A DNA stretch of 64,000 nucleotides from Vibrio fluvialis (lineage in GTDB: Bacteria > Pseudomonadota > Gammaproteobacteria > Enterobacterales > Vibrionaceae), in contig NZ_UHIP01000002.1 of NCBI RefSeq assembly GCF_900460245.1, forward strand, positions 682,001-746,000, in the 5' to 3' direction. Positions 1 to 64,000 of this stretch are shown here, one piece after another (the stretch's first letter is position 1; the number at the start of each line of letters is the position of its first letter). Under the pieces are notes generated by a model, which worked only from the letters and a program-made list of their open reading frames with translations, did no database searches and was not told the origin of the DNA. The position numbers and the translations under genes are program-made.

Positions 1-64
1 GAATGGCGTGACGAATACTAATAGCTTCTGGAATCCAAGGTTTTAAAACATCAATAATGTTCAT
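1..64 (-). CDS. Probable M20-family amidohydrolase/peptidase, N-terminal fragment
   Basis: Only the first 21 codons lie in the window and the gene runs off the left edge. The start is an ATG at 64-62 preceded by GGGGAG. The fragment reads MNIIDVLKPWIPEAISIRHAI. The closing IRHAI resembles the 'RH-x-IH-x-HPE' opening of M20 amidohydrolases such as hippurate hydrolase and N-acyl-amino-acid deacylase. The family call rests on this short stretch alone and is tentative. The coding start itself is well supported by the ribosome site and open frame. Confidence 0.4.
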   Translation of the reverse strand, partial: MNIIDVLKPWIPEAISIRHAI

Positions 65-175
65 ACAGCTCCCCTTTGTTTGATAGGGATTTAACACTAT
101 TGAAACAATCGGAACAAACCGGATTTCTACTCATACTATTAGCAACGCTAATAGTTGGGGGTAACACAGGTGGAA

Positions 176-204
176 ATAAAAAACCGGGCGAGAGTGCCCG
201 GTTT
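176..204 (-). terminator. Intrinsic terminator of the 59-aa gene
   Basis: Left arm AAACCGGGC (181-189) pairs perfectly with GCCCGGTTT (196-204) around a 6-nt loop. On the minus strand the stem is followed by a run of T. It lies just past the stop codon at 212. Confidence 0.85.
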
Positions 205-211
205 GCTGGAG

Positions 212-391
212 TCAGGATTCGTCAGGGTAATCTTTCTGACGGCCGCGCTGTTCGGCTTTGGCTTTCCAGTGCTCTTGCTGATCGTACGCTTCGTCGCACA
301 GATCAATGGTAAAGCCCATGTCGCGTACCTCTTTGAGAGTGAGGTTGTCGGCAAGATGGGTCACCTGACCGGATTTATTACGGAGTTCCAT
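212..391 (-). CDS. Small conserved-looking protein, 59 aa, function unknown
   Basis: The frame is open further upstream, but the ATG at 391 is preceded by GGAGG at an ideal distance, so I start the gene there (59 aa). The product is hydrophilic and charged, with no signal peptide or membrane segment. It has one Cys (residue 32) and a basic/acidic tail ending in DYPDES. I do not recognise the family. A strong ribosome site, a dedicated terminator and a compact size support a real gene. It follows the oxidoreductase gene on the same strand after about 70 nt and may be co-transcribed with it. Confidence 0.65.
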   Translation of the reverse strand: MELRNKSGQVTHLADNLTLKEVRDMGFTIDLCDEAYDQQEHWKAKAEQRGRQKDYPDES

Positions 392-462
392 GGTGCCTCC
401 TTCGGCTGTGTTCTGAGCTAGGGTTTGAACAACAACACAGTAAGTATAGGAGACTCTCCGCG

Positions 463-1392
463 CTAACGGACCAAAGCCGTCACGCGCGCACACACCGCTT
501 CGGCCAATTGGTGACTGGCGAGGTTGCGGGCGATGATGTCGCTGGCGAGTTTGCCGCTCTGCACCACATTCAGCCAGTCGCCAATCATGTCGGCAAAGCC
601 TTTGCTGGTCAGCATCGGCGTCCAGTCTTTGAGGGCCAGTGTGGATTCCTGATTGGCGTGCCAGCGTTTACCTTCGACAAACGAGTCAAACTCATAGGCG
701 TCATTGACAAATTGGGCGCTGATGCGCTCACCCGTTTTGCCAAATTGACGGTTCATCGATGCGTGCAGCAGTGTGTCGCCGTGCTGCCATTGCACATCAA
801 TCCGGGCCAATTGATTGCCCGCCATCTGATGGGTGATGTACACATCATTCAGGTCGGCTTTGGCGAACAGGTTGACGCTGTCGAGCGGGTGAATGAAATC
901 ATCGAACAGGAAAGTGCGGATTTCACCGGTCAAATCGTAGCGATGTTTCTCCCAGCGCAGACCACGCAGATCGTCGCGAGTACCGTTTTGCATGCCGCTC
1001 AGATGCGCATTGAACAGAGGAATGTGACGGCGGTTAAAACCGACATACAGTGGCTGCTGGTGCTTTTCGGCCACTTCATACAGCTGTTCACAGGCCGCTG
1101 CGCTGTCGGCCAATGGCTTATCCACAAACGTCGGAATGCCATGGCTGAGGAAAAAGCTCGCAATTTCCGGATGCACGGCGGTGGCCGCGTGAATCATCAC
1201 CGCATCTGGCTGGAAATTGAGGACATCGCGATAGTCGCTGCAGGTATCAGCAATACGATACTGGCTCGCCAGAGAAGACAAAGTGTCGGCGTTACGGGTA
1301 CAGAAAATGAGTTCGACGCCGGGCAGTTGAGTGATGACCGGTAGGTAGGCTTTCTGCGCGATATCGCCCAGGCCGATGATGCCGATTTTCAT
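463..1392 (-). CDS. Gfo/Idh/MocA family NAD(P)-dependent oxidoreductase
   Basis: The protein (309 aa) opens with a Rossmann dinucleotide-binding motif, GIIGLGDIAQKAYLP. It carries the family's substrate-side signature, 'TFVDKPLADS', at about residues 88-97, where the Lys is the usual catalytic residue of the EKP-type motif. The C-terminal half has the expected alpha/beta sheet domain length. Members oxidise or reduce sugars, inositols or related alcohols. The closest relatives I recognise are MviM/YceM-type proteins. The substrate cannot be read from the sequence. The start ATG at 1392 is preceded by AGAGAA. It lies next to the mtl operon on the same strand, but no sequence feature ties it to mannitol. 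Confidence 0.85.
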   Translation of the reverse strand: MKIGIIGLGDIAQKAYLPVITQLPGVELIFCTRNADTLSSLASQYRIADTCSDYRDVLNFQPDAVMIHAATAVHPEIASFFLSHGIPTFVDKPLADSAAACEQLYEVAEKHQQPLYVGFNRRHIPLFNAHLSGMQNGTRDDLRGLRWEKHRYDLTGEIRTFLFDDFIHPLDSVNLFAKADLNDVYITHQMAGNQLARIDVQWQHGDTLLHASMNRQFGKTGERISAQFVNDAYEFDSFVEGKRWHANQESTLALKDWTPMLTSKGFADMIGDWLNVVQSGKLASDIIARNLASHQLAEAVCARVTALVR

Positions 1393-1502
1393 GAAAGATT
1401 CTCTGTTGGTGAAGGATGTGCCAAGGCTAACACGCGACAGAGAATTCGGTAGTGACTCGTGATGAAAATGGGAAGGCGATCCGTGCCTTAGGATGTGACG
1501 GT

Positions 1503-2036
1503 TTAGAACGGACTCTCTTTGTTCAGCTCATTGCAGATTTCAATGATGGCGAGTGACAGTCCGGATTTGATCACCTGCTGTTGGCGTTGCAGCTGCAAGT
1601 GGTAAAACTCCAGGTCGACGTCTCCGTCGGGTTCTTCAAGCGGGTTGAATTGAACCATGCCCATTTTTTTGACTAAATTGAGTGCTTGGATAGGTGCGAT
1701 GATCTTGGGATCAGTAAAGGTGTATTCTGCGCCGTCGCTGTTGAGCTGATTACGCAGTTTGATGATGCTTTCGATGTCGTGGTAAACGGCATCAGGCAGA
1801 ACACCCAAACCATAAAGCAGTTTTAAACGAACTGAGAGATTGCCGAGCGGTCCGGTATCTTGAAGTAGGGGGCCAACGACAGATTGAACGGCAAAGTTGT
1901 CTTTGCGGAAAATACGTTGCATCAGTGCATCAATGGCTTCATTGAATACTTCGACTGTTGCAATGAAGAAACCACGGACAGATGGCGCATCGTTCAGTCG
2001 TTCTAGGATCTCGGTCTCGTTAATTTTTTCTGCCAT
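1503..2036 (-). CDS. mtlR: Mannitol operon repressor MtlR
   Basis: A 177-aa protein starting MAEKINETEILERLNDAP at the ATG at 2036. The open frame extends upstream into mtlD sequence but has no better start. 'SVRGFFIATVEVFNEAID' and the all-helical character match the MltR family, which represses mannitol transport and catabolism genes in enterics and vibrios without a classical helix-turn-helix. It is the last gene of mtlA-mtlD-mtlR, 61 nt after mtlD, which is the conserved order. The ribosome site is weak, so translation may depend on readthrough from mtlD. Confidence 0.9.
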   Translation of the reverse strand: MAEKINETEILERLNDAPSVRGFFIATVEVFNEAIDALMQRIFRKDNFAVQSVVGPLLQDTGPLGNLSVRLKLLYGLGVLPDAVYHDIESIIKLRNQLNSDGAEYTFTDPKIIAPIQALNLVKKMGMVQFNPLEEPDGDVDLEFYHLQLQRQQQVIKSGLSLAIIEICNELNKESPF

Positions 2037-2097
2037 ATACTGATCTAAGCTATTTCTTGGGATGGAGGGCAATCTGCCCCCCAATCTAGCTGCACCG

Positions 2098-3243
2098 TTA
2101 TAGCTGGTTGTATAGAGACTCAATGGTCTGTACTTCCGCGCTATTTTCGTCAAGACCAGTGTAGTGTGCGACAGTTTTGCGAACACCTTGTTGGTTGAGC
2201 GAATCTTGCAACTCTACGGCTTGCGGGTCGCTGTCGTTGGTGTACTTCAGCGCCGCCGCGATGCCTTTTAGTAATGTTTTGTTTTCTGCGCCGTACTCAA
2301 TAGTGCCGAGTAATGGCTTCACTAGTCTATCGTTAGGACCCAGTTTACGAATTGGCTGGCGTCCTACGCGGTCCACTTCATCCACCAGATAAGGGTTGGC
2401 AAAGCGGCCGAGAATTTTTTCGATGTAAGCAGCGTGCTTGTCGGCATCAAAGCCGTAGCGCTGAATCAGCACTGCGCCACTTTCCTGCATGGCTTGTTTC
2501 ACTTCTGCGCGAATGGCATCGTCTTCAATCGCTTCGCGAATCGTGTTGTGTCCGGCCAGGTTACCCAGATACGCGGTCACACAGTGGCCAGTATTCAGAG
2601 TAAACAGTTTGCGTTCCACAAACGCCATCAGGTTGTCTGTGCGTTCCATACCCGGAATGTTCGGGATGTCGCCTTTAAACTGAGTTTCATCCACGATCCA
2701 CTCGCTGAACGTTTCAACGGTGACCGCCAATGGATCCGTTTCGCCTTCTTCCGCTGGTGGAACGATGCGGTCTACCGCAGAGTCCACGAAGCCAACCAGT
2801 TGTTCAACTTTGGCTTTAGCGTCGGCTGAAAGGTGTTCGAATACAGCTTCTTTTAACTGACTGGTACCGCGCACCATATTTTCACACGCGATAATATTCA
2901 GTGGTGATGTCACGCCATTGCTGATGCGTTTTTCCAGGCCCTGAGCAAGCGTGCCAGCGATGATTTTCAGGACAGTTGGGCCAACAGCGGTGGTAATGAT
3001 ATCAACTTCAGCAATAGAGTCGACAATCTTTGGGTCTGTTGAGTTGATGGCTGTCACACCTGTGACCGTATCGACTACACAGTGTTCACCTACCACTTTA
3101 ACAGGGTACTCTTGTCTCTCGCGCAGAGCATTCACAACGACTTCATTAACGTCTGCGAAAGTTACGTGAATATTGGCATCAGCAAGCAGTTTGCCGATAA
3201 AACCACGGCCGATATTACCGGCACCGAAATGTAACGCTTTCAT
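2098..3243 (-). CDS. mtlD: Mannitol-1-phosphate 5-dehydrogenase MtlD
   Basis: The enzyme (381 aa) oxidises mannitol-1-phosphate to fructose-6-phosphate with NAD+ in the cytoplasm. This is the step after PTS uptake by MtlA. It starts at the ATG at 3243 behind GGAAG. The N-terminus [17 protein letters not shown] carries the GAGNIGRGF nucleotide-binding motif typical of polyol-specific long-chain dehydrogenases. The catalytic-domain sequences '[19 protein letters not shown]' and '[11 protein letters not shown]' are also recognisable. The length matches the family (about 382 aa). It is separated from mtlA by about 100 nt that include a hairpin with a U-run. Confidence 0.97.
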
Positions 3244-3273
3244 AACAGATCTTCCACAAAATAAAGAAATAAA

Positions 3274-3314
3274 AAATCTAAAAAATAAGGCCAGTCGGGG
3301 GTGGACCGGCCTTA
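3274..3314 (-). terminator. mtlA-mtlD intercistronic hairpin terminator
   Basis: Arms TAAGGCCAGTC (3286-3296) and GACCGGCCTTA (3304-3314) pair over 11 bp with one G-U wobble in the minus-strand transcript. The stem is followed by a U-rich tract. It sits between mtlA and mtlD, so it probably lowers mtlDR transcription relative to mtlA. Confidence 0.75.
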
Positions 3315-3346
3315 GGTTCATCGAGGAGCATGGCTTTAACGCTTAG

Positions 3347-5236
3347 TTAGCCATTTAGGATTCGAAGAACATCTTCCGGGTTGGTTGTTGTCTTCAAACA
3401 CTCGACAGCTTCTTCATCATCTAGCGAATTCGTGATGGCAGTAATAACTTGAATGTGTTCATCGCCTTGCGCTGCAATACCGATAACCATTTTCGCTACG
3501 TCATCCTCTTCTTCGCCCCACTGAACACCTTCAGGGAATTGGCAGAAGACGATGCCGGTTTTCTTCACGTACTTCTTGGTTTCGATGGTGCCGTGCGGTA
3601 CGGCGATGGATTCACCCAGGTACGTCGACACTAACTTCTCACGCTCAAGCATGCCGTCGACGTATTCAGGTGCCACATTGCCTAACTTAACCAACTGCTC
3701 ACCAGCAAACTTGATTACGTCTTCCTTGCTCTTAGGTGCCAAGCCCAAGAAGATGTTTTCATTTGAAAGCTTTAGTGTTCCTGCATTACCAGAGCTTGCG
3801 TTTGCTGGTGCTTCAGGCTTTTTTAGTTCGCCCTCTTGAGCCGAAACTAAATCTGCCACCAGGTTGTCGTACAGCGAGTTGTCCAGGAAGTTGGTCAGCG
3901 AGATGTGTTTCGCATTGGCTGCGTGCTTACGAGCACGGTCAGTCAGGTCGCGGTGAGTCACTACGATGTCGACATCGCCAGGCAGGTTGTTGATCGCCAG
4001 GTTGGTCACGTCGATTTTCAGATTTGCCGCTTCTACTTTCTTGCGCAGCAGGCTTGCACCCATCGCACTTGAACCCATACCTGCGTCACACGCTACGATG
4101 ATTTTGCGAACGTTTGCCAGGTTGATGTCTGCCGCTGGTGATGCTTGACCTTTCGATGAGGCTTTCATGTCCTGCATCTGGTTGGTCGCTTTTTCCAGAG
4201 ATTCGTCGTCAGAAGTCTGTTTCTGAGTCTTCAGCAGGAACGATGCGATGGCACAAGATACCGCTGCAGAACAGATTACCGACAGAATAACACCCAGGAA
4301 TGCTGACTTCGGCGTCATCAGCAATACCGCGAAGATAGAGCCAGGTGATGCTGGAGAAACCAGACCTGAGTTGAACATTACGTTTACGAATACACCCGTC
4401 ATACCGCCACCGATCATCGCCAGAATCAGGCGAGGGTTCATCAGTACGTATGGGAAGTAGATTTCGTGGATACCACCCAGGAAGTGGATGATTGATGCAC
4501 CGGCTGCAGATTGTTTCGCGCTGCCTTTACCAAACATCATATATGCCAGCAGAAGACCAAGACCCGGACCTGGGTTTGCTTCAATCAGGAAGAAGATAGA
4601 TTTACCCATTTCTTCAGATTGCTGGATACCTAGTGGTGAGAAGATACCGTGGTTGATCGCGTTGTTCAGGAACAGAATCTTCGCAGGCTCAACAAAAATT
4701 GAAGTCAGAGGAAGGACGCCAGTATCAACCAGTACGTTTACACCTGCTGCCAGAGCGGTAGACAGTGTTTTTACTGCTGGGCCGATGACCAGGTAGGCGA
4801 TGATCGCACAGATCATACCGATGATGCCCGCTGAGAAGTTGTTAACCAACATCTCAAAGCCGCTCTTCACTTTACCGTGAATAGCTGCGTCGAATTTTTT
4901 GATGGCTAAACCGCCTAAAGGACCAGCGATCATTGCACCCATAAACATTGGAATGTCGGTACCAACGATCACACCCATCGTGGTGATGGCACCCACAACC
5001 GCGCCGCGGTCGCCGCCGACCATTTTACCGCCGGTATAACCGATCAGCAGTGGCAGCAGGTAGGTAATCATAGGACCAACCATGGAGGCCAGTGTTTCGT
5101 TTGGCACCCAACCTGTTGGGATAAATAACGCGGTAATGAAACCCCAAGCGATAAACGCGCCGATGTTCGGCATTACCATGTTAGATAGGAACCGGCCAAA
5201 ATTTTGTACCTTGACCTTCGCTTCTGGTGATAACAT
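3347..5236 (-). CDS. mtlA: PTS mannitol transporter EIICBA (MtlA)
   Basis: A 629-aa membrane permease that imports and phosphorylates mannitol. The EIIC membrane domain spans about residues 1-340 and has the family motif GIHEIYFPYVL near 255-265. The EIIB domain begins near 375, with its phospho-cysteine at C383 in VACDAGMGSS. The EIIA domain begins near 487, with the phospho-histidine at H548 in GESIAVPHGT. The length and three-domain order match enteric MtlA (about 637 aa). The start ATG is preceded by GGGGAAAA. It heads the mtlADR operon. The upstream region carries CRP-like sites and a candidate antisense RNA. Confidence 0.98.
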   Translation of the reverse strand: MLSPEAKVKVQNFGRFLSNMVMPNIGAFIAWGFITALFIPTGWVPNETLASMVGPMITYLLPLLIGYTGGKMVGGDRGAVVGAITTMGVIVGTDIPMFMGAMIAGPLGGLAIKKFDAAIHGKVKSGFEMLVNNFSAGIIGMICAIIAYLVIGPAVKTLSTALAAGVNVLVDTGVLPLTSIFVEPAKILFLNNAINHGIFSPLGIQQSEEMGKSIFFLIEANPGPGLGLLLAYMMFGKGSAKQSAAGASIIHFLGGIHEIYFPYVLMNPRLILAMIGGGMTGVFVNVMFNSGLVSPASPGSIFAVLLMTPKSAFLGVILSVICSAAVSCAIASFLLKTQKQTSDDESLEKATNQMQDMKASSKGQASPAADINLANVRKIIVACDAGMGSSAMGASLLRKKVEAANLKIDVTNLAINNLPGDVDIVVTHRDLTDRARKHAANAKHISLTNFLDNSLYDNLVADLVSAQEGELKKPEAPANASSGNAGTLKLSNENIFLGLAPKSKEDVIKFAGEQLVKLGNVAPEYVDGMLEREKLVSTYLGESIAVPHGTIETKKYVKKTGIVFCQFPEGVQWGEEEDDVAKMVIGIAAQGDEHIQVITAITNSLDDEEAVECLKTTTNPEDVLRILNG

Positions 5237-5239
5237 ATG

Positions 5240-5363
5240 TTTTCCCCGTTCGATGTTCTGATGAATTTTGTTGTTGTAACGGTTTCGCTAAAAACCGTTG
5301 ATTGCTTAGTACACAATCAATTTACCACACAATTTTGACCCGGAACTGGCAACGGGTTTTTCG
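5240..5363 (+). ncRNA. Candidate MtlS-like antisense RNA to the mtlA leader
   Basis: In V. cholerae a small RNA, MtlS, is transcribed antisense to the mtlA 5' leader and represses MtlA. Here the same interval has the right layout. On the plus strand a stem-loop (5278-5299, AACGGTTT/AAACCGTT) is followed by a short GC-rich hairpin, ACCCG/CGGGT, and TTTT at 5338-5361 that could terminate a transcript of roughly 120 nt. A possible -35 TTGACC lies near 5212, inside the mtlA 5' coding end, but the -10 is poor. Boundaries are inferred from the terminator and the known size, not seen. Confidence 0.45.
5278..5299. other. Perfect 8-bp stem-loop in the mtlA leader
   Basis: AACGGTTT and AAACCGTT flank a 6-nt loop, about 42-63 nt upstream of the mtlA start. 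It would form in the mtlA leader and in any antisense RNA, so it is a candidate pairing or control element. Confidence 0.6.
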
Positions 5364-5404
5364 TGATCAAAGCCTCAAAATTCCCGCCATTCAAATATTT
5401 TTTC

Positions 5405-5420
5405 CGTGATCTACATCTAT
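5405..5420. promoter_or_regulatory. Weak CRP-like site upstream of mtlA
   Basis: CGTGATCTACATCTAT matches the GTGA-N6-TCAC core with one mismatch in the right half (TCTA). Its position about 170 nt upstream of mtlA suits catabolite control. Confidence 0.4.
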
Positions 5421-5572
5421 TCCTGACCATGTAATTTTGCTACAAATTAGTGAATTTACAATTTTCAATAACTTTGTAATGCGTGATGTCACAAATTAAA
5501 GATCTTTGAAATTAAATAAAAAGCGACAAGGATCACGTATTGATTCGAATTTTAAACTGGAAAAAATATCAA

Positions 5573-5588
5573 AGTGATCTACGTCACT
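5573..5588. promoter_or_regulatory. Strong CRP-like site upstream of mtlA
   Basis: AGTGATCTACGTCACT is an exact GTGA-N6-TCAC palindrome, extended by A/T on both sides. The 493-nt gap 5237-5729 also holds the weaker site and AT-rich sequence. No other gene is evident in it. Confidence 0.7.
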
Positions 5589-5729
5589 CATTGCTATTTA
5601 TTTCAAAAGTCGAAATAAATAAGTCATAAATCTAATGAGTGATTTGTAACTTAGATACGAAATTTCGACAGCGAACTTACGTAATTTTAGACGATATATT
5701 GCAACATGTTGCTTACGTTTTTGCTGCAT

Positions 5730-6038
5730 TTAAAAGTGGGGCTGCGTGAGCGGAGTGCGAAAAAAGTGAGGCGTGCTTTCCAGAAATGGTGTCATTTTTG
5801 CTTCACTGCCCCATTCCGGGTCGTGAGTCAGCTTTTTAATTAAAGATGCCCGCTCAGCCTGTCGCATTACCTTGATAAGCGCAGAGTGGAATAGCGAACG
5901 TGTCCCGGCGTTGCGTTTTTCGACGCACAATCCGCGAACGATCGTTGCACTATTGACGGGCAAAGCGTGGTGTTGACGAATATCTTGCGGCAGGTTTTTC
6001 AGATTCAGTGAATTAAATCGCAGTATCGTTTGACGCAT
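5730..6038 (-). CDS. Doubtful small ORF, 102 aa
   Basis: This open frame fills the gap between the mtlA upstream region and the M23 peptidase gene. The predicted product is basic and has no recognisable domain, signal peptide or membrane segment. There is no convincing ribosome site before the ATG at 6038. I list it because nothing else occupies the stretch, and because V. cholerae may carry a small hypothetical gene at the equivalent place (memory, unverified). It could be spurious. Confidence 0.25.
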   Translation of the reverse strand: MRQTILRFNSLNLKNLPQDIRQHHALPVNSATIVRGLCVEKRNAGTRSLFHSALIKVMRQAERASLIKKLTHDPEWGSEAKMTPFLESTPHFFRTPLTQPHF

Positions 6039-6224
6039 ACTGTTAATAAGTTATTGATTTAAAATTAAATGGATTGGGTCAGGGCAATGCTCGTTTATGC
6101 TCTGATTCACAAACTGAACAATAAGGATGCAAGTTGCGGAAGAGATAAGCAGCAAACAGTTTAGTCAATAAGCGTTCCTTGCTAGAATTCCGCCACTTTC
6201 AAGAATGACAATTAGAATTTGCGC

Positions 6225-7172
6225 ATGAAAGAAAACGTCATTGTTTCGGTTTCGTCTATTCACGGAACACGGCACTTTCATATTGGCAAATGGTTCCGTC
6301 ACTGTCTTAAAGGCTTCGGCTATGTCCTGCTTGCAGGAGCAGTCGCAGCGGGTGGTGTTATTTACTACCTGGTCGGTGAGGTGGATTTTGCCAAATTGAA
6401 ACAGCAAGAGCTGGAAAGCCAGTCAACGTCGCTAAATGAAGAAGTTGCCTCGCTTAAAGAGCTTAAAGATAACTTGGAAAACGATCTGCTCGAACGTGAA
6501 GAGAAGATGCAGATTGTTTCCGACCGCTTAGGCGATTTGGAGAAAGTCCTGGGTGTGGAAGATTCGGGCGCGGAACTGGAGTCACGTTTGGACACCGCCG
6601 CAATCACTTCTTCTGTCAGGATGGTGATGTTAACCCAAATCCCCAGTGGTGCACCTGTTCATAATGCAAGAATTTCGTCAGGATACGGTAAACGTGTCCA
6701 TCCGGTCACCGGACAGGTGAAATTTCATCGTGGACAGGATTTTGCGGTGAATACTGGCACTCCCGTTTATGCTCCGGCGGACGGGGTAGTGGAAGTCACC
6801 CGCGCAAGCAGCAAAGGGTCAGGTAACTTTTTGCGTTTGCAGCATTCGTATGGGTTTACCAGCTCTTATTCGCATTTACAGAAGTTTGCGGTAAAGAGCG
6901 GAGACTTCATTCAGAAAGGTGACTTAATTGGTTATTCAGGCAATAGCGGACTGTCTTCTGGCCCGCATTTGCACTATGAAATTCGATTTGTCGGCCGTTC
7001 GTTAGATCCCAGACCGTTTGTTGACTGGGGGGTAAATGATTTCGAGTCGATATTCACTAAGGTAAGAGGTATACGATGGGAATCTTTAGTAAACAAAGTC
7101 GAGCTCAGAGTCAGCGCTCAGCTACAACTCTCATCGCAAAGGGTTGTTCAATTAGCGGACAACTCCGGGTAG
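6225..7172 (+). CDS. M23 family metallopeptidase (membrane-anchored murein hydrolase)
   Basis: A 315-aa envelope protein. It has a cytoplasmic N-terminus, one membrane segment (about 32-50) and a coiled coil (about 53-110, rich in Glu/Leu/Lys). A LytM/M23 domain follows, with zinc ligands H168 and D172 (FHRGQDFAV), H217, and the HxH pair H248/H250 (SGPHLHYEIR). All LytM catalytic residues are present, so it is probably an active peptidoglycan endopeptidase. I chose the ATG at 6225; a TTG two codons earlier is possible. Its last 32 codons overlap the bactofilin gene in another frame. M23-bactofilin pairs are known from cell-shape systems in other bacteria, which suggests the two products work together at the wall. 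Confidence 0.9.
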   Translation: MKENVIVSVSSIHGTRHFHIGKWFRHCLKGFGYVLLAGAVAAGGVIYYLVGEVDFAKLKQQELESQSTSLNEEVASLKELKDNLENDLLEREEKMQIVSDRLGDLEKVLGVEDSGAELESRLDTAAITSSVRMVMLTQIPSGAPVHNARISSGYGKRVHPVTGQVKFHRGQDFAVNTGTPVYAPADGVVEVTRASSKGSGNFLRLQHSYGFTSSYSHLQKFAVKSGDFIQKGDLIGYSGNSGLSSGPHLHYEIRFVGRSLDPRPFVDWGVNDFESIFTKVRGIRWESLVNKVELRVSAQLQLSSQRVVQLADNSG

Positions 7173-7486
7173 AGAGTAATATGCAGGTTGACGGTCAGAT
7201 TGATGGTCAGATCCATGTTGAAAAATCTCTGGTGATCAGCGAAAGCGGTATCGTCAGTGGTGAAATCTACGCTGAACACGTGATCGTCAACGGCGAGTTT
7301 GAAGGAACCTGCCACGCCGACAAGATTGAGATTCTGAGCAAAGGCCGTGTGAATGGCAGTATTTACAGCGATGATCTCAGCATCGAGCAGGGCGGACGCT
7401 TTAATGGTGTCACTCATCCGGCAGCGCACACCAAAGTCGCTGAACTGGTGGAAATCAGTGAGATGAAAATGGTCGCTGAAGGCTAA
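7076..7486 (+). CDS. Bactofilin family cytoskeletal protein
   Basis: A 136-aa protein with a short basic tail followed by a right-handed beta-helix made of repeated hydrophobic six-residue turns. 'GQLRVESNMQVDGQIDGQI' and 'GEIYAEHVIVNGEFEG' are typical of DUF583/bactofilins. These polymerise without nucleotide at the inner membrane and often recruit M23 peptidases to shape the wall. The ATG at 7076 follows AAGAGGT. The frame starts 97 nt before the upstream peptidase gene ends, so the two are almost certainly co-transcribed. Confidence 0.93.
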   Translation: MGIFSKQSRAQSQRSATTLIAKGCSISGQLRVESNMQVDGQIDGQIHVEKSLVISESGIVSGEIYAEHVIVNGEFEGTCHADKIEILSKGRVNGSIYSDDLSIEQGGRFNGVTHPAAHTKVAELVEISEMKMVAEG

Positions 7487-7509
7487 GTTTCCTCAACGTC
7501 CCGAAGACA

Positions 7510-7535
7510 AAAAGCCCCGCAATGCGGGGCTTTGT
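7510..7535. terminator. Bidirectional terminator, bactofilin / M28 peptidase
   Basis: AAAGCCCCGC and GCGGGGCTTT form a tight hairpin with a short loop (AAT) between the convergent bactofilin and aminopeptidase genes. Confidence 0.85.
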
Positions 7536-7553
7536 CGTTTGTCAGTAATCGGA

Positions 7554-9338
7554 TTACTGTTTGTCCTGATCAAAATCGCCGTGGAAATGGGCGTGATCCG
7601 AATGGCTGTGCGCCGCTTTCAGTTTTTCACCAATACGCAGTTTCTGCGCCGCTGGTTGGGCACTCATGCTACGCAGCATCGGTTGTTCACTGTCCGCTTG
7701 TGCCGGGAAGAGCGGGTTGCTCATGGCGTAATACGTGGTGACGTAAGCCAGTGCTTGAGTGTTCACCCACAGCGCCTGTTGGCTGATGTTGTTGAGATCG
7801 TCACACGCCTGGTGGTAACAAACGTCGTAGGCGACATCAATGTCCCCGCCAAATTGCTCTACTTCTTCTGCGGTTTTGGTTTGTTCTGCTCCGGTGAACA
7901 GGCCACCAAACGCCACGCCCCAATCCGCAAAGCCTGCGTAATCAGAGCGTTTCGACAGTGCCTGAGGAACCGTCGCGCTGTCTTTTGACGTGAAGAATTC
8001 GTTGAAGATGGATTCGATGTCTGAAGTGCCGTAAGGCGGTTCAAAATCACCAGTGTAGGCGTTGTCCGGGCTGTCTTTGGTATCGGACAAGTCGCCATCC
8101 ATGACGCCGTAGATGTAGTTCGGAGAGCCAATCATGTCGAAGTTGAGATACAGCTTCACTTTGTTGAGCTTGTTGTATCGAGCATCGACCAACTCCAGTT
8201 GCGCTTCCGTCAATTGCGCCGGGTCGCTGATGCCCAGCTCATCCATGATTTGCTGCTGCGCTTTGTCGTACAGCGGGGCAAACAGTTCATTGGTGTAGTA
8301 TTCCGAGCCCACTAAGCCTGCTTCCTCTGCTGCCCACCAGGCAAAGCGGACGCGGTTTTTCACCGGCACTTTCAAATCAGCCAGCTTCACTGCGTATTCC
8401 AGCAGGCCAGCGGTGCCTGAGCCGTTATCGTTGATCCCCGGACCTTCCGGTACGGAGTCGAGGTGCGCGCCGAGCATGACCACATTGTTCGGGTTGCCGC
8501 CGCGGGTTTCGGCGATGACGTTTTGCGTCACCACCATTTCATCTTTGACATCAATGTTCAGCACGGCCGGAACCGAGGCAGACTGAGCGGCCTGATACCA
8601 GCTTTCACCTAACTCAAAGCGAACTCCGAAAGCCGGAATGGTGGCGGAGGTGTCACTGCCGAGGGTGCCGTTCACGACGCCTTTACGACCCTCATCATTG
8701 CCTTGGTTGAAAATAATGGCCGCAATCGCGCCTGCATTCTGCGCGTTGACGACTTTGTCACTAAAGCTACACGAACCGCGTTGAATGACCGCGATTTTGC
8801 CGGCGATGGCTTTGCCTTCGAAATCGGAAGCTTCACAGCCATCGCTGCTGTCGTAGGTGTCAGAATCAAAGTTGAAATCAGGAGTGACAAACACCAGTTC
8901 TCCGCTCAGTTCACCGTTTGAACCACCAGAGTATGACATTGCTGCGTAGTCCGGTTCCGTGCCTTCAGGTGCGCTACGTGTGCTGACCAGTTCATTGCCG
9001 TTAACATTCAGATGAGTATTGGCCAGCTCTTCCCAGGCGCGGAAATCAAACTCCTGAGTGGTCACCTTATAGCCGTGCTCTTTCATGGTGGCGATAATGT
9101 ATTCCACCGATTCCTGATAACCCTGGCTGCCCGCCGCGCGGGTAATACCGCTGTTGTCACTGGTTGGAGATGCTAAACCCTCAAGAGTCTGAAGGTGATC
9201 CACCACATCGCTTTGCTGGATTCGTTTGGCGACCTGTTGCGCGACCCAACGAGGATCGTCGAGAAAACACCCGGTCAATAGCGTTGCACTGACTGCGGTT
9301 GCGATCAGCGTTTTTGTTGTTGTCATGCGTACTTGCAT
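7554..9338 (-). CDS. M28 family aminopeptidase lipoprotein with PA domain
   Basis: A 594-aa exported protein. I place the start at the ATG at 9338 because AAGGAG precedes it; the frame is open further upstream. The N-terminus ends in a lipobox, TLLTGC (C24), so the protein is probably a lipoprotein. A protease-associated domain lies at about 140-260 (IAVIQRGSCSFSDKVVNAQ). The M28 zinc site follows: H292/D294 in GAHLDSVPEGPG, D304 in INDNGSG, and E338/E339 in WWAAEEAGLVGSEYY. The family cleaves N-terminal residues from peptides. It probably feeds on extracellular peptides. It is a single-gene unit on the minus strand with its own terminator. Confidence 0.92.
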   Translation of the reverse strand: MQVRMTTTKTLIATAVSATLLTGCFLDDPRWVAQQVAKRIQQSDVVDHLQTLEGLASPTSDNSGITRAAGSQGYQESVEYIIATMKEHGYKVTTQEFDFRAWEELANTHLNVNGNELVSTRSAPEGTEPDYAAMSYSGGSNGELSGELVFVTPDFNFDSDTYDSSDGCEASDFEGKAIAGKIAVIQRGSCSFSDKVVNAQNAGAIAAIIFNQGNDEGRKGVVNGTLGSDTSATIPAFGVRFELGESWYQAAQSASVPAVLNIDVKDEMVVTQNVIAETRGGNPNNVVMLGAHLDSVPEGPGINDNGSGTAGLLEYAVKLADLKVPVKNRVRFAWWAAEEAGLVGSEYYTNELFAPLYDKAQQQIMDELGISDPAQLTEAQLELVDARYNKLNKVKLYLNFDMIGSPNYIYGVMDGDLSDTKDSPDNAYTGDFEPPYGTSDIESIFNEFFTSKDSATVPQALSKRSDYAGFADWGVAFGGLFTGAEQTKTAEEVEQFGGDIDVAYDVCYHQACDDLNNISQQALWVNTQALAYVTTYYAMSNPLFPAQADSEQPMLRSMSAQPAAQKLRIGEKLKAAHSHSDHAHFHGDFDQDKQ

Positions 9339-9482
9339 CTGTAACTCCTTGTGTAAGAGATCCAGACTATTCTTTGCCAGCCATTGGGTTAATGAAATGT
9401 TAATTAATGCATCTTGGTGCATAATGTGAACTGATATCAAATAATGATGATGCAATGAATTAATTATTCGCAAGACCAATGA

Positions 9483-9502
9483 GTGGATGTCACGAAATCC
9501 AC
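9483..9502. repeat. Inverted repeat GTGGAT-N8-ATCCAC
   Basis: A perfect 6-bp inverted repeat lies about 145 nt upstream of the aminopeptidase start. It may be an operator. No factor can be named. Confidence 0.3.
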
Positions 9503-9567
9503 AGGATTAGTAACGTTCTGATAAATAATAAAAATATTAATTGAGGTGACCAAATTTGTGGCACAAA

Positions 9568-9592
9568 AAAGCCCTGCATGAAGCAGGGCTCG
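9568..9592 (-). terminator. nagB terminator
   Basis: AGCCCTGC/GCAGGGCT hairpin followed on the minus strand by TTTTTT, just past the nagB stop. Confidence 0.88.
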
Positions 9593-9613
9593 AAAAGATA
9601 CGCTAGCGAATGC

Positions 9614-10414
9614 TTAGAAACCTTTGATGTTCTCAGCTTCCAGCTCAGTGAAGTATTTTACCGTCTTCACTTTCAGTTCTTGCGTTGCTGGTTCGTCACA
9701 TACGATCACCGCTTTTGGATGCAGTTGCAATGCAGATACTGTCCACAGGTGGTTTACACAACCTTCGACTGCCGCTTCCAAAGCTTGAGCTTTGTTGTGG
9801 CCAGTGACCAGAATCATCACTTCTTGTGCATCCAGCAGAGTGCCCACACCGATAGTCAGCGCGTATTTTGGCACTTGGCTGATGTCACCATCAAAGAAAC
9901 GAGAGTTTGCGATACGAGTATCGTGAGTCAGTGTTTTGATACGAGTACGTGAAGCCAGTGAAGACGCTGGTTCGTTGAATGCGATGTGACCGTCGTTACC
10001 CACGCCGCCCATGAACAGGTGGATTTTGCCGAAGGCTTTGATTTTCTCTTCGTACTGACGGCACTCTTCATCGTGATCACCAGTGTTGCCGTTCAGCAGG
10101 TTGATGTTCTGATCTTGAATATCAACGTGGTTGAAGAAGTTGTTGTACATGAATGAACGGTAAGATTCTGGGTGGTCAGCTGGCAGGCCAACGTATTCAT
10201 CCATGTTGAATGTCACAACGTGTTTGAAGCTCACTTTGCCTTCATTGTACAGCTCGATCAGTGCTTTGTAAGTTGTCAGAGGTGTACCACCAGTTGGAAG
10301 GCCAAGCACAAAAGGACGGTCCGCAGTTGGCTTAAAGTCGTTAATGCGTTTTGCAATGTGTGCTGCAGCCCATTTACCTACTTGTGCCGCGTTGTTTAAT
10401 GGAATCAGTCTCAT
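9614..10414 (-). CDS. nagB: Glucosamine-6-phosphate deaminase NagB
   Basis: The 266-aa length is identical to the E. coli enzyme, which converts glucosamine-6-phosphate to fructose-6-phosphate and ammonia. Catalytic residues are visible: D72 in [11 protein letters not shown]141/H143 in [10 protein letters not shown] and E148. The phosphate-loop sequence [15 protein letters not shown] is near residue 38. It supports growth on chitin sugars, a major vibrio niche. It stands alone, without nagA beside it. A TATAAT at 10469-10464 on the minus strand lies about 50 nt upstream and is a good -10 candidate. Confidence 0.97.
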
Positions 10415-10463
10415 TTGTAGCCCCTAATGTGATAATTCGTGATTCGGATAATCGTTAATTCGC

Positions 10464-10469
10464 ATTATA
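10464..10469 (-). promoter_or_regulatory. Candidate nagB -10 element
   Basis: An exact TATAAT on the minus strand within AT-rich sequence (AATTCGCATTATAAAATAA on the plus strand). This AT-rich partial palindrome could also be a NagC-type site, but I cannot assign it firmly. The 319-nt gap 10415-10733 shows no other feature. Confidence 0.5.
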
Positions 10470-10733
10470 AAATAAGTTTAGGTAGTCAGCCATTGTTTTG
10501 GGTCAAATTTTTCAACATTCTTTTTCTTTTCGTTGCAATGATCGCATAAATGGCCATTTTGAGGCGAAAAATTCGGCACTCAGGCTGACTAAACCCTGTT
10601 AAGCATAGTCAAAAATGACAAAAAATTTATTTATAAAATTAAGTGATAATTTGATGTGTTTCGTGTTGCAGATTGGCGAAGCGAGGGTTCGTTATCCATA
10701 CTTGAACTGAATGATGAAAAAGGAGCTGTGCAT

Positions 10734-10985
10734 ATGAAAAATGAACTTGATCCTGCCAAAATTTTGCATGCATACGAAGTGGTTATGGAGCATGGCACAC
10801 CCACGGAGTTCGGTAAGATTTATGAAGGCATCGAAGCGTTTTCCGACTATGACGGCTACAACGTCTACATGCGGGGGAATGGCGTCGAACTGAAGGTCGG
10901 ATTCCACAATACCTACCATCTGGAGTATGACCAGGAGCATCTGCGTGACAGCTTTCTGAAGAAAGTCGCCATGCTGGCTAAATAG
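10734..10985 (+). CDS. Small gammaproteobacterial protein, DUF3081-like
   Basis: An 83-aa soluble protein. The start ATG at 10734 is preceded by AAGGAG, so the longer open frame upstream is not used. It is acidic and aromatic-rich (AFSDYDGYNVYMRGNG, VGFHNTYHLEYD), with no signal peptide or membrane segment. From memory it resembles the DUF3081 family of short proteins in Vibrio and relatives; I cannot verify the number. The function is unknown. It lies divergent from nagB, with a terminator behind it. Confidence 0.7.
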   Translation: MKNELDPAKILHAYEVVMEHGTPTEFGKIYEGIEAFSDYDGYNVYMRGNGVELKVGFHNTYHLEYDQEHLRDSFLKKVAMLAK

Positions 10986-11015
10986 TGTGCAGGGCGATAA
11001 GGAAAGTCCCAAAAC

Positions 11016-11047
11016 AAAGCCCTAGGCGAATATCGCACTAGGGCTTT
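11016..11047. terminator. Bidirectional terminator between small gene and DUF1704 gene
   Basis: AAAGCCCTA and TAGGGCTTT form a perfect 9-bp stem around a 14-nt loop between convergent genes. Confidence 0.75.
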
Positions 11048-11075
11048 GGGAGAAAGATTCGATCAGAGCAAGCGC

Positions 11076-13064
11076 TTAGTGGCGCAATGAATCGATGAGG
11101 TATTTCAGCACCGGCTCGGGTTCAATGCCTTTATCATCAAAGCGATGTTTTGGCTTGACCAGCCAGCCGCGTTCCACCAGTTCATCAATCAAATCCAGAT
11201 AGGTGTGGCTGCATTTGCCGACCAGCAGGTTGTCGATGTTACGTTTCTGCGCTTGCTGCAAGGTGTGCAGGAATCCTTCCAGATACAAATGATCTTTAGT
11301 AAAGCCGCCCCCGCGGTAAACGCGCGTGGTGGTGACAAATGCGCTGTCACGATCGAGGCCAAACTCATCCACAAGAAAATCAAAGGTCTGGTAGAAGTTT
11401 TGCTCTTTGAGCATAGAATCTACGGCCAGCACGCGGGTCGCAAGTGTCTGTAAGCGATCGTGTGACATATAGCCCGCTTTATACTCCGCCAGAATCGCTA
11501 ACCCCTCCTGAGATTCAGTAGAACCCGGCAGACCGATGGAGAACACTTTCAGTGGCTGCATGCGCGCGTTGAACGTGGTCGCCATATGCACGCCAAGTTC
11601 GTGCTGAATCAGACGCTGCACTTCCGCGTGCGAGTAGGTCACTTTGCTGTTGAGATAGAGCGTCGGTGGCTTTTTCCCGCTCACCATGGCACGCGCCGCG
11701 AGGGAGGACGTCGGCGTCACATTACATGCCATACCCCACTCTTTGGCTTTGTTGGCCATGATCACCGCCGCTTCATCGGCGGTGTAGAACGGGCCTTTTT
11801 CTTCTGGCAACGTTTTGGCGTACAGCAGAAAGCGGGCGTTGTCGATAGCCGTTGTACTCGGACGTCCATAAAAGCGCAGCGAGTTATAGAGGAATTTCTC
11901 CTGACCAATGCTGGTCAGCAGGTCGATTTTCTCACTCAGCTTGTTGACCATCGAGCTGTAAAGCTGCTTAAGATCCGGATCCGTAATTGACTCAATCGGT
12001 AACTGGAACAGCTTATGTTTGAACTCGTTGGCGTGGATCGGTAACTGTTTGTAACGAAAATCCGGCTTAAAGCGACTCGGCGCAGCATCGAAACGCTTAC
12101 GCTCAGCGTTAATATTGCTCGGGTTGACGTATTTGAGCGTTTCCACTTTTTGCGTCAGCTTGGCTAACGCTTTATCAATCGCCAGCACGTTCGGCTCAAT
12201 CGACGAGCTGAGCATGTTGGCTTTGGTGATTCGGCGGCGGTTGTGACGACGCTGGAAATAGGCACTGGTTTGGCTGAACGCCTCTTTGAAGCCGCTTTTG
12301 AGTGCATCCATCACCAGCGGATAAACGGTGCCGTCCGCCTCTTCCATGAATACTTTTTTGACTTCCGTTGGCAGCACCAGTGTGCGGTCAAAATGCGCGT
12401 TGGTGTGCGCAATCAGATAGCCACGGCCTTCAAACACCGCGTTCATGGCTGTCTGGTTTTCAATATGGGGCAACTGAATCTTGCCCAGCTCAGTACAGAA
12501 ACGTTTGACCACCGCGCCCCAGCGCTGCATGTCGATCTGCGCAGTACCGACGTTAAATACGGGCGTTGGCTGCGACAGTGACTGGTAGTTGTAGGCGTAG
12601 AGATCGAACACGATCACCATGCCGAACATCGATTCCAGTTTGCGAATCAGAGCTTCGTAGAGCTGATAAAACAGGCCGTGTTTGAGATGGCTGGCAGAGC
12701 GTTGCTTGTCGTTGAGCGGTTTTTTCCATGCCGATTTGTAGCGGGTGCTCAGCGTGCGAGCGCGGTTGAGATCGTACTCAAAGCGTGAATCGAGTCCCCA
12801 CAGCGTAATGGGCTGAGATGCGATGAGTTGGTCGGTCAACGGGGCTTCTTCGAGGCGGCGCTCGGCTTTGGAAAGCTGACACTGTTTTTGCAGGTCATCG
12901 CGCAGACGGCTACCCGCGTGAATAGCGGTACAGACGACAGGCAGGTATTGTTCAATTTTGATAAAACAACCAGCGGCTTCGAGTTCGCCGGAGAAAGGTT
13001 GCCCCCGCTGAATCAGCGAGAGCATCTCTTCTAGAGAATAAACTTTGGAAATTGGGTTGGCCAT
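11076..13064 (-). CDS. DUF1704 'QEGLA' metallopeptidase-like protein with N-terminal FGase-like domain
   Basis: A 662-aa cytoplasmic protein with two parts. Residues about 40-270 look like an N-formylglutamate amidohydrolase (HutG-type) fold: CTAIHAGSRLRDDL near 45-58, SRFEYDLNRA near 93-102, and FDLYAYNY near 153-160. Residues about 300-662 are DUF1704, with a zinc-peptidase-type HELGVH (488-493) and the name-giving QEGLA (519-523). Bacterial relatives are annotated 'flavohemoglobin expression-modulating QEGLA motif protein'. The animal relatives KIAA0895/MATCAP are tubulin tyrosine carboxypeptidases using the same HExxxH-type site. The bacterial substrate is unknown. Start ATG at 13064. Confidence 0.85.
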   Translation of the reverse strand: MANPISKVYSLEEMLSLIQRGQPFSGELEAAGCFIKIEQYLPVVCTAIHAGSRLRDDLQKQCQLSKAERRLEEAPLTDQLIASQPITLWGLDSRFEYDLNRARTLSTRYKSAWKKPLNDKQRSASHLKHGLFYQLYEALIRKLESMFGMVIVFDLYAYNYQSLSQPTPVFNVGTAQIDMQRWGAVVKRFCTELGKIQLPHIENQTAMNAVFEGRGYLIAHTNAHFDRTLVLPTEVKKVFMEEADGTVYPLVMDALKSGFKEAFSQTSAYFQRRHNRRRITKANMLSSSIEPNVLAIDKALAKLTQKVETLKYVNPSNINAERKRFDAAPSRFKPDFRYKQLPIHANEFKHKLFQLPIESITDPDLKQLYSSMVNKLSEKIDLLTSIGQEKFLYNSLRFYGRPSTTAIDNARFLLYAKTLPEEKGPFYTADEAAVIMANKAKEWGMACNVTPTSSLAARAMVSGKKPPTLYLNSKVTYSHAEVQRLIQHELGVHMATTFNARMQPLKVFSIGLPGSTESQEGLAILAEYKAGYMSHDRLQTLATRVLAVDSMLKEQNFYQTFDFLVDEFGLDRDSAFVTTTRVYRGGGFTKDHLYLEGFLHTLQQAQKRNIDNLLVGKCSHTYLDLIDELVERGWLVKPKHRFDDKGIEPEPVLKYLIDSLRH

Positions 13065-13136
13065 GCGTGACCCTATTAGAAGACGGCTATTCTCGTCGTT
13101 GAAGTAAGCGGCGCCGAGAGTTCAACGCCGGGCACA

Positions 13137-13496
13137 TTAGTCTTCTTCTGTCAGGCTTGGTTCGTCATCCGTGAAGTCGTCCGCCGCATCTGGTTTGTTG
13201 CGACCGTTCAACGTATGGAAGCGCTTGCGACCGCGAGACAGACGAACGTACTTCATCCAAACGCGTTCAATCTTGCTCTGAGCCAGATCCGGGTTATCCA
13301 ACACCTCTAAAAAGTGCTGTTCTTCCGCATTTTCAGGCTGAAGCAGACCGGTCTCAAGGCCAACCATTGTATCCCCGTACAGCGTTAGGATATCCTCTTC
13401 TCCAAGAGTGAAATCACCAGACTTGGCAAAGCCTCTTGGAAACTTTTTAGTATCGAAAAATCGTTTTTTTCCTTGACGAAATACTGTCTCAGACAT
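13137..13496 (-). CDS. maoP: MaoP (DUF413/YifE) macrodomain Ori organisation protein
   Basis: A 119-aa protein starting at the ATG at 13496 behind GAGGT. The sequences RFFDTKKFPRGFAKSGDFTL and 'ERVWMKYVRLSRGRKRFHTL' are the conserved core of the YifE family. E. coli MaoP (112 aa) acts with the maoS site to organise the Ori macrodomain. The acidic tail is also typical. The gene is divergent from hdfR, the same pairing as in E. coli, which strengthens the call. Whether it organises an origin domain here is inference. Confidence 0.9.
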   Translation of the reverse strand: MSETVFRQGKKRFFDTKKFPRGFAKSGDFTLGEEDILTLYGDTMVGLETGLLQPENAEEQHFLEVLDNPDLAQSKIERVWMKYVRLSRGRKRFHTLNGRNKPDAADDFTDDEPSLTEED

Positions 13497-13646
13497 ATCA
13501 ACCTCGTGTGAATATGTGCTACCACTACGTAGCCGTGGTTCACGGCGAAAGTTAGGCGCAAAATCTCGAAAAGAAAAACAAAAATTTTTTATCGTCATTA
13601 TTGTACTTACTTGTTAATCTTCACGAGGAATATCAGAGGATTCAAT

Positions 13647-14540
13647 ATGGACGTAAAAGTCTTTCGCACCTTTCTTGAACTGGCTAAAGTTCGTCATTTT
13701 GGCCGGGCCGCAGAGAATCTGTACCTAACTCAGGCCGCTGTCAGCGCACGTATTAAACAGCTGGAAAGTTACTTCGATGCTCAGCTTTTCACTCGCGACC
13801 GGAACAACATCAAACTCACCTCCGCCGGCGAGCGTTTGGTCGGCTATGCCGAAGTGATGGTGGCGACCTTACAGCAAGCGAAATTTGAACTCTCGCTCGA
13901 GAGCGGTAAAGCGCTGCAACTGACTCTGGGCGGGACACCGAACATTTGGGACGCCTACTTGCAGAACTGTTTGAGTGTGGTGACCGATGCGTTCAGCGGT
14001 TACGGATTCATGGCGGAAGTCATGGGGCGCGAGCAGCTTAGTCGCAACCTGTTAGAGCGCACGCTGGATATGGCGTTTGCGCTGGACCAAATTAAAGCGG
14101 AAGAGCTGCAGTGCAAGAAAGTCGCCGACTTGGTACTGGTGCTTGTGTCGACCCGTCCGGATACCGCAGACAGCGTTTTTGACCATCAGTACGTGTATGT
14201 GGACTGGGGCGCACGTTTTGCATCAGAGCATGCCGACCGTCACCCGAAAGCGCCAGCGCCGTTTCTACGCACTTCTACCGCGCGTATTGCGCTGGATTTC
14301 ATTCTTGAGAAGGGCGGCAGTGCCTATCTGCCAGCGTCTGTGGTTGAGCCGTTCCTCAACTCAGGGCAGTTATATCGCGTGGTCGGAGTCGAAGACTGGT
14401 ATCGGCCAATTTATCTCAGCTATCGCAAAAACAGCTCGTCGGTCGATGCGATTACGCAAGTGGAAAAACTGGTCAAGAGTATCGATCCACTCACCGCATA
14501 CAGCCTGCAAAGGGCCGGTGGTCTTGGGGTGTCATCCTGA
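13647..14540 (+). CDS. hdfR: LysR-family regulator HdfR
   Basis: 297 aa from the ATG at 13647 (AGAGGA upstream). The N-terminal winged helix is MDVKVFRTFLELAKVRHFGR...NLYLTQAAVSARIKQLES. The C-terminal co-inducer domain is of normal length. HdfR represses the flagellar master operon flhDC in E. coli. Vibrios use FlrA instead, so the target here is likely different. The divergent maoP neighbour supports orthology with E. coli yifA/hdfR. Confidence 0.88.
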   Translation: MDVKVFRTFLELAKVRHFGRAAENLYLTQAAVSARIKQLESYFDAQLFTRDRNNIKLTSAGERLVGYAEVMVATLQQAKFELSLESGKALQLTLGGTPNIWDAYLQNCLSVVTDAFSGYGFMAEVMGREQLSRNLLERTLDMAFALDQIKAEELQCKKVADLVLVLVSTRPDTADSVFDHQYVYVDWGARFASEHADRHPKAPAPFLRTSTARIALDFILEKGGSAYLPASVVEPFLNSGQLYRVVGVEDWYRPIYLSYRKNSSSVDAITQVEKLVKSIDPLTAYSLQRAGGLGVSS

Positions 14541-14547
14541 ACATGAA

Positions 14548-14573
14548 AAAGGCGAGAGAATCTCGCCTTTTTT
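14548..14573. terminator. Bidirectional terminator hdfR / codA
   Basis: AAGGCGAGA and TCTCGCCTT arms with a short loop and T/A runs on both sides, between convergent genes. Confidence 0.88.
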
Positions 14574-14599
14574 GATGCTGAAATTAGCGCGGCGAGCCA

Positions 14600-15877
14600 T
14601 TAACGGCGAAAGTCGATGGCTTCACTGCTTTCGAGGTGAATCCGGGTGGTGGCGGGCTGCGTTTCCGCGATCACTTTTCCGCCACGAACCGAATAACGCA
14701 CTGCAACCTGACGGCGCACCGCATCAAAACCGCTTTCAGCAGGCAGCACCAGCAGGTTGCCCGGTTTGCCCACTTCAATCCCATACTGATCCTGAATGTT
14801 CAGCGTGCGCGCTGAATGGCGGCCAATCAGCTTGAGTGAATCGTTGATTTGTTCATATCCCATCACCTGGCATACATGCAGCCCCATGTGCAGTACCTGT
14901 AGCATGTTAGCGGTGCCGAGCGGATACCAGGGGTCAAACACGTCATCGTGCCCGAAACAGACGTTAATGCCCGCACCCAGCATCTCTTTCACCCGGGTGA
15001 CGCCGCGGCGTTTAGGATAATCATCAAACCGGCCCTGAAGATGAATGTTCACCAGCGGGTTAGCGACAAAGTTAATCCCCGACATGCGCAACAGGCGGAA
15101 CAGGCGCGAGGCGTAGGCACCATTGTAGGAACCCATGGCGGTGGTGTGGCTGGCCGTGACTTTTTCGCCCATCTGATACTGAAGGGCCAGAGCGGCGACG
15201 GTTTCGACAAAGCGTGACTGCTCGTCGTCGATTTCATCGCAATGGACATCAATCAGGCGATCGTATTTCTGGGCCAGTTCGAACACGTAATGCAGCGATT
15301 CCACGCCATATTCGCGGGTGAATTCAAAGTGCGGGATCGCGCCAATCACATCGGCGCCGAGTTTGACCGCTTCTTCAAGCAGCGCTTTGCCATTCGGGTA
15401 GGAGAGGATGCCCTCCTGCGGAAAGGCAACGATTTGAATGTCGACCCAGGGTTTCATGGTGTCGCGTACTTCCAGCATTGCTTTGAGCGCGGTCAGCGTC
15501 GGGTCGGACACATCCACGTGCGTGCGCACATGCTGCACGCCGTTGGCAATCTGCCACTTCAGGGTTTGAATCGCGCGTGCTTTGACATCTTCTATCGACA
15601 GCAACGCTTTGCGTTCTGCCCAGCGTTCGATGCCTTCAAACAGAGTGCCGGACAGGTTCCACGCAGGTTCTCCCGCCGTTTGGGTGGTATCCAGATGAAT
15701 GTGGGGCTCACAAAACGGTGCGACCACTAAGCCACCAGAGGCATCCAGCACCTCGCCTTGATAGTCGATGTGAGTAGTCGTTGGTTCGATATGTGTAAAA
15801 CGGCCGGATTCAATCAGGATCTGTTTGAGTGATGATTCGCCCTCAAGTCGGGCATTGGTGATCAGAAGTGTGGTCAT
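14600..15877 (-). CDS. codA: Cytosine deaminase CodA
   Basis: 425 aa, against 427 in E. coli. It hydrolyses cytosine to uracil and ammonia for pyrimidine salvage. The amidohydrolase metal site is clear: H59/H61 in [13 protein letters not shown], the HCDEIDD stretch near residue 210, SHTTAM near 240, and the catalytic-Asp region [16 protein letters not shown] take the ATG at 15877 (AGGAC upstream) over an in-frame earlier start. The usual partner permease gene codB is not beside it, so uptake must be encoded elsewhere. Confidence 0.95.
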
Positions 15878-15951
15878 GGAAAGTCCTTTTGCCAACAGCA
15901 CTGTTTACTGCCACCTAGTGTGGCACAGAGTGCGTAATGGCGTAAGAACAA

Positions 15952-15980
15952 AAAAAGGGCGAGATAATCTCGCCCTTCAT
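15952..15980 (-). terminator. Terminator of the DoxX gene
   Basis: AGGGCGAGA/TCTCGCCCT hairpin with TTTTTTT following on the minus strand, immediately past the stop at 15996. Confidence 0.88.
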
Positions 15981-15995
15981 TGAATCTTCAGAAAA

Positions 15996-16433
15996 TTATT
16001 TCTGGCTGACTGCTGAGTCGATGCTCACTTTGCCCGCGCCAGAAATCAGCAGTGATACGCTGGCGGCTAGCAGAGCAAGACCAAACTCGTAACCGTTGTT
16101 CGCCATGAACAGACCATTGCCGATGTGCACGCTCAGAATGGCAACGACCATGGTGAATGCGGTTACAAACGCAGCAGGACGAGTCAGCAGACCGATCAGC
16201 AAGAACAGGCCGCCAAAGAATTCACCGCTACCCGCCAGGAAAGCCATCAGAACACCCGGTTCAATGCCGATGGATGCCATCCATTGACCAGTGCCTTCCA
16301 GACCGTATCCGCCAAACCAGCCAAAAAGTTTTTGCGAGCCATGCGCCATAAAGGTGATGCCGATAGGGATACGTAGAGCCAGTGGTGCAAATCCTGCGTC
16401 AGTGCTCATGAGTTTTTTCAAAAATGCGTTCAT
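15996..16433 (-). CDS. DoxX family inner-membrane protein
   Basis: 145 aa from the ATG at 16433 (GAGGAAA upstream). Four membrane segments are visible, with the DoxX signature ALRIPIGITFMAHGSQKLFG near the first helix and 'EFFGGLFLLIGLLTRPAA' in the second pair. DoxX/YqjF proteins are poorly understood membrane proteins linked to thiosulfate oxidation or redox stress in some species. The start region lies in a divergent spacer shared with ada. No operon partner is visible. Confidence 0.85.
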   Translation of the reverse strand: MNAFLKKLMSTDAGFAPLALRIPIGITFMAHGSQKLFGWFGGYGLEGTGQWMASIGIEPGVLMAFLAGSGEFFGGLFLLIGLLTRPAAFVTAFTMVVAILSVHIGNGLFMANNGYEFGLALLAASVSLLISGAGKVSIDSAVSQK

Positions 16434-16709
16434 GTGGGTTTCCTCAATATTCGATAATCTGCAATAAGTGTCGTGCATTGTTGTGTGCCGATGGAGAGAG
16501 TTTAGGAGAGTTTAAAAAAATAGATAACGTTCATAACTCGACATTCTTGTTCGAAAAACTTGAAGGACTTTCCGTGAACTTAATCTCATTTTCGTGAATA
16601 GCCGGGTAACGATGAGTGAACGCACGGTGTGACCATTGAGTTCCGAAAATGGCTAGTGTTCTGGTGATGACGTCGTACACTGTGCTTAACAGAACGAAGG
16701 AACCGATAT

Positions 16710-18080
16710 ATGGACACTGAGGTTGATGTTGCACTGACTCCACAAGAGTGCCAGCGAGCAAGGCTAAGCCGCGATCCGCGTTTCGATGGACGCTTCTACG
16801 TTGCCGTGAAAACCACGGGTATTTTTTGTCGGCCGATTTGTCCGGCCAACCTGCCCAAAGAGGAGAACGTAGAATATTTCCTCAATCAGGCGCAGGCACT
16901 GCAAGCGGGTTATCGTCCGTGTTTGCGTTGCCGCCCGGACAGTGCGCCGAGCTCGTGGGCGTGGAAAGGGGTGGAAACCACGTTTCTGCGTGCGATGAAA
17001 CTGATTGATAACGGTGAACTGCAAGGCCAGCGCCTGAGTGAGCTGGCTGAGCGGCTGGGGATCAGTGATCGCTACTTGCGTCAACTGTTTCAGTCGCATC
17101 TCGGTATGTCGCCGAAACAGTATGCGCAATATCACCAACTGATGTTTGCCAAGCAACTGCTGCACACCAGCCATATGTCGATCACTGATATCGGCTTTGC
17201 ATGCGGGTTTAACAGTACCCGACGTTTCAATGATGCGTTTCAGAAAGTGCTCAAACTGACGCCCAGCCAGGTGCGTCGGCAGTCAGCACCGGTGACGGCG
17301 CAAAATCGATTGTCGCTGGCCTATCGCGGCCCATTTGACTGGGCGCACATGCTGGCGTTTTATCGTCTGCGTGCCGTTGATGGGATTGAACAGGTTGAAG
17401 AGGACAGCTATCAACGCCATGTCAGAATTAACGGTTGCGACGGCTGGTTTAAAGCGACGCTGGCGTCGGATTCGCAGTTGGAGATCGAATTTGAACTGGC
17501 GGAGCTGACCGAATTGCGTCATTTGGTGAGCCAGTTACGCCGCGTGTTCGATCTCGATGCCGATATTGTCAGCATTGAAGCGCAGCTTGAGCAGGCGGCG
17601 CCGGGGCTGGTGACTCACTCTGGCATTCGTATTCCCGGCGTGTGGAATGCCTGGGAAGCCGGCGTGCGGGCGATACTGGGGCAGCAGGTGTCGATTAAAG
17701 CGGCGATAGGGCAGCTCAACCTGCTGGTTGCGACGCTCAATTACAATTGCGCCAAACCGTGGTATTTTCCCACCCCGCAGCAAGTGGCTGACGCGGACCT
17801 GAGTTTTTTGCGCATGCCGCAAAGCCGCAAGGATACCCTGCACCGCTTTGCGGTGTTTATGGCTGAGCAGCCGAATGCATCACTTGACGACTGGCTGGCA
17901 CTCAAAGGTGTCGGGCCGTGGACCGTCAATTACGCCCGCTTGCGCGGTGTGTCAGACAGCAACTGCTTTTTGCACACCGATCTGGTGGTGAAAAAAGCAT
18001 TGGCGACCTTTCCCCATCTGACACCGGAAAGCGTGTCGCCATGGGGCAGTTATGCCACCTTTCATTGTTGGGACCAATAA
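16710..18080 (+). CDS. Ada-AlkA fusion: alkylation sensor/AraC regulator plus 3-methyladenine DNA glycosylase
   Basis: A 456-aa three-domain protein. The N-terminal AdaA zinc domain has all four Cys (C40, C44, C71, C74) of the methylphosphotriester-accepting site. An AraC-type double helix-turn-helix follows at about 85-195 ([40 protein letters not shown]). The C-terminal half is Alk[21 protein letters not shown], the helix-hairpin-helix [16 protein letters not shown], and the catalytic Asp in [11 protein letters not shown]. coli Ada ends instead in a methyltransferase domain, which is a separate gene (ogt) here. The ATG at 16710 follows AAGGAA. Confidence 0.93.
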
Positions 18081-18081
18081 C

Positions 18082-18555
18082 ATGAATCAATTTACTTACT
18101 TTGATAGCCCGCTGGGCAAAATGACCTTACAAGCGAACCAGAATGGCCTGTTGGGTGCCTGGTTTGAGACAGAAAAAACGATGCCAAAGGATCTTGGTCA
18201 ATACAGTGAAAGTTGTCCTATACTCGTCAAAACAATCAATCAGTTAGAAGAGTATTTTGCGGGCAAGCGCCAAGATTTCGACCTACCGCTCGCGGCGACG
18301 GGCACACCGTTTCAGTGTTCCGTCTGGCAAGCGCTGTGTACCATTCCATATGGAGAAACCTGGAGCTACCTGCAACTGGCTGAAGCCATTGGTAACCCGA
18401 AAGCGGTGCGCGCAGTTGGTCTGGCGAATGGCAAAAATCCACTCTCTATCATCGTGCCGTGCCATCGAGTGATTGGCAAAAGTGGCAAACTGACTGGCTA
18501 CGCAGGTGGTGTCGAGAGAAAAGCCCAGCTGCTGGCGTTAGAAAAAGAGGCATAA
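18082..18555 (+). CDS. ogt: Methylated-DNA--protein-cysteine methyltransferase (Ogt)
   Basis: 157 aa. It removes methyl groups from O6-methylguanine by suicide transfer to C127 in the invariant IVPCHRVI. The winged-helix region [20 protein letters not shown] precedes it. The ATG lies one base after the ada-alkA stop with only a weak ribosome site, so it is probably translated by coupling. The two genes together supply sensing, glycosylase and methyltransferase activities. Confidence 0.95.
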
Positions 18556-18564
18556 CAGAGAAAA

Positions 18565-18984
18565 ATGTTCGTCATGGAAAGATCGACCCTTGTCCCCCTG
18601 CTGCTCATCTGTGTTGGCGCGATGTCCGGTTGCAGCCGCGATGATTTGCAGCGCATGGTCAACAAGGAGACCTATATGTTTGAAGGGATCTACGACAATC
18701 AGTATGACCAGCAACTTCTGGTATTCAAAGACGGTAAAGTCGCGATACAGGATGCTCATGGCGATGCTGTGTGGCAGCGACCGTTCGATCTCGACGATGA
18801 CGAACTGACGATTCAGATGAGCCAGAACTCCAAAGAGCAGCGCCCTGAGCTGGTGATGCGTGTGCATGGTAAGGGGGAGGTGCTGACATGCAGCGCCTGC
18901 GCCCGTTATCAGTTGAGCAACATCTGGGTACGAGAAGGGGCAGAGGCGAAAAACGTCGAACTGCCCGGCGAAAAACAATCTTAA
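18565..18984 (+). CDS. Small lipoprotein, unknown function
   Basis: 139 aa from the ATG at 18565; an ATG three codons later is an alternative. A signal peptide ends in a lipobox, AMSGC. The mature part is acidic, with beta-type segments 'QQLLVFKDGKVAIQDAHGD' and a pair of Cys close together (CSAC). I do not recognise the family. It follows ogt by 9 nt and may ride on the repair operon. It converges with nhaD with only 10 nt between stops. Confidence 0.75.
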   Translation: MFVMERSTLVPLLLICVGAMSGCSRDDLQRMVNKETYMFEGIYDNQYDQQLLVFKDGKVAIQDAHGDAVWQRPFDLDDDELTIQMSQNSKEQRPELVMRVHGKGEVLTCSACARYQLSNIWVREGAEAKNVELPGEKQS

Positions 18985-18994
18985 TCTTTGCGCA

Positions 18995-20440
18995 CTACAT
19001 ACTCATAAACAGGGGTTGATTGAGCAGCAGATGCAGGGCGATGCTCACGGCGTAACCAAGAATAATCACCGGCGTCCATTTCAGGTGACCAAAGAAGGTG
19101 TACTTGCCGTGTGAGGCGCCCATCAGCGCGACCCCGGCGGCCGAGCCAATCGACAGCAGACTGCCGCCAACCCCGGCGGTCAGTGTCACCAGTAACCAGT
19201 TACCGATAGACATGGTGGGCTCCATCGTCAGAACGGCGAACATCACCGGAATGTTATCGACGACAGAAGAGAGGAAGCCAATCATCACGTTGGCCCACAC
19301 CGGATCCCACTGAGAATACATCACGTCAGAAATCAGCCCCAGATAACCAAGCAGGCTCAGCCCACCGACACACATGACCACACCGTAGAAGAACAGCAAA
19401 GTGTCCCATTCGGCGTGCGAAATGCGGCGAAATACGTCAAACGGTACTACTGAACCAATGCGGCGCAGCGCCGCTTCGTCGTTGTTGGCAATCGCTAGCG
19501 CGGTTTTCTTCGCCAGCGAACTGGCCAGCGTTTTACGCAGGAAGTAACCGAAGAACTGCAAATAGGCGAGCCCCATCATCATGCCCATCACTGGCGGGAA
19601 GTGGAACAGCGCATGGAAACTGACCGCGGTGATAATCGTGAGCACAAACAGCAGCACAATGCGCCGCGCGCCGCGTTTGAGTTCTACCTGTTCATACACC
19701 GAGTCCGGCTGTTCTTTCGGCAAATAGAGCGACATGACCATCGCCGGAACCAGATAGTTGGCGATCGACGGCACAAACAGATCCATAAACTGCATGAAAG
19801 AGACATGTCCGGCCTGCCACACCATCAGTGTGGTGATGTCGCCAAACGGACTGAACGCACCGCCTGCGTTGGCGGCGATCACAATGTTAATGCAGGCAAG
19901 GTTAACGAACTGGTCGTTCTTGCCACCGACTTTCATGACCACGGCGCACATCAGCAGGGCGGTGGTCAGGTTATCGGCAATCGGGGAGATGAAAAACGCG
20001 AGCAAACCAGTTATCCAGAACAGCGAGCGGAAATTAAACCCTTTGCCGATCATCCAGGCTTGCAGCGCATCAAACAGACGCCGCTCTTCCATGGCACTGA
20101 TGTAGGTCATCGCAACCAGCAGAAACAGCAACAACTCGGCGTATTCCAGCAGATTGTATTCCAGTGCTTCGCGAGCAACGTCTGCCATGCCGTGTTGTTG
20201 ATAGACATAGCCAATCATTGCCCAGATGAGACCAGCCGCCAGCAGTACTGGCTTGGATTTTTTCAGCTGGAGGTACTCTTCCAGCGTAACCAGAATATAC
20301 GCCAGGCCAAATAGAAGAAGTGAGAGATAACCGATAGTGGAGCGGGTTAGCGGTAAGGTTGATTCAGGCGCCGCAGACGCGAAACACAACGATGAAAACA
20401 GGGACGAGACAAGGATCAGGCCAGGCCAAACTCGCTTCAT
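18995..20440 (-). CDS. nhaD: Na+/H+ antiporter NhaD
   Basis: 481 aa, with a signal-peptide-like N-terminus followed by about 12 membrane segments. Characteristic sequences include FISPIADNLTTALLMCAVVM, 'NAGGAFSPFGDITTLMVWQA' and 'VDNIPVMFAVLTM', the polar residues expected in the ion path of the NhaD/CitM superfamily. V. parahaemolyticus and V. cholerae NhaD exchange Na+ or Li+ for H+ at alkaline pH. The start ATG at 20440 follows GGAG. It is monocistronic. Confidence 0.94.
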   Translation of the reverse strand: MKRVWPGLILVSSLFSSLCFASAAPESTLPLTRSTIGYLSLLLFGLAYILVTLEEYLQLKKSKPVLLAAGLIWAMIGYVYQQHGMADVAREALEYNLLEYAELLLFLLVAMTYISAMEERRLFDALQAWMIGKGFNFRSLFWITGLLAFFISPIADNLTTALLMCAVVMKVGGKNDQFVNLACINIVIAANAGGAFSPFGDITTLMVWQAGHVSFMQFMDLFVPSIANYLVPAMVMSLYLPKEQPDSVYEQVELKRGARRIVLLFVLTIITAVSFHALFHFPPVMGMMMGLAYLQFFGYFLRKTLASSLAKKTALAIANNDEAALRRIGSVVPFDVFRRISHAEWDTLLFFYGVVMCVGGLSLLGYLGLISDVMYSQWDPVWANVMIGFLSSVVDNIPVMFAVLTMEPTMSIGNWLLVTLTAGVGGSLLSIGSAAGVALMGASHGKYTFFGHLKWTPVIILGYAVSIALHLLLNQPLFMSM

Positions 20441-20536
20441 AATCTGTGCTCCAAGCTGCGGAAATTACACAAATTTTAGAAGCTATTTTCCCCACTAAGT
20501 GTGAGGTGTATCGAATCTGACTGATCGACAGGCAAT

Positions 20537-20562
20537 AAAAAACCCCGGCAAGCCGGGGTTTT
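20537..20562. terminator. Terminator of the dicarboxylate/amino-acid symporter
   Basis: AACCCCGG/CCGGGGTT with a 4-nt loop and A/T runs on both sides, just past the stop at 20574. Confidence 0.9.
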
Positions 20563-20573
20563 TAACACGATGA

Positions 20574-21872
20574 TTACGCGCGTTTCAGATGAACTTCTTC
20601 TTCTTTTGCACCCGCCATTGGGTCATAAAAGCGTGCTTCATCCAGTGCGTTTTCTGATTTCGCCACGATACAGGTGACCACACTGTCACCAGTGATGTTT
20701 ACTGCAGTACGAATCATATCCAGCAGACGGTCAACACCCATGATCAGGGCAATACCTTCCAGTGGCAGACCCACCTGGTTCAGAACCATCGCCAGCATAA
20801 CCAGACCTACGCCCGGAACACCCGCAGTACCGATTGACGCCAGTGTCGCCGTCAGGATCACGGTCAGGTAGTCACCCATCGACAGATCGATGTTGAAGGC
20901 TTGCGCGATAAATGCGGTCGCAACACCTTGCATGATAGCCGTACCATCCATGTTCACTGTCGCACCCAGAGGGATAGTGAATGACGCAATTTTGTTGTCG
21001 ACGCCGAAACGGTTTTTCGCCGTTTCCATGGTGACCGGAATGGTCGCGTTTGATGATGCGGTTGAGAACGCAAACATGATGGCGTCTTCCATCTTGCGGA
21101 AGAAGGTAATTGGGCTCAGGCCCGCAAAGCTCTTCAGCATCACACTGTAAGTGACCAGACCGTGGATCAGCAGCGTTGCCGCCAGAACCACAAAGTACTC
21201 AGCCAGATTCAGAATCGCGCTCAGACCGAGACCGGTGAACAGTTTCGCCATCAGGAAGAACACGCCGTATGGGGCAACGTTCATCAGCAGCGCAACCAGC
21301 TTCATGATCACTTCGTTCAGATCGTTAAACACAGCCGCAATACGTTCACCCGGTTTACCTGCTGCACTGATCGCAATACCGAACAGCACCGCAAACACGA
21401 TCACTTGCAGAGTTTTACCTTCTGCCATCGCGTTGATTGGGTTGGTTGGGAACATATCAATCAGCACTTTACCCAGCGATGGTGCTTCTGCTGAAGTAAA
21501 ACCGCTGGCCGCTGTCAGATCCGCACCTGCACCCGGCTGGAAAATGGTGCCCATAGTCAGTGCTAGTGTGATCGCAATCGCGGTGGTTGTGATGTAAAAC
21601 GCCAGAGTTTTTCCGCCCATGCGGCCCAGCGTAGATAGGTCTTTCAGTGAACTTGTCCCGCACACCAGTGAAACAAAAACCAGTGGCACAACAAGCATTT
21701 TCAGGCTGGCAATGAAGATCTTGCCGCCAACTTCGAATAATCCATTAACAATATATGCGTCCACAAATCCGTTGTCCGCAAACAGGGTGCGAATAGCAAA
21801 CCCTGTCAAGATACCGGCTACCATACCCAGAATTACACGGCTGGTGAGCGACATCGGCTTCTTGGTATTCAT
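20574..21872 (-). CDS. Dicarboxylate/amino acid:cation symporter (DAACS family)
   Basis: 432 aa, starting at the ATG at 21872, which sits 8 nt after AAGGAG. A GTG three codons earlier directly abuts that ribosome site and is not credible. The DAACS core is clear: the serine-rich re-entrant segment AFSTASSNATIPVTMETA, the signature GATVNMDGTAIMQGVATAFI, and 'GIALIMGVDRLLDMIRTAVN' near the C-terminus. It imports C4-dicarboxylates or acidic/neutral amino acids with Na+ or H+. The exact substrate is not readable. A strong CRP-like site lies about 110 nt upstream. Confidence 0.93.
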   Translation of the reverse strand: MNTKKPMSLTSRVILGMVAGILTGFAIRTLFADNGFVDAYIVNGLFEVGGKIFIASLKMLVVPLVFVSLVCGTSSLKDLSTLGRMGGKTLAFYITTTAIAITLALTMGTIFQPGAGADLTAASGFTSAEAPSLGKVLIDMFPTNPINAMAEGKTLQVIVFAVLFGIAISAAGKPGERIAAVFNDLNEVIMKLVALLMNVAPYGVFFLMAKLFTGLGLSAILNLAEYFVVLAATLLIHGLVTYSVMLKSFAGLSPITFFRKMEDAIMFAFSTASSNATIPVTMETAKNRFGVDNKIASFTIPLGATVNMDGTAIMQGVATAFIAQAFNIDLSMGDYLTVILTATLASIGTAGVPGVGLVMLAMVLNQVGLPLEGIALIMGVDRLLDMIRTAVNITGDSVVTCIVAKSENALDEARFYDPMAGAKEEEVHLKRA

Positions 21873-21980
21873 CTTGAACACTCCTTATATTTATGCACTT
21901 CGACATCATTTCAAAGCGAGCGGCAGGGTAGCAGGCGCAATTCAAAATAAAAAAGTAATTTCACAATACCTATCCATCGC

Positions 21981-21996
21981 TGTGATCATGCTCACT
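21981..21996. promoter_or_regulatory. Strong CRP-like site upstream of the DAACS symporter
   Basis: TGTGATCATGCTCACT matches TGTGA-N6-TCACA at all but the last base. The rest of the 443-nt gap (21873-22315) is AT-rich with no gene apparent. Confidence 0.7.
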
Positions 21997-22283
21997 ATTT
22001 ATTCGCTATTTTTAACCGATTTATAACAATTTAATAGTGAATTAATGCGCTTGTATGTAACTTGGCAACATATAAGCTTATCCATGCAACAATGTTCACG
22101 ATTCTCAACCATTGATAATCTGGGGGATTTTTGACTTTACATGGCAATAAATTGGTGCATATTTAGTCGAATATTTGTGTTTATGTGCATAAGCTTGCAT
22201 TTAAGCGTTCGGCGATATTGGCGGGGTGAATGAAAGGTATGAGGCCTATCGAAGAGAAGGAAGTGACACGTGCTCTTTTTCAG

Positions 22284-22312
22284 CGTGCCACTTAAGTTGA
22301 GCACAAGTGGCA
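22284..22312. repeat. Hairpin GTGCCACTT/AAGTGGCAC after the coiled-coil gene
   Basis: A perfect 9-bp stem with an 11-nt loop lies directly past the stop at 22316. No T-run follows on the minus strand, so it may stabilise an RNA end or act as a factor-dependent terminator. Confidence 0.5.
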
Positions 22313-22315
22313 CAC

Positions 22316-22645
22316 TCAGGTCACCAGCTTGGCGAGCGTCTTGGTCACCTTGCCAGCCGAGCGAATAACGCGCGCGATACCCGCTAAAGACGCCACATTC
22401 TCATTGAGCTCATCGCATACGCGGCGGCTTTCATCACAAAGCTCTTCCAGCCCTTGCATCGCATCCTGAATCTGGCTGGTGTCCTGCAGTGATTCAATCA
22501 CCAGTGCGGTGTATTGTTGGCGCAACGTATCCTGCTGCTGCCACAGTTCATCGTATTCCGGTGTGGCCACGTTCATCACTGCCATCAAATCGTCGATTTG
22601 CAGCAGAGACAGATAAAGCTGTTGTTTGAGTGATGCCTGATTCAT
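22316..22645 (-). CDS. Small helical protein, partner of the adjacent lipoprotein
   Basis: 109 aa from the ATG at 22645, behind a strong GGAGGGA. The sequence is almost entirely amphipathic helix (for example QQDTLRQQYTALVIESLQD), with no signal peptide. It ends in a basic, Ala/Leu-rich tail, 'AGKVTKTLAKLVT', that could touch a membrane. I do not recognise a family. It is 10 nt behind the lipoprotein gene, so the two form an operon. Confidence 0.75.
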   Translation of the reverse strand: MNQASLKQQLYLSLLQIDDLMAVMNVATPEYDELWQQQDTLRQQYTALVIESLQDTSQIQDAMQGLEELCDESRRVCDELNENVASLAGIARVIRSAGKVTKTLAKLVT

Positions 22646-22655
22646 GGTTCCCTCC

Positions 22656-23624
22656 TTACTCAGGACAGCGAGCGCCGTTCTGGTCAATGATGACCTGGCT
22701 TAAACAAGTGTTGACCATATCTTCCACCGATGAGAACAATTTGTGGGTGCGTTTCAGATGTTGGACAGCATCAATAATCCGACTGGAATCAAAGCGACCA
22801 GCCTGTACTTCACTGGCAATCACATGGTGCGCACTGGCCATTTCATGCAACGCGCGGGCACTGCTTTCTACCGCAGCCAAACTGGCCAGCATCGCTGAAT
22901 AGCGCTGATAACTTTGTTCGACGGCCTGACGCCGCAGTAGCAGGTCCTGACGCGAGGTGTTATTGACCGCAGTGAGATAAAGGCTGAGCTCAATATTTTT
23001 CGCCACTTCCAGCCGCTGGCTGAAATCCTGGCGCAATATCTGTTTTGCGACGTGGCGGCTGAGAGACTGCACCAGCGGATCTGCGGCCATGACCAGATCG
23101 CGGATGGCTTTGGCACGCTGACGGTCGGTGTAAACCGCGAACGCTTCACTGATGATGCGACTTGAGCGTGCGGCCTGTTCATCACTGATGACGGATGCCT
23201 TCCCCCACTTTTGATACGCATGGTCGAGATCAGATAACGCATCCGCCAGTTTGACTCCGGCGCGCGCCATCTCCTGATTGGAGGCGGTAGTACTTAACTG
23301 ATACAACGCCTGCGAATAGGTCAGCAATGCCTGATTTGCCTGATACAAGGCGTTGCCATCAAGGTTGCCAAGGCCCGCTTGCGCGGCGGTTTGCAGCGAT
23401 TGCTTGGTGACTTTGTTAGGGCTGGTGGTTAAGTTGGCCAGCACTTCATTACGCGCAGAGGCGTTGTAATCGCTGATCAGGCCATCAATCTGCTGGCTGA
23501 CCTGACGGGCATTGTCGCTGTAACTGGCAATCGGGCCGGTTGGTGTGACCGAGCAACCACTCAGCGCAGTGGCTCCCAGCAGTGTCATGCACACCGCGCG
23601 CCGCGAATCATTCCATAACGTCAT
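22656..23624 (-). CDS. Helical lipoprotein, unknown function
   Basis: 322 aa from the ATG at 23624; an in-frame TTG further upstream is less likely. The signal peptide ends in the lipobox GATALSGC. The mature protein is predicted almost all-helical, with long Ala/Gln/Leu heptad-like stretches (LTTSPNKVTKQSLQTAAQAG; ALLTYSQALYQLSTTASNQ). It has two Cys near the C-terminus, about 13 residues apart (NTCLSQ; ARCPE). I do not recognise the family. With the following cytosolic-looking helical protein it may form an envelope-spanning pair. Confidence 0.75.
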   Translation of the reverse strand: MTLWNDSRRAVCMTLLGATALSGCSVTPTGPIASYSDNARQVSQQIDGLISDYNASARNEVLANLTTSPNKVTKQSLQTAAQAGLGNLDGNALYQANQALLTYSQALYQLSTTASNQEMARAGVKLADALSDLDHAYQKWGKASVISDEQAARSSRIISEAFAVYTDRQRAKAIRDLVMAADPLVQSLSRHVAKQILRQDFSQRLEVAKNIELSLYLTAVNNTSRQDLLLRRQAVEQSYQRYSAMLASLAAVESSARALHEMASAHHVIASEVQAGRFDSSRIIDAVQHLKRTHKLFSSVEDMVNTCLSQVIIDQNGARCPE

Positions 23625-23930
23625 GCAACCCAGAATTCCTGTTTGATTGAGCAAAGTGATGAATTATGACTCTTTATGCATATTGTTGCTGTGATGTTAA
23701 TTCCGAAGCGAGCAATTATGGATCCGAGAAGCGTCGGGCAGGGCAATGAAAGGCTTAAAAAGCGAAACCGTGTATGGAATTTCGGGGTGGGGGTGAAATA
23801 TCAGGAGCACACACGATTTCGCCTGATCACATTCTGGCAATTTGCCGCTAAATGGGTGATGCAATCTTGGCAAAAAATAATACTATTCCATCAAAATAAA
23901 GTAATGATGAAGTCAGTATTGTAGAAAATT
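23625..23930. other. 306-nt gap between divergent genes
   Basis: It holds only an 82-codon frame (23676-23924) without a credible ribosome site or recognisable product, and AT-rich sequence near 23880 that probably carries the AraC-gene promoter. I see nothing else. Confidence 0.5.
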
Positions 23931-24800
23931 ATGCGTGCGCAGTTTGAAAAAGTGGAATATCGGTACGACAGTTCCTGGCGGCTACTGATTCGGGAACTGG
24001 AGACCATTCCGTTTGAGTGGCATTTTCACCCCGAGTATGAGCTGACCCTGACGCTCAACAGCGCTGGCGAGCGCTATATCGGCGACAATATCAGCGATTA
24101 TCATCATGCGGATCTGACGCTAGTGGGACCGAATATTCCGCATACCTGGCAATCACAACATCATCTGGACCCGACGCGGCCACAAAAAGTGTATGTGTTA
24201 TGGTTTGACCAAGCGTGGGTCGATAACTTGCTGCGTTCGTTTCCGGAATTTAGTCCGCTCGATACGCTGTTTAAGCAGGCTCGCCACGGTGTGGCCTTTC
24301 CAAACGTCTTTGCAGCCTCGTTGCTGCCAATGTTTGAGCGGTTGGACGTCGCCGCTCCGGCGCGGCGCTCAACGTTGTTGCTGAGTATTCTGACCTCGTT
24401 GGTGGAGTGTGAACAACCAAAGACGTTGGGTGTTGAGGGCGGTGCCAGCTTGGCTGAAACCCACGGGCGAGAGCAGCGTCTGTTGTCACAACTGCTGGAG
24501 CGTATTCACGCTCACTATACTCAGCCACTGGCGCTGAGCGAACTGGCGCAGGATGTGGGGATGAGCGAAAGCACACTCACCCGCTTTTTTAAACGCCTGA
24601 TGGGGCAGGGGGTCAATCGCTACATCACCCAGGTTCGCATCGGCAAAGCCTGCTCTCTGTTGATTCGCACCGATTTTCCGGTATCGCTGGTGGCACAGCA
24701 GGCCGGATTTACCAATCAGGCCAACTTCAACCGGCTGTTTCTCAAATACAAGCAGATGACGCCGCGTGAATTTCGCCAGCGCTTCAAACCGCTACCATAA
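23931..24800 (+). CDS. AraC family transcriptional regulator
   Basis: 289 aa. The N-terminal cupin-type sensor has the sequence 'FEWHFHPEYELTLTLNSAGE' with metal/ligand-pocket histidines. The C-terminal double helix-turn-helix is LSELAQDVGMSESTLTRFFK and 'VSLVAQQAGFTNQANFNRLF'. This architecture is typical of sugar-responsive or metabolite-responsive activators. The neighbouring EamA exporter converges on it, so co-regulation is uncertain. No clear ribosome site precedes the ATG. Confidence 0.88.
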   Translation: MRAQFEKVEYRYDSSWRLLIRELETIPFEWHFHPEYELTLTLNSAGERYIGDNISDYHHADLTLVGPNIPHTWQSQHHLDPTRPQKVYVLWFDQAWVDNLLRSFPEFSPLDTLFKQARHGVAFPNVFAASLLPMFERLDVAAPARRSTLLLSILTSLVECEQPKTLGVEGGASLAETHGREQRLLSQLLERIHAHYTQPLALSELAQDVGMSESTLTRFFKRLMGQGVNRYITQVRIGKACSLLIRTDFPVSLVAQQAGFTNQANFNRLFLKYKQMTPREFRQRFKPLP

Positions 24801-24803
24801 AAA

Positions 24804-24823
24804 ACGGGGCCAATTGGCCCCGC
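24804..24823. terminator. Bidirectional terminator, araC-type gene / EamA gene
   Basis: GGGGCCAATTGGCCCC is a perfect 16-nt palindrome between the convergent stops. No long T-run follows, so efficiency is uncertain. Confidence 0.6.
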
Positions 24824-24829
24824 GCTGTC

Positions 24830-25726
24830 TTATATTGATGCTGCTTGTTTTCGCGCTCTGAGTAATGCGAGCGGCGAAAAGTTGGTCACCATCATGGTGC
24901 CCGTCAGTACCAGTGCAGTGCCGAGTACCGTGTTAAGCCCAATGGTTTCGCCAAGCACCAGATAGCCCCACAAAATACCGAACACCGGGATCAAAAAAGT
25001 CACGGACAAAGTCGGCGACGGCCCGATCTCTTTCACCAGTCGAAAATAGAGCAGATAAGCCAGGCCGGTACAGATGATGCCGAGCGCCAGCACGGAAAGC
25101 ACTTCTGTTCCGCTGGGCGCTTCGCGCATTGGGATGAATGGCAATAAAGGCAGCACCCACAGCGAAGCCGCCCACATGCTGCCGTGCGAGTTATCAAACG
25201 ACGAGATCGCCGGCGCGTTTTTGGTGTAGTTGGTCGCAATGCCATAACAGAATGCAGCCATGGTCGCCGCCACAATCGGCAATCCCGCATCAGTGCCGAT
25301 CAGCGAATGGTCGAGGCCGACAATCACGGACACACCCGCGACACCAATCAGCAGACCCGCGATGGCTTTCGGGCTGAGCGGCGTTTTGTGCCACACATAA
25401 CCAATGACCGCACCCCAAATCGGCGCGGTGGAATTGAGAATAGATAAAGTAGACACGTTCAGTGTTTGCGCCGCATAAGCGAACAGCAGAAACGGCAGTG
25501 CGCTGTTGAACAGGCCGAGAATCATAAAGTGTTGCCAGTGCTGGCGAAATGGCAGTGATTTTTTCAGATACAGGCCAATCAGCAGCAGGCTCAGAGCGGC
25601 AAATCCGACTCGGGCTTCAATCAGGTAGGCCGGGCCGAAGCTGTGTGCGGCAATACGTAAAAACAGAAATGACCCACCCCAAATGGCGGCCAATCCGAGC
25701 AGCTGAAGAAAACTGGCGACAGGCAT
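24830..25726 (-). CDS. EamA/DMT family transporter
   Basis: 298 aa with ten membrane segments in two EamA repeats. The first repeat opens LGLAAIWGGSFLFLRIAAHS. The second is near residue 150, with 'SVTFLIPVFGILWGYLVLGE' at the end, a hallmark of the family. These are exporters of amino acids or small metabolites. The start ATG at 25726 follows AAGGAT. Confidence 0.9.
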   Translation of the reverse strand: MPVASFLQLLGLAAIWGGSFLFLRIAAHSFGPAYLIEARVGFAALSLLLIGLYLKKSLPFRQHWQHFMILGLFNSALPFLLFAYAAQTLNVSTLSILNSTAPIWGAVIGYVWHKTPLSPKAIAGLLIGVAGVSVIVGLDHSLIGTDAGLPIVAATMAAFCYGIATNYTKNAPAISSFDNSHGSMWAASLWVLPLLPFIPMREAPSGTEVLSVLALGIICTGLAYLLYFRLVKEIGPSPTLSVTFLIPVFGILWGYLVLGETIGLNTVLGTALVLTGTMMVTNFSPLALLRARKQAASI

Positions 25727-25838
25727 GACGAATCCTTGTTGTGTCTGGAAAAGCTACTGTGAAGCAGTGCTGAATTTTGGTCAATCACTAAAAAGATTAC
25801 ACTGCCGGAAATGGCGAGTCTGGGCGGTAGGCAGAGGT

Positions 25839-25861
25839 AAAAAAGCAGGCCGAAGCCTGCT
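25839..25861 (-). terminator. Terminator of the S33 peptidase gene
   Basis: AGCAGGC/GCCTGCT stem with a tiny loop, then TTTTTT on the minus strand. It lies 20 nt past the stop. Confidence 0.85.
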
Positions 25862-25881
25862 CATCGAAAGCTCGAACGGCG

Positions 25882-27195
25882 TTACAGCAGTGGTTGACCG
25901 AGGTTCGCCGCCGTTTGCTCACCCATGGCGATCAGTGTATCGAGAATGTGTTCGCCATCGGCACGCAACCCGTTGTGTTCATACTGGTTGGTGATCCACG
26001 CTTTGCTGTTTGGAATCTGCTTGAGTGTTTCGCGGCTGATGTCCATTTCGACAAACATGTCGTCGGCGTACACCGCGCAACTGACCGGAACGGTGTTGCG
26101 CGCCAACACGCTGGCATCGTACAACTGACCCCAGTCCTCTTTATCCGCCAGCAATTGCGCAGCGTCTTTCAGTGGCAGCAGATTGGTGTAGAGATCAAAC
26201 ATCCACGGAAACACCATCTCGCCGGTAAACAGGAACGGTTGCCCCGGCTGGTAATGGAACTCCGGGAAGGCATCACGCATGCGATGCGCTGACCATTGTG
26301 AGGCAAAACCCTGACAATAAATGGCTTCGTGCAGAATCGCGTAGATAGGGTTGGTCTGAAACCCTTGGTCCATCATCATGTGCTGTAAAAATTCGTAGCG
26401 TAGAGTCTCTTTGCCATCGACGTCGATAAACGCATTTTCCAGCGTGAAGTAGGTCGGCATAAACGCATCACTCATACCAAAATGAATACCGATCTGTTGG
26501 AACTGCTCAACGGTAAAACGCTGGCCGTTTGGCAGGCGAACGTCGTTAGCCAGCAAGTGATCGGCAATGCGCTGACACATCGCCTGCGCTTGAGGAAACT
26601 GAGCAAAGAACGCGGCGTTTTTGTCCAGAGTGCGCTGGAAGGTGGCGCGGTAGACGTCATCCGGTTGACGTGATAATGACGGTACGCCGCCCGTGATGTA
26701 ACTGCGTAGCAGGCTCTCAGGGAACAGCGACAGATAGGTCAGCGAACAAAAACCACCAAAGCTCTGGCCAAGTATCGCCCAGCGCTCAACGCCCCATTGC
26801 TGACGGATGAACTCGGCGTCGCGTACGATGTTATCGGCGCGGAAGTGGCTCAGATATTCCGCTTGTTGTTGCGGCGTTTTGCCTGCCAGTGTCTGGTGGT
26901 TCACCACGCTGCTTTGGCCGGTGCCACGCTGATCCAATAACAGCACTCGGAACTGCTGCAGCGCGCGTTTCATCCAGCCGCTGCTGGCACTGGCGCGCGG
27001 CGCCGGAAAGCCCGGACCTCCCTGAAAATAGACCAGCCAAGGCTTGTGTTCATCATTGCCGCTGGCCGATGTCACGGCGCGGGCAAATACCGTGAGGGTT
27101 TCGCCCTCAGGTTGCTGATAATCCAACGGGACAGAAAAGGTGTACGGCGTGTAACGAACGCCCGCTTCAACGAAGCTGTGCAGGGAATGCATCAT
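25882..27195 (-). CDS. Alpha/beta hydrolase, proline iminopeptidase-like (S33)
   Basis: 437 aa. The oxyanion region YFQGGPGFPAPRA, the 'LLDQRGTGQS' loop and the nucleophile elbow GQSFGG (Ser in GxSxG) match S33 prolyl aminopeptidases. The C-terminal 'NQYEHNGLRADGEHILD' contains the expected His. A cap domain of about 170 residues lies between. It probably removes N-terminal proline from peptides. The start is the first of two adjacent ATGs (27195/27192), with AAGGAA about 12 nt upstream. Confidence 0.88.
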   Translation of the reverse strand: MMHSLHSFVEAGVRYTPYTFSVPLDYQQPEGETLTVFARAVTSASGNDEHKPWLVYFQGGPGFPAPRASASSGWMKRALQQFRVLLLDQRGTGQSSVVNHQTLAGKTPQQQAEYLSHFRADNIVRDAEFIRQQWGVERWAILGQSFGGFCSLTYLSLFPESLLRSYITGGVPSLSRQPDDVYRATFQRTLDKNAAFFAQFPQAQAMCQRIADHLLANDVRLPNGQRFTVEQFQQIGIHFGMSDAFMPTYFTLENAFIDVDGKETLRYEFLQHMMMDQGFQTNPIYAILHEAIYCQGFASQWSAHRMRDAFPEFHYQPGQPFLFTGEMVFPWMFDLYTNLLPLKDAAQLLADKEDWGQLYDASVLARNTVPVSCAVYADDMFVEMDISRETLKQIPNSKAWITNQYEHNGLRADGEHILDTLIAMGEQTAANLGQPLL

Positions 27196-27265
27196 GACTG
27201 ACTGATTTCCTTGTGAGTCATCTATTGGTTTGCGCAGACGATAGCACAAGGCTGAAGAGGGAGAT

Positions 27266-27299
27266 ATGACGCTCTGCGATTTTTGCCACAGAGCGTCAT
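27266..27299. repeat. Perfect 11-bp inverted repeat
   Basis: ATGACGCTCTG and CAGAGCGTCAT flank a 12-nt loop between the DUF2955 gene and the S33 gene, which run in the same direction. Without a U-run it is not a classical terminator. It may stabilise the upstream mRNA end or be an operator. Confidence 0.6.
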
Positions 27300-27310
27300 G
27301 GGGGTGTTAC

Positions 27311-28354
27311 TTAACCTTCCATCGGCCCGAATCGGGTTGATTCGAAGCTGTTAAGGATGCGGTGGACCAGATAGGTGATCATCAGCGTGACCACAATGGC
27401 AAAGAAAATACTGCTGACCCGATACAGCGCGCTGTAGACCAGATCGCCGCCCGGACTGAGGTACTGACCAAACAGAATGCCCAGCGTAGTCAGGCCGCCA
27501 AATCCGGCGCCAGAGCCGCTGGATTCTTTCACGTGCATGTAGCTGAATACCATGGCGCCAATCCACAGCAGCGGCACCACAAACAACAGTAAGTCAGACC
27601 AATCGTACAACAGCAACTGCCCGGCCAGACCAAATGTCACACCGAGAATCGTCCCCATACCGCGTTTGCGAGCGTATCCCATTGCGCCGTTCCAGTGCAT
27701 CGGAAACAGCAGCAGAATGGTGGTGGCTTGCGCCGAGAGGGAATCGCTCAAATCAAACACCTGAAATACGACAAACGACAACGTGGTGATGGTCGCGCCC
27801 ATTAACGCCTCGTGACGCATACGGTGCGACTGCTTGGGCGTCGTCGGACGCGGTGGCGGCTGACGAGGCTCGGCATCCGGCATCACAAACGTCACCAGAT
27901 AGGCAATCATCACCGACAATACGGTGGCAAAAATATTGCCAAAAATCAGGTCGTTGAGGTCGGTGGTCGGGTAACTGGCAAAGTGCAGCATAATACTGAG
28001 ACTGATGATGCTGTTGGCACCGAACAGAAACAGGCTGCCTTTTGACATACAGGCAAACTTATACAGAAACAGAAAGAAGGCGATGATGGTCATCATGCCC
28101 GGATGCGTACCGAAGTAGCCGCCCAGAATTCCCACTTCCAAACCACATACCACAGCAGAAGCCAGCAACTGGCGTGCCGCGTGGGCGCTCATTACCGGCA
28201 CCATACCGAGCAGCAGCATCGGCGTGACGGTGTAGAACACCCCGTAGTTCCACCCCATCAACTTATTAAAGGTGAAACCCAGTGTGGCACCTGTGGCGAT
28301 ACGCAGACATTGCCGGAGATCGTTCTCCGACAACGGATGGTCCCATAGTCTCAT
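27311..28354 (-). CDS. DUF2955 inner-membrane protein (FUSC-like efflux component)
   Basis: 347 aa with two sets of membrane helices separated by a cytoplasmic Pro-rich linker (PDAEPRQPPPRPTTPKQSH). The layout resembles aromatic-acid exporter/FUSC proteins. 'GWNYGVFYTVTPMLLLGMVP' and 'LPVMSAHAAR'-type loops match DUF2955 as I remember it. It lies 12 nt behind an HlyD gene and after a MarR gene, so it is probably the membrane part of a regulated efflux pump. The ribosome site is AGGTGAT before the ATG at 28354. Confidence 0.82.
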   Translation of the reverse strand: MRLWDHPLSENDLRQCLRIATGATLGFTFNKLMGWNYGVFYTVTPMLLLGMVPVMSAHAARQLLASAVVCGLEVGILGGYFGTHPGMMTIIAFFLFLYKFACMSKGSLFLFGANSIISLSIMLHFASYPTTDLNDLIFGNIFATVLSVMIAYLVTFVMPDAEPRQPPPRPTTPKQSHRMRHEALMGATITTLSFVVFQVFDLSDSLSAQATTILLLFPMHWNGAMGYARKRGMGTILGVTFGLAGQLLLYDWSDLLLFVVPLLWIGAMVFSYMHVKESSGSGAGFGGLTTLGILFGQYLSPGGDLVYSALYRVSSIFFAIVVTLMITYLVHRILNSFESTRFGPMEG

Positions 28355-28366
28355 GCCATCACCTGC

Positions 28367-29425
28367 TTAGTAGATGTAGTGCAGAGCACTCAGGAAACGG
28401 ATCTGGATTTTCGCCAGCAGATTAAACACGCTGTTTTCCGGCAACAACTGGACGGTCGCACGTGCGCCCGCTGGCAGTTTTTGCAGCTGTTCATCGCTCA
28501 GCGCCAGATGCAGACGCATACGCTGCGCGTCACGTACCCAGCGAGTTGAAGAGGTCGGTGACGCCAGCAGGCCGTTGGCATCAAACTGACCGGAGCTCAC
28601 ACCCGCATCAACACTGCTTACACGCGCTTCAAATACCTGACCCGGTTTGCTGTCAAACGCGATCAGCGCATCGCTATCGGTGCTCAGATGGCGCAGGCTC
28701 TTCTCGCGGAAATCGGCAATCACATCCACCTGGTTATCTACCAGAGCGATCAGCGGGCTACCCGCCGCCGCGTAAGTACCGGCTTCGAGTTGCAGGTTGG
28801 TCACCACGCCATCATTTTCTGCCATCACTTTGGTGTAAGATAGATTCAGTTTGGCTTGGTCGAGTTGGTTCTGAGCAACACGAACGCTGACGTTTGAATC
28901 GTCAGTGTTGCCACGGCTAACCTGAAGCTCTTTCAGGCGAGCGCGTGCGGCCGCCAGATTGGCTTTCGCGGCGGTGGCGGAACTTTGCGCATCATCACGT
29001 AGCTGTTGCGAGGTGCCGTTGCGATTAAATAGGGTATTTAAACGGTTGTATTCGCGGGTTTTCTGGTCGGAAACGATCACCGCTGCGGTCACGTCGGCCT
29101 GTGCGGCAACAATTGACGCATCCAGCTGATCGTTACTTTGCATCGTGCGCTCTAAGTTGAGCTGAGCTTGTTCTACCGCCAGCTGATACGGCGCCGGATC
29201 GATCTGGAACAGAACGTCGCCCTTGTGCACGGTCTGGTTGTTCTTGACGTAAATCTCTGAAATTTGTCCGCTAACGCGTGGTGACACTTTGGTGACCACG
29301 CGGGTCGCCATGGCTTGCGGTGTGAGAGGCATCGCAAGGTCGGCAACGAGAAAATAAGCAAAGACGAAGACAAACACGAAGCTGGAGTATTTGATCCAGC
29401 GTGCGAATTTCTGATCGGGTGTCAT
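28367..29425 (-). CDS. HlyD family periplasmic adaptor (EmrA-like)
   Basis: 352 aa. One N-terminal membrane anchor (about 12-32) is followed by the biotinyl-lipoyl domain split around a coiled-coil hairpin: 'VSGQISEIYVKNNQTVHKGD' opens the first half and 'SPLIALVDNQVDVIADF' the second. This is the membrane fusion protein that bridges the DUF2955 protein to an outer-membrane channel. No outer-membrane gene is present locally. It sits between marR and the DUF2955 gene in one operon. Confidence 0.93.
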   Translation of the reverse strand: MTPDQKFARWIKYSSFVFVFVFAYFLVADLAMPLTPQAMATRVVTKVSPRVSGQISEIYVKNNQTVHKGDVLFQIDPAPYQLAVEQAQLNLERTMQSNDQLDASIVAAQADVTAAVIVSDQKTREYNRLNTLFNRNGTSQQLRDDAQSSATAAKANLAAARARLKELQVSRGNTDDSNVSVRVAQNQLDQAKLNLSYTKVMAENDGVVTNLQLEAGTYAAAGSPLIALVDNQVDVIADFREKSLRHLSTDSDALIAFDSKPGQVFEARVSSVDAGVSSGQFDANGLLASPTSSTRWVRDAQRMRLHLALSDEQLQKLPAGARATVQLLPENSVFNLLAKIQIRFLSALHYIY

Positions 29426-29444
29426 GGGAGTTTATTTCTCTTAA

Positions 29445-29915
29445 TTAAAGGTTATCTGACTTTTCGCTAAGTGATTCGAGGGCATTGTTGGCAATCTGCT
29501 CCAGAATCTGACCGAGTTTGAGCAGCTCTTCATCATTGATGTGAATAAGCAGTTGGCGACGAACCTGAAGAATACGCGTCTCCATTTGCTTGATCATGAT
29601 GCGGCCTTGTTCGGTCAGGCTGACAATACGTGCGCGCTTATCGCTGGCACAGCAGTGTCTGGTGATGAGTGATTGCTCTTCGAGTTGGTTGAGCGTGCGC
29701 ATCAATGACGCCAGTTCTATCTCCAGCGCTTCGGCAAGATGTTTCTGGCTGATGTTGTCGCCAAGGCGTTGCAGTTTCCATAGTGCGGTCCAGCGAGGAT
29801 GTGTCAGGCCCAAAGGAGCCAGCTCGCGGTCAGCCACCATCTTCCACAAACGCGAAACGCGGGCGAGTTTTTCAGCCAGAGTCAGCTCGTAAAGGCTGTT
29901 GATGTCTTGAATCAT
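29445..29915 (-). CDS. MarR/SlyA family regulator
   Basis: 156 aa winged-helix repressor. The recognition region 'NISQKHLAEALEIELASLMR' and the wing sequence 'SDKRARIVSLTEQG' are typical MarR. It is the first gene of marR-hlyD-DUF2955. The start ATG at 29915 follows GGGAAG. The twin palindromes directly upstream (29931-29972) are the obvious autoregulatory operators, so pump expression is probably relieved by a ligand bound to this protein. Confidence 0.92.
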   Translation of the reverse strand: MIQDINSLYELTLAEKLARVSRLWKMVADRELAPLGLTHPRWTALWKLQRLGDNISQKHLAEALEIELASLMRTLNQLEEQSLITRHCCASDKRARIVSLTEQGRIMIKQMETRILQVRRQLLIHINDEELLKLGQILEQIANNALESLSEKSDNL

Positions 29916-29930
29916 GATGCTTCCCTAAAT

Positions 29931-29972
29931 ACTTAGCGTGCTAAGTAATATAATTTAGTTAGCACGCTAAGT
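29931..29972. promoter_or_regulatory. Twin MarR operators over the marR-hlyD promoter
   Basis: ACTTAGCGTGCTAAGT (29931-29946) is a perfect palindrome with a 2-nt centre. AGTTAGCACGCTAAGT (29957-29972) repeats it with one arm changed. The repeats start 26 nt apart and flank an AT-rich TATAAT-like stretch. Confidence 0.85.
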
Positions 29973-30039
29973 AAATGGGATGTGATAGAAATCACAATAA
30001 AAATTCTAAGCGGATGAGAATGGCGTGAATCAAAAACAA

Positions 30040-30064
30040 AAAAGGCCAAGCGAATGCTTGGCCA
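30040..30064 (-). terminator. Porin gene terminator
   Basis: GGCCAAGC/GCTTGGCC with a 4-nt loop and TTTTTTG on the minus strand, past the porin stop. Confidence 0.85.
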
Positions 30065-30102
30065 AAAGGACAGTAAGTATCCTTGGGAGTATCGAGAGCC
30101 GA

Positions 30103-31059
30103 TTAGAAATCGTAGCGGATACCAGCTTGTAGTTGGTCGTCTTTGTCGTTCAACTGTTCAAACTTGTAACCTGCGTAAGTGCGGATGTGAGCGTCGAACT
30201 TGTACACAGCTTCGATTGCGAAGTTGTTTGCTGTTTCGCCGTCAGTATCAGCATCTTGGTTTTCTTGGTAGTTGTACACACCAATCACATCCAGTTGCTT
30301 CGTCGCTTTGAATTTTGCAGACAGCTCGTAAGCGATGTAATCGTCGTCGCTCTTCTGACCTTGAGCAAACAGAGCAGCCAGAGTCAGCGTGTCGATTGGT
30401 TTAACTTCTGCTGCCAGGTTGTACTGTTTGTCATCGTTATCCTGACCAACATAGCCCGCACCCAGAGTGAACATACCGAAGTTGTACATAGCGGCTACGC
30501 CGTAGCTGCTGTTTTCGTCGCCGTTCAGTTCTTTCTCATCTGCTGCCAGGTAGTTGGCTTTCACGGTCAGAGAATCGAATTTACCGGTGTACAGGAAGTT
30601 GTTCTGACGTTTGTCTTTGTTGCCCGTTACGATGTCAGCAGCATCTGCACCGAACGTTGCCATGGTATCTGTCAAATCAGTCAGCATAACCTGAGCTGAA
30701 TCTTGTTTACCGTATGAGAATTCACCGATAGAAGTACCCACACCCGCGAAGAAGTAACGGTTAGTCAGGTTTTCGTCGCCATCGAATTCAGCTTCGTATT
30801 TACCAAAGCCGTACAGGTTGTCAGAAAACTGAGATTTACCCACAAGGTTTACGCGAGCACGTGACTTGTCTTTAAATTTCGTTGAACCTGACTCTGTTGC
30901 TGTTGCGTCAGATTCGTTGTTGTCTGATACGTTGAAGCGAGCTTCAGCTCGGCCGCCAACTTTAAGTTCTGTACCATCTGCTTTATAAACAGTTGCCGCC
31001 ATTGCTGAGCCAGAAACTAGTGCTGCGAAAATCGCGGTTGCTACTGCTGCTTGTTTCAT
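30103..31059 (-). CDS. General outer-membrane porin (OmpU/OmpC-like, Gram-negative porin family)
   Basis: 318 aa from the ATG at 31059, 8 nt behind AAGGT; an upstream ATG lacks that spacing. The signal peptide ends GSAMA before ATVYKADGTELKVGGRAEAR, a typical porin first strand. The protein is made of alternating beta strands with acidic loops. It ends in the C-terminal motif QAGIRYDF with terminal Phe, the BAM recognition signature. It forms trimeric diffusion pores for small hydrophilic solutes. The neighbouring ohr gene recalls the VCA1006-VCA1008 region of V. cholerae (memory, unverified). Confidence 0.92.
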   Translation of the reverse strand: MKQAAVATAIFAALVSGSAMAATVYKADGTELKVGGRAEARFNVSDNNESDATATESGSTKFKDKSRARVNLVGKSQFSDNLYGFGKYEAEFDGDENLTNRYFFAGVGTSIGEFSYGKQDSAQVMLTDLTDTMATFGADAADIVTGNKDKRQNNFLYTGKFDSLTVKANYLAADEKELNGDENSSYGVAAMYNFGMFTLGAGYVGQDNDDKQYNLAAEVKPIDTLTLAALFAQGQKSDDDYIAYELSAKFKATKQLDVIGVYNYQENQDADTDGETANNFAIEAVYKFDAHIRTYAGYKFEQLNDKDDQLQAGIRYDF

Positions 31060-31190
31060 TGTTATTACCTTATTCATAGTTTACGAGCTTCGATGCTCTA
31101 TCGTTTGGTTGAGAGTAAGGTAGGTTTTTTAAATGACGGTTTGATTTCTGGATTGTTACGTTTAGGTTTTGTTTTTATTGAAGAAAAATG

Positions 31191-31217
31191 AAAAGCCCGC
31201 CGATTGGCGGGCTTTTG
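31191..31217. terminator. ohr terminator
   Basis: AAAAGCCCGCC/GGCGGGCTTTT with a 4-nt loop, 18 nt past the ohr stop. The AT runs allow action on both strands. Confidence 0.88.
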
Positions 31218-31234
31218 TACAAATACAGAGCGAA

Positions 31235-31660
31235 TTAGGCGATTTTTACACCATTGGCAATTACACCCACGGCGATGTTGCCGCGCGTTGCGTTTGAATA
31301 AGGACACACCTGATGCGCCGTTTTCACCAGCTCAACCGCTTGCGCTTCTGGCAGATCCAGCGTCGCTTCCAGATTCACCGTCAGGGCAAAGCCGCCGCTC
31401 GCGTTCGGACCAATACCGACTTCAGCGGTAACCGGGGCTGATTTCAGTGCTACTTTCGCTTCACGTGCTACGTGCAGAATTGCGTTTGAGAAGCAAGCCG
31501 AGTAACCCGCAGCGAACAGTTGTTCCGGGTTAGTGGCAGCGCCAGTACCGCCCATCTCTTTTGGATAGCTTAGTTCCAGTGACAGTAGTCCGTCATCCGT
31601 TGAAACTTTACCGTTACGGCCAGCCAGTGCGGTTGCTTTTGTTGTGTATAGCGTACTCAT
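31235..31660 (-). CDS. ohr: Organic hydroperoxide resistance protein Ohr
   Basis: 141 aa. This thiol peroxidase reduces organic and lipid hydroperoxides through a reactive Cys pair: C56 in AAGYSACFSNA and C119 in HQVCPYSNATRGN. The Ohr signature GGTGAATNPEQLFAAGYSAC is intact up to the first Cys. The start at 31660 follows AAAGGAG. It is divergent from ohrR with two palindromic sites between them, so expression is probably induced by peroxides. Confidence 0.95.
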   Translation of the reverse strand: MSTLYTTKATALAGRNGKVSTDDGLLSLELSYPKEMGGTGAATNPEQLFAAGYSACFSNAILHVAREAKVALKSAPVTAEVGIGPNASGGFALTVNLEATLDLPEAQAVELVKTAHQVCPYSNATRGNIAVGVIANGVKIA

Positions 31661-31705
31661 GATGTTGCTCCTTTGGGAATGTATATTGTGTAAAATTAAG
31701 TTGCG

Positions 31706-31720
31706 CACAATTTAATTGTT
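31706..31720. promoter_or_regulatory. OhrR operator 1
   Basis: CACAATTTAATTGTT has inverted arms with a 1-nt centre, resembling the TACAATT/AATTGTA OhrR box described in other bacteria. It lies close to the ohr start. Confidence 0.8.
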
Positions 31721-31764
31721 AGCAATATTAAATCGATCTTGAGATGGAATGCAAGTATATTGTG

Positions 31765-31779
31765 CACAATTTAATTGTG
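31765..31779. promoter_or_regulatory. OhrR operator 2
   Basis: CACAATTTAATTGTG is a perfect palindrome with a 1-nt centre, 59 nt from operator 1. It abuts the ohrR start, so it probably gives autorepression. Confidence 0.82.
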
Positions 31780-31783
31780 AGTG

Positions 31784-32260
31784 ATGAAGATGAGTCGTTG
31801 TGTTCCTTCCCAGAACCCTTTTCCTGTCAGTGATGACGAGCTGTTACTGCTCGACAACCAGCTGTGTTTTCCGCTTTACAGTGCGGCGAACGCGGTGGTG
31901 CGCGCTTATCGCCCGTTGCTGGAGACGCTGGATCTGACTTATCCGCAATATCTGGTGATGATGGTGCTGTGGCAGCAAAACGCCATCAGCGTGAAAACGT
32001 TGGGTGAAAAACTGCATTTGGATTCCGGCACATTGACGCCGCTGCTCAAACGTCTGGAAGGTAAAGGGCTGGTGGAGCGTCGTCGCAGTCTGACCGATGA
32101 GCGTGCACGCGAGTTGTGCCTGACAGATCAGGGAACGGTTTTGCGCGAACAGGCTTTGGCAGTACCGAAGTCGATGGTGTGCAAGTTCGACCTCGATATC
32201 GAAGAACTGGTGACGCTCAAACAGTTGTGTGAAAAGGTGATTGGTAAACTCAACGGATAA
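31784..32260 (+). CDS. ohrR: Peroxide-sensing MarR-family repressor OhrR
   Basis: About 158 aa from the ATG at 31784; a GTG at 31781 and an ATG at 31790 are alternatives, and no strong ribosome site decides. The signature LCFPLYSAANAV near residue 27 holds the sensing Cys (C28). Oxidation of this Cys by organic hydroperoxides releases DNA in known OhrR proteins. The MarR wing and recognition helix are intact (KTLGEKLHLDSGTLTPLLKR). Divergent ohr and the two operators complete a self-contained regulatory unit. Confidence 0.95.
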   Translation: MKMSRCVPSQNPFPVSDDELLLLDNQLCFPLYSAANAVVRAYRPLLETLDLTYPQYLVMMVLWQQNAISVKTLGEKLHLDSGTLTPLLKRLEGKGLVERRRSLTDERARELCLTDQGTVLREQALAVPKSMVCKFDLDIEELVTLKQLCEKVIGKLNG

Positions 32261-32364
32261 GAGTTTGCCAAGGATCAGAATTTTGACATCGCGCGCGCTA
32301 ATTTTGTTGGCGATTGAGTGGGATACGGTACACTTTGCGCTCAATCATCATTCAAGGAAGAGAT

Positions 32365-32979
32365 ATGAAGGCGGTTCGTTTCGAAGAGCAAGCAGTGAGC
32401 CCGTCCAAAATTTTATGCGTCGGACGCAACTATGTGGAACACGTCAAAGAGCTGAATAATGCCATCCCGGATCAGATGGTGGTATTCAACAAACCCAACA
32501 GCAGTATTTCCAGTACGCTGCGAGCCTTTCATGAAGAGCCACTGCATTACGAAACAGAAATCTGCTTCGTGGTTGAAAACGGCCAGTATGTGGGTGTCGG
32601 ACTCGGATTGGATCTGACCAAGCGCGAACTGCAATCGCAACTCAAACAAAAGCAGCTGCCCTGGGAGCGCGCCAAGGCGTTTGATGGTTCTGCGGTCTTC
32701 AGCCGCTTTGTGTCGCTCGCTGGTCTCGATATTGAACAGTTGTCGCTTGAGCTGTTCATCAACTGCGTGCGTGTGCAGTGTGGCGGTGTTTCACAGATGA
32801 TGTTCAAACCAGCAATGATTCTGCAAGAGCTGCAATCGTATACCACGCTGTTTGACGGTGATATCGTCATGACGGGCACGCCGCAGGGTGTTGGGGTTGT
32901 GCACGCGGGGGATGTGTTCCTCGGCCGCCTGAAATGCGGCGAACAAACCTTACTCGAAATTGAATGGCTAGCCGAATAG
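32365..32979 (+). CDS. Fumarylacetoacetate hydrolase (FAH) family protein
   Basis: 204 aa from the ATG at 32365 (AAGGAAGAGAT upstream). The FAH fold is short, with CVGRNYVEHVKELNN at the N-terminus, HYETEICFVVENGQ with the metal-binding acidic residues, 'TKRELQSQLKQKQLPWERAK' and the 'MTGTPQGVGVVHAGD' loop. Single-domain members are often acylpyruvases or oxaloacetate decarboxylases (FAHD1-like). The substrate here is not readable. It has its own terminator, whose stem includes the stop codon. Confidence 0.9.
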   Translation: MKAVRFEEQAVSPSKILCVGRNYVEHVKELNNAIPDQMVVFNKPNSSISSTLRAFHEEPLHYETEICFVVENGQYVGVGLGLDLTKRELQSQLKQKQLPWERAKAFDGSAVFSRFVSLAGLDIEQLSLELFINCVRVQCGGVSQMMFKPAMILQELQSYTTLFDGDIVMTGTPQGVGVVHAGDVFLGRLKCGEQTLLEIEWLAE

Positions 32980-32993
32980 GCTAGCCTTTTTTC
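32965..32993 (+). terminator. FAH gene terminator overlapping the stop codon
   Basis: Two copies of the self-complementary GGCTAGCC, 5 nt apart, form the stem, followed by TTTTTT. The stop codon TAG lies at the stem/loop edge. Confidence 0.85.
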
Positions 32994-33012
32994 TTTTGCA
33001 ATCCAGCCAATA

Positions 33013-33333
33013 TTAGGCGCTGAAGACCACCAAGTTCAGCAGCAAAAACACCGCCATACTGACCACGGTGGTCAGCAGTACGTTCTTGGTTCGCCACGCC
33101 AACAAACCTGCCAACAACGCGGCCCAGATGTAAGGGTTGGTGCTTTCCAGCCACAGCGATTTTTCATGCGTAAACACAATGGGAGCCCAGATAGCGGTCA
33201 GTACTGCCGGGCCGGAATAACTGAGCAACCGTTGTAAACCCGGGCTCAGGCGCAGTGGCAGTTTAGGTTCTAGAAACAGATAACGGCTCATGAACACCAG
33301 TGCCGTCATGGCCAGAATCGATAACATGATCAT
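33013..33333 (-). CDS. AzlD-type branched-chain amino-acid export subunit
   Basis: 106 aa with four membrane segments, a typical small AzlD/YgaH partner (SYSGPAVLTAIWAPIVF). Its start overlaps the azlC stop by 4 nt (ATGA), so the two are translated together. In E. coli the pair YgaZH exports valine. Here the upstream AraC gene on the same strand may control it. Confidence 0.9.
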   Translation of the reverse strand: MIMLSILAMTALVFMSRYLFLEPKLPLRLSPGLQRLLSYSGPAVLTAIWAPIVFTHEKSLWLESTNPYIWAALLAGLLAWRTKNVLLTTVVSMAVFLLLNLVVFSA

Positions 33334-34052
33334 GCCTGACCTCCTTGCAGTTGCTCAGTCGCGTAGCCTGCCAGCATGGCGCCGACACTTGCAATCATCA
33401 GGCTGCCATCCACACGGAGCACCGTCAGGCCAACGGACAACAGCAGCGCCACCACCACCGACACCACCACTGGCAAACTCTTAATGTTCGGCACCACGAT
33501 GGCGATAAAAGTGGCGGCAACCGCAAATTCCAAGCCGAGTTCGTTCAGTGCCGGAATGTAGCTGCCAGCGATAATGCCGACCAGAGTCGCGAGGTTCCAG
33601 ATCAGATAGAAGCTCAGCCCAGCTCCCAGCGCATACCAGCGATTAAATTGCTGTTCACTTTGCTGACCGCACAGCGCAAACAGCTCATCGGTTAACAGAA
33701 AGCCCAACGCTAAACGCCAGCGTGTCGGCAGTGGACTGATTTTGCTGCGCATCGACACACTGTAGAGAAAATGGCGCGAGGTAATAAACAGGGTCGTGAT
33801 CAGCATCGTCATCAAACCTGCGCCCGCTTTGATCATGCCGGTCGCAACCAGTTGCGCCGATCCGGCAAACAAAATGGCTGACAGTGCCTGACTTTCAAAC
33901 GGGTTGAGTCCGGCATCAATCGCGAATGACCCAGCCAGCAGCCCCCAGGGCAAAACAGCCACGCTCAGCGGCAGCATGGCGACGGTTCCCTGCCAGAACA
34001 GGCGGGATTTGGATTCGGTGTGAGAATGTTGAGACAAAACGGTACTACTCAT
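33330..34052 (-). CDS. AzlC-type branched-chain amino-acid exporter
   Basis: 240 aa from the ATG at 34052 (AGGACG upstream). The AzlC/YgaZ core GLLAGSFAIDAGLNPFESQA and 'LFITSRHFLYSVSMRSKIS' is clear, with about seven membrane segments. It is the large subunit of a two-component exporter with the following azlD. It lies 155 nt behind an AraC gene on the same strand. Confidence 0.9.
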   Translation of the reverse strand: MSSTVLSQHSHTESKSRLFWQGTVAMLPLSVAVLPWGLLAGSFAIDAGLNPFESQALSAILFAGSAQLVATGMIKAGAGLMTMLITTLFITSRHFLYSVSMRSKISPLPTRWRLALGFLLTDELFALCGQQSEQQFNRWYALGAGLSFYLIWNLATLVGIIAGSYIPALNELGLEFAVAATFIAIVVPNIKSLPVVVSVVVALLLSVGLTVLRVDGSLMIASVGAMLAGYATEQLQGGQA

Positions 34053-34207
34053 GAAATCGTCCTGATAGTGAATGCTGACTTTATACGCAACTGGCGTAAA
34101 GATACAGTGCGTCGCCGCTACTGGGATGCGAGCGGGCAAGATTCATCACATCACAGCCGCGGGGCAATTACTTGTACAAAGTTGCTCACTTCAACCGGGC
34201 AGGCGGT

Positions 34208-35044
34208 TCAATGCTGAACGTATTGTTTAGGGGTAATGCCCATTGCCTTTTTGAAGTGACGGTGCAGATGGCTTTGATCGTGAAAGCCGCATTCCTGCGC
34301 GGTATCGGAAATCGAGTGGCCTGCTTTAAGCAGCGTGCGTGCGTAACGCAGGCGAGCCTGAATCTGGTAAGCGTGTGGTGGAAAGCCAAACTGTTTTTGA
34401 AACGCCCGCACCAGATGAAACGGGCTGATCCCCGCCAGTTTTGCCAGTTCCTCTAACGAGACATCCGCCTGCGGAAAATCATCCAGAAACTCTTTCACCA
34501 GAGTCAGTTGCTGCTGCGCTTTAGACATCTCGACCGGCTTCGGCGGCGTTTTGCCGTGACGCGCCATCAGCTTGACCAGGCTGGCGTACACCAGCGTTTC
34601 ACGCAACAGGCGATTGTCGGATTTCTCAAGCGTATCAAACACCAGGCGAAATTGATTGGCGAGTTCCGGATCGTAAACCACGGCTTCGGGAAAGTAGGGA
34701 GTGCCGTAACCACCATTGCCCAGCTCGCGCGAGATAGCCTGAAATTGCTCGGGTAACGGGTACATGGCTTTGTAGGCCCAGCCGCCTTCGACCGCTGAAT
34801 GGCCGGTGTGCACTTCGTCGGCGTTGACCAGAATGATGCTGTCTTGCGGGGCAACATGGTTGCCGCCTGTGCGGTAGAAACGTTGTGCGCCGCGCTCAAT
34901 CACACCCACGGTATACCCTTCGTGGCTGTGACGGGAAAAGTTCTGTGTTTCGTATTGGGCATCAAGCAGCTCAATGCCGCCGAGTTCGTCGGCCACCTGA
35001 AACTTGGCACTTTCCTTTGATTTTGGGGCGCGTTGTTTATCCAT
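34208..35044 (-). CDS. AraC family regulator, likely of azlCD
   Basis: 278 aa. The cupin-like sensor includes NFSRHSHEGYTVGVIERGAQ and the DNA-binding domain includes LEELAKLAGISPFHLVRAFQ and 'HSISDTAQECGFHDQSHLHR'. This AraC subtype is often found directly before azlCD or a LysE gene, where it senses amino acids. Both kinds of exporter flank it here, azlCD downstream and a lysE-type gene divergent. The start ATG at 35044 follows GAGTGG. Confidence 0.9.
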   Translation of the reverse strand: MDKQRAPKSKESAKFQVADELGGIELLDAQYETQNFSRHSHEGYTVGVIERGAQRFYRTGGNHVAPQDSIILVNADEVHTGHSAVEGGWAYKAMYPLPEQFQAISRELGNGGYGTPYFPEAVVYDPELANQFRLVFDTLEKSDNRLLRETLVYASLVKLMARHGKTPPKPVEMSKAQQQLTLVKEFLDDFPQADVSLEELAKLAGISPFHLVRAFQKQFGFPPHAYQIQARLRYARTLLKAGHSISDTAQECGFHDQSHLHRHFKKAMGITPKQYVQH

Positions 35045-35233
35045 AATCCACTCTTTGCACGACGGCTGTTCAGTCTACTTCAAACCGTACCGCGTTTTTT
35101 GTACAAAATTGCTCATGTGATTAAATATGAAATCATTAACCAATTACCTTTAATTAGTTGGATGATGGTATTGGATTGATCGATGTTGTTGATATAAAAT
35201 CCGCCGCTTCCTGATTCCTATAAAATATTTACT

Positions 35234-35866
35234 ATGATCGACTTTGCTGTTTTGCCGGTCTATCTCACTGCGGTGGTGGCGTTGTTGCTGCTGCCGGGGC
35301 CGGATATGTTGCTGATCGCCAGTTCGAGTCTCAGCTACGGACGAAAAGTAGGGGTGTTTGCCAGCCTGGGCAATGCGACCTCCGGTATTATCCTCACCAT
35401 GTTGGCCGCGCTGGGCGTATCGGCATTGATTGCCATGAGCCCGGTGGCGCTGCAGATCCTGCATCTGCTCGGCGGAGCTTACCTGCTCAAAATGGGTTTT
35501 GATTGCATGCGTGCCAATGCGGCGCAGGCACCGGAACTCGAGGGCAGCCAGACGATGGCGAGCACCTTTTATCAGCGTGCGCTGGTGAGCAATCTGCTCA
35601 ATCCGAAAGCTCTGGTGTTCTTTGTGATGTTTTTGCCGCAGTTTGTTTCAGGCAATATTGCCGCGACGTCGGGAGAACAAATGCTGGCACTGGGACTGCT
35701 GCTCAATGTGTGTGGCTTGCTGTTTAACCTGCTGCTGGTTGGGGCGGTGGGAGTATTTGGTCAGTCTCTGCTCGATAATGAGAAGTTCCGTACTTATCAG
35801 CACAAGCTGATGGGGTTGATTTTCTTTGTGCTGGCGTTGTGGATGCTGAGCGACTTGCTGCGCTAA
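35234..35866 (+). CDS. LysE/RhtB family amino-acid exporter
   Basis: 210 aa with six membrane helices. The signature LLLLPGPDMLLIASSSLSYG near the N-terminus and 'NLLNPKALVFFVMFLPQFV' in the middle are diagnostic of LysE/RhtB. It probably exports homoserine, threonine or a related amino acid. It is divergent from the AraC gene across 189 nt. The ribosome site is poor. Confidence 0.92.
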   Translation: MIDFAVLPVYLTAVVALLLLPGPDMLLIASSSLSYGRKVGVFASLGNATSGIILTMLAALGVSALIAMSPVALQILHLLGGAYLLKMGFDCMRANAAQAPELEGSQTMASTFYQRALVSNLLNPKALVFFVMFLPQFVSGNIAATSGEQMLALGLLLNVCGLLFNLLLVGAVGVFGQSLLDNEKFRTYQHKLMGLIFFVLALWMLSDLLR

Positions 35867-35892
35867 TTCCACACCATCGAAATCAAAACGAC

Positions 35893-35914
35893 AAAGGCAC
35901 CGAAGGGTGCCTTT
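35893..35914. terminator. Bidirectional terminator lysE-type / nemR
   Basis: AAAGGCACC/GGTGCCTTT with a tiny loop between convergent genes. Confidence 0.85.
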
Positions 35915-35939
35915 GTCGTGTCTGAATGGATGCTTGAAG

Positions 35940-36518
35940 TTATGCCTGAATGGTCGAGAGCAACTGATCGGACATTTTGCACAGCAGCTCTTTCTTCGGC
36001 TTGGTGTGGGCAAATGAGCGCAGGCCGTAAATACCCATCACCAGATACTCTGCCAGAAAATCACAATCCGCATCCGGGGCGATTTCGCCGCGCTGCTGCG
36101 CCTGATTGAGCTGCGCCAGCAAACCAAGCTTCCAGATATTCAGTGTGTCGCGAATCACTTGCTCTACTTCGTCATCCTGCTGGGACAACTCACTCAGGGC
36201 CTTTTGCAGCAAACAATCCTTGATCTCTTCGCGTGCACACTCGTCCACCACCATGCAAAAGTAGCTTTTCAACCCTTCCATCACGGTCGGTTGTGCGGCA
36301 AAGATGGCGTTGAATTCCTCGGTGCGCTCGCAGGCGTAATGTTCCAGCGCTGCCAGCAGTAAGCCGCGTTTATTCTCAAAGGCACAGTAAATCGAACCAG
36401 GGTGCAGACCGGTGGCTTTTTTCAGGTCCTGCATGCTGGTTTTGTTGAATCCCTTCGACATAAATTCGTACATCGCAGAGCGCAATACCTGCTCTCTGTC
36501 AAATTCGGCTACGCGCAC
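35940..36518 (-). CDS. nemR: TetR family repressor, NemR-like
   Basis: 192 aa from a GTG at 36518 behind AGAGAAG. The TetR helix-turn-helix is TSMQDLKKATGLHPGSIYCA. It has five Cys (C45, C63, C88, C94, C102). E. coli NemR senses electrophiles and hypochlorite through Cys, so C102 in the family's ligand-face helix is a candidate. It is divergent from nemA, and a large palindrome lies between the two genes. The symbol rests on this pairing. Confidence 0.85.
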   Translation of the reverse strand: MRVAEFDREQVLRSAMYEFMSKGFNKTSMQDLKKATGLHPGSIYCAFENKRGLLLAALEHYACERTEEFNAIFAAQPTVMEGLKSYFCMVVDECAREEIKDCLLQKALSELSQQDDEVEQVIRDTLNIWKLGLLAQLNQAQQRGEIAPDADCDFLAEYLVMGIYGLRSFAHTKPKKELLCKMSDQLLSTIQA

Positions 36519-36584
36519 ATCGCTTCTCTAACTCAATTATGTTGGTGCGATTCTACTCCGATTTCTCTGCGCTGACAAAAATTC

Positions 36585-36624
36585 TTGAACGATCATTCAA
36601 AATATATCTTGAATGATCGTTCAA
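36585..36624. promoter_or_regulatory. Large inverted-repeat operator between nemR and nemA
   Basis: TTGAACGATCATTCAA (36585-36600) and its exact reverse complement TTGAATGATCGTTCAA (36609-36624) are separated by 8 nt. Each arm is itself near-palindromic. A -35 TTGAAT and -10 TAGCAT with 18-nt spacing lie on the plus strand from 36609. Confidence 0.85.
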
Positions 36625-36669
36625 GTTTGATCTAGCATAAGCGCATTGACTAAAAGCAAGGACATTGCG

Positions 36670-37713
36670 ATGACCGATTTACTGTTTCAACCTTACCGAC
36701 TGAATGACCAGATCACTCTGGATAACCGTATTGTGATGGCACCTCTGACCCGTTGTATGGCGGGCGAAGGTCTGGTTCCGACTGATGAAATGGCGGCGTA
36801 CTATGCGCGCCGTGCCGATGCTGGCCTGATTATCTCTGAGGCGACGATTATTCGCCCGGACGGTCAGGGTTACCCAAGCACACCAGGTCTGTTTTCTGCT
36901 GAACAAGTGGAAGGCTGGAAGAAAGTGACTGCGGCAGTGCACGAACGTGGCGGTAAGATTTTCGCTCAGCTGTGGCACACTGGCCGTGTTGCGCATCCGG
37001 CATTTTTTGATGGTGAATACGTATTGGCACCTTCAGCGGTCGCGTTTGAAGGAACGGTGCCGCGTCGTCGCGATCTGACTTACACCGTGCCAAAAGCGGC
37101 AACGAAAGAAGAGATTGACCAACTGATTGAAGACTACGCAGTCGCGGCTGAAAACGCGATTGTGGCCGGGTTTGACGGCGTCGAAATCCACGGCGCGAAC
37201 GGTTACCTGCTGGATCAGTTCCTGCACTACGACACCAACCTGCGTGATGATGAATTTGGTCAAACGCCGGAAAATATGGCGCGTTTCCCGCTGGCGGTGA
37301 TTGATGCCATCATTGAACGCATCGGCGGTTACCGCACCGGTTTACGTTTGTCACCGGGTGCGTATGCGCACATCAGTCCGGATCCACGTGACCGCGCGGT
37401 ATTTGACTATCTGCTGGCCGAGCTGGAACAACGCGAATTGGCTTACCTGCACGAAGGTATGTTTGACGACAGCATGGAGTTTGATTATCTCGGCGGTAAA
37501 GTGTCGGAATACATGCGTCAGCATTACTCGAAAACGCTGATGGCGGTGGGTGGTTTCACTGCACAAACTGGCGCTCAGGCAATTGAACAAGGTCTGTTTG
37601 AACTGCTGGCGATCGGTCGTGCGTTCATTGCCAACCCGGATTACGTGTCGCTGGTGCGTGATGGTCAGGCAGTCAAAGCATACGATGAAAGCATGCTGGC
37701 TGAACTGGTGTAA
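36670..37713 (+). CDS. nemA: N-ethylmaleimide reductase / old yellow enzyme (NemA)
   Basis: 347 aa from the ATG at 36670 (AAGGAC upstream). An FMN-dependent TIM barrel reducing activated alkenes, quinones and nitro compounds with NADPH. The active-site region VEIHGANGYLLDQFL carries the His/Asn pair that holds the substrate. 'LRLSPGAYAHISPDP' and 'AIGRAFIANPD' are conserved FMN-binding segments. Control by the divergent NemR-like repressor is very likely, giving electrophile-induced detoxification. Confidence 0.95.
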   Translation: MTDLLFQPYRLNDQITLDNRIVMAPLTRCMAGEGLVPTDEMAAYYARRADAGLIISEATIIRPDGQGYPSTPGLFSAEQVEGWKKVTAAVHERGGKIFAQLWHTGRVAHPAFFDGEYVLAPSAVAFEGTVPRRRDLTYTVPKAATKEEIDQLIEDYAVAAENAIVAGFDGVEIHGANGYLLDQFLHYDTNLRDDEFGQTPENMARFPLAVIDAIIERIGGYRTGLRLSPGAYAHISPDPRDRAVFDYLLAELEQRELAYLHEGMFDDSMEFDYLGGKVSEYMRQHYSKTLMAVGGFTAQTGAQAIEQGLFELLAIGRAFIANPDYVSLVRDGQAVKAYDESMLAELV

Positions 37714-37743
37714 GTTCACTGGTTAAGCGCGAATTCATGGCAA

Positions 37744-37776
37744 TAAAAAGCCCCCGCTTCGGCGGGGCTTTTCGCA
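37744..37776. terminator. Bidirectional terminator nemA / phosphohexomutase
   Basis: AAAAGCCCCCGC and GCGGGGCTTTT form a GC-rich stem with one bulge, between convergent genes. Confidence 0.85.
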
Positions 37777-37779
37777 TGA

Positions 37780-39492
37780 TTAATGACCTTGCAGGCTGGT
37801 CTGGTGCTCGCTGATCAGCAGCGCCATCTGTTCATCGGCACGCTCCTGGGCACTTTCGAAGCTTTCGTTGTGAGCAAAGCTGCCCACCACCTCGTAGTAA
37901 CACTTCAGTTTTGGCTCCGTACCGGATGGGCGAACAATCACACGTGCGCCGCCATCAAGGTGATAAATCAGCACGTCACTGCTTGGTAAGTCGATGCTTT
38001 CTGTCGTGCCGTCTTTAAAGCGGCGTACGGAATGCTTCAGATCATCGGTGCTGATGATGGCTTTGCCGGCAATTTCGTGCGGCGGTTCATTGCGCAGGCG
38101 ATCACCGACAGGTGGTGCCGCAGGATCGAGTGCGATGCTGCGCTGCGCCGTGACGTACAAACCGTGTTGACGGTAGATGGCTTCCAGCTGATCCCAGATG
38201 GTTTTGCCTTGATCGTACAACTCGGCCGCAAGCTGAGCAAACGCCACCATCGCCGACAGGCCGTCTTTATCCCACACCGCATTACCTACGGTGTAACCCA
38301 GCGCTTCTTCGTAGGCGAACAGGAATTGATGTTGCTCGCTTTGCTGTTGCATGGCGATGTTGGTCAGCCACTTAAAGCCCGTGAGAGTCTGATAATATTT
38401 CGCCCCATGTGCCGCTGCGATTTTGCCCAGCAGGCTCGATGACACGATGGTGTTGCCCACCAATTGTTTGCTGGCGTTGGTTTTGCTCAGCAAGTAATGA
38501 CCAAACAGCGTTCCGACCTGATCGCCGGTCAGCATCTGATAGCGGCCATCAGGTTTGCGTACGGCCACGGCAAAGCGGTCGGCATCCGGGTCGTTGGCGC
38601 ACGCCAGTTCAGCGTCGATAGAGTCGGCAAGCGCAATCACCATGTCCATCGCGCCGGCTTCTTCCGGGTTGGGGAAGTTCACGGTCGGAAAGGTGCCATC
38701 CGGCTCGCGTTGTTCTTTCACGCTCAGCAGATTTTTAAAGCCTGCATCGTGTAGCAGCGTCTCGGCCATTTCAGCACCGACGCCATGCATTGCGGTGTAA
38801 GCGATGGTAACAGCTTGTGGGTTGGTGTGATTGTTCAGCAGTGGGCTGTTGTCAATGGTTTTGCGGTAAGTCTGGTAGTAGGCGTCGTCCAGCCATTCCA
38901 GCAGACCGACCTGATGGGCGTCATCCAAAGACATCAACGGCACCGCGCGCTGAGCGGCCAGATCGATTTCGCCAGCAATACCGGAATCGTGCGGTGGAAT
39001 GATTTGCGCGCCGTTTTCCCAGTAGACTTTAAAGCCGTTATATTCCGGTGGGTTGTGACTGGCAGTCACTACCACGGCGGCGGCCGCATTGAAGTGTTTT
39101 ACGCCAAATGCCACGACTGGGGTCGGGGCGACTTTGTAGGTCAGATAAACTTTAATGCCAAGTGATGCCAGCACGGCTGCTGTGTCGTGGGCAAATTGTT
39201 GCGAATCCGGGCGACCATCATAGCCAATCACCACACCACGCATTTTGGCATTGTCGACTTGTTTGATGAGGTATTCTCCGAGTCCGGCTGCGGTTTCCTG
39301 AATCACCAAGCGGTTCATTCGATTTGGGCCACAGCCGACTTTTCCACGCAGGCCAGCGGTACCGAATTCCAGTCGGGATTTGAATCGCTCCTGCAGTTCG
39401 TCAAGATTCTGCGCATCAATCAGCGCCTGAAGCTCTTCGCGGGTTCTTGGATCGGGATCTTTCGCTAACCATTGCGTGACTTGTTGCATCAT
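37780..39492 (-). CDS. Phosphohexomutase (phosphoglucomutase/phosphomannomutase)
   Basis: 570 aa from the ATG at 39492 (AAGGTG upstream; the GTG inside that site is not credible as a start). The phosphoserine loop TASHNPPEYNGFKVYW, the metal site ANDPDADRFAVAVR, the sugar loop FAYEEALGYTVGN and the phosphate-binding RPSGTEPKLKCYYE are all present. The long-form architecture resembles the PGM2/PgcA group, which acts on glucose-1-phosphate or pentose phosphates, more than the short ManB/CpsG type. Substrate preference is therefore uncertain. Confidence 0.92.
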   Translation of the reverse strand: MMQQVTQWLAKDPDPRTREELQALIDAQNLDELQERFKSRLEFGTAGLRGKVGCGPNRMNRLVIQETAAGLGEYLIKQVDNAKMRGVVIGYDGRPDSQQFAHDTAAVLASLGIKVYLTYKVAPTPVVAFGVKHFNAAAAVVVTASHNPPEYNGFKVYWENGAQIIPPHDSGIAGEIDLAAQRAVPLMSLDDAHQVGLLEWLDDAYYQTYRKTIDNSPLLNNHTNPQAVTIAYTAMHGVGAEMAETLLHDAGFKNLLSVKEQREPDGTFPTVNFPNPEEAGAMDMVIALADSIDAELACANDPDADRFAVAVRKPDGRYQMLTGDQVGTLFGHYLLSKTNASKQLVGNTIVSSSLLGKIAAAHGAKYYQTLTGFKWLTNIAMQQQSEQHQFLFAYEEALGYTVGNAVWDKDGLSAMVAFAQLAAELYDQGKTIWDQLEAIYRQHGLYVTAQRSIALDPAAPPVGDRLRNEPPHEIAGKAIISTDDLKHSVRRFKDGTTESIDLPSSDVLIYHLDGGARVIVRPSGTEPKLKCYYEVVGSFAHNESFESAQERADEQMALLISEHQTSLQGH

Positions 39493-39668
39493 GGTTGTCA
39501 CCTTATTTTGTTCATTGAGTTGTTAGTGTAAGTGATATTTATTCTCGATTATGAGGGCGCAATCGCTAAACTTTTATGGCCTGATGCTTTCGCAGCATGG
39601 TTGCCCAAGTCTTCGCCTACTCCAATCTTAGGACAAATTTTCAGTCACTTATCTCCCTCAAGACTTTA

Positions 39669-39715
39669 TTGTTCGTTTCTTGAACAAACGCAAAACACTA
39701 ACTAGCCTTTAGTTA
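39669..39715. repeat. Two inverted repeats upstream of the cytochrome oxidase operon
   Basis: TTGTTC-N7-GAACAA (39669-39687) and TAACTA-N5-TAGTTA (39699-39715) lie 93-139 nt before ctaC. They are candidate operator sites. The rest of the 315-nt gap 39493-39807 shows no gene. Confidence 0.45.
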
Positions 39716-39807
39716 ACATAAATATAACAAATTGTGTCGAATTCGCTGTTCACACGGAGCCCATCCAGAAACGCACATGCCGTGCGGCTGAGCAGAGGAG
39801 ATCTCTC

Positions 39808-40977
39808 TTGAGAAGATTTGTGACCAATCTGTGGCTGTGGACTGATCTGATCCTGATCGGCTTTGCGGCCCCAGCGATTTCTGCTGAACGATCACTGAAC
39901 ATGACACCCGGTGTCACCGAAATCAGTGGCAAGGTGTATCACTTGCACATGCTGATTTTCTACATCTGTGTTGCGATTGCGCTGGTGGTGTTTGGTGCCA
40001 TGTTCTACGCCATTTTCAAGCATCGTAAATCCAAAGGTGCGGTGGCGGCACATTTTCATGAAAGCACCAAAGTTGAAATAATCTGGACCATCATTCCGAT
40101 CGTCATTCTGGTCGCGATGGCCATTCCGGCCACCAAAACACTGGTGGCGATGGAAGACACGTCTCAATCGGACTTAACCATCAAAATCACCGGCTCACAG
40201 TGGAAATGGCACTACAGCTATTTCGATGAGGGCGTGGAGTTCTACAGCCTGCTAGCCACGTCTCAAAAGCAAATTGACGGGATTGAAGCTAAAGGCGCGC
40301 ACTACCTGTTGGAAGTGGATCAACCGCTGGTGGTGCCGGTGCACCGTAAAATCCGCTTTCTGCTCACTTCTGATGATGTGATTCACTCTTGGTGGGTGCC
40401 TGCCTTTGCCGTCAAAAAAGACAGCATTCCCGGCTTTATCAATGAAGCATGGACCCGGATTGAAGAGCCGGGCGTCTACCGCGGCCAGTGTGCTGAACTG
40501 TGTGGCCGGGCGCATGGCTTTATGCCGATTGTGGTACAGGCGATGGCCGAAGACGATTACGACCAATGGCTGAACGATAAGAAAGCGGAAGTTGCGCTGG
40601 CCAAACAGGAAGCCGAAAAAGCATTGCAAAGTTCGATGTCGCTGGATGAGCTGATGACGCTGGGCGAGAAAGTGTATCTCGACCGCTGTGCCGTCTGTCA
40701 CCAGCCAACGGGGCTCGGGATTCCGGGGGCGTTCCCTGCGATGAAAGGCAGCCCGGTCACCACCGGCGATGTGCATCAGCATATAGCTACAGTGGTCGAT
40801 GGCCGTTCGGGTACGGCCATGCAGGCATTTGGTAACCAGCTGAGTGAGAAAGAGCTGGCGGCGGTCATTACTTACGAACGCAATGCGTGGGGCAACAATA
40901 CCGGCGATGCGGTGCAAGCGTCAGACATCAATGCGTTTAAAACTCAGGGACAAGCCAGTGGCAAGGAGGGGCAATGA
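39808..40977 (+). CDS. ctaC: Cytochrome c oxidase subunit II with fused cytochrome c domain
   Basis: 389 aa, starting at a TTG 8 nt after GAGGAG. A signal peptide and two membrane helices (about 45-70 and 90-112) precede the periplasmic CuA cupredoxin: the ligands are in [15 protein letters not shown] (two Cys, His, Met) plus an upstream His in [14 protein letters not shown]-terminal heme-binding CAVCH (near residue 295), with a later Met in a typical cytochrome c fold, makes this a caa3-style subunit. It accepts electrons from cytochrome c for the aa3 oxidase. It heads the ctaCDGE operon. Confidence 0.95.
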
Positions 40978-42617
40978 AACCGTCCACCGAACAATCCAAA
41001 TCGGCTCCGGTAACGGATGCGGATCTCAGCCGTGCAAACAGCACGCTGGCGCTGGATGAACACGAACATCACGGTCCGCCGAAAGGGCTGACCCGCTGGC
41101 TCTATTCCACCAATCACAAAGACATAGGTACCCTTTATCTGTGGTTCAGTTTCACCATGTTTTTGATTGGCGGCGCGATGGCGATGGTCATTCGTGCCGA
41201 ACTGTTCCAGCCCGGTCTGCAACTGGTGAAACCGGAGTTCTTTAACCAGATGACGACGGTGCACGGATTGATCATGGTCTTTGGTGCGGTGATGCCAGCC
41301 TTTACCGGCTTGGCGAACTGGATGATCCCGCTGATGATTGGCGCGCCGGACATGGCGTTGCCGCGCATGAACAACCTCAGTTTCTGGATTTTGCCGTTTG
41401 CCTTTTTGATTCTGTTGTCATCGCTGTTTACCGAAGGGGGCGGGCCCAATTTCGGCTGGACCTTCTACGCGCCGCTCTCCACCACTTATGGCCCGGATAG
41501 CACTGCACTGTTTGTGTTCTCTGTTCATATTATGGGGATCAGTTCCATCATGGGGGCGATCAACGTCATCGTGACGATCGTCAATATGCGCGCGCCAGGC
41601 ATGACCTGGTTTAAGCTGCCGATGTTTGTCTGGACGTGGCTGATCACCGCCTTTCTGCTGATCGCGGTGATGCCGGTGTTGGCCGGCGCGGTCACCATGG
41701 TGCTGACCGATAAGTACTTCGGCACCAGCTTTTTCGACGCGGCGGGGGGCGGCGATCCGGTGATGTTCCAGCACATTTTCTGGTTCTTTGGTCACCCGGA
41801 AGTGTACATCATGATTTTGCCGTCATTCGGTATCATTTCGGCGATCGTTCCCGCATTTAGCGGCAAGAAGCTTTTTGGTTATCACTCGATGGTCTACGCG
41901 ACCAGCAGTATCGCGATTCTGTCGTTTCTGGTGTGGGCACACCATATGTTCACGACCGGGATGCCAGTGTTTGCCGAAATCTTCTTTATGTATTGCACCA
42001 TGCTGATTGCGGTGCCAACCGGGGTGAAAGTGTTTAACTGGGTCGCGACCATGTGGCGAGGCTCGTTAACCTTTGAAACGCCGATGCTGTTTGCGATCGC
42101 CTTCATTGTGCTGTTCACCATCGGCGGTTTTTCCGGCCTGATGCTGGCGATTGTGCCGGCGGATTTCCAGTATCACGACACCTATTTTGTGGTGGCGCAT
42201 TTCCACTATGTACTGGTTTCCGGCGCGGTGTTCTCGATTATGGCCGCGGCGTATTACTGGCTGCCGAAATGGACCGGACACATGTATGACGAACGCCTCA
42301 GTCGCTGGCATTTCTGGTGTTCGGTCATTTCGGTCAATGTGTTGTTCTTTCCGATGCATTTCCTTGGTTTGGCGGGGATGCCGCGCCGAATTCCGGATTA
42401 TGCGATTCAGTTTGCGGATGTGAACCAGATAGTTTCCATCGGCGGGTTTGCGTTTGGTCTGTCTCAACTGATTTTCTTGTGGTTGGTGATTAAGTGTGTG
42501 CGCGGCGGTGAGCCAGCTGCCGCAAAACCATGGGAACGTGCTGAAGGCTTGGAATGGACCGTACCGAGCCCCGCGCCGCATCACACCTTCTCAACTCCGC
42601 CAAAAGTGGAAGAGTAG
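40974..42617 (+). CDS. ctaD: Cytochrome c oxidase subunit I (aa3-type)
   Basis: 547 aa, overlapping ctaC by 4 nt (ATGA). Twelve membrane segments carry all catalytic ligands: heme a His in [11 protein letters not shown], the CuB His and cross-linked Tyr in [12 protein letters not shown], the CuB His pair in [10 protein letters not shown] and the heme a/a3 His pair in [10 protein letters not shown]. The proton-channel Glu is present in the GHPEVY region. This is an A-type heme-copper oxidase that reduces oxygen while pumping protons. Confidence 0.97.
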
Positions 42618-42627
42618 GAGGTGAGTG

Positions 42628-43227
42628 ATGACGCAGCCAACTTCCGGCCAAGCCAACCGTAAACTGACCTTTAAGCTGCTGCTGGCGGTGGTGCTGATGT
42701 TCGGTTTTGGTTTCGCGCTGGTGCCGCTATATGACGTGATGTGCAAACAGCTGGGCATCAATGGCAAAACTAATGAGGTAGCCGCCATTCAGCCCAAAGG
42801 CATGCAGATCGACGAATCGCGCACCATACGGGTCGAATTTATGGCGCACATCAGCCACAACATGCCGTGGACGTTTGCCCCGAAGGTGACACACATCGAC
42901 GTTCATCCCGGGCAGGTGATTCAGACCGCGTATCTGGCCGACAATCTGTCGGGTTCGGACTTGGTGGGGCAGGCGGTACCGTCTGTCTCTCCGGGGCAAG
43001 GTGCGACTTACTTCAACAAAATAGAGTGTTTCTGTTTCAGTCAGCAGCCGCTGATGGCCAAAGCTCACGCTGAAATGCCGTTGATTTTCTATATTGAGCC
43101 GGACATTCCGGACACCATCCACACTCTCACACTCTCATACACGCTGTACAACATTACGGATAAAGCGGAACCGCAACCTGCATTGGCCAACGCGGGAGTC
43201 TCTGTTTCGCAAGGAGCAACCCAATGA
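42628..43227 (+). CDS. ctaG: Cytochrome c oxidase assembly protein CtaG/Cox11
   Basis: 199 aa from the ATG at 42628 (GGAGGTGAG upstream). One membrane anchor near the N-terminus (KLLLAVVLMFGFGFALVPLY) is followed by a periplasmic Ig-like copper domain with the CuB-delivering motif IECFCF. Cox11 inserts CuB into subunit I. Its place between ctaD and ctaE is the classical order. Confidence 0.95.
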   Translation: MTQPTSGQANRKLTFKLLLAVVLMFGFGFALVPLYDVMCKQLGINGKTNEVAAIQPKGMQIDESRTIRVEFMAHISHNMPWTFAPKVTHIDVHPGQVIQTAYLADNLSGSDLVGQAVPSVSPGQGATYFNKIECFCFSQQPLMAKAHAEMPLIFYIEPDIPDTIHTLTLSYTLYNITDKAEPQPALANAGVSVSQGATQ

Positions 43228-44108
43228 GTGACAAACCGAATGCGTACTATGTTCCGGCTCAGAGCCGCTGGCCGATCGTCGGCGCGCTGGCGCTGTTTAT
43301 GGTGGCGGTCGGCGCGGGCATCACCGTGCAACACGTGGGCACAGATGGCGCTGGTGGGGTGATTGGCAAAGTCATCCTGTTTGCCGGATTTTTTGTGCTG
43401 CTGTACATGCTTTCCGGCTGGTTCAGCAATGTGATCGGCGAGTCGCTTGCCGGGCTTTATTCGGCGCAAATCGCCCGTTCGTTTCGTCAAGGCATGAGCT
43501 GGTTTATTTTCTCTGAAGTGATGTTTTTCGGCGCATTTTTCGGCGCGCTGTTTTATGCGCGTATGGTCGCGGTGCCCTGGCTGGGCGGGGCCAGCAACAA
43601 TGCGATGACGCACGAAGTGCTGTGGCCGGGGTTTGAGGCCGTGTGGCCACTACTGACTACGCCGGGCGGCACTACGACCGAGGCTATGCCATGGGAAGGC
43701 ATTCCGCTCAAAAACACCATTATTCTGCTGACATCGTCCATCACGCTGCACATGGCGCACCTGAGTTTAGAGCGCAACCGACGGATGGCACTGGTGGTGT
43801 GGCTGGAAATCACCATCATACTGGCGGCGTTTTTCCTCTATTTTCAGGCTACCGAATACCTGCATGCTTATCACGAGATGGGACTGACGCTGCAGTCGGG
43901 CGTGTACGGCAACACCTTCTTTATGCTGACGGGTTTTCACGGGTTGCACGTTTGTCTCGGCACCCTATTCCTGACGGTGCTGCTGGCGCGCATCGCCAAA
44001 GATCACTTCACGCCTAAAGACCATTTTGCGTTTCAGGCTGGCAGTTGGTACTGGCATTTTGTCGATGTGGTTTGGCTGTGTCTGTTCGTCTTTGTGTATG
44101 TTTTATAA
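43224..44108 (+). CDS. ctaE: Cytochrome c oxidase subunit III
   Basis: 294 aa, seven membrane helices, overlapping ctaG by 4 nt. Family sequences SEVMFFGAFFGALFYARM, 'GFHGLHVCLGTLFLTVLL' and SWYWHFVDVVWLCLF are clear. Subunit III stabilises the oxidase and its proton uptake. It converges with the antisense DUF2909 gene with 12 nt between stops. Confidence 0.96.
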   Translation: MSDKPNAYYVPAQSRWPIVGALALFMVAVGAGITVQHVGTDGAGGVIGKVILFAGFFVLLYMLSGWFSNVIGESLAGLYSAQIARSFRQGMSWFIFSEVMFFGAFFGALFYARMVAVPWLGGASNNAMTHEVLWPGFEAVWPLLTTPGGTTTEAMPWEGIPLKNTIILLTSSITLHMAHLSLERNRRMALVVWLEITIILAAFFLYFQATEYLHAYHEMGLTLQSGVYGNTFFMLTGFHGLHVCLGTLFLTVLLARIAKDHFTPKDHFAFQAGSWYWHFVDVVWLCLFVFVYVL

Positions 44109-44120
44109 AGGTTTTTAAGA

Positions 44121-44348
44121 TTAGTAGGGCGTGGCATTCGGATGTAGCCAGCCACTCAGGAGAGCGAAAATGAGCAGAATCACCACCAATGCCGAGAACA
44201 TCAAACGGCGACCGAGATAGTAGCTCATCGGGCGTTCTTCTTCGCCTTCTTTGGGTTCACTCACCATTCGAATCAGTGCGCGGGCCAGATTGAATATGAT
44301 GAACAGTAAAAGCAAAACCAAAGCAATTTTTACAACCAGTGGCAGCAT
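44121..44348 (-). CDS. DUF2909 twin-transmembrane protein, antisense within the oxidase operon
   Basis: 75 aa, two membrane helices (VVKIALVLLLLFIIFNLARA; MFSALVVILLIFALLSGW) joined by a charged cytoplasmic loop. The ATG at 44348 follows a strong AAGGAG, so the start is firm. Relatives also lie on the opposite strand inside oxidase clusters of other gammaproteobacteria (recalled, not checked). A role in oxidase biogenesis is plausible but unproven. Its start codon overlaps that of surf1 on the other strand. Confidence 0.85.
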   Translation of the reverse strand: MLPLVVKIALVLLLLFIIFNLARALIRMVSEPKEGEEERPMSYYLGRRLMFSALVVILLIFALLSGWLHPNATPY

Positions 44349-45084
44349 GGCAGCTCCTTCAAGGCGTGTGTGGTCGGGCAAAATCTGGGTGGGTGCTGTA
44401 TTAACTGTGGTCGTGTTTGCGCTGCTGGTCAAATTGGGCTTTTGGCAGTTGGGGCGTGGTGAAGAAAAGCAGCGATTAGAAGCCAGCTTGGCCGCGCGAG
44501 CGCAGATGGCTCCGCTGAGTTTGGCGGTGGCGCTCGAACGTTACCCAATGGCCGAGCTTACCGGGTTACGGGTTACGGTGACGTTTGACCCGCATACCGA
44601 CGCGACATTCCTGCTCGATAACCAAACGTTCGACGGCAAAGTGGGCTATCTCGCTTATCAACTGGCGAAACAACAGGATGGACACTGGATGTTGATTGAA
44701 CGCGGTTTTGTGCCAGCGGGAAACGACCGACGCGTGCTACCGAAAGTGGACTGGCTCTCTGAACCGCAGACGCTGACCGGGCGTTTGTATGCCCGTTCTC
44801 CTAATCCACTGAGTTCCTCATTGGGTCTGGAAGCGGGCAATCCGCACCGGATTCAGAACCTCAATATGGACGAGTTGTCGCAGTGGCTTGGTACGCCGAT
44901 TCTGCCGTTGGCATTTCAGCCACAGCAGACGAACTGGCCCTATCCGCAACCTTGGCAGCCACTGGCGATGAGCGCACAGAAGCATTTCGGCTATGCCTTG
45001 CAGTGGTTCACCATGGCAGCAGTTCTGGCCGTGATCGCGTTGGTTATTGGCTTAAGAGTATGGCGAGCAAGGAGGCATCAATGA
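44347..45084 (+). CDS. SURF1 family cytochrome oxidase assembly protein
   Basis: 245 aa if started at the ATG at 44347. The usual SURF1 layout is present: an N-terminal membrane helix (VGAVLTVVVFALLVKLGFWQ), a periplasmic domain with VGYLAYQLAKQQDGHWMLIE, 'RGFVPAGNDRR', and a C-terminal helix (MAAVLAVIALVIGLRVW). It assists heme a insertion into subunit I. No good ribosome site precedes the ATG. A GTG at 44368 with AAGG just before it is an alternative. It ends with ATGA overlap into the SCO-like gene. Confidence 0.9.
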   Translation: MAAPSRRVWSGKIWVGAVLTVVVFALLVKLGFWQLGRGEEKQRLEASLAARAQMAPLSLAVALERYPMAELTGLRVTVTFDPHTDATFLLDNQTFDGKVGYLAYQLAKQQDGHWMLIERGFVPAGNDRRVLPKVDWLSEPQTLTGRLYARSPNPLSSSLGLEAGNPHRIQNLNMDELSQWLGTPILPLAFQPQQTNWPYPQPWQPLAMSAQKHFGYALQWFTMAAVLAVIALVIGLRVWRARRHQ

Positions 45085-45623
45085 CATCAAAAAACAAAGG
45101 CCGCTTGATTCTGATCGGTATCGCGCTGTTCTTTGCGCTGCCCGCGCTGGTCGCTCAGGCAGTACTCTCCAATCACTGGTATCAGTCCGGTGCGACCAAC
45201 AAAGGTCAACTGATTGAGCCGCGGGTCACTATGTCTTCGCTCGGAGTATTTAACCCGCTTGAACAGGTGAGTTGGCAAATGGGGTATGTGGTGCCCGCGC
45301 ATTGTGCCGCGGAATGTCAGCAGCAGATTTACTTGCTGGCCCAAAGCCATACGGCACTTGGCAAAGAACAAGGCCGAGTCACGCCAGTGCTGCTGGTGAG
45401 CGATCAAAGTGACATGACGGCGCTTGGTGGCAGTGTGCTCAAACAGATTCCGGTGAATACGCTGTTTATGCAGCACGTTGAGGGTGGGGATGTGGTGATC
45501 GTCGACCCGCTCGGTCAGTTGGTGATGCGTTTTGCCGAGCCGGAAGCGTCACAGCAAATCGCGCAGAGCCGCAACGTACTGGCGGATTTGCGTAAGCTGC
45601 TCAAGTTATCGCGCGTCGGCTGA
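45081..45623 (+). CDS. Membrane-anchored SCO/thioredoxin-like protein of the oxidase operon
   Basis: 180 aa from the ATG at 45081, behind AAGGAGG and overlapping surf1. One N-terminal helix (LILIGIALFFALPALVAQAV) anchors a periplasmic domain. A CxxxC motif (C75-AAE-C79), a His (H132) and the SCO-like strand 'VVIVDPLGQLVMRF' (about 138-151) resemble the copper site of SCO proteins, though the C-to-H spacing is shorter than usual. No ordinary sco gene is present in the operon, so this may fill that role. The assignment is inference. Annotation pipelines usually call it 'hypothetical'. Confidence 0.7.
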   Translation: MTSKNKGRLILIGIALFFALPALVAQAVLSNHWYQSGATNKGQLIEPRVTMSSLGVFNPLEQVSWQMGYVVPAHCAAECQQQIYLLAQSHTALGKEQGRVTPVLLVSDQSDMTALGGSVLKQIPVNTLFMQHVEGGDVVIVDPLGQLVMRFAEPEASQQIAQSRNVLADLRKLLKLSRVG

Positions 45624-45642
45624 ACACATCAGGGAGGGTGGT

Positions 45643-46698
45643 ATGTCGAATCAAACGCACAGTCTCGCAATCTCTACCCCAAGCGTCAGTTGGCTGAATC
45701 TGGTTCGCTTGAGTCTCGTACTTACGCTCGCGGTCATCGCGCTCGGCGCGTATACCCGGTTATCTGATGCGGGGCTGGGATGTCCGGATTGGCCCGGTTG
45801 TTACGGCCATTACACTGTGCCGCTCTCGCCCAGCGCGCTGCAAAAAGCCGAGTTTCTCTATCCTCATCTTGATGTTGAGCCACACAAAGCCTGGCCGGAA
45901 ATGATTCATCGTTATTTCGCCGGAACACTCGGGCTGGTGGTGTTCAGCATCACCTATTTGTGTTTGCGCTATCGGCCCATTCCGATGACGCTGCCGCTGA
46001 TGATTGCGGCTATCGTGGTATTTCAGGCGCTGCTGGGCATGTGGACAGTGACACTCAAACTCTTGCCGCTGGTGGTGATGGGACATCTCATTGGTGGGTT
46101 CAGCCTGCTGAGCTGTTTGTGGCTGCTGTATTGGCGCCTGAAGGCGGTAGTATCAACGTCAGTTTCCCATGCCTTAGCACCGATCAGCCTGCGCCTGCTC
46201 GCCATGATTTCACTCGGGGTCGTGGTTATCCAAATCATGCTCGGTGGCTGGACGTCATCTAACTATGCGGCGCTGATGTGCAGCAGCCTGCCAGTGTGTG
46301 AAGGTAACTGGAGTCAGTATCTTGATTTTCGTACCGCGTTTACGCCGGTTCATTATGGCCACGATAGCTATGAATTTGGCGTGCTCGATTACGGACCCAG
46401 ACTCACCATCCATGTAGCACATCGCTTTGGCGCCATGCTGACGATTGCCGTGCTGGGATTACTGGCCTTGAGGTTACGGGCGCTCGGCTATCTCCGACCC
46501 GCCAAGATGTTGATCGGTGCTCTGTCGGTACAGGTACTGCTTGGCATGGGCAATGTACTGCTGAGCCTGCCGCTGACGATCGCGGTGTTGCACAACCTCG
46601 GCGCCGCGTTGCTGTTGATATCGGTACTCAAATGCAATTATCTGCTTTGGCCGCAGACGCTCGCCGTCAGTCAAACAAGGAGTGTGACTCATGAGTAA
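45643..46698 (+). CDS. ctaA: Heme A synthase CtaA (COX15)
   Basis: 351 aa from the ATG at 45643 behind GGGAGGG. Eight membrane helices. The heme ligands are visible in [11 protein letters not shown] and [11 protein letters not shown], with [10 protein letters not shown] and '[11 protein letters not shown]' as the other His helices. A Cys pair appears in the periplasmic loop (GCPDWPGC). It oxidises the heme O methyl group to heme A. It precedes ctaB with an 8-nt overlap. Confidence 0.96.
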
Positions 46699-47587
46699 AT
46701 CTATTGCGGTGGTCCATACCGCATCGGCTTCCAGTCGCTGGCACATTTATCTCACGCTGACCAAACCGAAAGTGGTCGCTCTGATGCTACTGACCGCACT
46801 GGTTGGAATGTGCCTCGCGCAGCCGGGGTTGATGCCACTCAAAGCGGCAGTCTTGGGGTTGTCAGGTATCGGTTTGATGGCCGGGTCAGCGGCGGCATTT
46901 AATCATCTGATTGACCGACGCATTGATGCGATGATGGCGCGCACCTACAAGCGGCCGCTGCCTTCAGGCGAGATTCAGGCCAGCCGCGTGATGTTGTTTG
47001 CCTTGAGTTTAGGCGCGTGCGGCTTTGCCATTTTGTATTGGGGAGTCAACGGATTAACTGCTTGGCTGACCTTTGCCAGCCTGCTTGGCTACGCTGTGGT
47101 CTACACGCTGTATCTCAAACGCGCGACACCGCAGAATATTGTGATTGCTGGTTTGGCTGGCGCGATGCCGCCGCTGCTTGGTTGGACATCTGTGACGGGA
47201 GAGTTGCACGCCAACGCGTGGCTGCTGGTGATGATCATCTTTATCTGGACGCCGCCGCATTTTTGGGCACTCGCGATTCATCGCAGAGACGATTACGCCA
47301 AAGCGGACATTCCGATGCTGCCCGTGACGCATGGGGTGGAATACACCAAAACTTCGATTCTGCTGTATACCTTTTTGCTGGCGTTGGTGTGTTTGTTGCC
47401 AGTGCTGGTGGGAATGAGTGGAGTGATTTATTTCGCGGCTTCGAGTGTGCTCAGCGCCGGGTTTATCTACTCTGCGTGGGCGCTGAAGTACGATCCGGAC
47501 AACAGCTCGGCGATGAATACTTTCAAGTATTCCATTTATCATCTGATGATGCTGTTTATCGCGTTGCTACTGGATCATTACCTCTGA
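46691..47587 (+). CDS. ctaB: Protoheme IX farnesyltransferase (heme O synthase) CtaB
   Basis: 298 aa with nine membrane helices. The UbiA-type prenyltransferase site [19 protein letters not shown] contains the Asp-rich binding motif, and '[19 protein letters not shown]' the second. It adds the farnesyl group to heme B, the step before CtaA. It is the last gene of the oxidase operon and converges on the MBL-fold gene 17 nt away. Confidence 0.96.
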
Positions 47588-47604
47588 GGCGCCAGCGACG
47601 AGAG

Positions 47605-48669
47605 TTAGTTAGACGTATTCAAACATGGCTCGGTTGCGGCCGTTGGTTCGCTCTCGTTGACGGTGCTCAGCCACCATTTTTCCAACGGTGCTGGCTCGGC
47701 GATGGTCATACGTTCACCAATCATCGGAGCGGTGACGGTTACATTCAGTGCTCGCGCCAGTTTAGTGACCTGCTCCAGTGGCTCGTACCATCGGTGCAGC
47801 GACAAATCAAACGTACTGTTGTGAATCGGCAGCATCACTTTGCCTTTCAGATCCAAATGCGCCTGCAGGCTCTCACGAGGAAACATGTGGACTTCAGACC
47901 AGAGTGCACTGTAGGCGCCAGTTTCAACCAAAGTCAGATCAAATGGTCCAAAACGATCGCCAATCTGTTTAAAGCCGCCAAAGTAACCGGAATCACCGCT
48001 GAAAAAGATCGATTTATCCTGACCTCGGATCACCCAACTTCCCCACAAGGTCGTGTTGCGATCATTCAGGCCACGTCCGGAAAAATGCTGCGTCGGCGTG
48101 AAGACAAACTCTGTCTCACCAACGGTTGCACTCTGCCACCAGCCAAACTCGCTGATTTTCTCTTGCGGCAGTCCCCATTTCACCATCAGCTTGCCCACTT
48201 CAAGTGGCACCAGAAAGCGTCCGACTTTATCGGCCAGTAGCTTTACCGCTGCTTTGTCGAGATGGTCATAGTGATCATGGCTGATCAACACCACATCAAT
48301 AAAAGGCAGTTCTGAGAGAGAAATTGGTGTGTCGTGAAAGCGTTTCGGCCCCATCCATTGTACGGGTGATGCGCGGTCGCTGAAGACCGGATCGGTGAGG
48401 ATCCATTGGCCGTCAAGTTTCATCAGTACAGTGGAATGGCCAAGACGATAGACAACGTCTTCGCTTTCATCGTTGAGCTGCTCAGTAGTGATCGACTGAA
48501 CAGGTATCGGCTTTTTTGGCTCAGCTTCCTCGCGATCAGCGGTTAGGTAAGCCCAGGAAATGGTCAGGAAGTCGCGCATCGTGGTTTTGGTCACGACCTC
48601 GCTGTTGGCAAATTTGCCGTCGCGCATCGGAAGTTCAGTCGCCGTTGAGCAGGTTGTTTCGATATTCAT
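47605..48669 (-). CDS. Metallo-beta-lactamase fold hydrolase (NAPE-PLD/RomA-like)
   Basis: 354 aa from the ATG at 48669, behind AGGAGGA. The zinc site SHDHYDHLD (H131, H133, D135, H136) and the downstream sequences 'FFSGDSGYFGG' and LPIHNSTFDLS fit the family of NAPE-PLD-like and UlaG-like hydrolases. Animal NAPE-PLD cleaves a phospholipid. Bacterial members are often annotated only as MBL-fold. Its substrate is unknown. It is divergent from a TetR regulator over a palindromic site. Confidence 0.85.
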   Translation of the reverse strand: MNIETTCSTATELPMRDGKFANSEVVTKTTMRDFLTISWAYLTADREEAEPKKPIPVQSITTEQLNDESEDVVYRLGHSTVLMKLDGQWILTDPVFSDRASPVQWMGPKRFHDTPISLSELPFIDVVLISHDHYDHLDKAAVKLLADKVGRFLVPLEVGKLMVKWGLPQEKISEFGWWQSATVGETEFVFTPTQHFSGRGLNDRNTTLWGSWVIRGQDKSIFFSGDSGYFGGFKQIGDRFGPFDLTLVETGAYSALWSEVHMFPRESLQAHLDLKGKVMLPIHNSTFDLSLHRWYEPLEQVTKLARALNVTVTAPMIGERMTIAEPAPLEKWWLSTVNESEPTAATEPCLNTSN

Positions 48670-48762
48670 ATCTTCCTCCTGTGTTGTGCTGTGGCACAAA
48701 CGCTTAGGTGTATCTTTAGCGATCAACATGAAGTGTTTGTGACGTTTCTTATAAGTTTTAAA

Positions 48763-48785
48763 GTAAACTAGTCGGTGTAGTTTAC
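48763..48785. promoter_or_regulatory. TetR operator between MBL-fold and tetR genes
   Basis: GTAAACTA (48763-48770) and TAGTTTAC (48778-48785) form a perfect inverted repeat. A degraded copy, GTAAACT...AGTGTAA, follows near 48800. Confidence 0.8.
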
Positions 48786-48858
48786 ATATTGGGTGGTGAA
48801 AAGTAAACTGCTTAGTGTAATATTGACCAAAAATGAACATTCGACCAAGGCAAGAAAA

Positions 48859-49467
48859 ATGAAAAAGACCCGCAGTGAATTGAAGCGCGAAGCCATACTA
48901 TCGGCGGCGATGGCGGCTTTTCGCGAGTTTGGCGCGCAAAACACCAGTATGGATAAGATTGCCGCGATGGCGCAGGTCTCCAAGCGCACGGTCTACAACC
49001 ACTTCGCTTCTAAAGAGATGTTGGTCATGACCCTGCTGGCGGATCTGTGGCAAGCGACAGCGAACCTAATGGATTCAGACAAATTGGCCTCTTTGCCGTT
49101 GCATGAGCAGTTAGAACAGCTGCTGCTGAGTGAAATTGATATTCTTGCATCCGGTGAATATCTCGACTTGGCGAGGGTCGTGCTGGGGCACTATCTGTAT
49201 CGTCCAGAAGAATTGACACAGCATTCCGAACAGATGGCGATGAAAGAGACTCAACTCGCCCGTTGGCTCAAGCATCAGGTGGATAATAAGCAACTGAATA
49301 TTGAGGATATCGATTTGGCTAATATCCAGTTGCATAGCCTGATCAAGGGCAGCTGTTTCTGGCCACAAATCCTCGGTTTGAAACCGTCGTTATCACAGGA
49401 AGAACGTAGCAAACTGGCGCAGCAGAGTGCCCAGTTCTTTCTCAGTCATTACAGTGTAAAAAAATAA
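48859..49467 (+). CDS. TetR family transcriptional regulator
   Basis: 202 aa from the ATG at 48859 (AAGG upstream). The helix-turn-helix KIAAMAQVSKRTVYNHFASK is typical. The C-terminal part resembles AcrR-type ligand domains. It is divergent from the MBL-fold gene and its probable operator lies between them, so it most likely represses that gene and itself. The inducer is unknown. Confidence 0.9.
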   Translation: MKKTRSELKREAILSAAMAAFREFGAQNTSMDKIAAMAQVSKRTVYNHFASKEMLVMTLLADLWQATANLMDSDKLASLPLHEQLEQLLLSEIDILASGEYLDLARVVLGHYLYRPEELTQHSEQMAMKETQLARWLKHQVDNKQLNIEDIDLANIQLHSLIKGSCFWPQILGLKPSLSQEERSKLAQQSAQFFLSHYSVKK

Positions 49468-49472
49468 TTACA
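49455..49472. promoter_or_regulatory. TyrR-box-like site upstream of aroG
   Basis: TGTAAA-AAAATA-ATTACA matches TGTAAA-N6-TTTACA with one base off. It overlaps the end of the tetR gene. E. coli aroG is TyrR-regulated. Confidence 0.5.
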
Positions 49473-49483
49473 CATCATTTTAA

Positions 49484-49500
49484 GTGTAAATAATTTACAC
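49484..49500. repeat. Palindrome GTGTAAATAATTTACAC
   Basis: A perfect 17-nt palindrome lies 12 nt after the TyrR-like site, with the same half-sites but 3-nt spacing. It is a second candidate operator for aroG. Confidence 0.45.
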
Positions 49501-49640
49501 ATATTGCTTTTGGCAAAAAATAATGGTTGCGCTTGGTGCTTGAAGTGGATAAGTTACGGGAAGAGCAAATGACGCTGCTTTGGGAGAGGCTATTTCCGTT
49601 CGAATAGCCAGCAGCGACAAGTAATAGGAAGAAGTAAGCG

Positions 49641-50693
49641 ATGTACCAAACTGATGATGTAAATATTAAACGAATTAAAGAGTTGTTACCCCCAGTTGCT
49701 GTACTGGAGAAGTTTCCAGCGACTGAAGTCGCTTCTTCAACGACATTTCAAGCCCGCGAAGCTATTCACAACATTCTGCAAGACAAAGACGATCGCCTGT
49801 TGGTGGTGATTGGTCCATGTTCAATTCACGACACTGAAGCGGCTATCGAATACGGCAAACGCCTGAAAGTGCTGCGTGATGAACTGAGCGGACAGCTCGA
49901 AGTCGTGATGCGAGTTTACTTTGAAAAACCACGTACCACGGTGGGTTGGAAAGGTTTGATCAACGACCCGTACCTGAACGACACTTACGAAATCAACGAC
50001 GGCGTGCGTATCGGCCGTAAACTGCTGCTGGATTTGACCGATATGGGCATGCCAACGGCAAGCGAATTCCTCGATATGATCACCCCGCAGTACATTGCTG
50101 ACCTGATCAGCTGGGGCGCTATTGGCGCGCGTACCACAGAATCTCAGGTTCACCGTGAACTGGCATCGGGTCTTTCTTGTCCGGTTGGTTTTAAAAACGG
50201 TACTGATGGCAACATCAAGATCGCAGCCGATGCGATCAGTTCAGCCAGCGCTTCGCACCATTTCCTGTCAGTGACTAAATACGGTCATTCTGCGATTGTG
50301 GAAACCGCAGGTAACCCGGATTGCCACATCATTCTGCGCGGCGGTAAAGAGCCGAACTACAGTGCAGAACATGTGGGTGAAATCAAACAGAAACTGGAAG
50401 CGTCTGGTCTGTCACAGAAAGTGATGATCGACTTCAGCCATGCGAATAGCTCGAAACAGTACCAACGCCAGATGGTGGTGGCAGAAGATGTTGCGGCGCA
50501 GATCGCAGGTGGCGAACACGCGATTTTCGGCGTCATGATTGAATCGCATCTGGTCGAAGGTCGTCAGGACTTGGTTGAAGGTAAAGCGCCAACGTACGGT
50601 CAGTCTATTACCGACGCGTGTATTGGCTGGGACGACACAGAAACTGTGCTGCGCCAACTGGCTGCCGCAGTGGAAGCGCGTCGCAATCGCTAA
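49641..50693 (+). CDS. aroG: DAHP synthase AroG (phenylalanine-type)
   Basis: 350 aa, as in E. coli AroG. It condenses phosphoenolpyruvate and erythrose-4-phosphate, the first step of aromatic amino-acid synthesis. Recognisable parts include VVIGPCSIHDTEAAIEYGKR, 'VYFEKPRTTVGWKG' with the metal/PEP residues, WGAIGARTTESQVHRELASG, and 'MIDFSHANSSKQYQRQ'. The ATG follows AGGAAGAAG. Two palindromes upstream may bring TyrR-type control. Confidence 0.96.
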   Translation: MYQTDDVNIKRIKELLPPVAVLEKFPATEVASSTTFQAREAIHNILQDKDDRLLVVIGPCSIHDTEAAIEYGKRLKVLRDELSGQLEVVMRVYFEKPRTTVGWKGLINDPYLNDTYEINDGVRIGRKLLLDLTDMGMPTASEFLDMITPQYIADLISWGAIGARTTESQVHRELASGLSCPVGFKNGTDGNIKIAADAISSASASHHFLSVTKYGHSAIVETAGNPDCHIILRGGKEPNYSAEHVGEIKQKLEASGLSQKVMIDFSHANSSKQYQRQMVVAEDVAAQIAGGEHAIFGVMIESHLVEGRQDLVEGKAPTYGQSITDACIGWDDTETVLRQLAAAVEARRNR

Positions 50694-50704
50694 CACTCAA
50701 TGAT

Positions 50705-50735
50705 TAAAAAAGGCGCTCATCTGAGCGCCTTTTTT
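50705..50735. terminator. Bidirectional terminator aroG / MATE gene
   Basis: AAAAAAGGCGCTCA and TGAGCGCCTTTTTT form a perfect stem with a 2-nt centre. Confidence 0.92.
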
Positions 50736-50744
50736 GTTTTCATA

Positions 50745-52082
50745 TTAAGCCTGACGGACATTCATTTCGATGCGATGCAATGCACGCTGATAGATGCTCC
50801 AGGCGGTCGCGCCCGCCAGAATATTGCCGATGAACGCCCCGATAAATAGCCCTTTCAAATCGCCAATCTGCGCGCCCAACCACAAGCAGGGCAGGAAGAA
50901 AGCAAACAGGCGAAGTGCAGAAATGGTCAGCGCGACGTAAGATTTACCCAGCGCGTTAGACACCGATACCATCAGCATACAGATGCCCAATGGCCCAAGG
51001 CTGAGCGGTACCACCGTCAGGTGCCAGTTGAGGATCGATTCCACGCTCTGTTCACTGGTCATCAGACCGGCAAGAGGCGTTGCCAGTACCAATGTCAGCA
51101 AGGCGATCAGTAGCTGGAATACCAGAATAAAACGAATCGCTATAGTCACCAGTTTTCGAATGTCCGCTATATTGCTTGAACCGAGCAGACGGCCCACCAT
51201 TGGCGGCATCGACATGGTCAGCGCCAACACCGACACAATGGCAAAAAATTCAAAGCGTGAGCCCAATGCCCAGGCCGCAACAGCCGCTGTGCCGAAGCCT
51301 GCCAGTAATTTGGTGGCCAGCATTGAGGAAAGAGGCGGCAGCAGTTGGCTCAGCATTGCCGGTCCCATAATGTGACCAATGGAGCGCACACTCTGGGCAA
51401 TATTCAAATCGCTCCAGTCAAACAGCATCCAATGTTTGGCCGATACCCGCGGTGCTACGATCACAATACCGATACCAAAAGCAAGAATGGTCGCAATCGC
51501 GGCGCCATTGATGCCGAGATCAAAAGTAAAGATGAACAGCGGATCCAGAATCAGGTTCAGTACGCTGGTGATCATCATCATTGTCCCTGGCAGCATGGTG
51601 TTGCCATTGGCGCGGCAAAGACTGTAGAGGAAATAGAGCACCGCGCCCGTCCACGCACTGATGACCCACCAAATCCAGTAACTATCAATGATGGTAAACA
51701 CACTTTCCGGCGCGCTTAACAGCGACAAAATCGGGTGACGTAACAAGTACAGCGCCACGCCGAATACGGCGACGCCAATGCTGCCCATCGCCACGACTAA
51801 ACCGCCCAGCTGCTTGGCGTATTTATCCTGACCTGCCCCCAGCGCCCGTGAAATCACGGCGGTGGTCGCGATGCCAAGACCAACCTGAATGCCGATGATG
51901 ATCATCTGAATTGGCAAAGTGAACCCCTGCGCCGCCAGTGGCAGAACGCCGAGTTGGCCGATAAAAGCACTGTCGACCAGTTGGAAGCTCATCAGCGACA
52001 GTACGCCAAAGAGCATCGGCCAGGTCATCTGAAACAGCTGACGTGACAGCGAGGGGGGAGTAATTGTTTGGCGGTTTTGCAT
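50745..52082 (-). CDS. MATE family efflux transporter
   Basis: 445 aa with twelve membrane segments in two homologous halves. It has the N-lobe sequence MLFGVLSLMSFQLVDSAFIG and 'GILDPLFIFTF'-type motifs. MATE pumps export cationic drugs using Na+ or H+. This one belongs to a large family with several copies in vibrios, so the substrate cannot be given. The start ATG at 52082 has a short AGG site. It is monocistronic. Confidence 0.92.
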   Translation of the reverse strand: MQNRQTITPPSLSRQLFQMTWPMLFGVLSLMSFQLVDSAFIGQLGVLPLAAQGFTLPIQMIIIGIQVGLGIATTAVISRALGAGQDKYAKQLGGLVVAMGSIGVAVFGVALYLLRHPILSLLSAPESVFTIIDSYWIWWVISAWTGAVLYFLYSLCRANGNTMLPGTMMMITSVLNLILDPLFIFTFDLGINGAAIATILAFGIGIVIVAPRVSAKHWMLFDWSDLNIAQSVRSIGHIMGPAMLSQLLPPLSSMLATKLLAGFGTAAVAAWALGSRFEFFAIVSVLALTMSMPPMVGRLLGSSNIADIRKLVTIAIRFILVFQLLIALLTLVLATPLAGLMTSEQSVESILNWHLTVVPLSLGPLGICMLMVSVSNALGKSYVALTISALRLFAFFLPCLWLGAQIGDLKGLFIGAFIGNILAGATAWSIYQRALHRIEMNVRQA

Positions 52083-52243
52083 AAGAACCTATGGTTTTTT
52101 TGAATTTGAACGAGCAGTTATGTCAGGTAATATGCGGTTGAAAATGTCGAAATCAACGCCTTTGTTCTACGAGACAAAGGTTTACCTGATTTCGCAACTC
52201 AACTATTGTAGAACTATGTTAACAGTGTAAACGGCGAGTCGCC

Positions 52244-53218
52244 ATGCAAATACCAGCCAAACCTCTCGACGAACAACAACGTATTGCCAACCTGCACAAA
52301 CTCGGCATTCTGGATACCGCACCGGAAGAGCGTTTTGATCGTGTTACTCGCCTGGCAAGACGCCTGTTTGATGTGCCGATTGCCCTGGTGACTCTGGTGG
52401 ATGAGAAACGCCAGTGGTTCAAGTCCAGTTTTGGTCTGGATGTGAAAGAGACGCCGCGGGATGTTTCTTTCTGCGGGCATGCAATTTTGGGCGATGAACC
52501 GTTTATCATCAATGACGCTGAAGTGGACGAACGCTTTGCCGACAACCCGCTGGTAACCGATAAACCTCACATTCGCTTCTATGCGGGTGTGCCACTGGTG
52601 TTCCAGGATGGTACCAAGCTCGGCACGTTGTGCATTATTGATACCGAGCCGCGTAACCTGGATCAGGACCAGATTGTTGATTTGCTTGATCTGGCCAAAA
52701 TGGCGGAGCGTGAGCTGTCGGCAACGCACAATGCTTCGATGGATGAGCTCACCAATATTTCCAATCGTCGCGGCTTTTTATCTCTGGTAGGAAAGAGCTT
52801 AGCGCACTGCCGTTTCAACAGCATGCCTTACAGTTTGGCGTTTTTTGACCTCAATGGTTTCAAAGAGATTAACGACAAACTTGGCCATTCCATCGGTGAC
52901 GATGCGCTGCAAGATTTTGCACAGTTGATGAAACAAAGCTTTCGCGAATCGGATCTGCTTGCTCGCCTCGGCGGCGACGAGTTTGTGGTGTTTATGTCGG
53001 CGACACTGCCAGCGGATGCTGAAAACGCGATCGAACGTTTCCGTCAATCCGTAGCACAGTTTAACCACACCGCTGGTCGTCCTTATCAGCTGGCGTTTTG
53101 CAGCGGCACCGTGGCAGGGGATGGAGTGGCGGATGTCAGTATCGATACCTTACTCGAACAGGCTGATCAGGTAATGTACCGTCAGAAAACACAAATTCGG
53201 GCCGCCAAAGGACGCTGA
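52244..53218 (+). CDS. GAF-domain diguanylate cyclase
   Basis: 324 aa. An N-terminal GAF domain (about 25-155, including FCGHAILGDEPFIINDA) is followed by a GGDEF domain whose active site GGDEF is intact (243-247). An inhibitory I-site RxxD (R234-ES-D237) lies five residues before it. The protein has no membrane segment, so it senses a cytoplasmic signal and makes c-di-GMP. It stands alone. The ATG follows GGCGAG. Confidence 0.93.
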   Translation: MQIPAKPLDEQQRIANLHKLGILDTAPEERFDRVTRLARRLFDVPIALVTLVDEKRQWFKSSFGLDVKETPRDVSFCGHAILGDEPFIINDAEVDERFADNPLVTDKPHIRFYAGVPLVFQDGTKLGTLCIIDTEPRNLDQDQIVDLLDLAKMAERELSATHNASMDELTNISNRRGFLSLVGKSLAHCRFNSMPYSLAFFDLNGFKEINDKLGHSIGDDALQDFAQLMKQSFRESDLLARLGGDEFVVFMSATLPADAENAIERFRQSVAQFNHTAGRPYQLAFCSGTVAGDGVADVSIDTLLEQADQVMYRQKTQIRAAKGR

Positions 53219-53336
53219 TCACGCTTTGGGGTTGCTCGTTCCTCACTACGTTTCACAGTTTTAGTGCATCAGTATCGAAAATTCATTCGGGAGTGATATC
53301 GTTCTGCTTGGACGATATGCAATAGGATGAGAACGT

Positions 53337-54416
53337 ATGGATGCCGATCTTCGCCAACAATGCCACACCTTTATCGCGGGCAACCATGAACCGGATCCGG
53401 CGACACTGTTTCGCCAGATGGCAGACTGGTGCCAGGAGCATGATGCTGTGCATGATGCTTACGGAGAAGGAAAAACCATTCAGAATTTTGAACAGCAGGT
53501 CGCTGAGCTACTGGGCTTTGAGGCCGCGCTGTTTGTGATCACGGGTACCATGACCCAGCCAACCGCGTTGCAGTTGGTGTGTCAGGAAAAACGTTGCCCG
53601 GTGGTTGCGATGCACGAAACCTGTCACATCTTTGCGCATGAAGCGCAGGGCTATCAGATGCAGCAACGCTTTCAGGTACTGCCCGTCGGCGATCGCCATC
53701 GTCCGTGGAATGTCAAAGATCTTAAAGCCTGGCCGGATGAAATTGCGGCGGCGGTGTACGAACTGCCGATGCGTGAGATTGGTGGTCAGCTGCCAAGTTG
53801 GCAACAACTGGAAGAGGTCAAAACATACTGCGCCGAGCAGGGTATCCACCTGCACATGGACGGTGCGCGCTTATGGGAATCGGCCGCGTATTATCAGAAG
53901 AGTTATCGTGATATTGCTAAGGGGTTTAGCACCGCGTATGTCTCTTTGTATAAAGGCGTGAATGGCCTTGGTGGCTCAATGTTGCTTGGCAGCAAAGCCT
54001 TTATTCAGAAAGCGGCCGTGTGGATGCGCCGTCAGGGCGGCAACGTATATCATCGCACACCTTATGTGGTCTCGGCTGCGATGCAGTTTGAACAGCGCCT
54101 TGCGATGATGCCCGCGCTATACGAGCGCACGCAACAGGTTTATCAAATCCTGCTTGAATATCCGGAATTTGTGCTCAACCCGATTGAGCCGCAGGCCAAC
54201 ATGCTGCACCTCTATCTGCCACTAAGCGTCGACAATGCGATCGTACTGCGTAACCGTCTGGCGTCAGACAAGAAAATCTGGCTAGGCAACCCGCAGAGTG
54301 CACCGCAACCGAATCAAAGCTTCATTGAGTGGTATGTGGGTGACCGGTTGCTCAACATACCTGATCACCAACTGATTGAAGTGCTGGATTGGGTGCGAGA
54401 GCAGCTTAGCCAATAA
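53337..54416 (+). CDS. Threonine-aldolase-like PLP enzyme (beta-eliminating lyase family)
   Basis: 359 aa of fold-type I PLP protein. The PLP lysine is K206 in VSLYKGVNGLGG and the pyridine-nitrogen Asp is D175 in HLHMDGARLWES. 'DAYGEGKTIQNFEQQVAELL' fits the N-terminal segment of low-specificity L-threonine aldolases, which split threonine to glycine and acetaldehyde. The true substrate may be another beta-hydroxy amino acid. It precedes the 961-aa protein by 21 nt, so they may share a transcript. Confidence 0.85.
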   Translation: MDADLRQQCHTFIAGNHEPDPATLFRQMADWCQEHDAVHDAYGEGKTIQNFEQQVAELLGFEAALFVITGTMTQPTALQLVCQEKRCPVVAMHETCHIFAHEAQGYQMQQRFQVLPVGDRHRPWNVKDLKAWPDEIAAAVYELPMREIGGQLPSWQQLEEVKTYCAEQGIHLHMDGARLWESAAYYQKSYRDIAKGFSTAYVSLYKGVNGLGGSMLLGSKAFIQKAAVWMRRQGGNVYHRTPYVVSAAMQFEQRLAMMPALYERTQQVYQILLEYPEFVLNPIEPQANMLHLYLPLSVDNAIVLRNRLASDKKIWLGNPQSAPQPNQSFIEWYVGDRLLNIPDHQLIEVLDWVREQLSQ

Positions 54417-54437
54417 CGATTTACGGAATCTCCGTCT

Positions 54438-57323
54438 ATGTCTTATTTGAAATTGACTCATCAGACACCGCTCATTGCAGCGGTGTCTGCCTGTTTACTG
54501 GCCTCTCCCGCTCAGGCGGCGTTGGGGGACACGCCCATCATCGGCGGCGTGTTTAACTCCGCTGAGATCCTCAAAAATCAGATTGTCTCATCGCTCAGCT
54601 ATTCGACCACCGTGGCGCGTGATGCCACTATTTTTACTATCGCGGGAGTGTCGCTCGATACCTACATTCTGACTTTACCGCTGGACGCGAAAGTCAAAGC
54701 TCGCGTCATTAAGCAAATTTCCGATCCGGGCTACGCCATTCCGCTCGGCTACTTCCTCTATCAGTATTACGACCGTTACACCGGGATTGAGCCGGGTGAT
54801 CAGTTCAAAGCGTATCTTAGCAGCGTGTACGACGAGCAAGCGCTCAAAGGCTTTGAACACAGTCTGTATCATGTGGGTGATAAGCCGACGGATGAAACCC
54901 AGATGCGCAGTAAAGATCAGGCGCATCAGGAAGGGATTAAAGTTGATCGCGATTTCATCGCGACTTTGGTGACGCTGTATGATGCGTTGGTGCAGGTGGG
55001 CGAGTGGCAAAATGTGGCTCAGTTGCCGCAGCAGTATCAATACCTGAGCGGCAGTGCGCAAGACAAAGCGTTGGTCGCTAAAATTCAACCCATAGTGGTT
55101 GGGCTGCTGGAGAAAGCCTCATCTGGCATGCAGGACGGCGATATGAAAAATGCGCTGCTGGCGGTGATGGAAGATGCCAAACCCGCCAATGCCAGCAAAA
55201 TCAACAACAAAGCAGAAGCTGTGACCGTCAGTCTGATCGATTTTGTGCGCCTCAATGTGCTCAAAGGGTATCGCCAGTTTTTGTATCAGCAGGAGCGTAC
55301 TGAACGCTTGACGGATTGGCTGGTGGACACGCTCGACAGTAACCCGGCACAAGTCGCGGATTTTCTGCGTTCTCAGCAGCAGCGCCGTTTTGCGGTGCAG
55401 ATTACCGTCGATGGTTTGCAACAAGGCCTGATGCAGGGGCTGGTTGATCCGAGTAAGCCATTTATCGGCGAAGTGCACCGCCGTCAGGTAAATGCGGAGT
55501 CGGTACGTTCGCCGTTGACTCATGAACAGCCTGAGCATCAGCAGCAGGTGCGCTTTATGCAAATCCTCGCCGAACAGCCGTATCACGATCCCTATTACTT
55601 GCCGTTCTTTAAGCGCCTTTATCGTAGTGAGCACAGCAATATCGTTCAGGTAGGGATTTCCTCGACGCCCACCATCAGCGTGCGCAACCTGCCGCTGATC
55701 AAAACGGGGGCGAAAGTCTCCGGCGATGGCGGTACCGGCATTCCCAATTTCCACTTTGTCGATCGCCAACAAGACCGGGCGTATTACTTCTACGGCAATG
55801 ATGCATTGCAGCTCGATAAGCTGGTTGGTGAACGTCATGTCAAAACTATGTTTGATCGTTTGGACTACCTCAAAACGCTTAACTGCAACGCGCAATACGA
55901 CTGGAATGCGCACGTCACGTACGATGGCTTAATCAACCTCGGTGTCGGCGAGGCGCAGCGCGATTTTGGTGAGAAACGCTGCTTGCGCGACCTTGAATCG
56001 CGGGCGAAAGTGGAGCAATCGCTGAATGGCGTGCGCGCGACACTGATTGAGCAGGTAAGTCACTATCAGGACATTTCCAAATGGGATTTCTACACTCGCC
56101 TGAGCCGCAAATGGTCGTTGCAACAAGCACTGGCCGAATACGCCGAGCAAGACATCAACGGTTTGCCGGATTACACCCTGGTGTACAACCCGTGGCCGGA
56201 TCATTTTGCGCATTTTACCGGCCCGTTCAGCGATGAAGTCATCATGCCCACGGGCGAGCTTAACCGTCTTGATTACTGGTTAGGGCGGATGGAAAGTGCT
56301 TATCGGGATGCAGGTGTGTATGAGCGCACTTTGTGGGGTATGGCGGGGGACCACGGCCTGGCGCCGGTCTATTTTGCGCTCAATCCGGAAAAGCAGATCT
56401 TCACTCCGCTGGCGAAAGAACTCGGAATCCCGATTCATCTGGAGAAAATCTCCTCAGATGAAGGTGAAGGGCCGAAGCTGACCAACGCGCTCAATCCGCC
56501 TGGCTATCATCAGGTCGATGTGGTGGTTGCGTCGACCGCGGGCGGTAACTTCATGCTGGATTTCTTTAACGCCAAAGCAGGCTGGACAGTGCAACCGGTG
56601 TATCAGGAACTGACCCAATGGCAACCCGCAGAGAGCGAGAAACCCATCGATGTTATTGCCGAGAGCGTGACCCGTCTTGGCGATACGCTGGATTATCTGG
56701 CGGTCCGCGAAAGCGCCTGCAATTTGAAGCAATGTGCGGTGCGTCTGATTGGCGAACGCGACGGTCAGCGGGTGGATGAAATTATCCGCAAGCAGGGCGA
56801 CAAGCTCTATTACGCTGGCGTAAATGGTAAAGCGCGTCTGCTGGATGTGCAGGTGCTCAACCCGTATCTGTCACGCCCGAGCGAGCTGGCACTCAGCCAT
56901 TACGCCAAGCTGGTGGATAAATGCCTGTATAAAGCGACCGCAGATCACGTCGCAAGTTGGTGTAATGCCAATCAATGGCGTGATTTGACCCGCTTTAGCG
57001 CGCGGCCGGATTCCGTCAATCAGTTAGCAGCCATCTACGAAGAGGACCGTGCTGGCACCGTCAACCTGTTCCCGCGTGATGGTATTGGCTACAACACCAA
57101 AGTGCCGGGACGTCATGCCGGGGAAAGTTATCTGGAAAAAGATGCGTTTCTGGGCTTTTGGGGCGCGCCGGTGGGAGCCAATAAAAAGCCGCTGCTGAGT
57201 GAAGCGAACGGCTCATTGGCACCGACATTGTTTGAATATTTAACCGGCGAAACGGTAGTGCCGGGTCAAAATGGTTGGGGCTTTCCATCGCTGCTGAATA
57301 AGCTCGATATTCACAATCAGTAA
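54438..57323 (+). CDS. Large exported alkaline phosphatase superfamily protein, unknown substrate
   Basis: 961 aa. A signal peptide ends SPAQA at about 27. Residues about 28-310 have no family I recognise and are helical. The enzyme core spans about 315-961 and has the metal and catalytic residues of the phosphodiesterase/phosphatase superfamily: D325 (ITVDGLQQG), T433 as nucleophile in GGTGIPNFHF, D588/H592 (WPDHFAHF), D638/H639 (MAGDHG) and H893 (GRHAGES). About 100 residues separate D325 from T433, longer than usual. No close described homolog comes to mind. A Cys-containing C-terminal half suggests disulfides. It is probably periplasmic or secreted. The residue assignments are inference from motif order. 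Confidence 0.8.
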   Translation: MSYLKLTHQTPLIAAVSACLLASPAQAALGDTPIIGGVFNSAEILKNQIVSSLSYSTTVARDATIFTIAGVSLDTYILTLPLDAKVKARVIKQISDPGYAIPLGYFLYQYYDRYTGIEPGDQFKAYLSSVYDEQALKGFEHSLYHVGDKPTDETQMRSKDQAHQEGIKVDRDFIATLVTLYDALVQVGEWQNVAQLPQQYQYLSGSAQDKALVAKIQPIVVGLLEKASSGMQDGDMKNALLAVMEDAKPANASKINNKAEAVTVSLIDFVRLNVLKGYRQFLYQQERTERLTDWLVDTLDSNPAQVADFLRSQQQRRFAVQITVDGLQQGLMQGLVDPSKPFIGEVHRRQVNAESVRSPLTHEQPEHQQQVRFMQILAEQPYHDPYYLPFFKRLYRSEHSNIVQVGISSTPTISVRNLPLIKTGAKVSGDGGTGIPNFHFVDRQQDRAYYFYGNDALQLDKLVGERHVKTMFDRLDYLKTLNCNAQYDWNAHVTYDGLINLGVGEAQRDFGEKRCLRDLESRAKVEQSLNGVRATLIEQVSHYQDISKWDFYTRLSRKWSLQQALAEYAEQDINGLPDYTLVYNPWPDHFAHFTGPFSDEVIMPTGELNRLDYWLGRMESAYRDAGVYERTLWGMAGDHGLAPVYFALNPEKQIFTPLAKELGIPIHLEKISSDEGEGPKLTNALNPPGYHQVDVVVASTAGGNFMLDFFNAKAGWTVQPVYQELTQWQPAESEKPIDVIAESVTRLGDTLDYLAVRESACNLKQCAVRLIGERDGQRVDEIIRKQGDKLYYAGVNGKARLLDVQVLNPYLSRPSELALSHYAKLVDKCLYKATADHVASWCNANQWRDLTRFSARPDSVNQLAAIYEEDRAGTVNLFPRDGIGYNTKVPGRHAGESYLEKDAFLGFWGAPVGANKKPLLSEANGSLAPTLFEYLTGETVVPGQNGWGFPSLLNKLDIHNQ

Positions 57324-57325
57324 CT

Positions 57326-57342
57326 TATCACCTGAGGTGATA
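57326..57342. repeat. Perfect palindrome TATCACCT-G-AGGTGATA
   Basis: An 8-bp inverted repeat with a single central base lies directly after the 961-aa gene, in the gap between convergent genes. No T-run follows. Confidence 0.5.
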
Positions 57343-57350
57343 TCTCCCTC

Positions 57351-58271
57351 TTAGCCAGACGCTGCGTTCGCGATTAACGCGCGTCTGGCTTTGTCGTTCT
57401 GATAACCCCATACGCTTGCGGCAACGGTGAGCACCCCAACCCATGACATCAGGCTGAGCGTGGTGCCAAATAGCGCGTAATCAAACAGAATCGTCAGCAC
57501 CGGAATGCAGTAGAACAGCACGCTGACCTGACTGGCGGACTGATGTTTGAGCATCAGCATCAACAGCAGCAACGCGCCGGTCGACACCACCACACTCATC
57601 CACAGTAGTGAGATGACAAGCGGCGTATTCCACTGCATCTGCCAGGGTTGCGTCAGTTGGATAAGGCTGAAAATAACCAGTGCTACACTGTTCTGACACA
57701 CTACCGAATCCAGATTGTCGAGCTTGATTCGGCCTTGGCAAATGGTGCCAAAAGTAATCGCTGCCAATGCCAGTATCGCCAGACCTATCCCGCTCCAGTT
57801 CAGCGCGTCCAGTTGCGCCGACCCAGCGACTGCAAGGCTCAGCCCTATAAATCCAAACAGCAGAAACAGCATTGCGCGTCGGCTCTGACGTTGCCCGGTC
57901 AGCAGTGGTGTCAGGAGTGGTTGTAAGCCCAAAATGACGGTAACGATGCCCGGAGACAGACCTGTTGAGATCGCCAGAAAGTAACCACTGAGATAGCCGG
58001 CCTGCAATAGCAAGCCGGAGCCCAGTAGGTTCCACCGGGTAGCCCCAGTGGTGTGAGACAGATTGGGTCGCCAGCGGCCGCGCATCAGGCGCAGTAATAA
58101 CAGTGTCAGCGTGAAAGAAATGGCCGAACGGGCAATCAGAAAGCTCCAGACGGAAGCGTGTTCTAAGCCGAGCTTGACCATCACCGCACCACTGCTCCAC
58201 ATCAGAAGAAACAGAGTCGGCGCCAGTGTCAGCAGGGAATAAGGTTGGTTGAAACGTATTGAACGCGACAT
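57351..58271 (-). CDS. EamA/DMT family transporter
   Basis: 306 aa with ten membrane helices in two EamA repeats: LFLLMWSSGAVMVKLGLEHA at the start and 'SVLFYCIPVLTILFDYALFG' near the end. It probably exports a small metabolite or amino acid. It follows an AraC gene on the same strand after 152 nt, suggesting control by that regulator. The start at 58271 has only a weak site. Confidence 0.88.
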   Translation of the reverse strand: MSRSIRFNQPYSLLTLAPTLFLLMWSSGAVMVKLGLEHASVWSFLIARSAISFTLTLLLLRLMRGRWRPNLSHTTGATRWNLLGSGLLLQAGYLSGYFLAISTGLSPGIVTVILGLQPLLTPLLTGQRQSRRAMLFLLFGFIGLSLAVAGSAQLDALNWSGIGLAILALAAITFGTICQGRIKLDNLDSVVCQNSVALVIFSLIQLTQPWQMQWNTPLVISLLWMSVVVSTGALLLLMLMLKHQSASQVSVLFYCIPVLTILFDYALFGTTLSLMSWVGVLTVAASVWGYQNDKARRALIANAASG

Positions 58272-58423
58272 GAGACATTCTCGGTGAACAAAAATCAGTA
58301 ACACCGATAGTAGAGCGATTATTTTTTAAAATTGTGCAGAAAGGACACTTTGCTACGCCGAGATGGTGCTTTTCGTGTTGCCACCGCTACAAGTTCACCA
58401 TATGTATTGTTGGGATGGAAAAC

Positions 58424-59131
58424 TTACTTGGCGTAGAACTTGGGCGGCTGGCCAAAATAACGGCTGAAACTGCGGCTGAAAGCGGAAGGATCCTGAAAGC
58501 CCACTTGCTCAGCAATCAGACCAATCGGGTAGTCGGAGTGAGTCAGCAGTGCGCGGGCACGCTCCATTCTCAGTTGGGTAAGGTACTGAAACGTCGTCAT
58601 CCCCAGATTGGCTTTGAACAGGTTCTTGTATTGAGTGGTGCTCAGGCACGCAATGTTGGCCAGCTCAATGATGGTCAGTGAACGGGCCAGATTATCGCGC
58701 ATTGTCTGCACCGCTTTTTGAATTCGCGGGTCGATTTTGCGCGCAAAGCTCTGGCGAGCCAACAGCGCCAGAAACAGCTCCAGCGTCATGGCTTCAATGT
58801 GTTTATCAACCTGCGCACTGAGCTGCTTGTCGACGAACTGAATGTACGCCAACGCTGAAGGATCAAGCAGAAAACTCACGACTTCCGACTGAGTCAGATT
58901 GGCAGGCAGTTCGTTGAGATCGGCAACCAGAAAACGGAACGCTTCCGGCGCGCTGAAATCGTGGCGCGATCCGGCGCGAATCACCACGCAATCGCCCAAA
59001 CCAGATTTGAGCACGACATCATCGACCACAATGTCGATGTAGCCCGATAGCGGCAACACCAACTGGTGATAGTGGTGCATGTGGCTGGTGGAGTGGGCAG
59101 TGTAGGAGCGAATCGACAGACGGTTGCGCAT
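58424..59131 (-). CDS. AraC family transcriptional regulator
   Basis: 235 aa from the ATG at 59131, two bases after the GFA gene stop. The short cupin-like sensor (HMHHYHQLVLPLSGYIDI) and the helix-turn-helix pair (LTIIELANIACLSTTQYKNL; 'YPIGLIAEQVGFQDPSAFSR') are clear. It is third in the PhzF-GFA-AraC-EamA series on one strand, so it likely controls the exporter or the whole group. Confidence 0.88.
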   Translation of the reverse strand: MRNRLSIRSYTAHSTSHMHHYHQLVLPLSGYIDIVVDDVVLKSGLGDCVVIRAGSRHDFSAPEAFRFLVADLNELPANLTQSEVVSFLLDPSALAYIQFVDKQLSAQVDKHIEAMTLELFLALLARQSFARKIDPRIQKAVQTMRDNLARSLTIIELANIACLSTTQYKNLFKANLGMTTFQYLTQLRMERARALLTHSDYPIGLIAEQVGFQDPSAFSRSFSRYFGQPPKFYAK

Positions 59132-59133
59132 TG

Positions 59134-59493
59134 TTAATCCAGATAACGCCACGAATCGGCGCCGTCAAAGTGGCGAATGGTCAAGGCCTGTTGGACCACG
59201 GCATCAAACATTCGATAGTTGACAGCAAGGCGCTCGCTGCCCGTGCCCGGAGCCGCCGTGTAATGGGTGACGCAGCCGCATCCTTTACAGCGCTGAAACT
59301 CAATACATTGATCACCCCATACATACTGTTCAAGACCCGCCCCCTGATCGATGACCTTAACTTCAGGTTGAGTAAAGTAACCCCAAAGCGCGCCATAACG
59401 GCGACAAATAGAGCAGTTGCATTCAGTGGCTGTCGTGGTGAGACGCGGGATCTCCAAACTGATGTTGCTGCAGTGACAGTGTCCACGAATCAT
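59134..59493 (-). CDS. GFA family protein (glutathione-dependent formaldehyde-activating / CENP-V fold)
   Basis: 119 aa from the ATG at 59493 (AAGGACG upstream). Zinc-binding cysteines appear in order: GHCHC, CNCSIC, CKGCGC. GFA proteins were named for a role in glutathione-formaldehyde adduct formation, now disputed, and many have other or unknown roles. It overlaps closely with PhzF upstream and AraC downstream. Confidence 0.9.
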   Translation of the reverse strand: MIRGHCHCSNISLEIPRLTTTATECNCSICRRYGALWGYFTQPEVKVIDQGAGLEQYVWGDQCIEFQRCKGCGCVTHYTAAPGTGSERLAVNYRMFDAVVQQALTIRHFDGADSWRYLD

Positions 59494-59537
59494 AATGTCG
59501 TCCTTCCTGAGTTGAGGTTTCAACGGCATCAAACGTG

Positions 59538-60332
59538 CTAAGTAACGTGAATGTTGCCACGCAGATAGAGCACGCCATGGCCGGAAACGATGACGCGATC
59601 GCCTTGCAATTCGCACTGCAGCAAACCGCCACGTTGTGACGCCTGATAAGCGAGAAGCTTGGTTTTACCCAGACGTTCGCCCCAGAAGGGTGCCAGTCCG
59701 GCATGAATTGAACCCGTCACCGGATCCTCATCACCGCCATTGGCGGGCCAGAAATAGCGCGAGATAAAATCATAGTCGGCCGATTTGGCCGTCGCAACCA
59801 CATCATACGGTGCGAGTTGTTTGAGTTTTTGGTTATCGCGCAGCACCTGAGTCACCGCTGCTTCATCCTTGTACACCGCAAAATAGGCTTGAGGGCTGAG
59901 AAGCACTTCATCAGGCTTGATGGAAAGCCCTTCCAGTAAAGCGGCTGGAATGTCACTGACAGGTTGCGGCGCGCGATTGGGAAAGCTCATCGCGATGCGC
60001 TTGTCCGCCGACTGGGTCACGCTGAGTGTGCCGACGGCGGCAGTATCGAACGTCAATGTATCGCCTCCGCCAAAGTGATTGAACAACACGTAAGCGGAGG
60101 CCAGTGTCGCATGGCCACAGAAATCAATTTCGGTCAGAGGAGAAAACCAGCGGATGGCGTAATGGTCCGCAGCAAGGCGTTTGATGAACGCGGTTTCAGA
60201 GAGGTTGTTTTCCTGGGCAATGGCGAGCATGAGCTCGTCGCTCAGCCAGTCCGTGACAGGGACAACGGCGGCCGAGTTGCCCTTAAAGCGTTCGGTGGTA
60301 AAGGCATCAACCACAAACAGTTCCAGTTCCAT
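59538..60332 (-). CDS. PhzF family isomerase-like protein
   Basis: 264 aa from the ATG at 60332 behind GGGAGAAA. The two-lobed PhzF fold is recognisable: 'LFVVDAFTTERFKGNSAAVV' opens it, the catalytic Glu is E46 in NNLSETAFI, and 'FCGHATLASAYVLFN' follows. PhzF isomerises an intermediate of phenazine synthesis, but family members such as YddE have no known substrate. There is no phenazine cluster here. It is the first gene of the minus-strand group. Confidence 0.9.
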   Translation of the reverse strand: MELELFVVDAFTTERFKGNSAAVVPVTDWLSDELMLAIAQENNLSETAFIKRLAADHYAIRWFSPLTEIDFCGHATLASAYVLFNHFGGGDTLTFDTAAVGTLSVTQSADKRIAMSFPNRAPQPVSDIPAALLEGLSIKPDEVLLSPQAYFAVYKDEAAVTQVLRDNQKLKQLAPYDVVATAKSADYDFISRYFWPANGGDEDPVTGSIHAGLAPFWGERLGKTKLLAYQASQRGGLLQCELQGDRVIVSGHGVLYLRGNIHVT

Positions 60333-60409
60333 ATTTTCTCCCGATTCCCTCTGATGTTTGATTGTCCAACATACAGAAAATCAGGCATATAGCAACGGGG
60401 AAGCACAGA

Positions 60410-60437
60410 GAAAAGCCGGGGCTTAAAGCCCGCCCCG
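60410..60437 (-). terminator. Probable terminator after the Met-rich protein gene
   Basis: GGGCTT/AAGCCC core with GC-rich extension and TTTT on the minus strand, past the stop at 60449. Confidence 0.55.
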
Positions 60438-60448
60438 ACAATAACCAA

Positions 60449-60985
60449 TTAGTTTTCCATCATCTGCATGGCTTTTTTCATCAGGATCGGTTTGAGGCGT
60501 TGCGCTGCTTTTTTGTCTTCATCAGTCATGCAGCGGTTCAGCAGTTCAATCACGTTGTTCTGATTGGCAATTTCCGCTTCGAGCTCGCTACGGCTCTCCG
60601 CTGGCAGGGATTTCAGTAACGATTCGCTGGATTTGAGCATCATCTGCATCTCTTCCATCATCATCCACTGCATTTTGTGGGTGAACTCGAAGTACTCAAC
60701 CGGTGACATGCCATGATGTTTGGCTGCTGCTTCCACATCCGCGACCTCTTTGGCGGGGGCTGAAGCGACGGCCTGTTGATAGTGGCGTTGCCAGTCACAG
60801 TGCGCCGCGTAGGTCAGTGGCATCGTTGTCTCGTCGGTGTCAAAAGAATCCTCTGCGGTTGCGTCGAGCTCTTCGGTCACCTGCATGTAAGTATCGAGGT
60901 TTTTCTCAGTCAGTACGGTTTTCGCAAAGCCTGATGTTGAGCAGAGTAGCAGTAGCAGACCTGCCCATACCGGGGTGTGTTTCAT
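60449..60985 (-). CDS. Exported Met-rich helical protein, unknown function
   Basis: 178 aa from the ATG at 60985 behind AAAGGAA. The signal peptide is about 21 residues (STSGFAK). The mature protein is helical and acidic with two Cys (C63, C152). Seven Met fall in twelve residues (105-116) and a second Met-rich patch lies at the C-terminus (MKKAMQMME). The family is not known to me. Met clusters can bind copper(I) or lipids, which is only a suggestion. Confidence 0.75.
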   Translation of the reverse strand: MKHTPVWAGLLLLLCSTSGFAKTVLTEKNLDTYMQVTEELDATAEDSFDTDETTMPLTYAAHCDWQRHYQQAVASAPAKEVADVEAAAKHHGMSPVEYFEFTHKMQWMMMEEMQMMLKSSESLLKSLPAESRSELEAEIANQNNVIELLNRCMTDEDKKAAQRLKPILMKKAMQMMEN

Positions 60986-61156
60986 TTCGTCGTTCCTTTG
61001 AAAGTTAAGCCAGCTGGCGTTGAAGTTATTGTTATGATTTTCAGCACGTTAATCACGGCATGAGAAGTCTAGGAGCTGGCGATGAAACTGTCTATCTCTT
61101 GTGCAATGTTGTGCTTAAAATCTTAGACACAAGACGCTTTGCGCTGGCATTCGCGC

Positions 61157-62533
61157 TTAAAGGCGCACGTGCTGCTTGATGACCGTCATCAGCCTAGCCA
61201 GTTCTCCGGTTATCTCTTCGCTTGGCGCAAAGCCGATATTAATGCGTAGGCAGTCCTGATAGCGCTCAGACTCTGTAAACCAAGGGCCGATACGAATATC
61301 AAGCTGCGCCTGCTCAGCAGCCTCACCGACGGCTTTGGCATTGAGGCCGGGGATCTGCATCCATAACACCAAACCACCATCGGGCTGCGTAATCCGGCTG
61401 CCTGTTGGCAGATGTTCACTCAGGTAATTGAGGTAGTAGGCTTTGTGCTGACTGAGTTGGTAACGCACCCGTTTGAGATGACTGGCGTAAGCGCCGGAGT
61501 CGATAAAATCGGCCAGTGCATATTGAATCAGCGTTGGCACGCCCAAGGCTCGTTTCAAATACGGCTGAAAAAAGCGCCCCGGGCGGCACCAGCCAATCCG
61601 ATAACTGGGGGACAAGGTTTTCGATACTGAGCCACACCACAGAACGTATCCGCCGTCATCGTAATACGCGGCGGGCAGCAGTGGCTGATGGCGATGGGGC
61701 AGTTCCAGATAGACGTCATCTTCAATTACGGGCACCCGGTAGTGATTAGCAAGTTTAGCCAAGCGCTCCTTTTGCTGGCTGGAGAGCGTAATACCCTGTG
61801 GGTTCATGTGGGTGGTGCAGAACAAACCTGCCTGCACTTGGCCACATTGAAGGTGCTGTTCGAACTGATCGAGGTCGATGCCATCAGCCAGAGAGGGAAT
61901 TTCGATAATGCGCAATGAAAGTTGGGAGAGCAAATCCAACAAGCCATTGTAACAGGGCGAACTGACGGCCACGGTGTCGCCGGGTTGTGTACAAACCTGC
62001 AGTGCGTTTTTGACCGCATCCATACAACCGTGAGTGATCACCAGCTCCTGTGCGTTGAGCGCAAAGCCGCAGTGCGTGAAATGAGTGGCGAGTGCGTTGA
62101 GCAGGGCTGGTTCGCCTTGGGTTTCCGGGTAATAGGTTATTTTGTTGGCGGCCCGTTTCATCGCTCGGCGCAGGCTGCGATCCAGCGCCTGCTGCGTGGG
62201 ATTATCCAGTTGCAAACGCGATGTACCGAGTGGCCCGCAAGGTGCCAGCGTGCGGCTGCGAATGGTGGTCGGCGTGGTGACGGTGCTGCGAAAAGGTGGC
62301 CAGCTCGGCGGCGGTGCAATCTGGCTTTGCTGAGCAATAAAGAATCCGGCCTGCGGCCGGGCAACCAACCAGCCTTGCGCTTCGAGTTCAGCATAGCAAC
62401 TGACGGCAGTCGAGACACTGACGCCATGTTGGCTGGCGAACTGGCGCAGCGACAACATACGATCGCCTGGCGTCAGTTTCCCTGCCTCAATATCGTGAAC
62501 AAATTTCTCTGCCAGTTGTTTATACCGCGCCAT
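61157..62533 (-). CDS. MocR-type GntR regulator with aminotransferase domain
   Basis: 458 aa. The N-terminal winged helix (LRQFASQHGVSVSTAVSCYA) is joined by a Pro-rich linker to a class I aminotransferase domain with PLP lysine K305 in GSVSKTLSPSYRIGW. MocR proteins bind direct repeats and respond to PLP or amino acids. A candidate direct repeat lies between it and the divergent EamA gene, so it probably controls that exporter. Confidence 0.92.
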   Translation of the reverse strand: MARYKQLAEKFVHDIEAGKLTPGDRMLSLRQFASQHGVSVSTAVSCYAELEAQGWLVARPQAGFFIAQQSQIAPPPSWPPFRSTVTTPTTIRSRTLAPCGPLGTSRLQLDNPTQQALDRSLRRAMKRAANKITYYPETQGEPALLNALATHFTHCGFALNAQELVITHGCMDAVKNALQVCTQPGDTVAVSSPCYNGLLDLLSQLSLRIIEIPSLADGIDLDQFEQHLQCGQVQAGLFCTTHMNPQGITLSSQQKERLAKLANHYRVPVIEDDVYLELPHRHQPLLPAAYYDDGGYVLWCGSVSKTLSPSYRIGWCRPGRFFQPYLKRALGVPTLIQYALADFIDSGAYASHLKRVRYQLSQHKAYYLNYLSEHLPTGSRITQPDGGLVLWMQIPGLNAKAVGEAAEQAQLDIRIGPWFTESERYQDCLRINIGFAPSEEITGELARLMTVIKQHVRL

Positions 62534-62546
62534 GCTGTCACCAAAT

Positions 62547-62586
62547 TGTACTGGTTAAATTTTATAAAATTGTATCTGTACTGTTT
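62547..62586. promoter_or_regulatory. Direct-repeat operator between mocR and eamA
   Basis: TGTACTGGTT (62547-62556) and TGTACTGTTT (62577-62586) are direct repeats whose starts are 30 nt apart, with AT-rich sequence between. This fits the MocR/GabR mode of binding. Confidence 0.7.
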
Positions 62587-62638
62587 TTGTTCGGCAAGGG
62601 AGACTTGGGTGACAAGGTTAAAAGTCAGGAGATAAGCA

Positions 62639-63544
62639 ATGCAGGGACGAGATTTACTGCTCATCATCAGCGTGATGGCAATCTGGGGATTCAATTTTTC
62701 GATGATCAAACTGGGCGTGAGCGAGATGGATCCGCTGTTGATCGCCGCCGCGCGCTTTTTCTGCGCCACGTTTCCAATCATTTTCTTTGTCCGTAAACCC
62801 AATGTGCAGTGGCGCTATCTGATGGCCTATGGCTTGGTGTTCGGTACTGGTATTTGGGGCATGGCATCGTGCTCCATCACGTTTGGTTTGTCGTCGGGTA
62901 TGGCATCGGTGTTGCTGCAAACCGATGTGCTGACCACCGTGCTGGTCGGGGTGTTGCTGTATAAAGAGGTGATTTCCGCCCGCATGGCGACAGGGATCGT
63001 GGTGTCCGTGGTTGGGCTAGTGGTCTCTATCATTTACACCAATGGCAACGTTACGCTCGCAGGCGTGTTGTTTATCATGATCTCGGCAATTTGCTGGCCA
63101 CTGGCGGGGGTGATTGTACGCAAATCGGGCACGCGCTCGGCTTTTGCATTCAACATTTGGGGTATGTTGTTTGCGCCGCTGCCTTTGGTCGCGCTGAGCG
63201 TCGGCATGAATGGATGGGACGTGCTGAGTACCACCTATCAACAGTGGAACAGTAATGCGTGGATTTCAGTGCTGTTTCAGGCTTACCCGACCACCGTATT
63301 CGGCTATTGGGTGTGGAACAAAATGGTCCTTAAATACCCGATGAGTCAATTGGCGCCAATGACGTTGTTGGTGTCGGTGTTTGCGCTGCTGAGTGGTTAC
63401 GCGATCTACGATGAGCAACTGTCGCTCGCTCAGTGGGTATCATGCAGCACCTTCTTACTGGGAATTGGTTTGGTGCTCTATCCGCAGAGCAAAAAACAGC
63501 CTGCGTTTGAGAAGCGAACAGTGAGTGCGCCCACCTCCGTATAA
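62639..63544 (+). CDS. EamA/DMT family transporter
   Basis: 301 aa, ten membrane helices, behind CAGGAG. The first repeat opens ISVMAIWGFNFSMIKLGVSE and the second begins near residue 150. Family members export amino acids, pyrimidines or other metabolites. It is divergent from a MocR regulator across 105 nt, a common pairing for amino-acid or vitamin-B6-related exporters. Confidence 0.9.
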   Translation: MQGRDLLLIISVMAIWGFNFSMIKLGVSEMDPLLIAAARFFCATFPIIFFVRKPNVQWRYLMAYGLVFGTGIWGMASCSITFGLSSGMASVLLQTDVLTTVLVGVLLYKEVISARMATGIVVSVVGLVVSIIYTNGNVTLAGVLFIMISAICWPLAGVIVRKSGTRSAFAFNIWGMLFAPLPLVALSVGMNGWDVLSTTYQQWNSNAWISVLFQAYPTTVFGYWVWNKMVLKYPMSQLAPMTLLVSVFALLSGYAIYDEQLSLAQWVSCSTFLLGIGLVLYPQSKKQPAFEKRTVSAPTSV

Positions 63545-63562
63545 CGCGTCATTAAGCGCTCG

Positions 63563-63595
63563 AAATGCTCTGGATTTTTATTCAGGGCATTTTTT
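63563..63595 (+). terminator. Terminator of the EamA gene
   Basis: AAATGCTCTG and CAGGGCATTT pair with one G-U, then TTTTTT. The remaining 227 nt to yagU hold only a weak CRP-like half (AAATGTGACCGGTTTCATT near 63715). Confidence 0.8.
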
Positions 63596-63822
63596 GTTTA
63601 TGTGGGGAGGCATTATGATTCAACCATTTGTTATTGTTTGTTTTATCAGTTTCTTCAACGGGAGTCGTGTCAATTAGGCCTGCATAAGATGATAGTTTTA
63701 ACAGTAAAAATAAAAATGTGACCGGTTTCATTATAAATTGATCTATCTTCATATTTTTCGGTGTATAGGGTGATATTGTTCACGTTATTGGCTTTGTAAC
63801 AAAATATTACCAGGAATAAAAA

Positions 63823-64000
63823 ATGAATATATTTCAACAAACAGATCCTTCTCGCCGACGTTATGGTTTGGCTGCCTTCATTGGTTTAATCGCAGGTATC
63901 GTTTCTGCTTTCGTGAAGTGGGGGGCTGAAGTGCCGCTGCCACCACGTAGCCCAAGTGATCTTTTCCAAGCGGCTTGTGCGCCGGAATCGTTGATTCGCG
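63823..64000 (+). CDS. yagU: YagU family (DUF1440) inner-membrane protein, N-terminal fragment
   Basis: The gene begins at the ATG at 63823 behind AGGAA and runs off the right edge after 59 codons. The opening [19 protein letters not shown] and '[20 protein letters not shown]' match my memory of E. coli YagU very closely. YagU is an inner-membrane protein linked to acid resistance. The first membrane segment ([16 protein letters not shown]) is visible. Confidence 0.88.

Follow-up and report, generated by a model that had tools for sequence, protein, structure and literature searches.

Within the 64,000-nucleotide stretch of the Vibrio fluvialis genome analysed here (the window), positions 54438..57323 of the + strand hold an intact open reading frame that starts with ATG and, according to the ORF listing and its translation, encodes 961 amino acids. 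The gene sits on contig C2 of a two-contig genome of 4.86 Mb. Judged from the reading frame, Pfam, homologues, a structure model and fold matches, its product is a probably exported protein of the NPP type (PF01663) in the alkaline phosphatase superfamily. The gene for a PLP enzyme (PF01212 by Pfam; 53337..54416, + strand) ends 21 nt upstream, and between 52082 and 54438 this gene and a GGDEF gene separate a MATE gene from the phosphatase gene. Downstream, two long overlapping frames occupy the − strand (57351-58304 and 57481-58278), the first of which matches EamA.

A probably exported protein with conserved cysteines

Residues 1-27 (54438..54518, + strand) form a probable Sec signal peptide, judged by inspection and hydropathy, with the predicted cut between AQA and A. 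The hydropathy maximum of the protein lies at residues 12-30. This Sec-like N-terminus supports, as probable, the export proposed in the initial annotation. We also considered a lipoprotein, which is unlikely because C19 is not conserved; a Cys occupies this position in just 4 rows of a 57-row alignment that includes the window's own protein. The mature region contains six cysteines in 53 of the 57 rows, four in one and seven in three. C483, C515, C829 and C842 are present in every row, C761 in 56 and C766 in 52. We infer from this pattern that the cysteines may pair as disulfides, and hence that the protein probably resides in the periplasm or outside the cell. The signal-peptide codons also contain a perfect 11-bp hairpin (54462-54489), which is weaker in V. 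furnissii, was not seen in three more distant leaders inspected, and may be a chance occurrence.

A full-length family with a patchy distribution

A search of 5.8 billion proteins, with 7999 candidates scored, returned 427 homologues at E≤1e-3. Among the 120 homologues listed, coverage of the query is 96-100% for 119 and 90% for one, which argues against a chance match and confirms that the 961-residue frame is real. The closest cluster in the database bears the name V. fluvialis, with 98% identity, and the V. furnissii homologue is 92% identical. When distant members were used as queries, a second search gave 376 matches, with at least 90% coverage in 118 of the 120 listed. Entries from Vibrio and Shewanella named "alkaline phosphatase family protein" or "nucleotide pyrophosphatase" belong to the same full-length family, and those compared carry this generic name alone, with no function attached. 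No family already described at this full length came up in the searches made, and no paper on the family was found among titles and abstract openings, mostly from outside the subscription literature.

When 84,980 species genomes were scanned for two short peptide patterns, 80 named loci were kept. They lie in Vibrio, Aliivibrio, Photobacterium, Enterovibrio, Shewanella, Ferrimonas, Psychromonas, Endozoicomonas and a metagenome-assembled genome (MAG) of Thalassotalea, as well as in MAGs with the labels Halobacteriovoraceae, Bdellovibrionaceae and "uncultured proteobacterium", the last three at 37-46% identity. Overall, the named relatives span 37-92% identity, in Gammaproteobacteria of marine origin and a small number of other MAGs; the squid symbiont Aliivibrio fischeri is one of the carriers (L053, P0115). 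Distribution is patchy. Within the genus, 17 of 37 genomes carry the gene, and in a larger draw 53 of 148 sampled species do, three copies in pieces included. No homologue was found in 24 other genomes of the order or, in an even draw of the class, in 368 other genomes. In genomes G010, G005 and G081 the gene is split into two or three pieces, which reflects either dispensability in some species or assembly errors. On a FastTree phylogeny built from 73 proteins, at least five label changes are needed for Shewanella and at least five for Vibrio, which fits repeated transfer without proving it. The copies from Vibrio litoralis and V. rumoiensis (L085, L090) cluster with Shewanella (L076-L078), and the Shewanella corallii copy (L074) clusters with Enterovibrio loci, in both cases on starred branches; these cross-genus groupings suggest transfer between marine genera.

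An NPP-type catalytic domain with inserted stretches

The superfamily assignment made in the initial annotation held. PF01663 (type I phosphodiesterase / nucleotide pyrophosphatase) matches residues 386-645 with 44.9 bits against a curated cut-off of 23 bits, and in fold searches including Foldseek the model of the protein has an NPP/ENPP fold across the whole catalytic domain. No NCBIfam family matched at E≤1, and phmmer and profile searches of PDB sequences returned nothing apart from a single unrelated chain (E 2.1) in one profile run. An hhalign comparison of the family alignment A3 with a single PF01663 paralogue was uninformative (probability 0.12). This paralogue is a 271-residue protein from the same genome (L101:1483-2298). 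By eye, one of the genes flanking it resembles a periplasmic binding protein gene and the other an ABC permease gene, and the motif PSMSRPLYECLLTG of the paralogue suggests a Ser nucleophile there as well.

The part of the 961-residue protein with the NPP/ENPP fold, which includes inserted stretches, comprises residues 315-961 (55380..57320, + strand; model and fold matches). All 50 fold matches listed by VIA are NPP-type. The Foldseek superposition is loose, with TM-scores of 0.24-0.29 when normalised to the query length and no higher than 0.63 when normalised to the target length, and rmsd values of 8.8-14.8 Å over gapped columns. The Xanthomonas axonopodis enzyme XaNPP (2gsn/7mw8/7n1s) has about 380 residues, compared with 647 in the matching part of our protein, uses a Thr nucleophile, lacks the N-terminal helical region and is 14% identical. 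The animal ectoenzymes ENPP5, ENPP6, ENPP4 and ENPP7 (5vem, 5ege, 4lqy, 5tcd) have chains of about 373-393 residues, are 12-13% identical and have no counterpart of residues 28-314. The PhoA-type alkaline phosphatase of E. coli has an active-site Arg166 and a third Mg site; no PhoA chain was among the 50 VIA matches listed or the Foldseek rows, an absence that does not in itself speak against PhoA likeness.

The second Foldseek row (E 4.2e-7) is the Sphingomonas alkaline phosphatase SPAP (5xwk), which shares the NPP-like superfamily fold and has 530 residues. SPAP uses a Thr nucleophile and is described (PMC3145672) as a monoesterase despite its NPP-like structure, with a specificity ascribed to Lys171, Arg173 and Tyr301 blocking the diester pocket. 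As SPAP shows, the fold of the 961-residue protein predicts diesterase activity without proving it. Five invariant arginines between S414 and D588 (R443, R447, R474, R508 and R522) are compatible with an SPAP-like phosphomonoesterase in which basic residues of the helical insert would close the second ester pocket. We regard this alternative as unlikely, and the uniformly NPP-type character of the 50 VIA matches listed argues against it. In the model, residues 497-572 (55926..56153, + strand) form a helical stretch of helices 497-504, 510-545 and 551-572, which is probably an insert judging from the size of the NPP cores among the fold matches.

Predicted metal ligands and other invariant motifs

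The seven residues that the initial annotation had listed as catalytic, D325, T433, D588, H592, D638, H639 and H893, are at the positions it gave, and none of them varies across the 57 rows. The six-ligand pattern D ... D-x3-H ... DH ... H is present in this order. Based on position and invariance, the predicted metal ligands on the + strand are D325 (55410..55412), which in the model directly follows strand 318-324; D588 and H592 in PWPDHFAHFTGP (56199..56213); D638 and H639 in GDHGL (56349..56354); and H893, the last ligand, in PGRHAGE (57114..57116). Between GDHGL and the last His, the alignments contain the nearly invariant motifs KISSDEGEGPK and ASTAGGNxMxD (residues 670-708; 56445..56561, + strand). 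In total, 133 positions are invariant in the 57-row alignment, 130 after residue 314 and 3 within residues 28-314, the N-terminal region being the less conserved part.

Phosphoethanolamine transferases and similar enzymes share the alkaline phosphatase superfamily core, and strongly conserved motifs outside the catalytic residues suggest a second ligand. A transferase that moves a phospho-group to an envelope acceptor bound by the N-terminal helices would be in line with both points, and one phosphoethanolamine transferase is labelled as a superfamily member in PMC6971210. We nevertheless consider such a transferase very improbable: there is no clear membrane helix past the signal peptide, the best 19-residue hydropathy window beyond residue 30 starting at residue 64 with a value of 1.43, and the closest folds listed are hydrolases.

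S414 is the most probable nucleophile

The initial annotation had named T433 (55734..55736, + strand) as the nucleophile. This residue is invariant in 57 of 57 rows and lies in the highly conserved sequence GTGIPNFH. In the model, however, T433 is located in a loop rather than at a helix start, and its neighbourhood lacks the Asn and the Thr-Gly spacing of the NPP motif. The XaNPP motif P-S-L-T-F-P-N-x5-T-G aligns instead with P411-T-I-S414-V-R-N417-x5-T423-G424 at equal spacing, which places S414 (55677..55679, + strand) at the nucleophile position; as expected for a nucleophile mutant, one solved XaNPP chain has Ala in place of the Thr. We scored this motif against the 57-row alignment at 947 offsets. 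The S414 offset ranked first, and it was again first with the motif of the PF01663 paralogue from the same genome; the T433 offset ranked 59 and 734. The scores are modest, in that 24 and 43 of 200 shuffled motifs equalled them somewhere in the protein, and are not significant alone. S414, which is likewise invariant in all 57 rows, is the first residue of helix 414-423, which follows strand 405-407 in the model. A review (PMC11677397) puts the superfamily nucleophile at the end of the helix following strand 2, with Ser serving in AP and ENPP6. We therefore take S414, with fairly high confidence, as the most probable nucleophile, and a T433 nucleophile in a rearranged active-site loop is improbable.

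With S414 in place of T433, the earlier observation that a long insert separates the nucleophile from the first metal ligand still holds, but the insert becomes about 53 residues long rather than the roughly 72 implied by T433. By hand count from the alignment, 89 residues separate D325 from S414, compared with 36 in XaNPP. The phosphate-binding Asn is probably N437 (55746..55748, + strand), a tentative assignment from the XaNPP alignment in which it lies 23 residues after the nucleophile (21 in XaNPP); N454 is the alternative, and both are invariant.

An N-terminal region with no convincing match outside the family in the searches made

Residues 28-314 (54519..55379, + strand) are nearly all-helical in the model and, at the sensitivity of the sequence searches used, are restricted to this family. 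The model has twelve helices of at least four residues, strands that are single bridges at most, and pLDDT values under 50 at residues 40-70 and 152-164. The region is kept in relatives down to 38% overall identity, where it is 21-25% identical to that of the window. The statement that the first 280 mature residues match nothing known was borne out against Pfam, PDB sequences and free-standing proteins. The window's own segment of about 285 first mature residues had no Pfam match at E≤1, and the region had no PDB sequence match. An 11-sequence alignment of the region used as query gave 14 matches among 8000 candidates scored, all of them colinear pieces of the same gene family (49-100% identical), seven of which continue past residue 314; no free-standing homologue was found among those candidates.

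Modelled alone, residues 28-314 gave a poor result (pLDDT 67.8, pTM 0.60). Its model improves when the full-length protein is folded, which makes packing against the core more likely than an independent domain. No solved fold matched it convincingly, a weak test given the poor stand-alone model. Although 31 of the 50 VIA fold alignments begin at residues 97-128, this adds few aligned residues, and we read these as stray stretches.

The PLP enzyme and other neighbours

The PLP enzyme had been put forward as the only described partner of the 961-residue protein. Its distance of 21 nt stands, as given by the coordinates, but a partner role is not supported. The phosphatase occurs in 53 of the 148 genomes of the genus and a close PLP orthologue in 65; 30 genomes have the two together, a weak co-occurrence (Fisher p 0.025, odds ratio 2.2, kinship ignored). 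Among these 30, the genes are direct neighbours in 2, namely the window's genome and that of a 92% relative. In another 22 the distance between them ranges from 131 kb to 1.5 Mb, and the remaining 6 have them on separate contigs. Among the 80 named loci, the PLP gene adjoins the homologue in one (V. furnissii), with at least four loci ending too close to tell. Furthermore, 23 of the 53 phosphatase genomes lack a PLP orthologue, and 35 of the 65 PLP genomes lack the phosphatase. A two-step pathway formed by the two enzymes could draw on the short gap, the shared strand and the weak co-occurrence, but given these distances, absences and the single adjoining named locus we consider it the most doubtful of the explanations weighed. 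The PLP enzyme is a lineage-specific neighbour, not a conserved partner. Its NCBIfam scores stay under the cut-off both for low-specificity threonine aldolase, with 80.5 of 312 bits, and for GntG, with 105.7 of 230, and a second relative, 28% identical, is present in the same genome. In locus L019, from genome G010, a MATE match starts about 450 nt from the first piece of the phosphatase; the GGDEF gene and the PLP enzyme were not found in this locus, nor a PLP orthologue in the genome.

Clustering of neighbouring ORFs from 84 loci produced no cluster present in more than 15, and we rejected a conserved operon partner. Regulation through a Pho box was rejected as well. The mean best score over 75 loci was 16.28 compared with 16.25 in shuffles; two Ferrimonas loci (L083, L086) scored 20, exceeding their own ten shuffles. 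This lack of a Pho box excess weakens a role in phosphate starvation. No class stood out when CRP, Fur, Zur, LexA, ArgR and NagC consensus sequences were searched; the CRP consensus was slightly raised (0.716 vs 0.681), with scores of at least 0.9 in 2 of 75 loci. The Pho box and regulator scans used generally known consensus strings. Because no neighbour recurs in more than 15 of the 84 loci, PLP adjacency occurs in 2 of 30 genomes and the Pho box shows no excess, we regard the gene as most likely standing alone.

Discussion

The family has a known fold class and an unfamiliar N-terminal region, and is uncharacterised as far as could be seen. We favour, with somewhat better than even confidence, an exported NPP-type hydrolase of the alkaline phosphatase superfamily that uses two metals, a Ser nucleophile and a family-specific helical cap. 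In the mechanism we propose, two metal ions, probably zinc, would be held by D325, D638 and H639 in one set and by D588, H592 and H893 in the other, and would activate S414. The serine would then attack a phosphodiester or pyrophosphate at phosphorus and expel the leaving group, and water would free the phospho-serine. The N-terminal helices, the helices of residues 497-572 and the stretch 660-800 may form a cap over or around the active site, and this family-specific cap would set the substrate. The likeliest settings are that the enzyme scavenges an organic phosphate or turns over a phosphodiester of the envelope.

A bolder proposal, which we hold only tentatively, is that these exported NPP-type enzymes constitute a family of their own that has yet to be described. 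The N-terminal helices, which have no known relative, would then be an obligate lid or folding partner, the enzyme would cut a marine phosphorus compound outside those of the described NPPs, and the invariant SSDEGEGPK and STAGGN sequences would act as a substrate clamp.

The gene for the favoured NPP-type hydrolase occurs in 53 of 148 sampled species of the genus and in other marine genera, yet the database entries compared carry a generic name alone. The replacement of T433 by S414 as the predicted nucleophile points to which mutants should come first. With its Ser nucleophile and unfamiliar cap, an enzyme of this kind would be a further exported phosphoesterase in a superfamily that is used to study the origins of mono- and diesterases.
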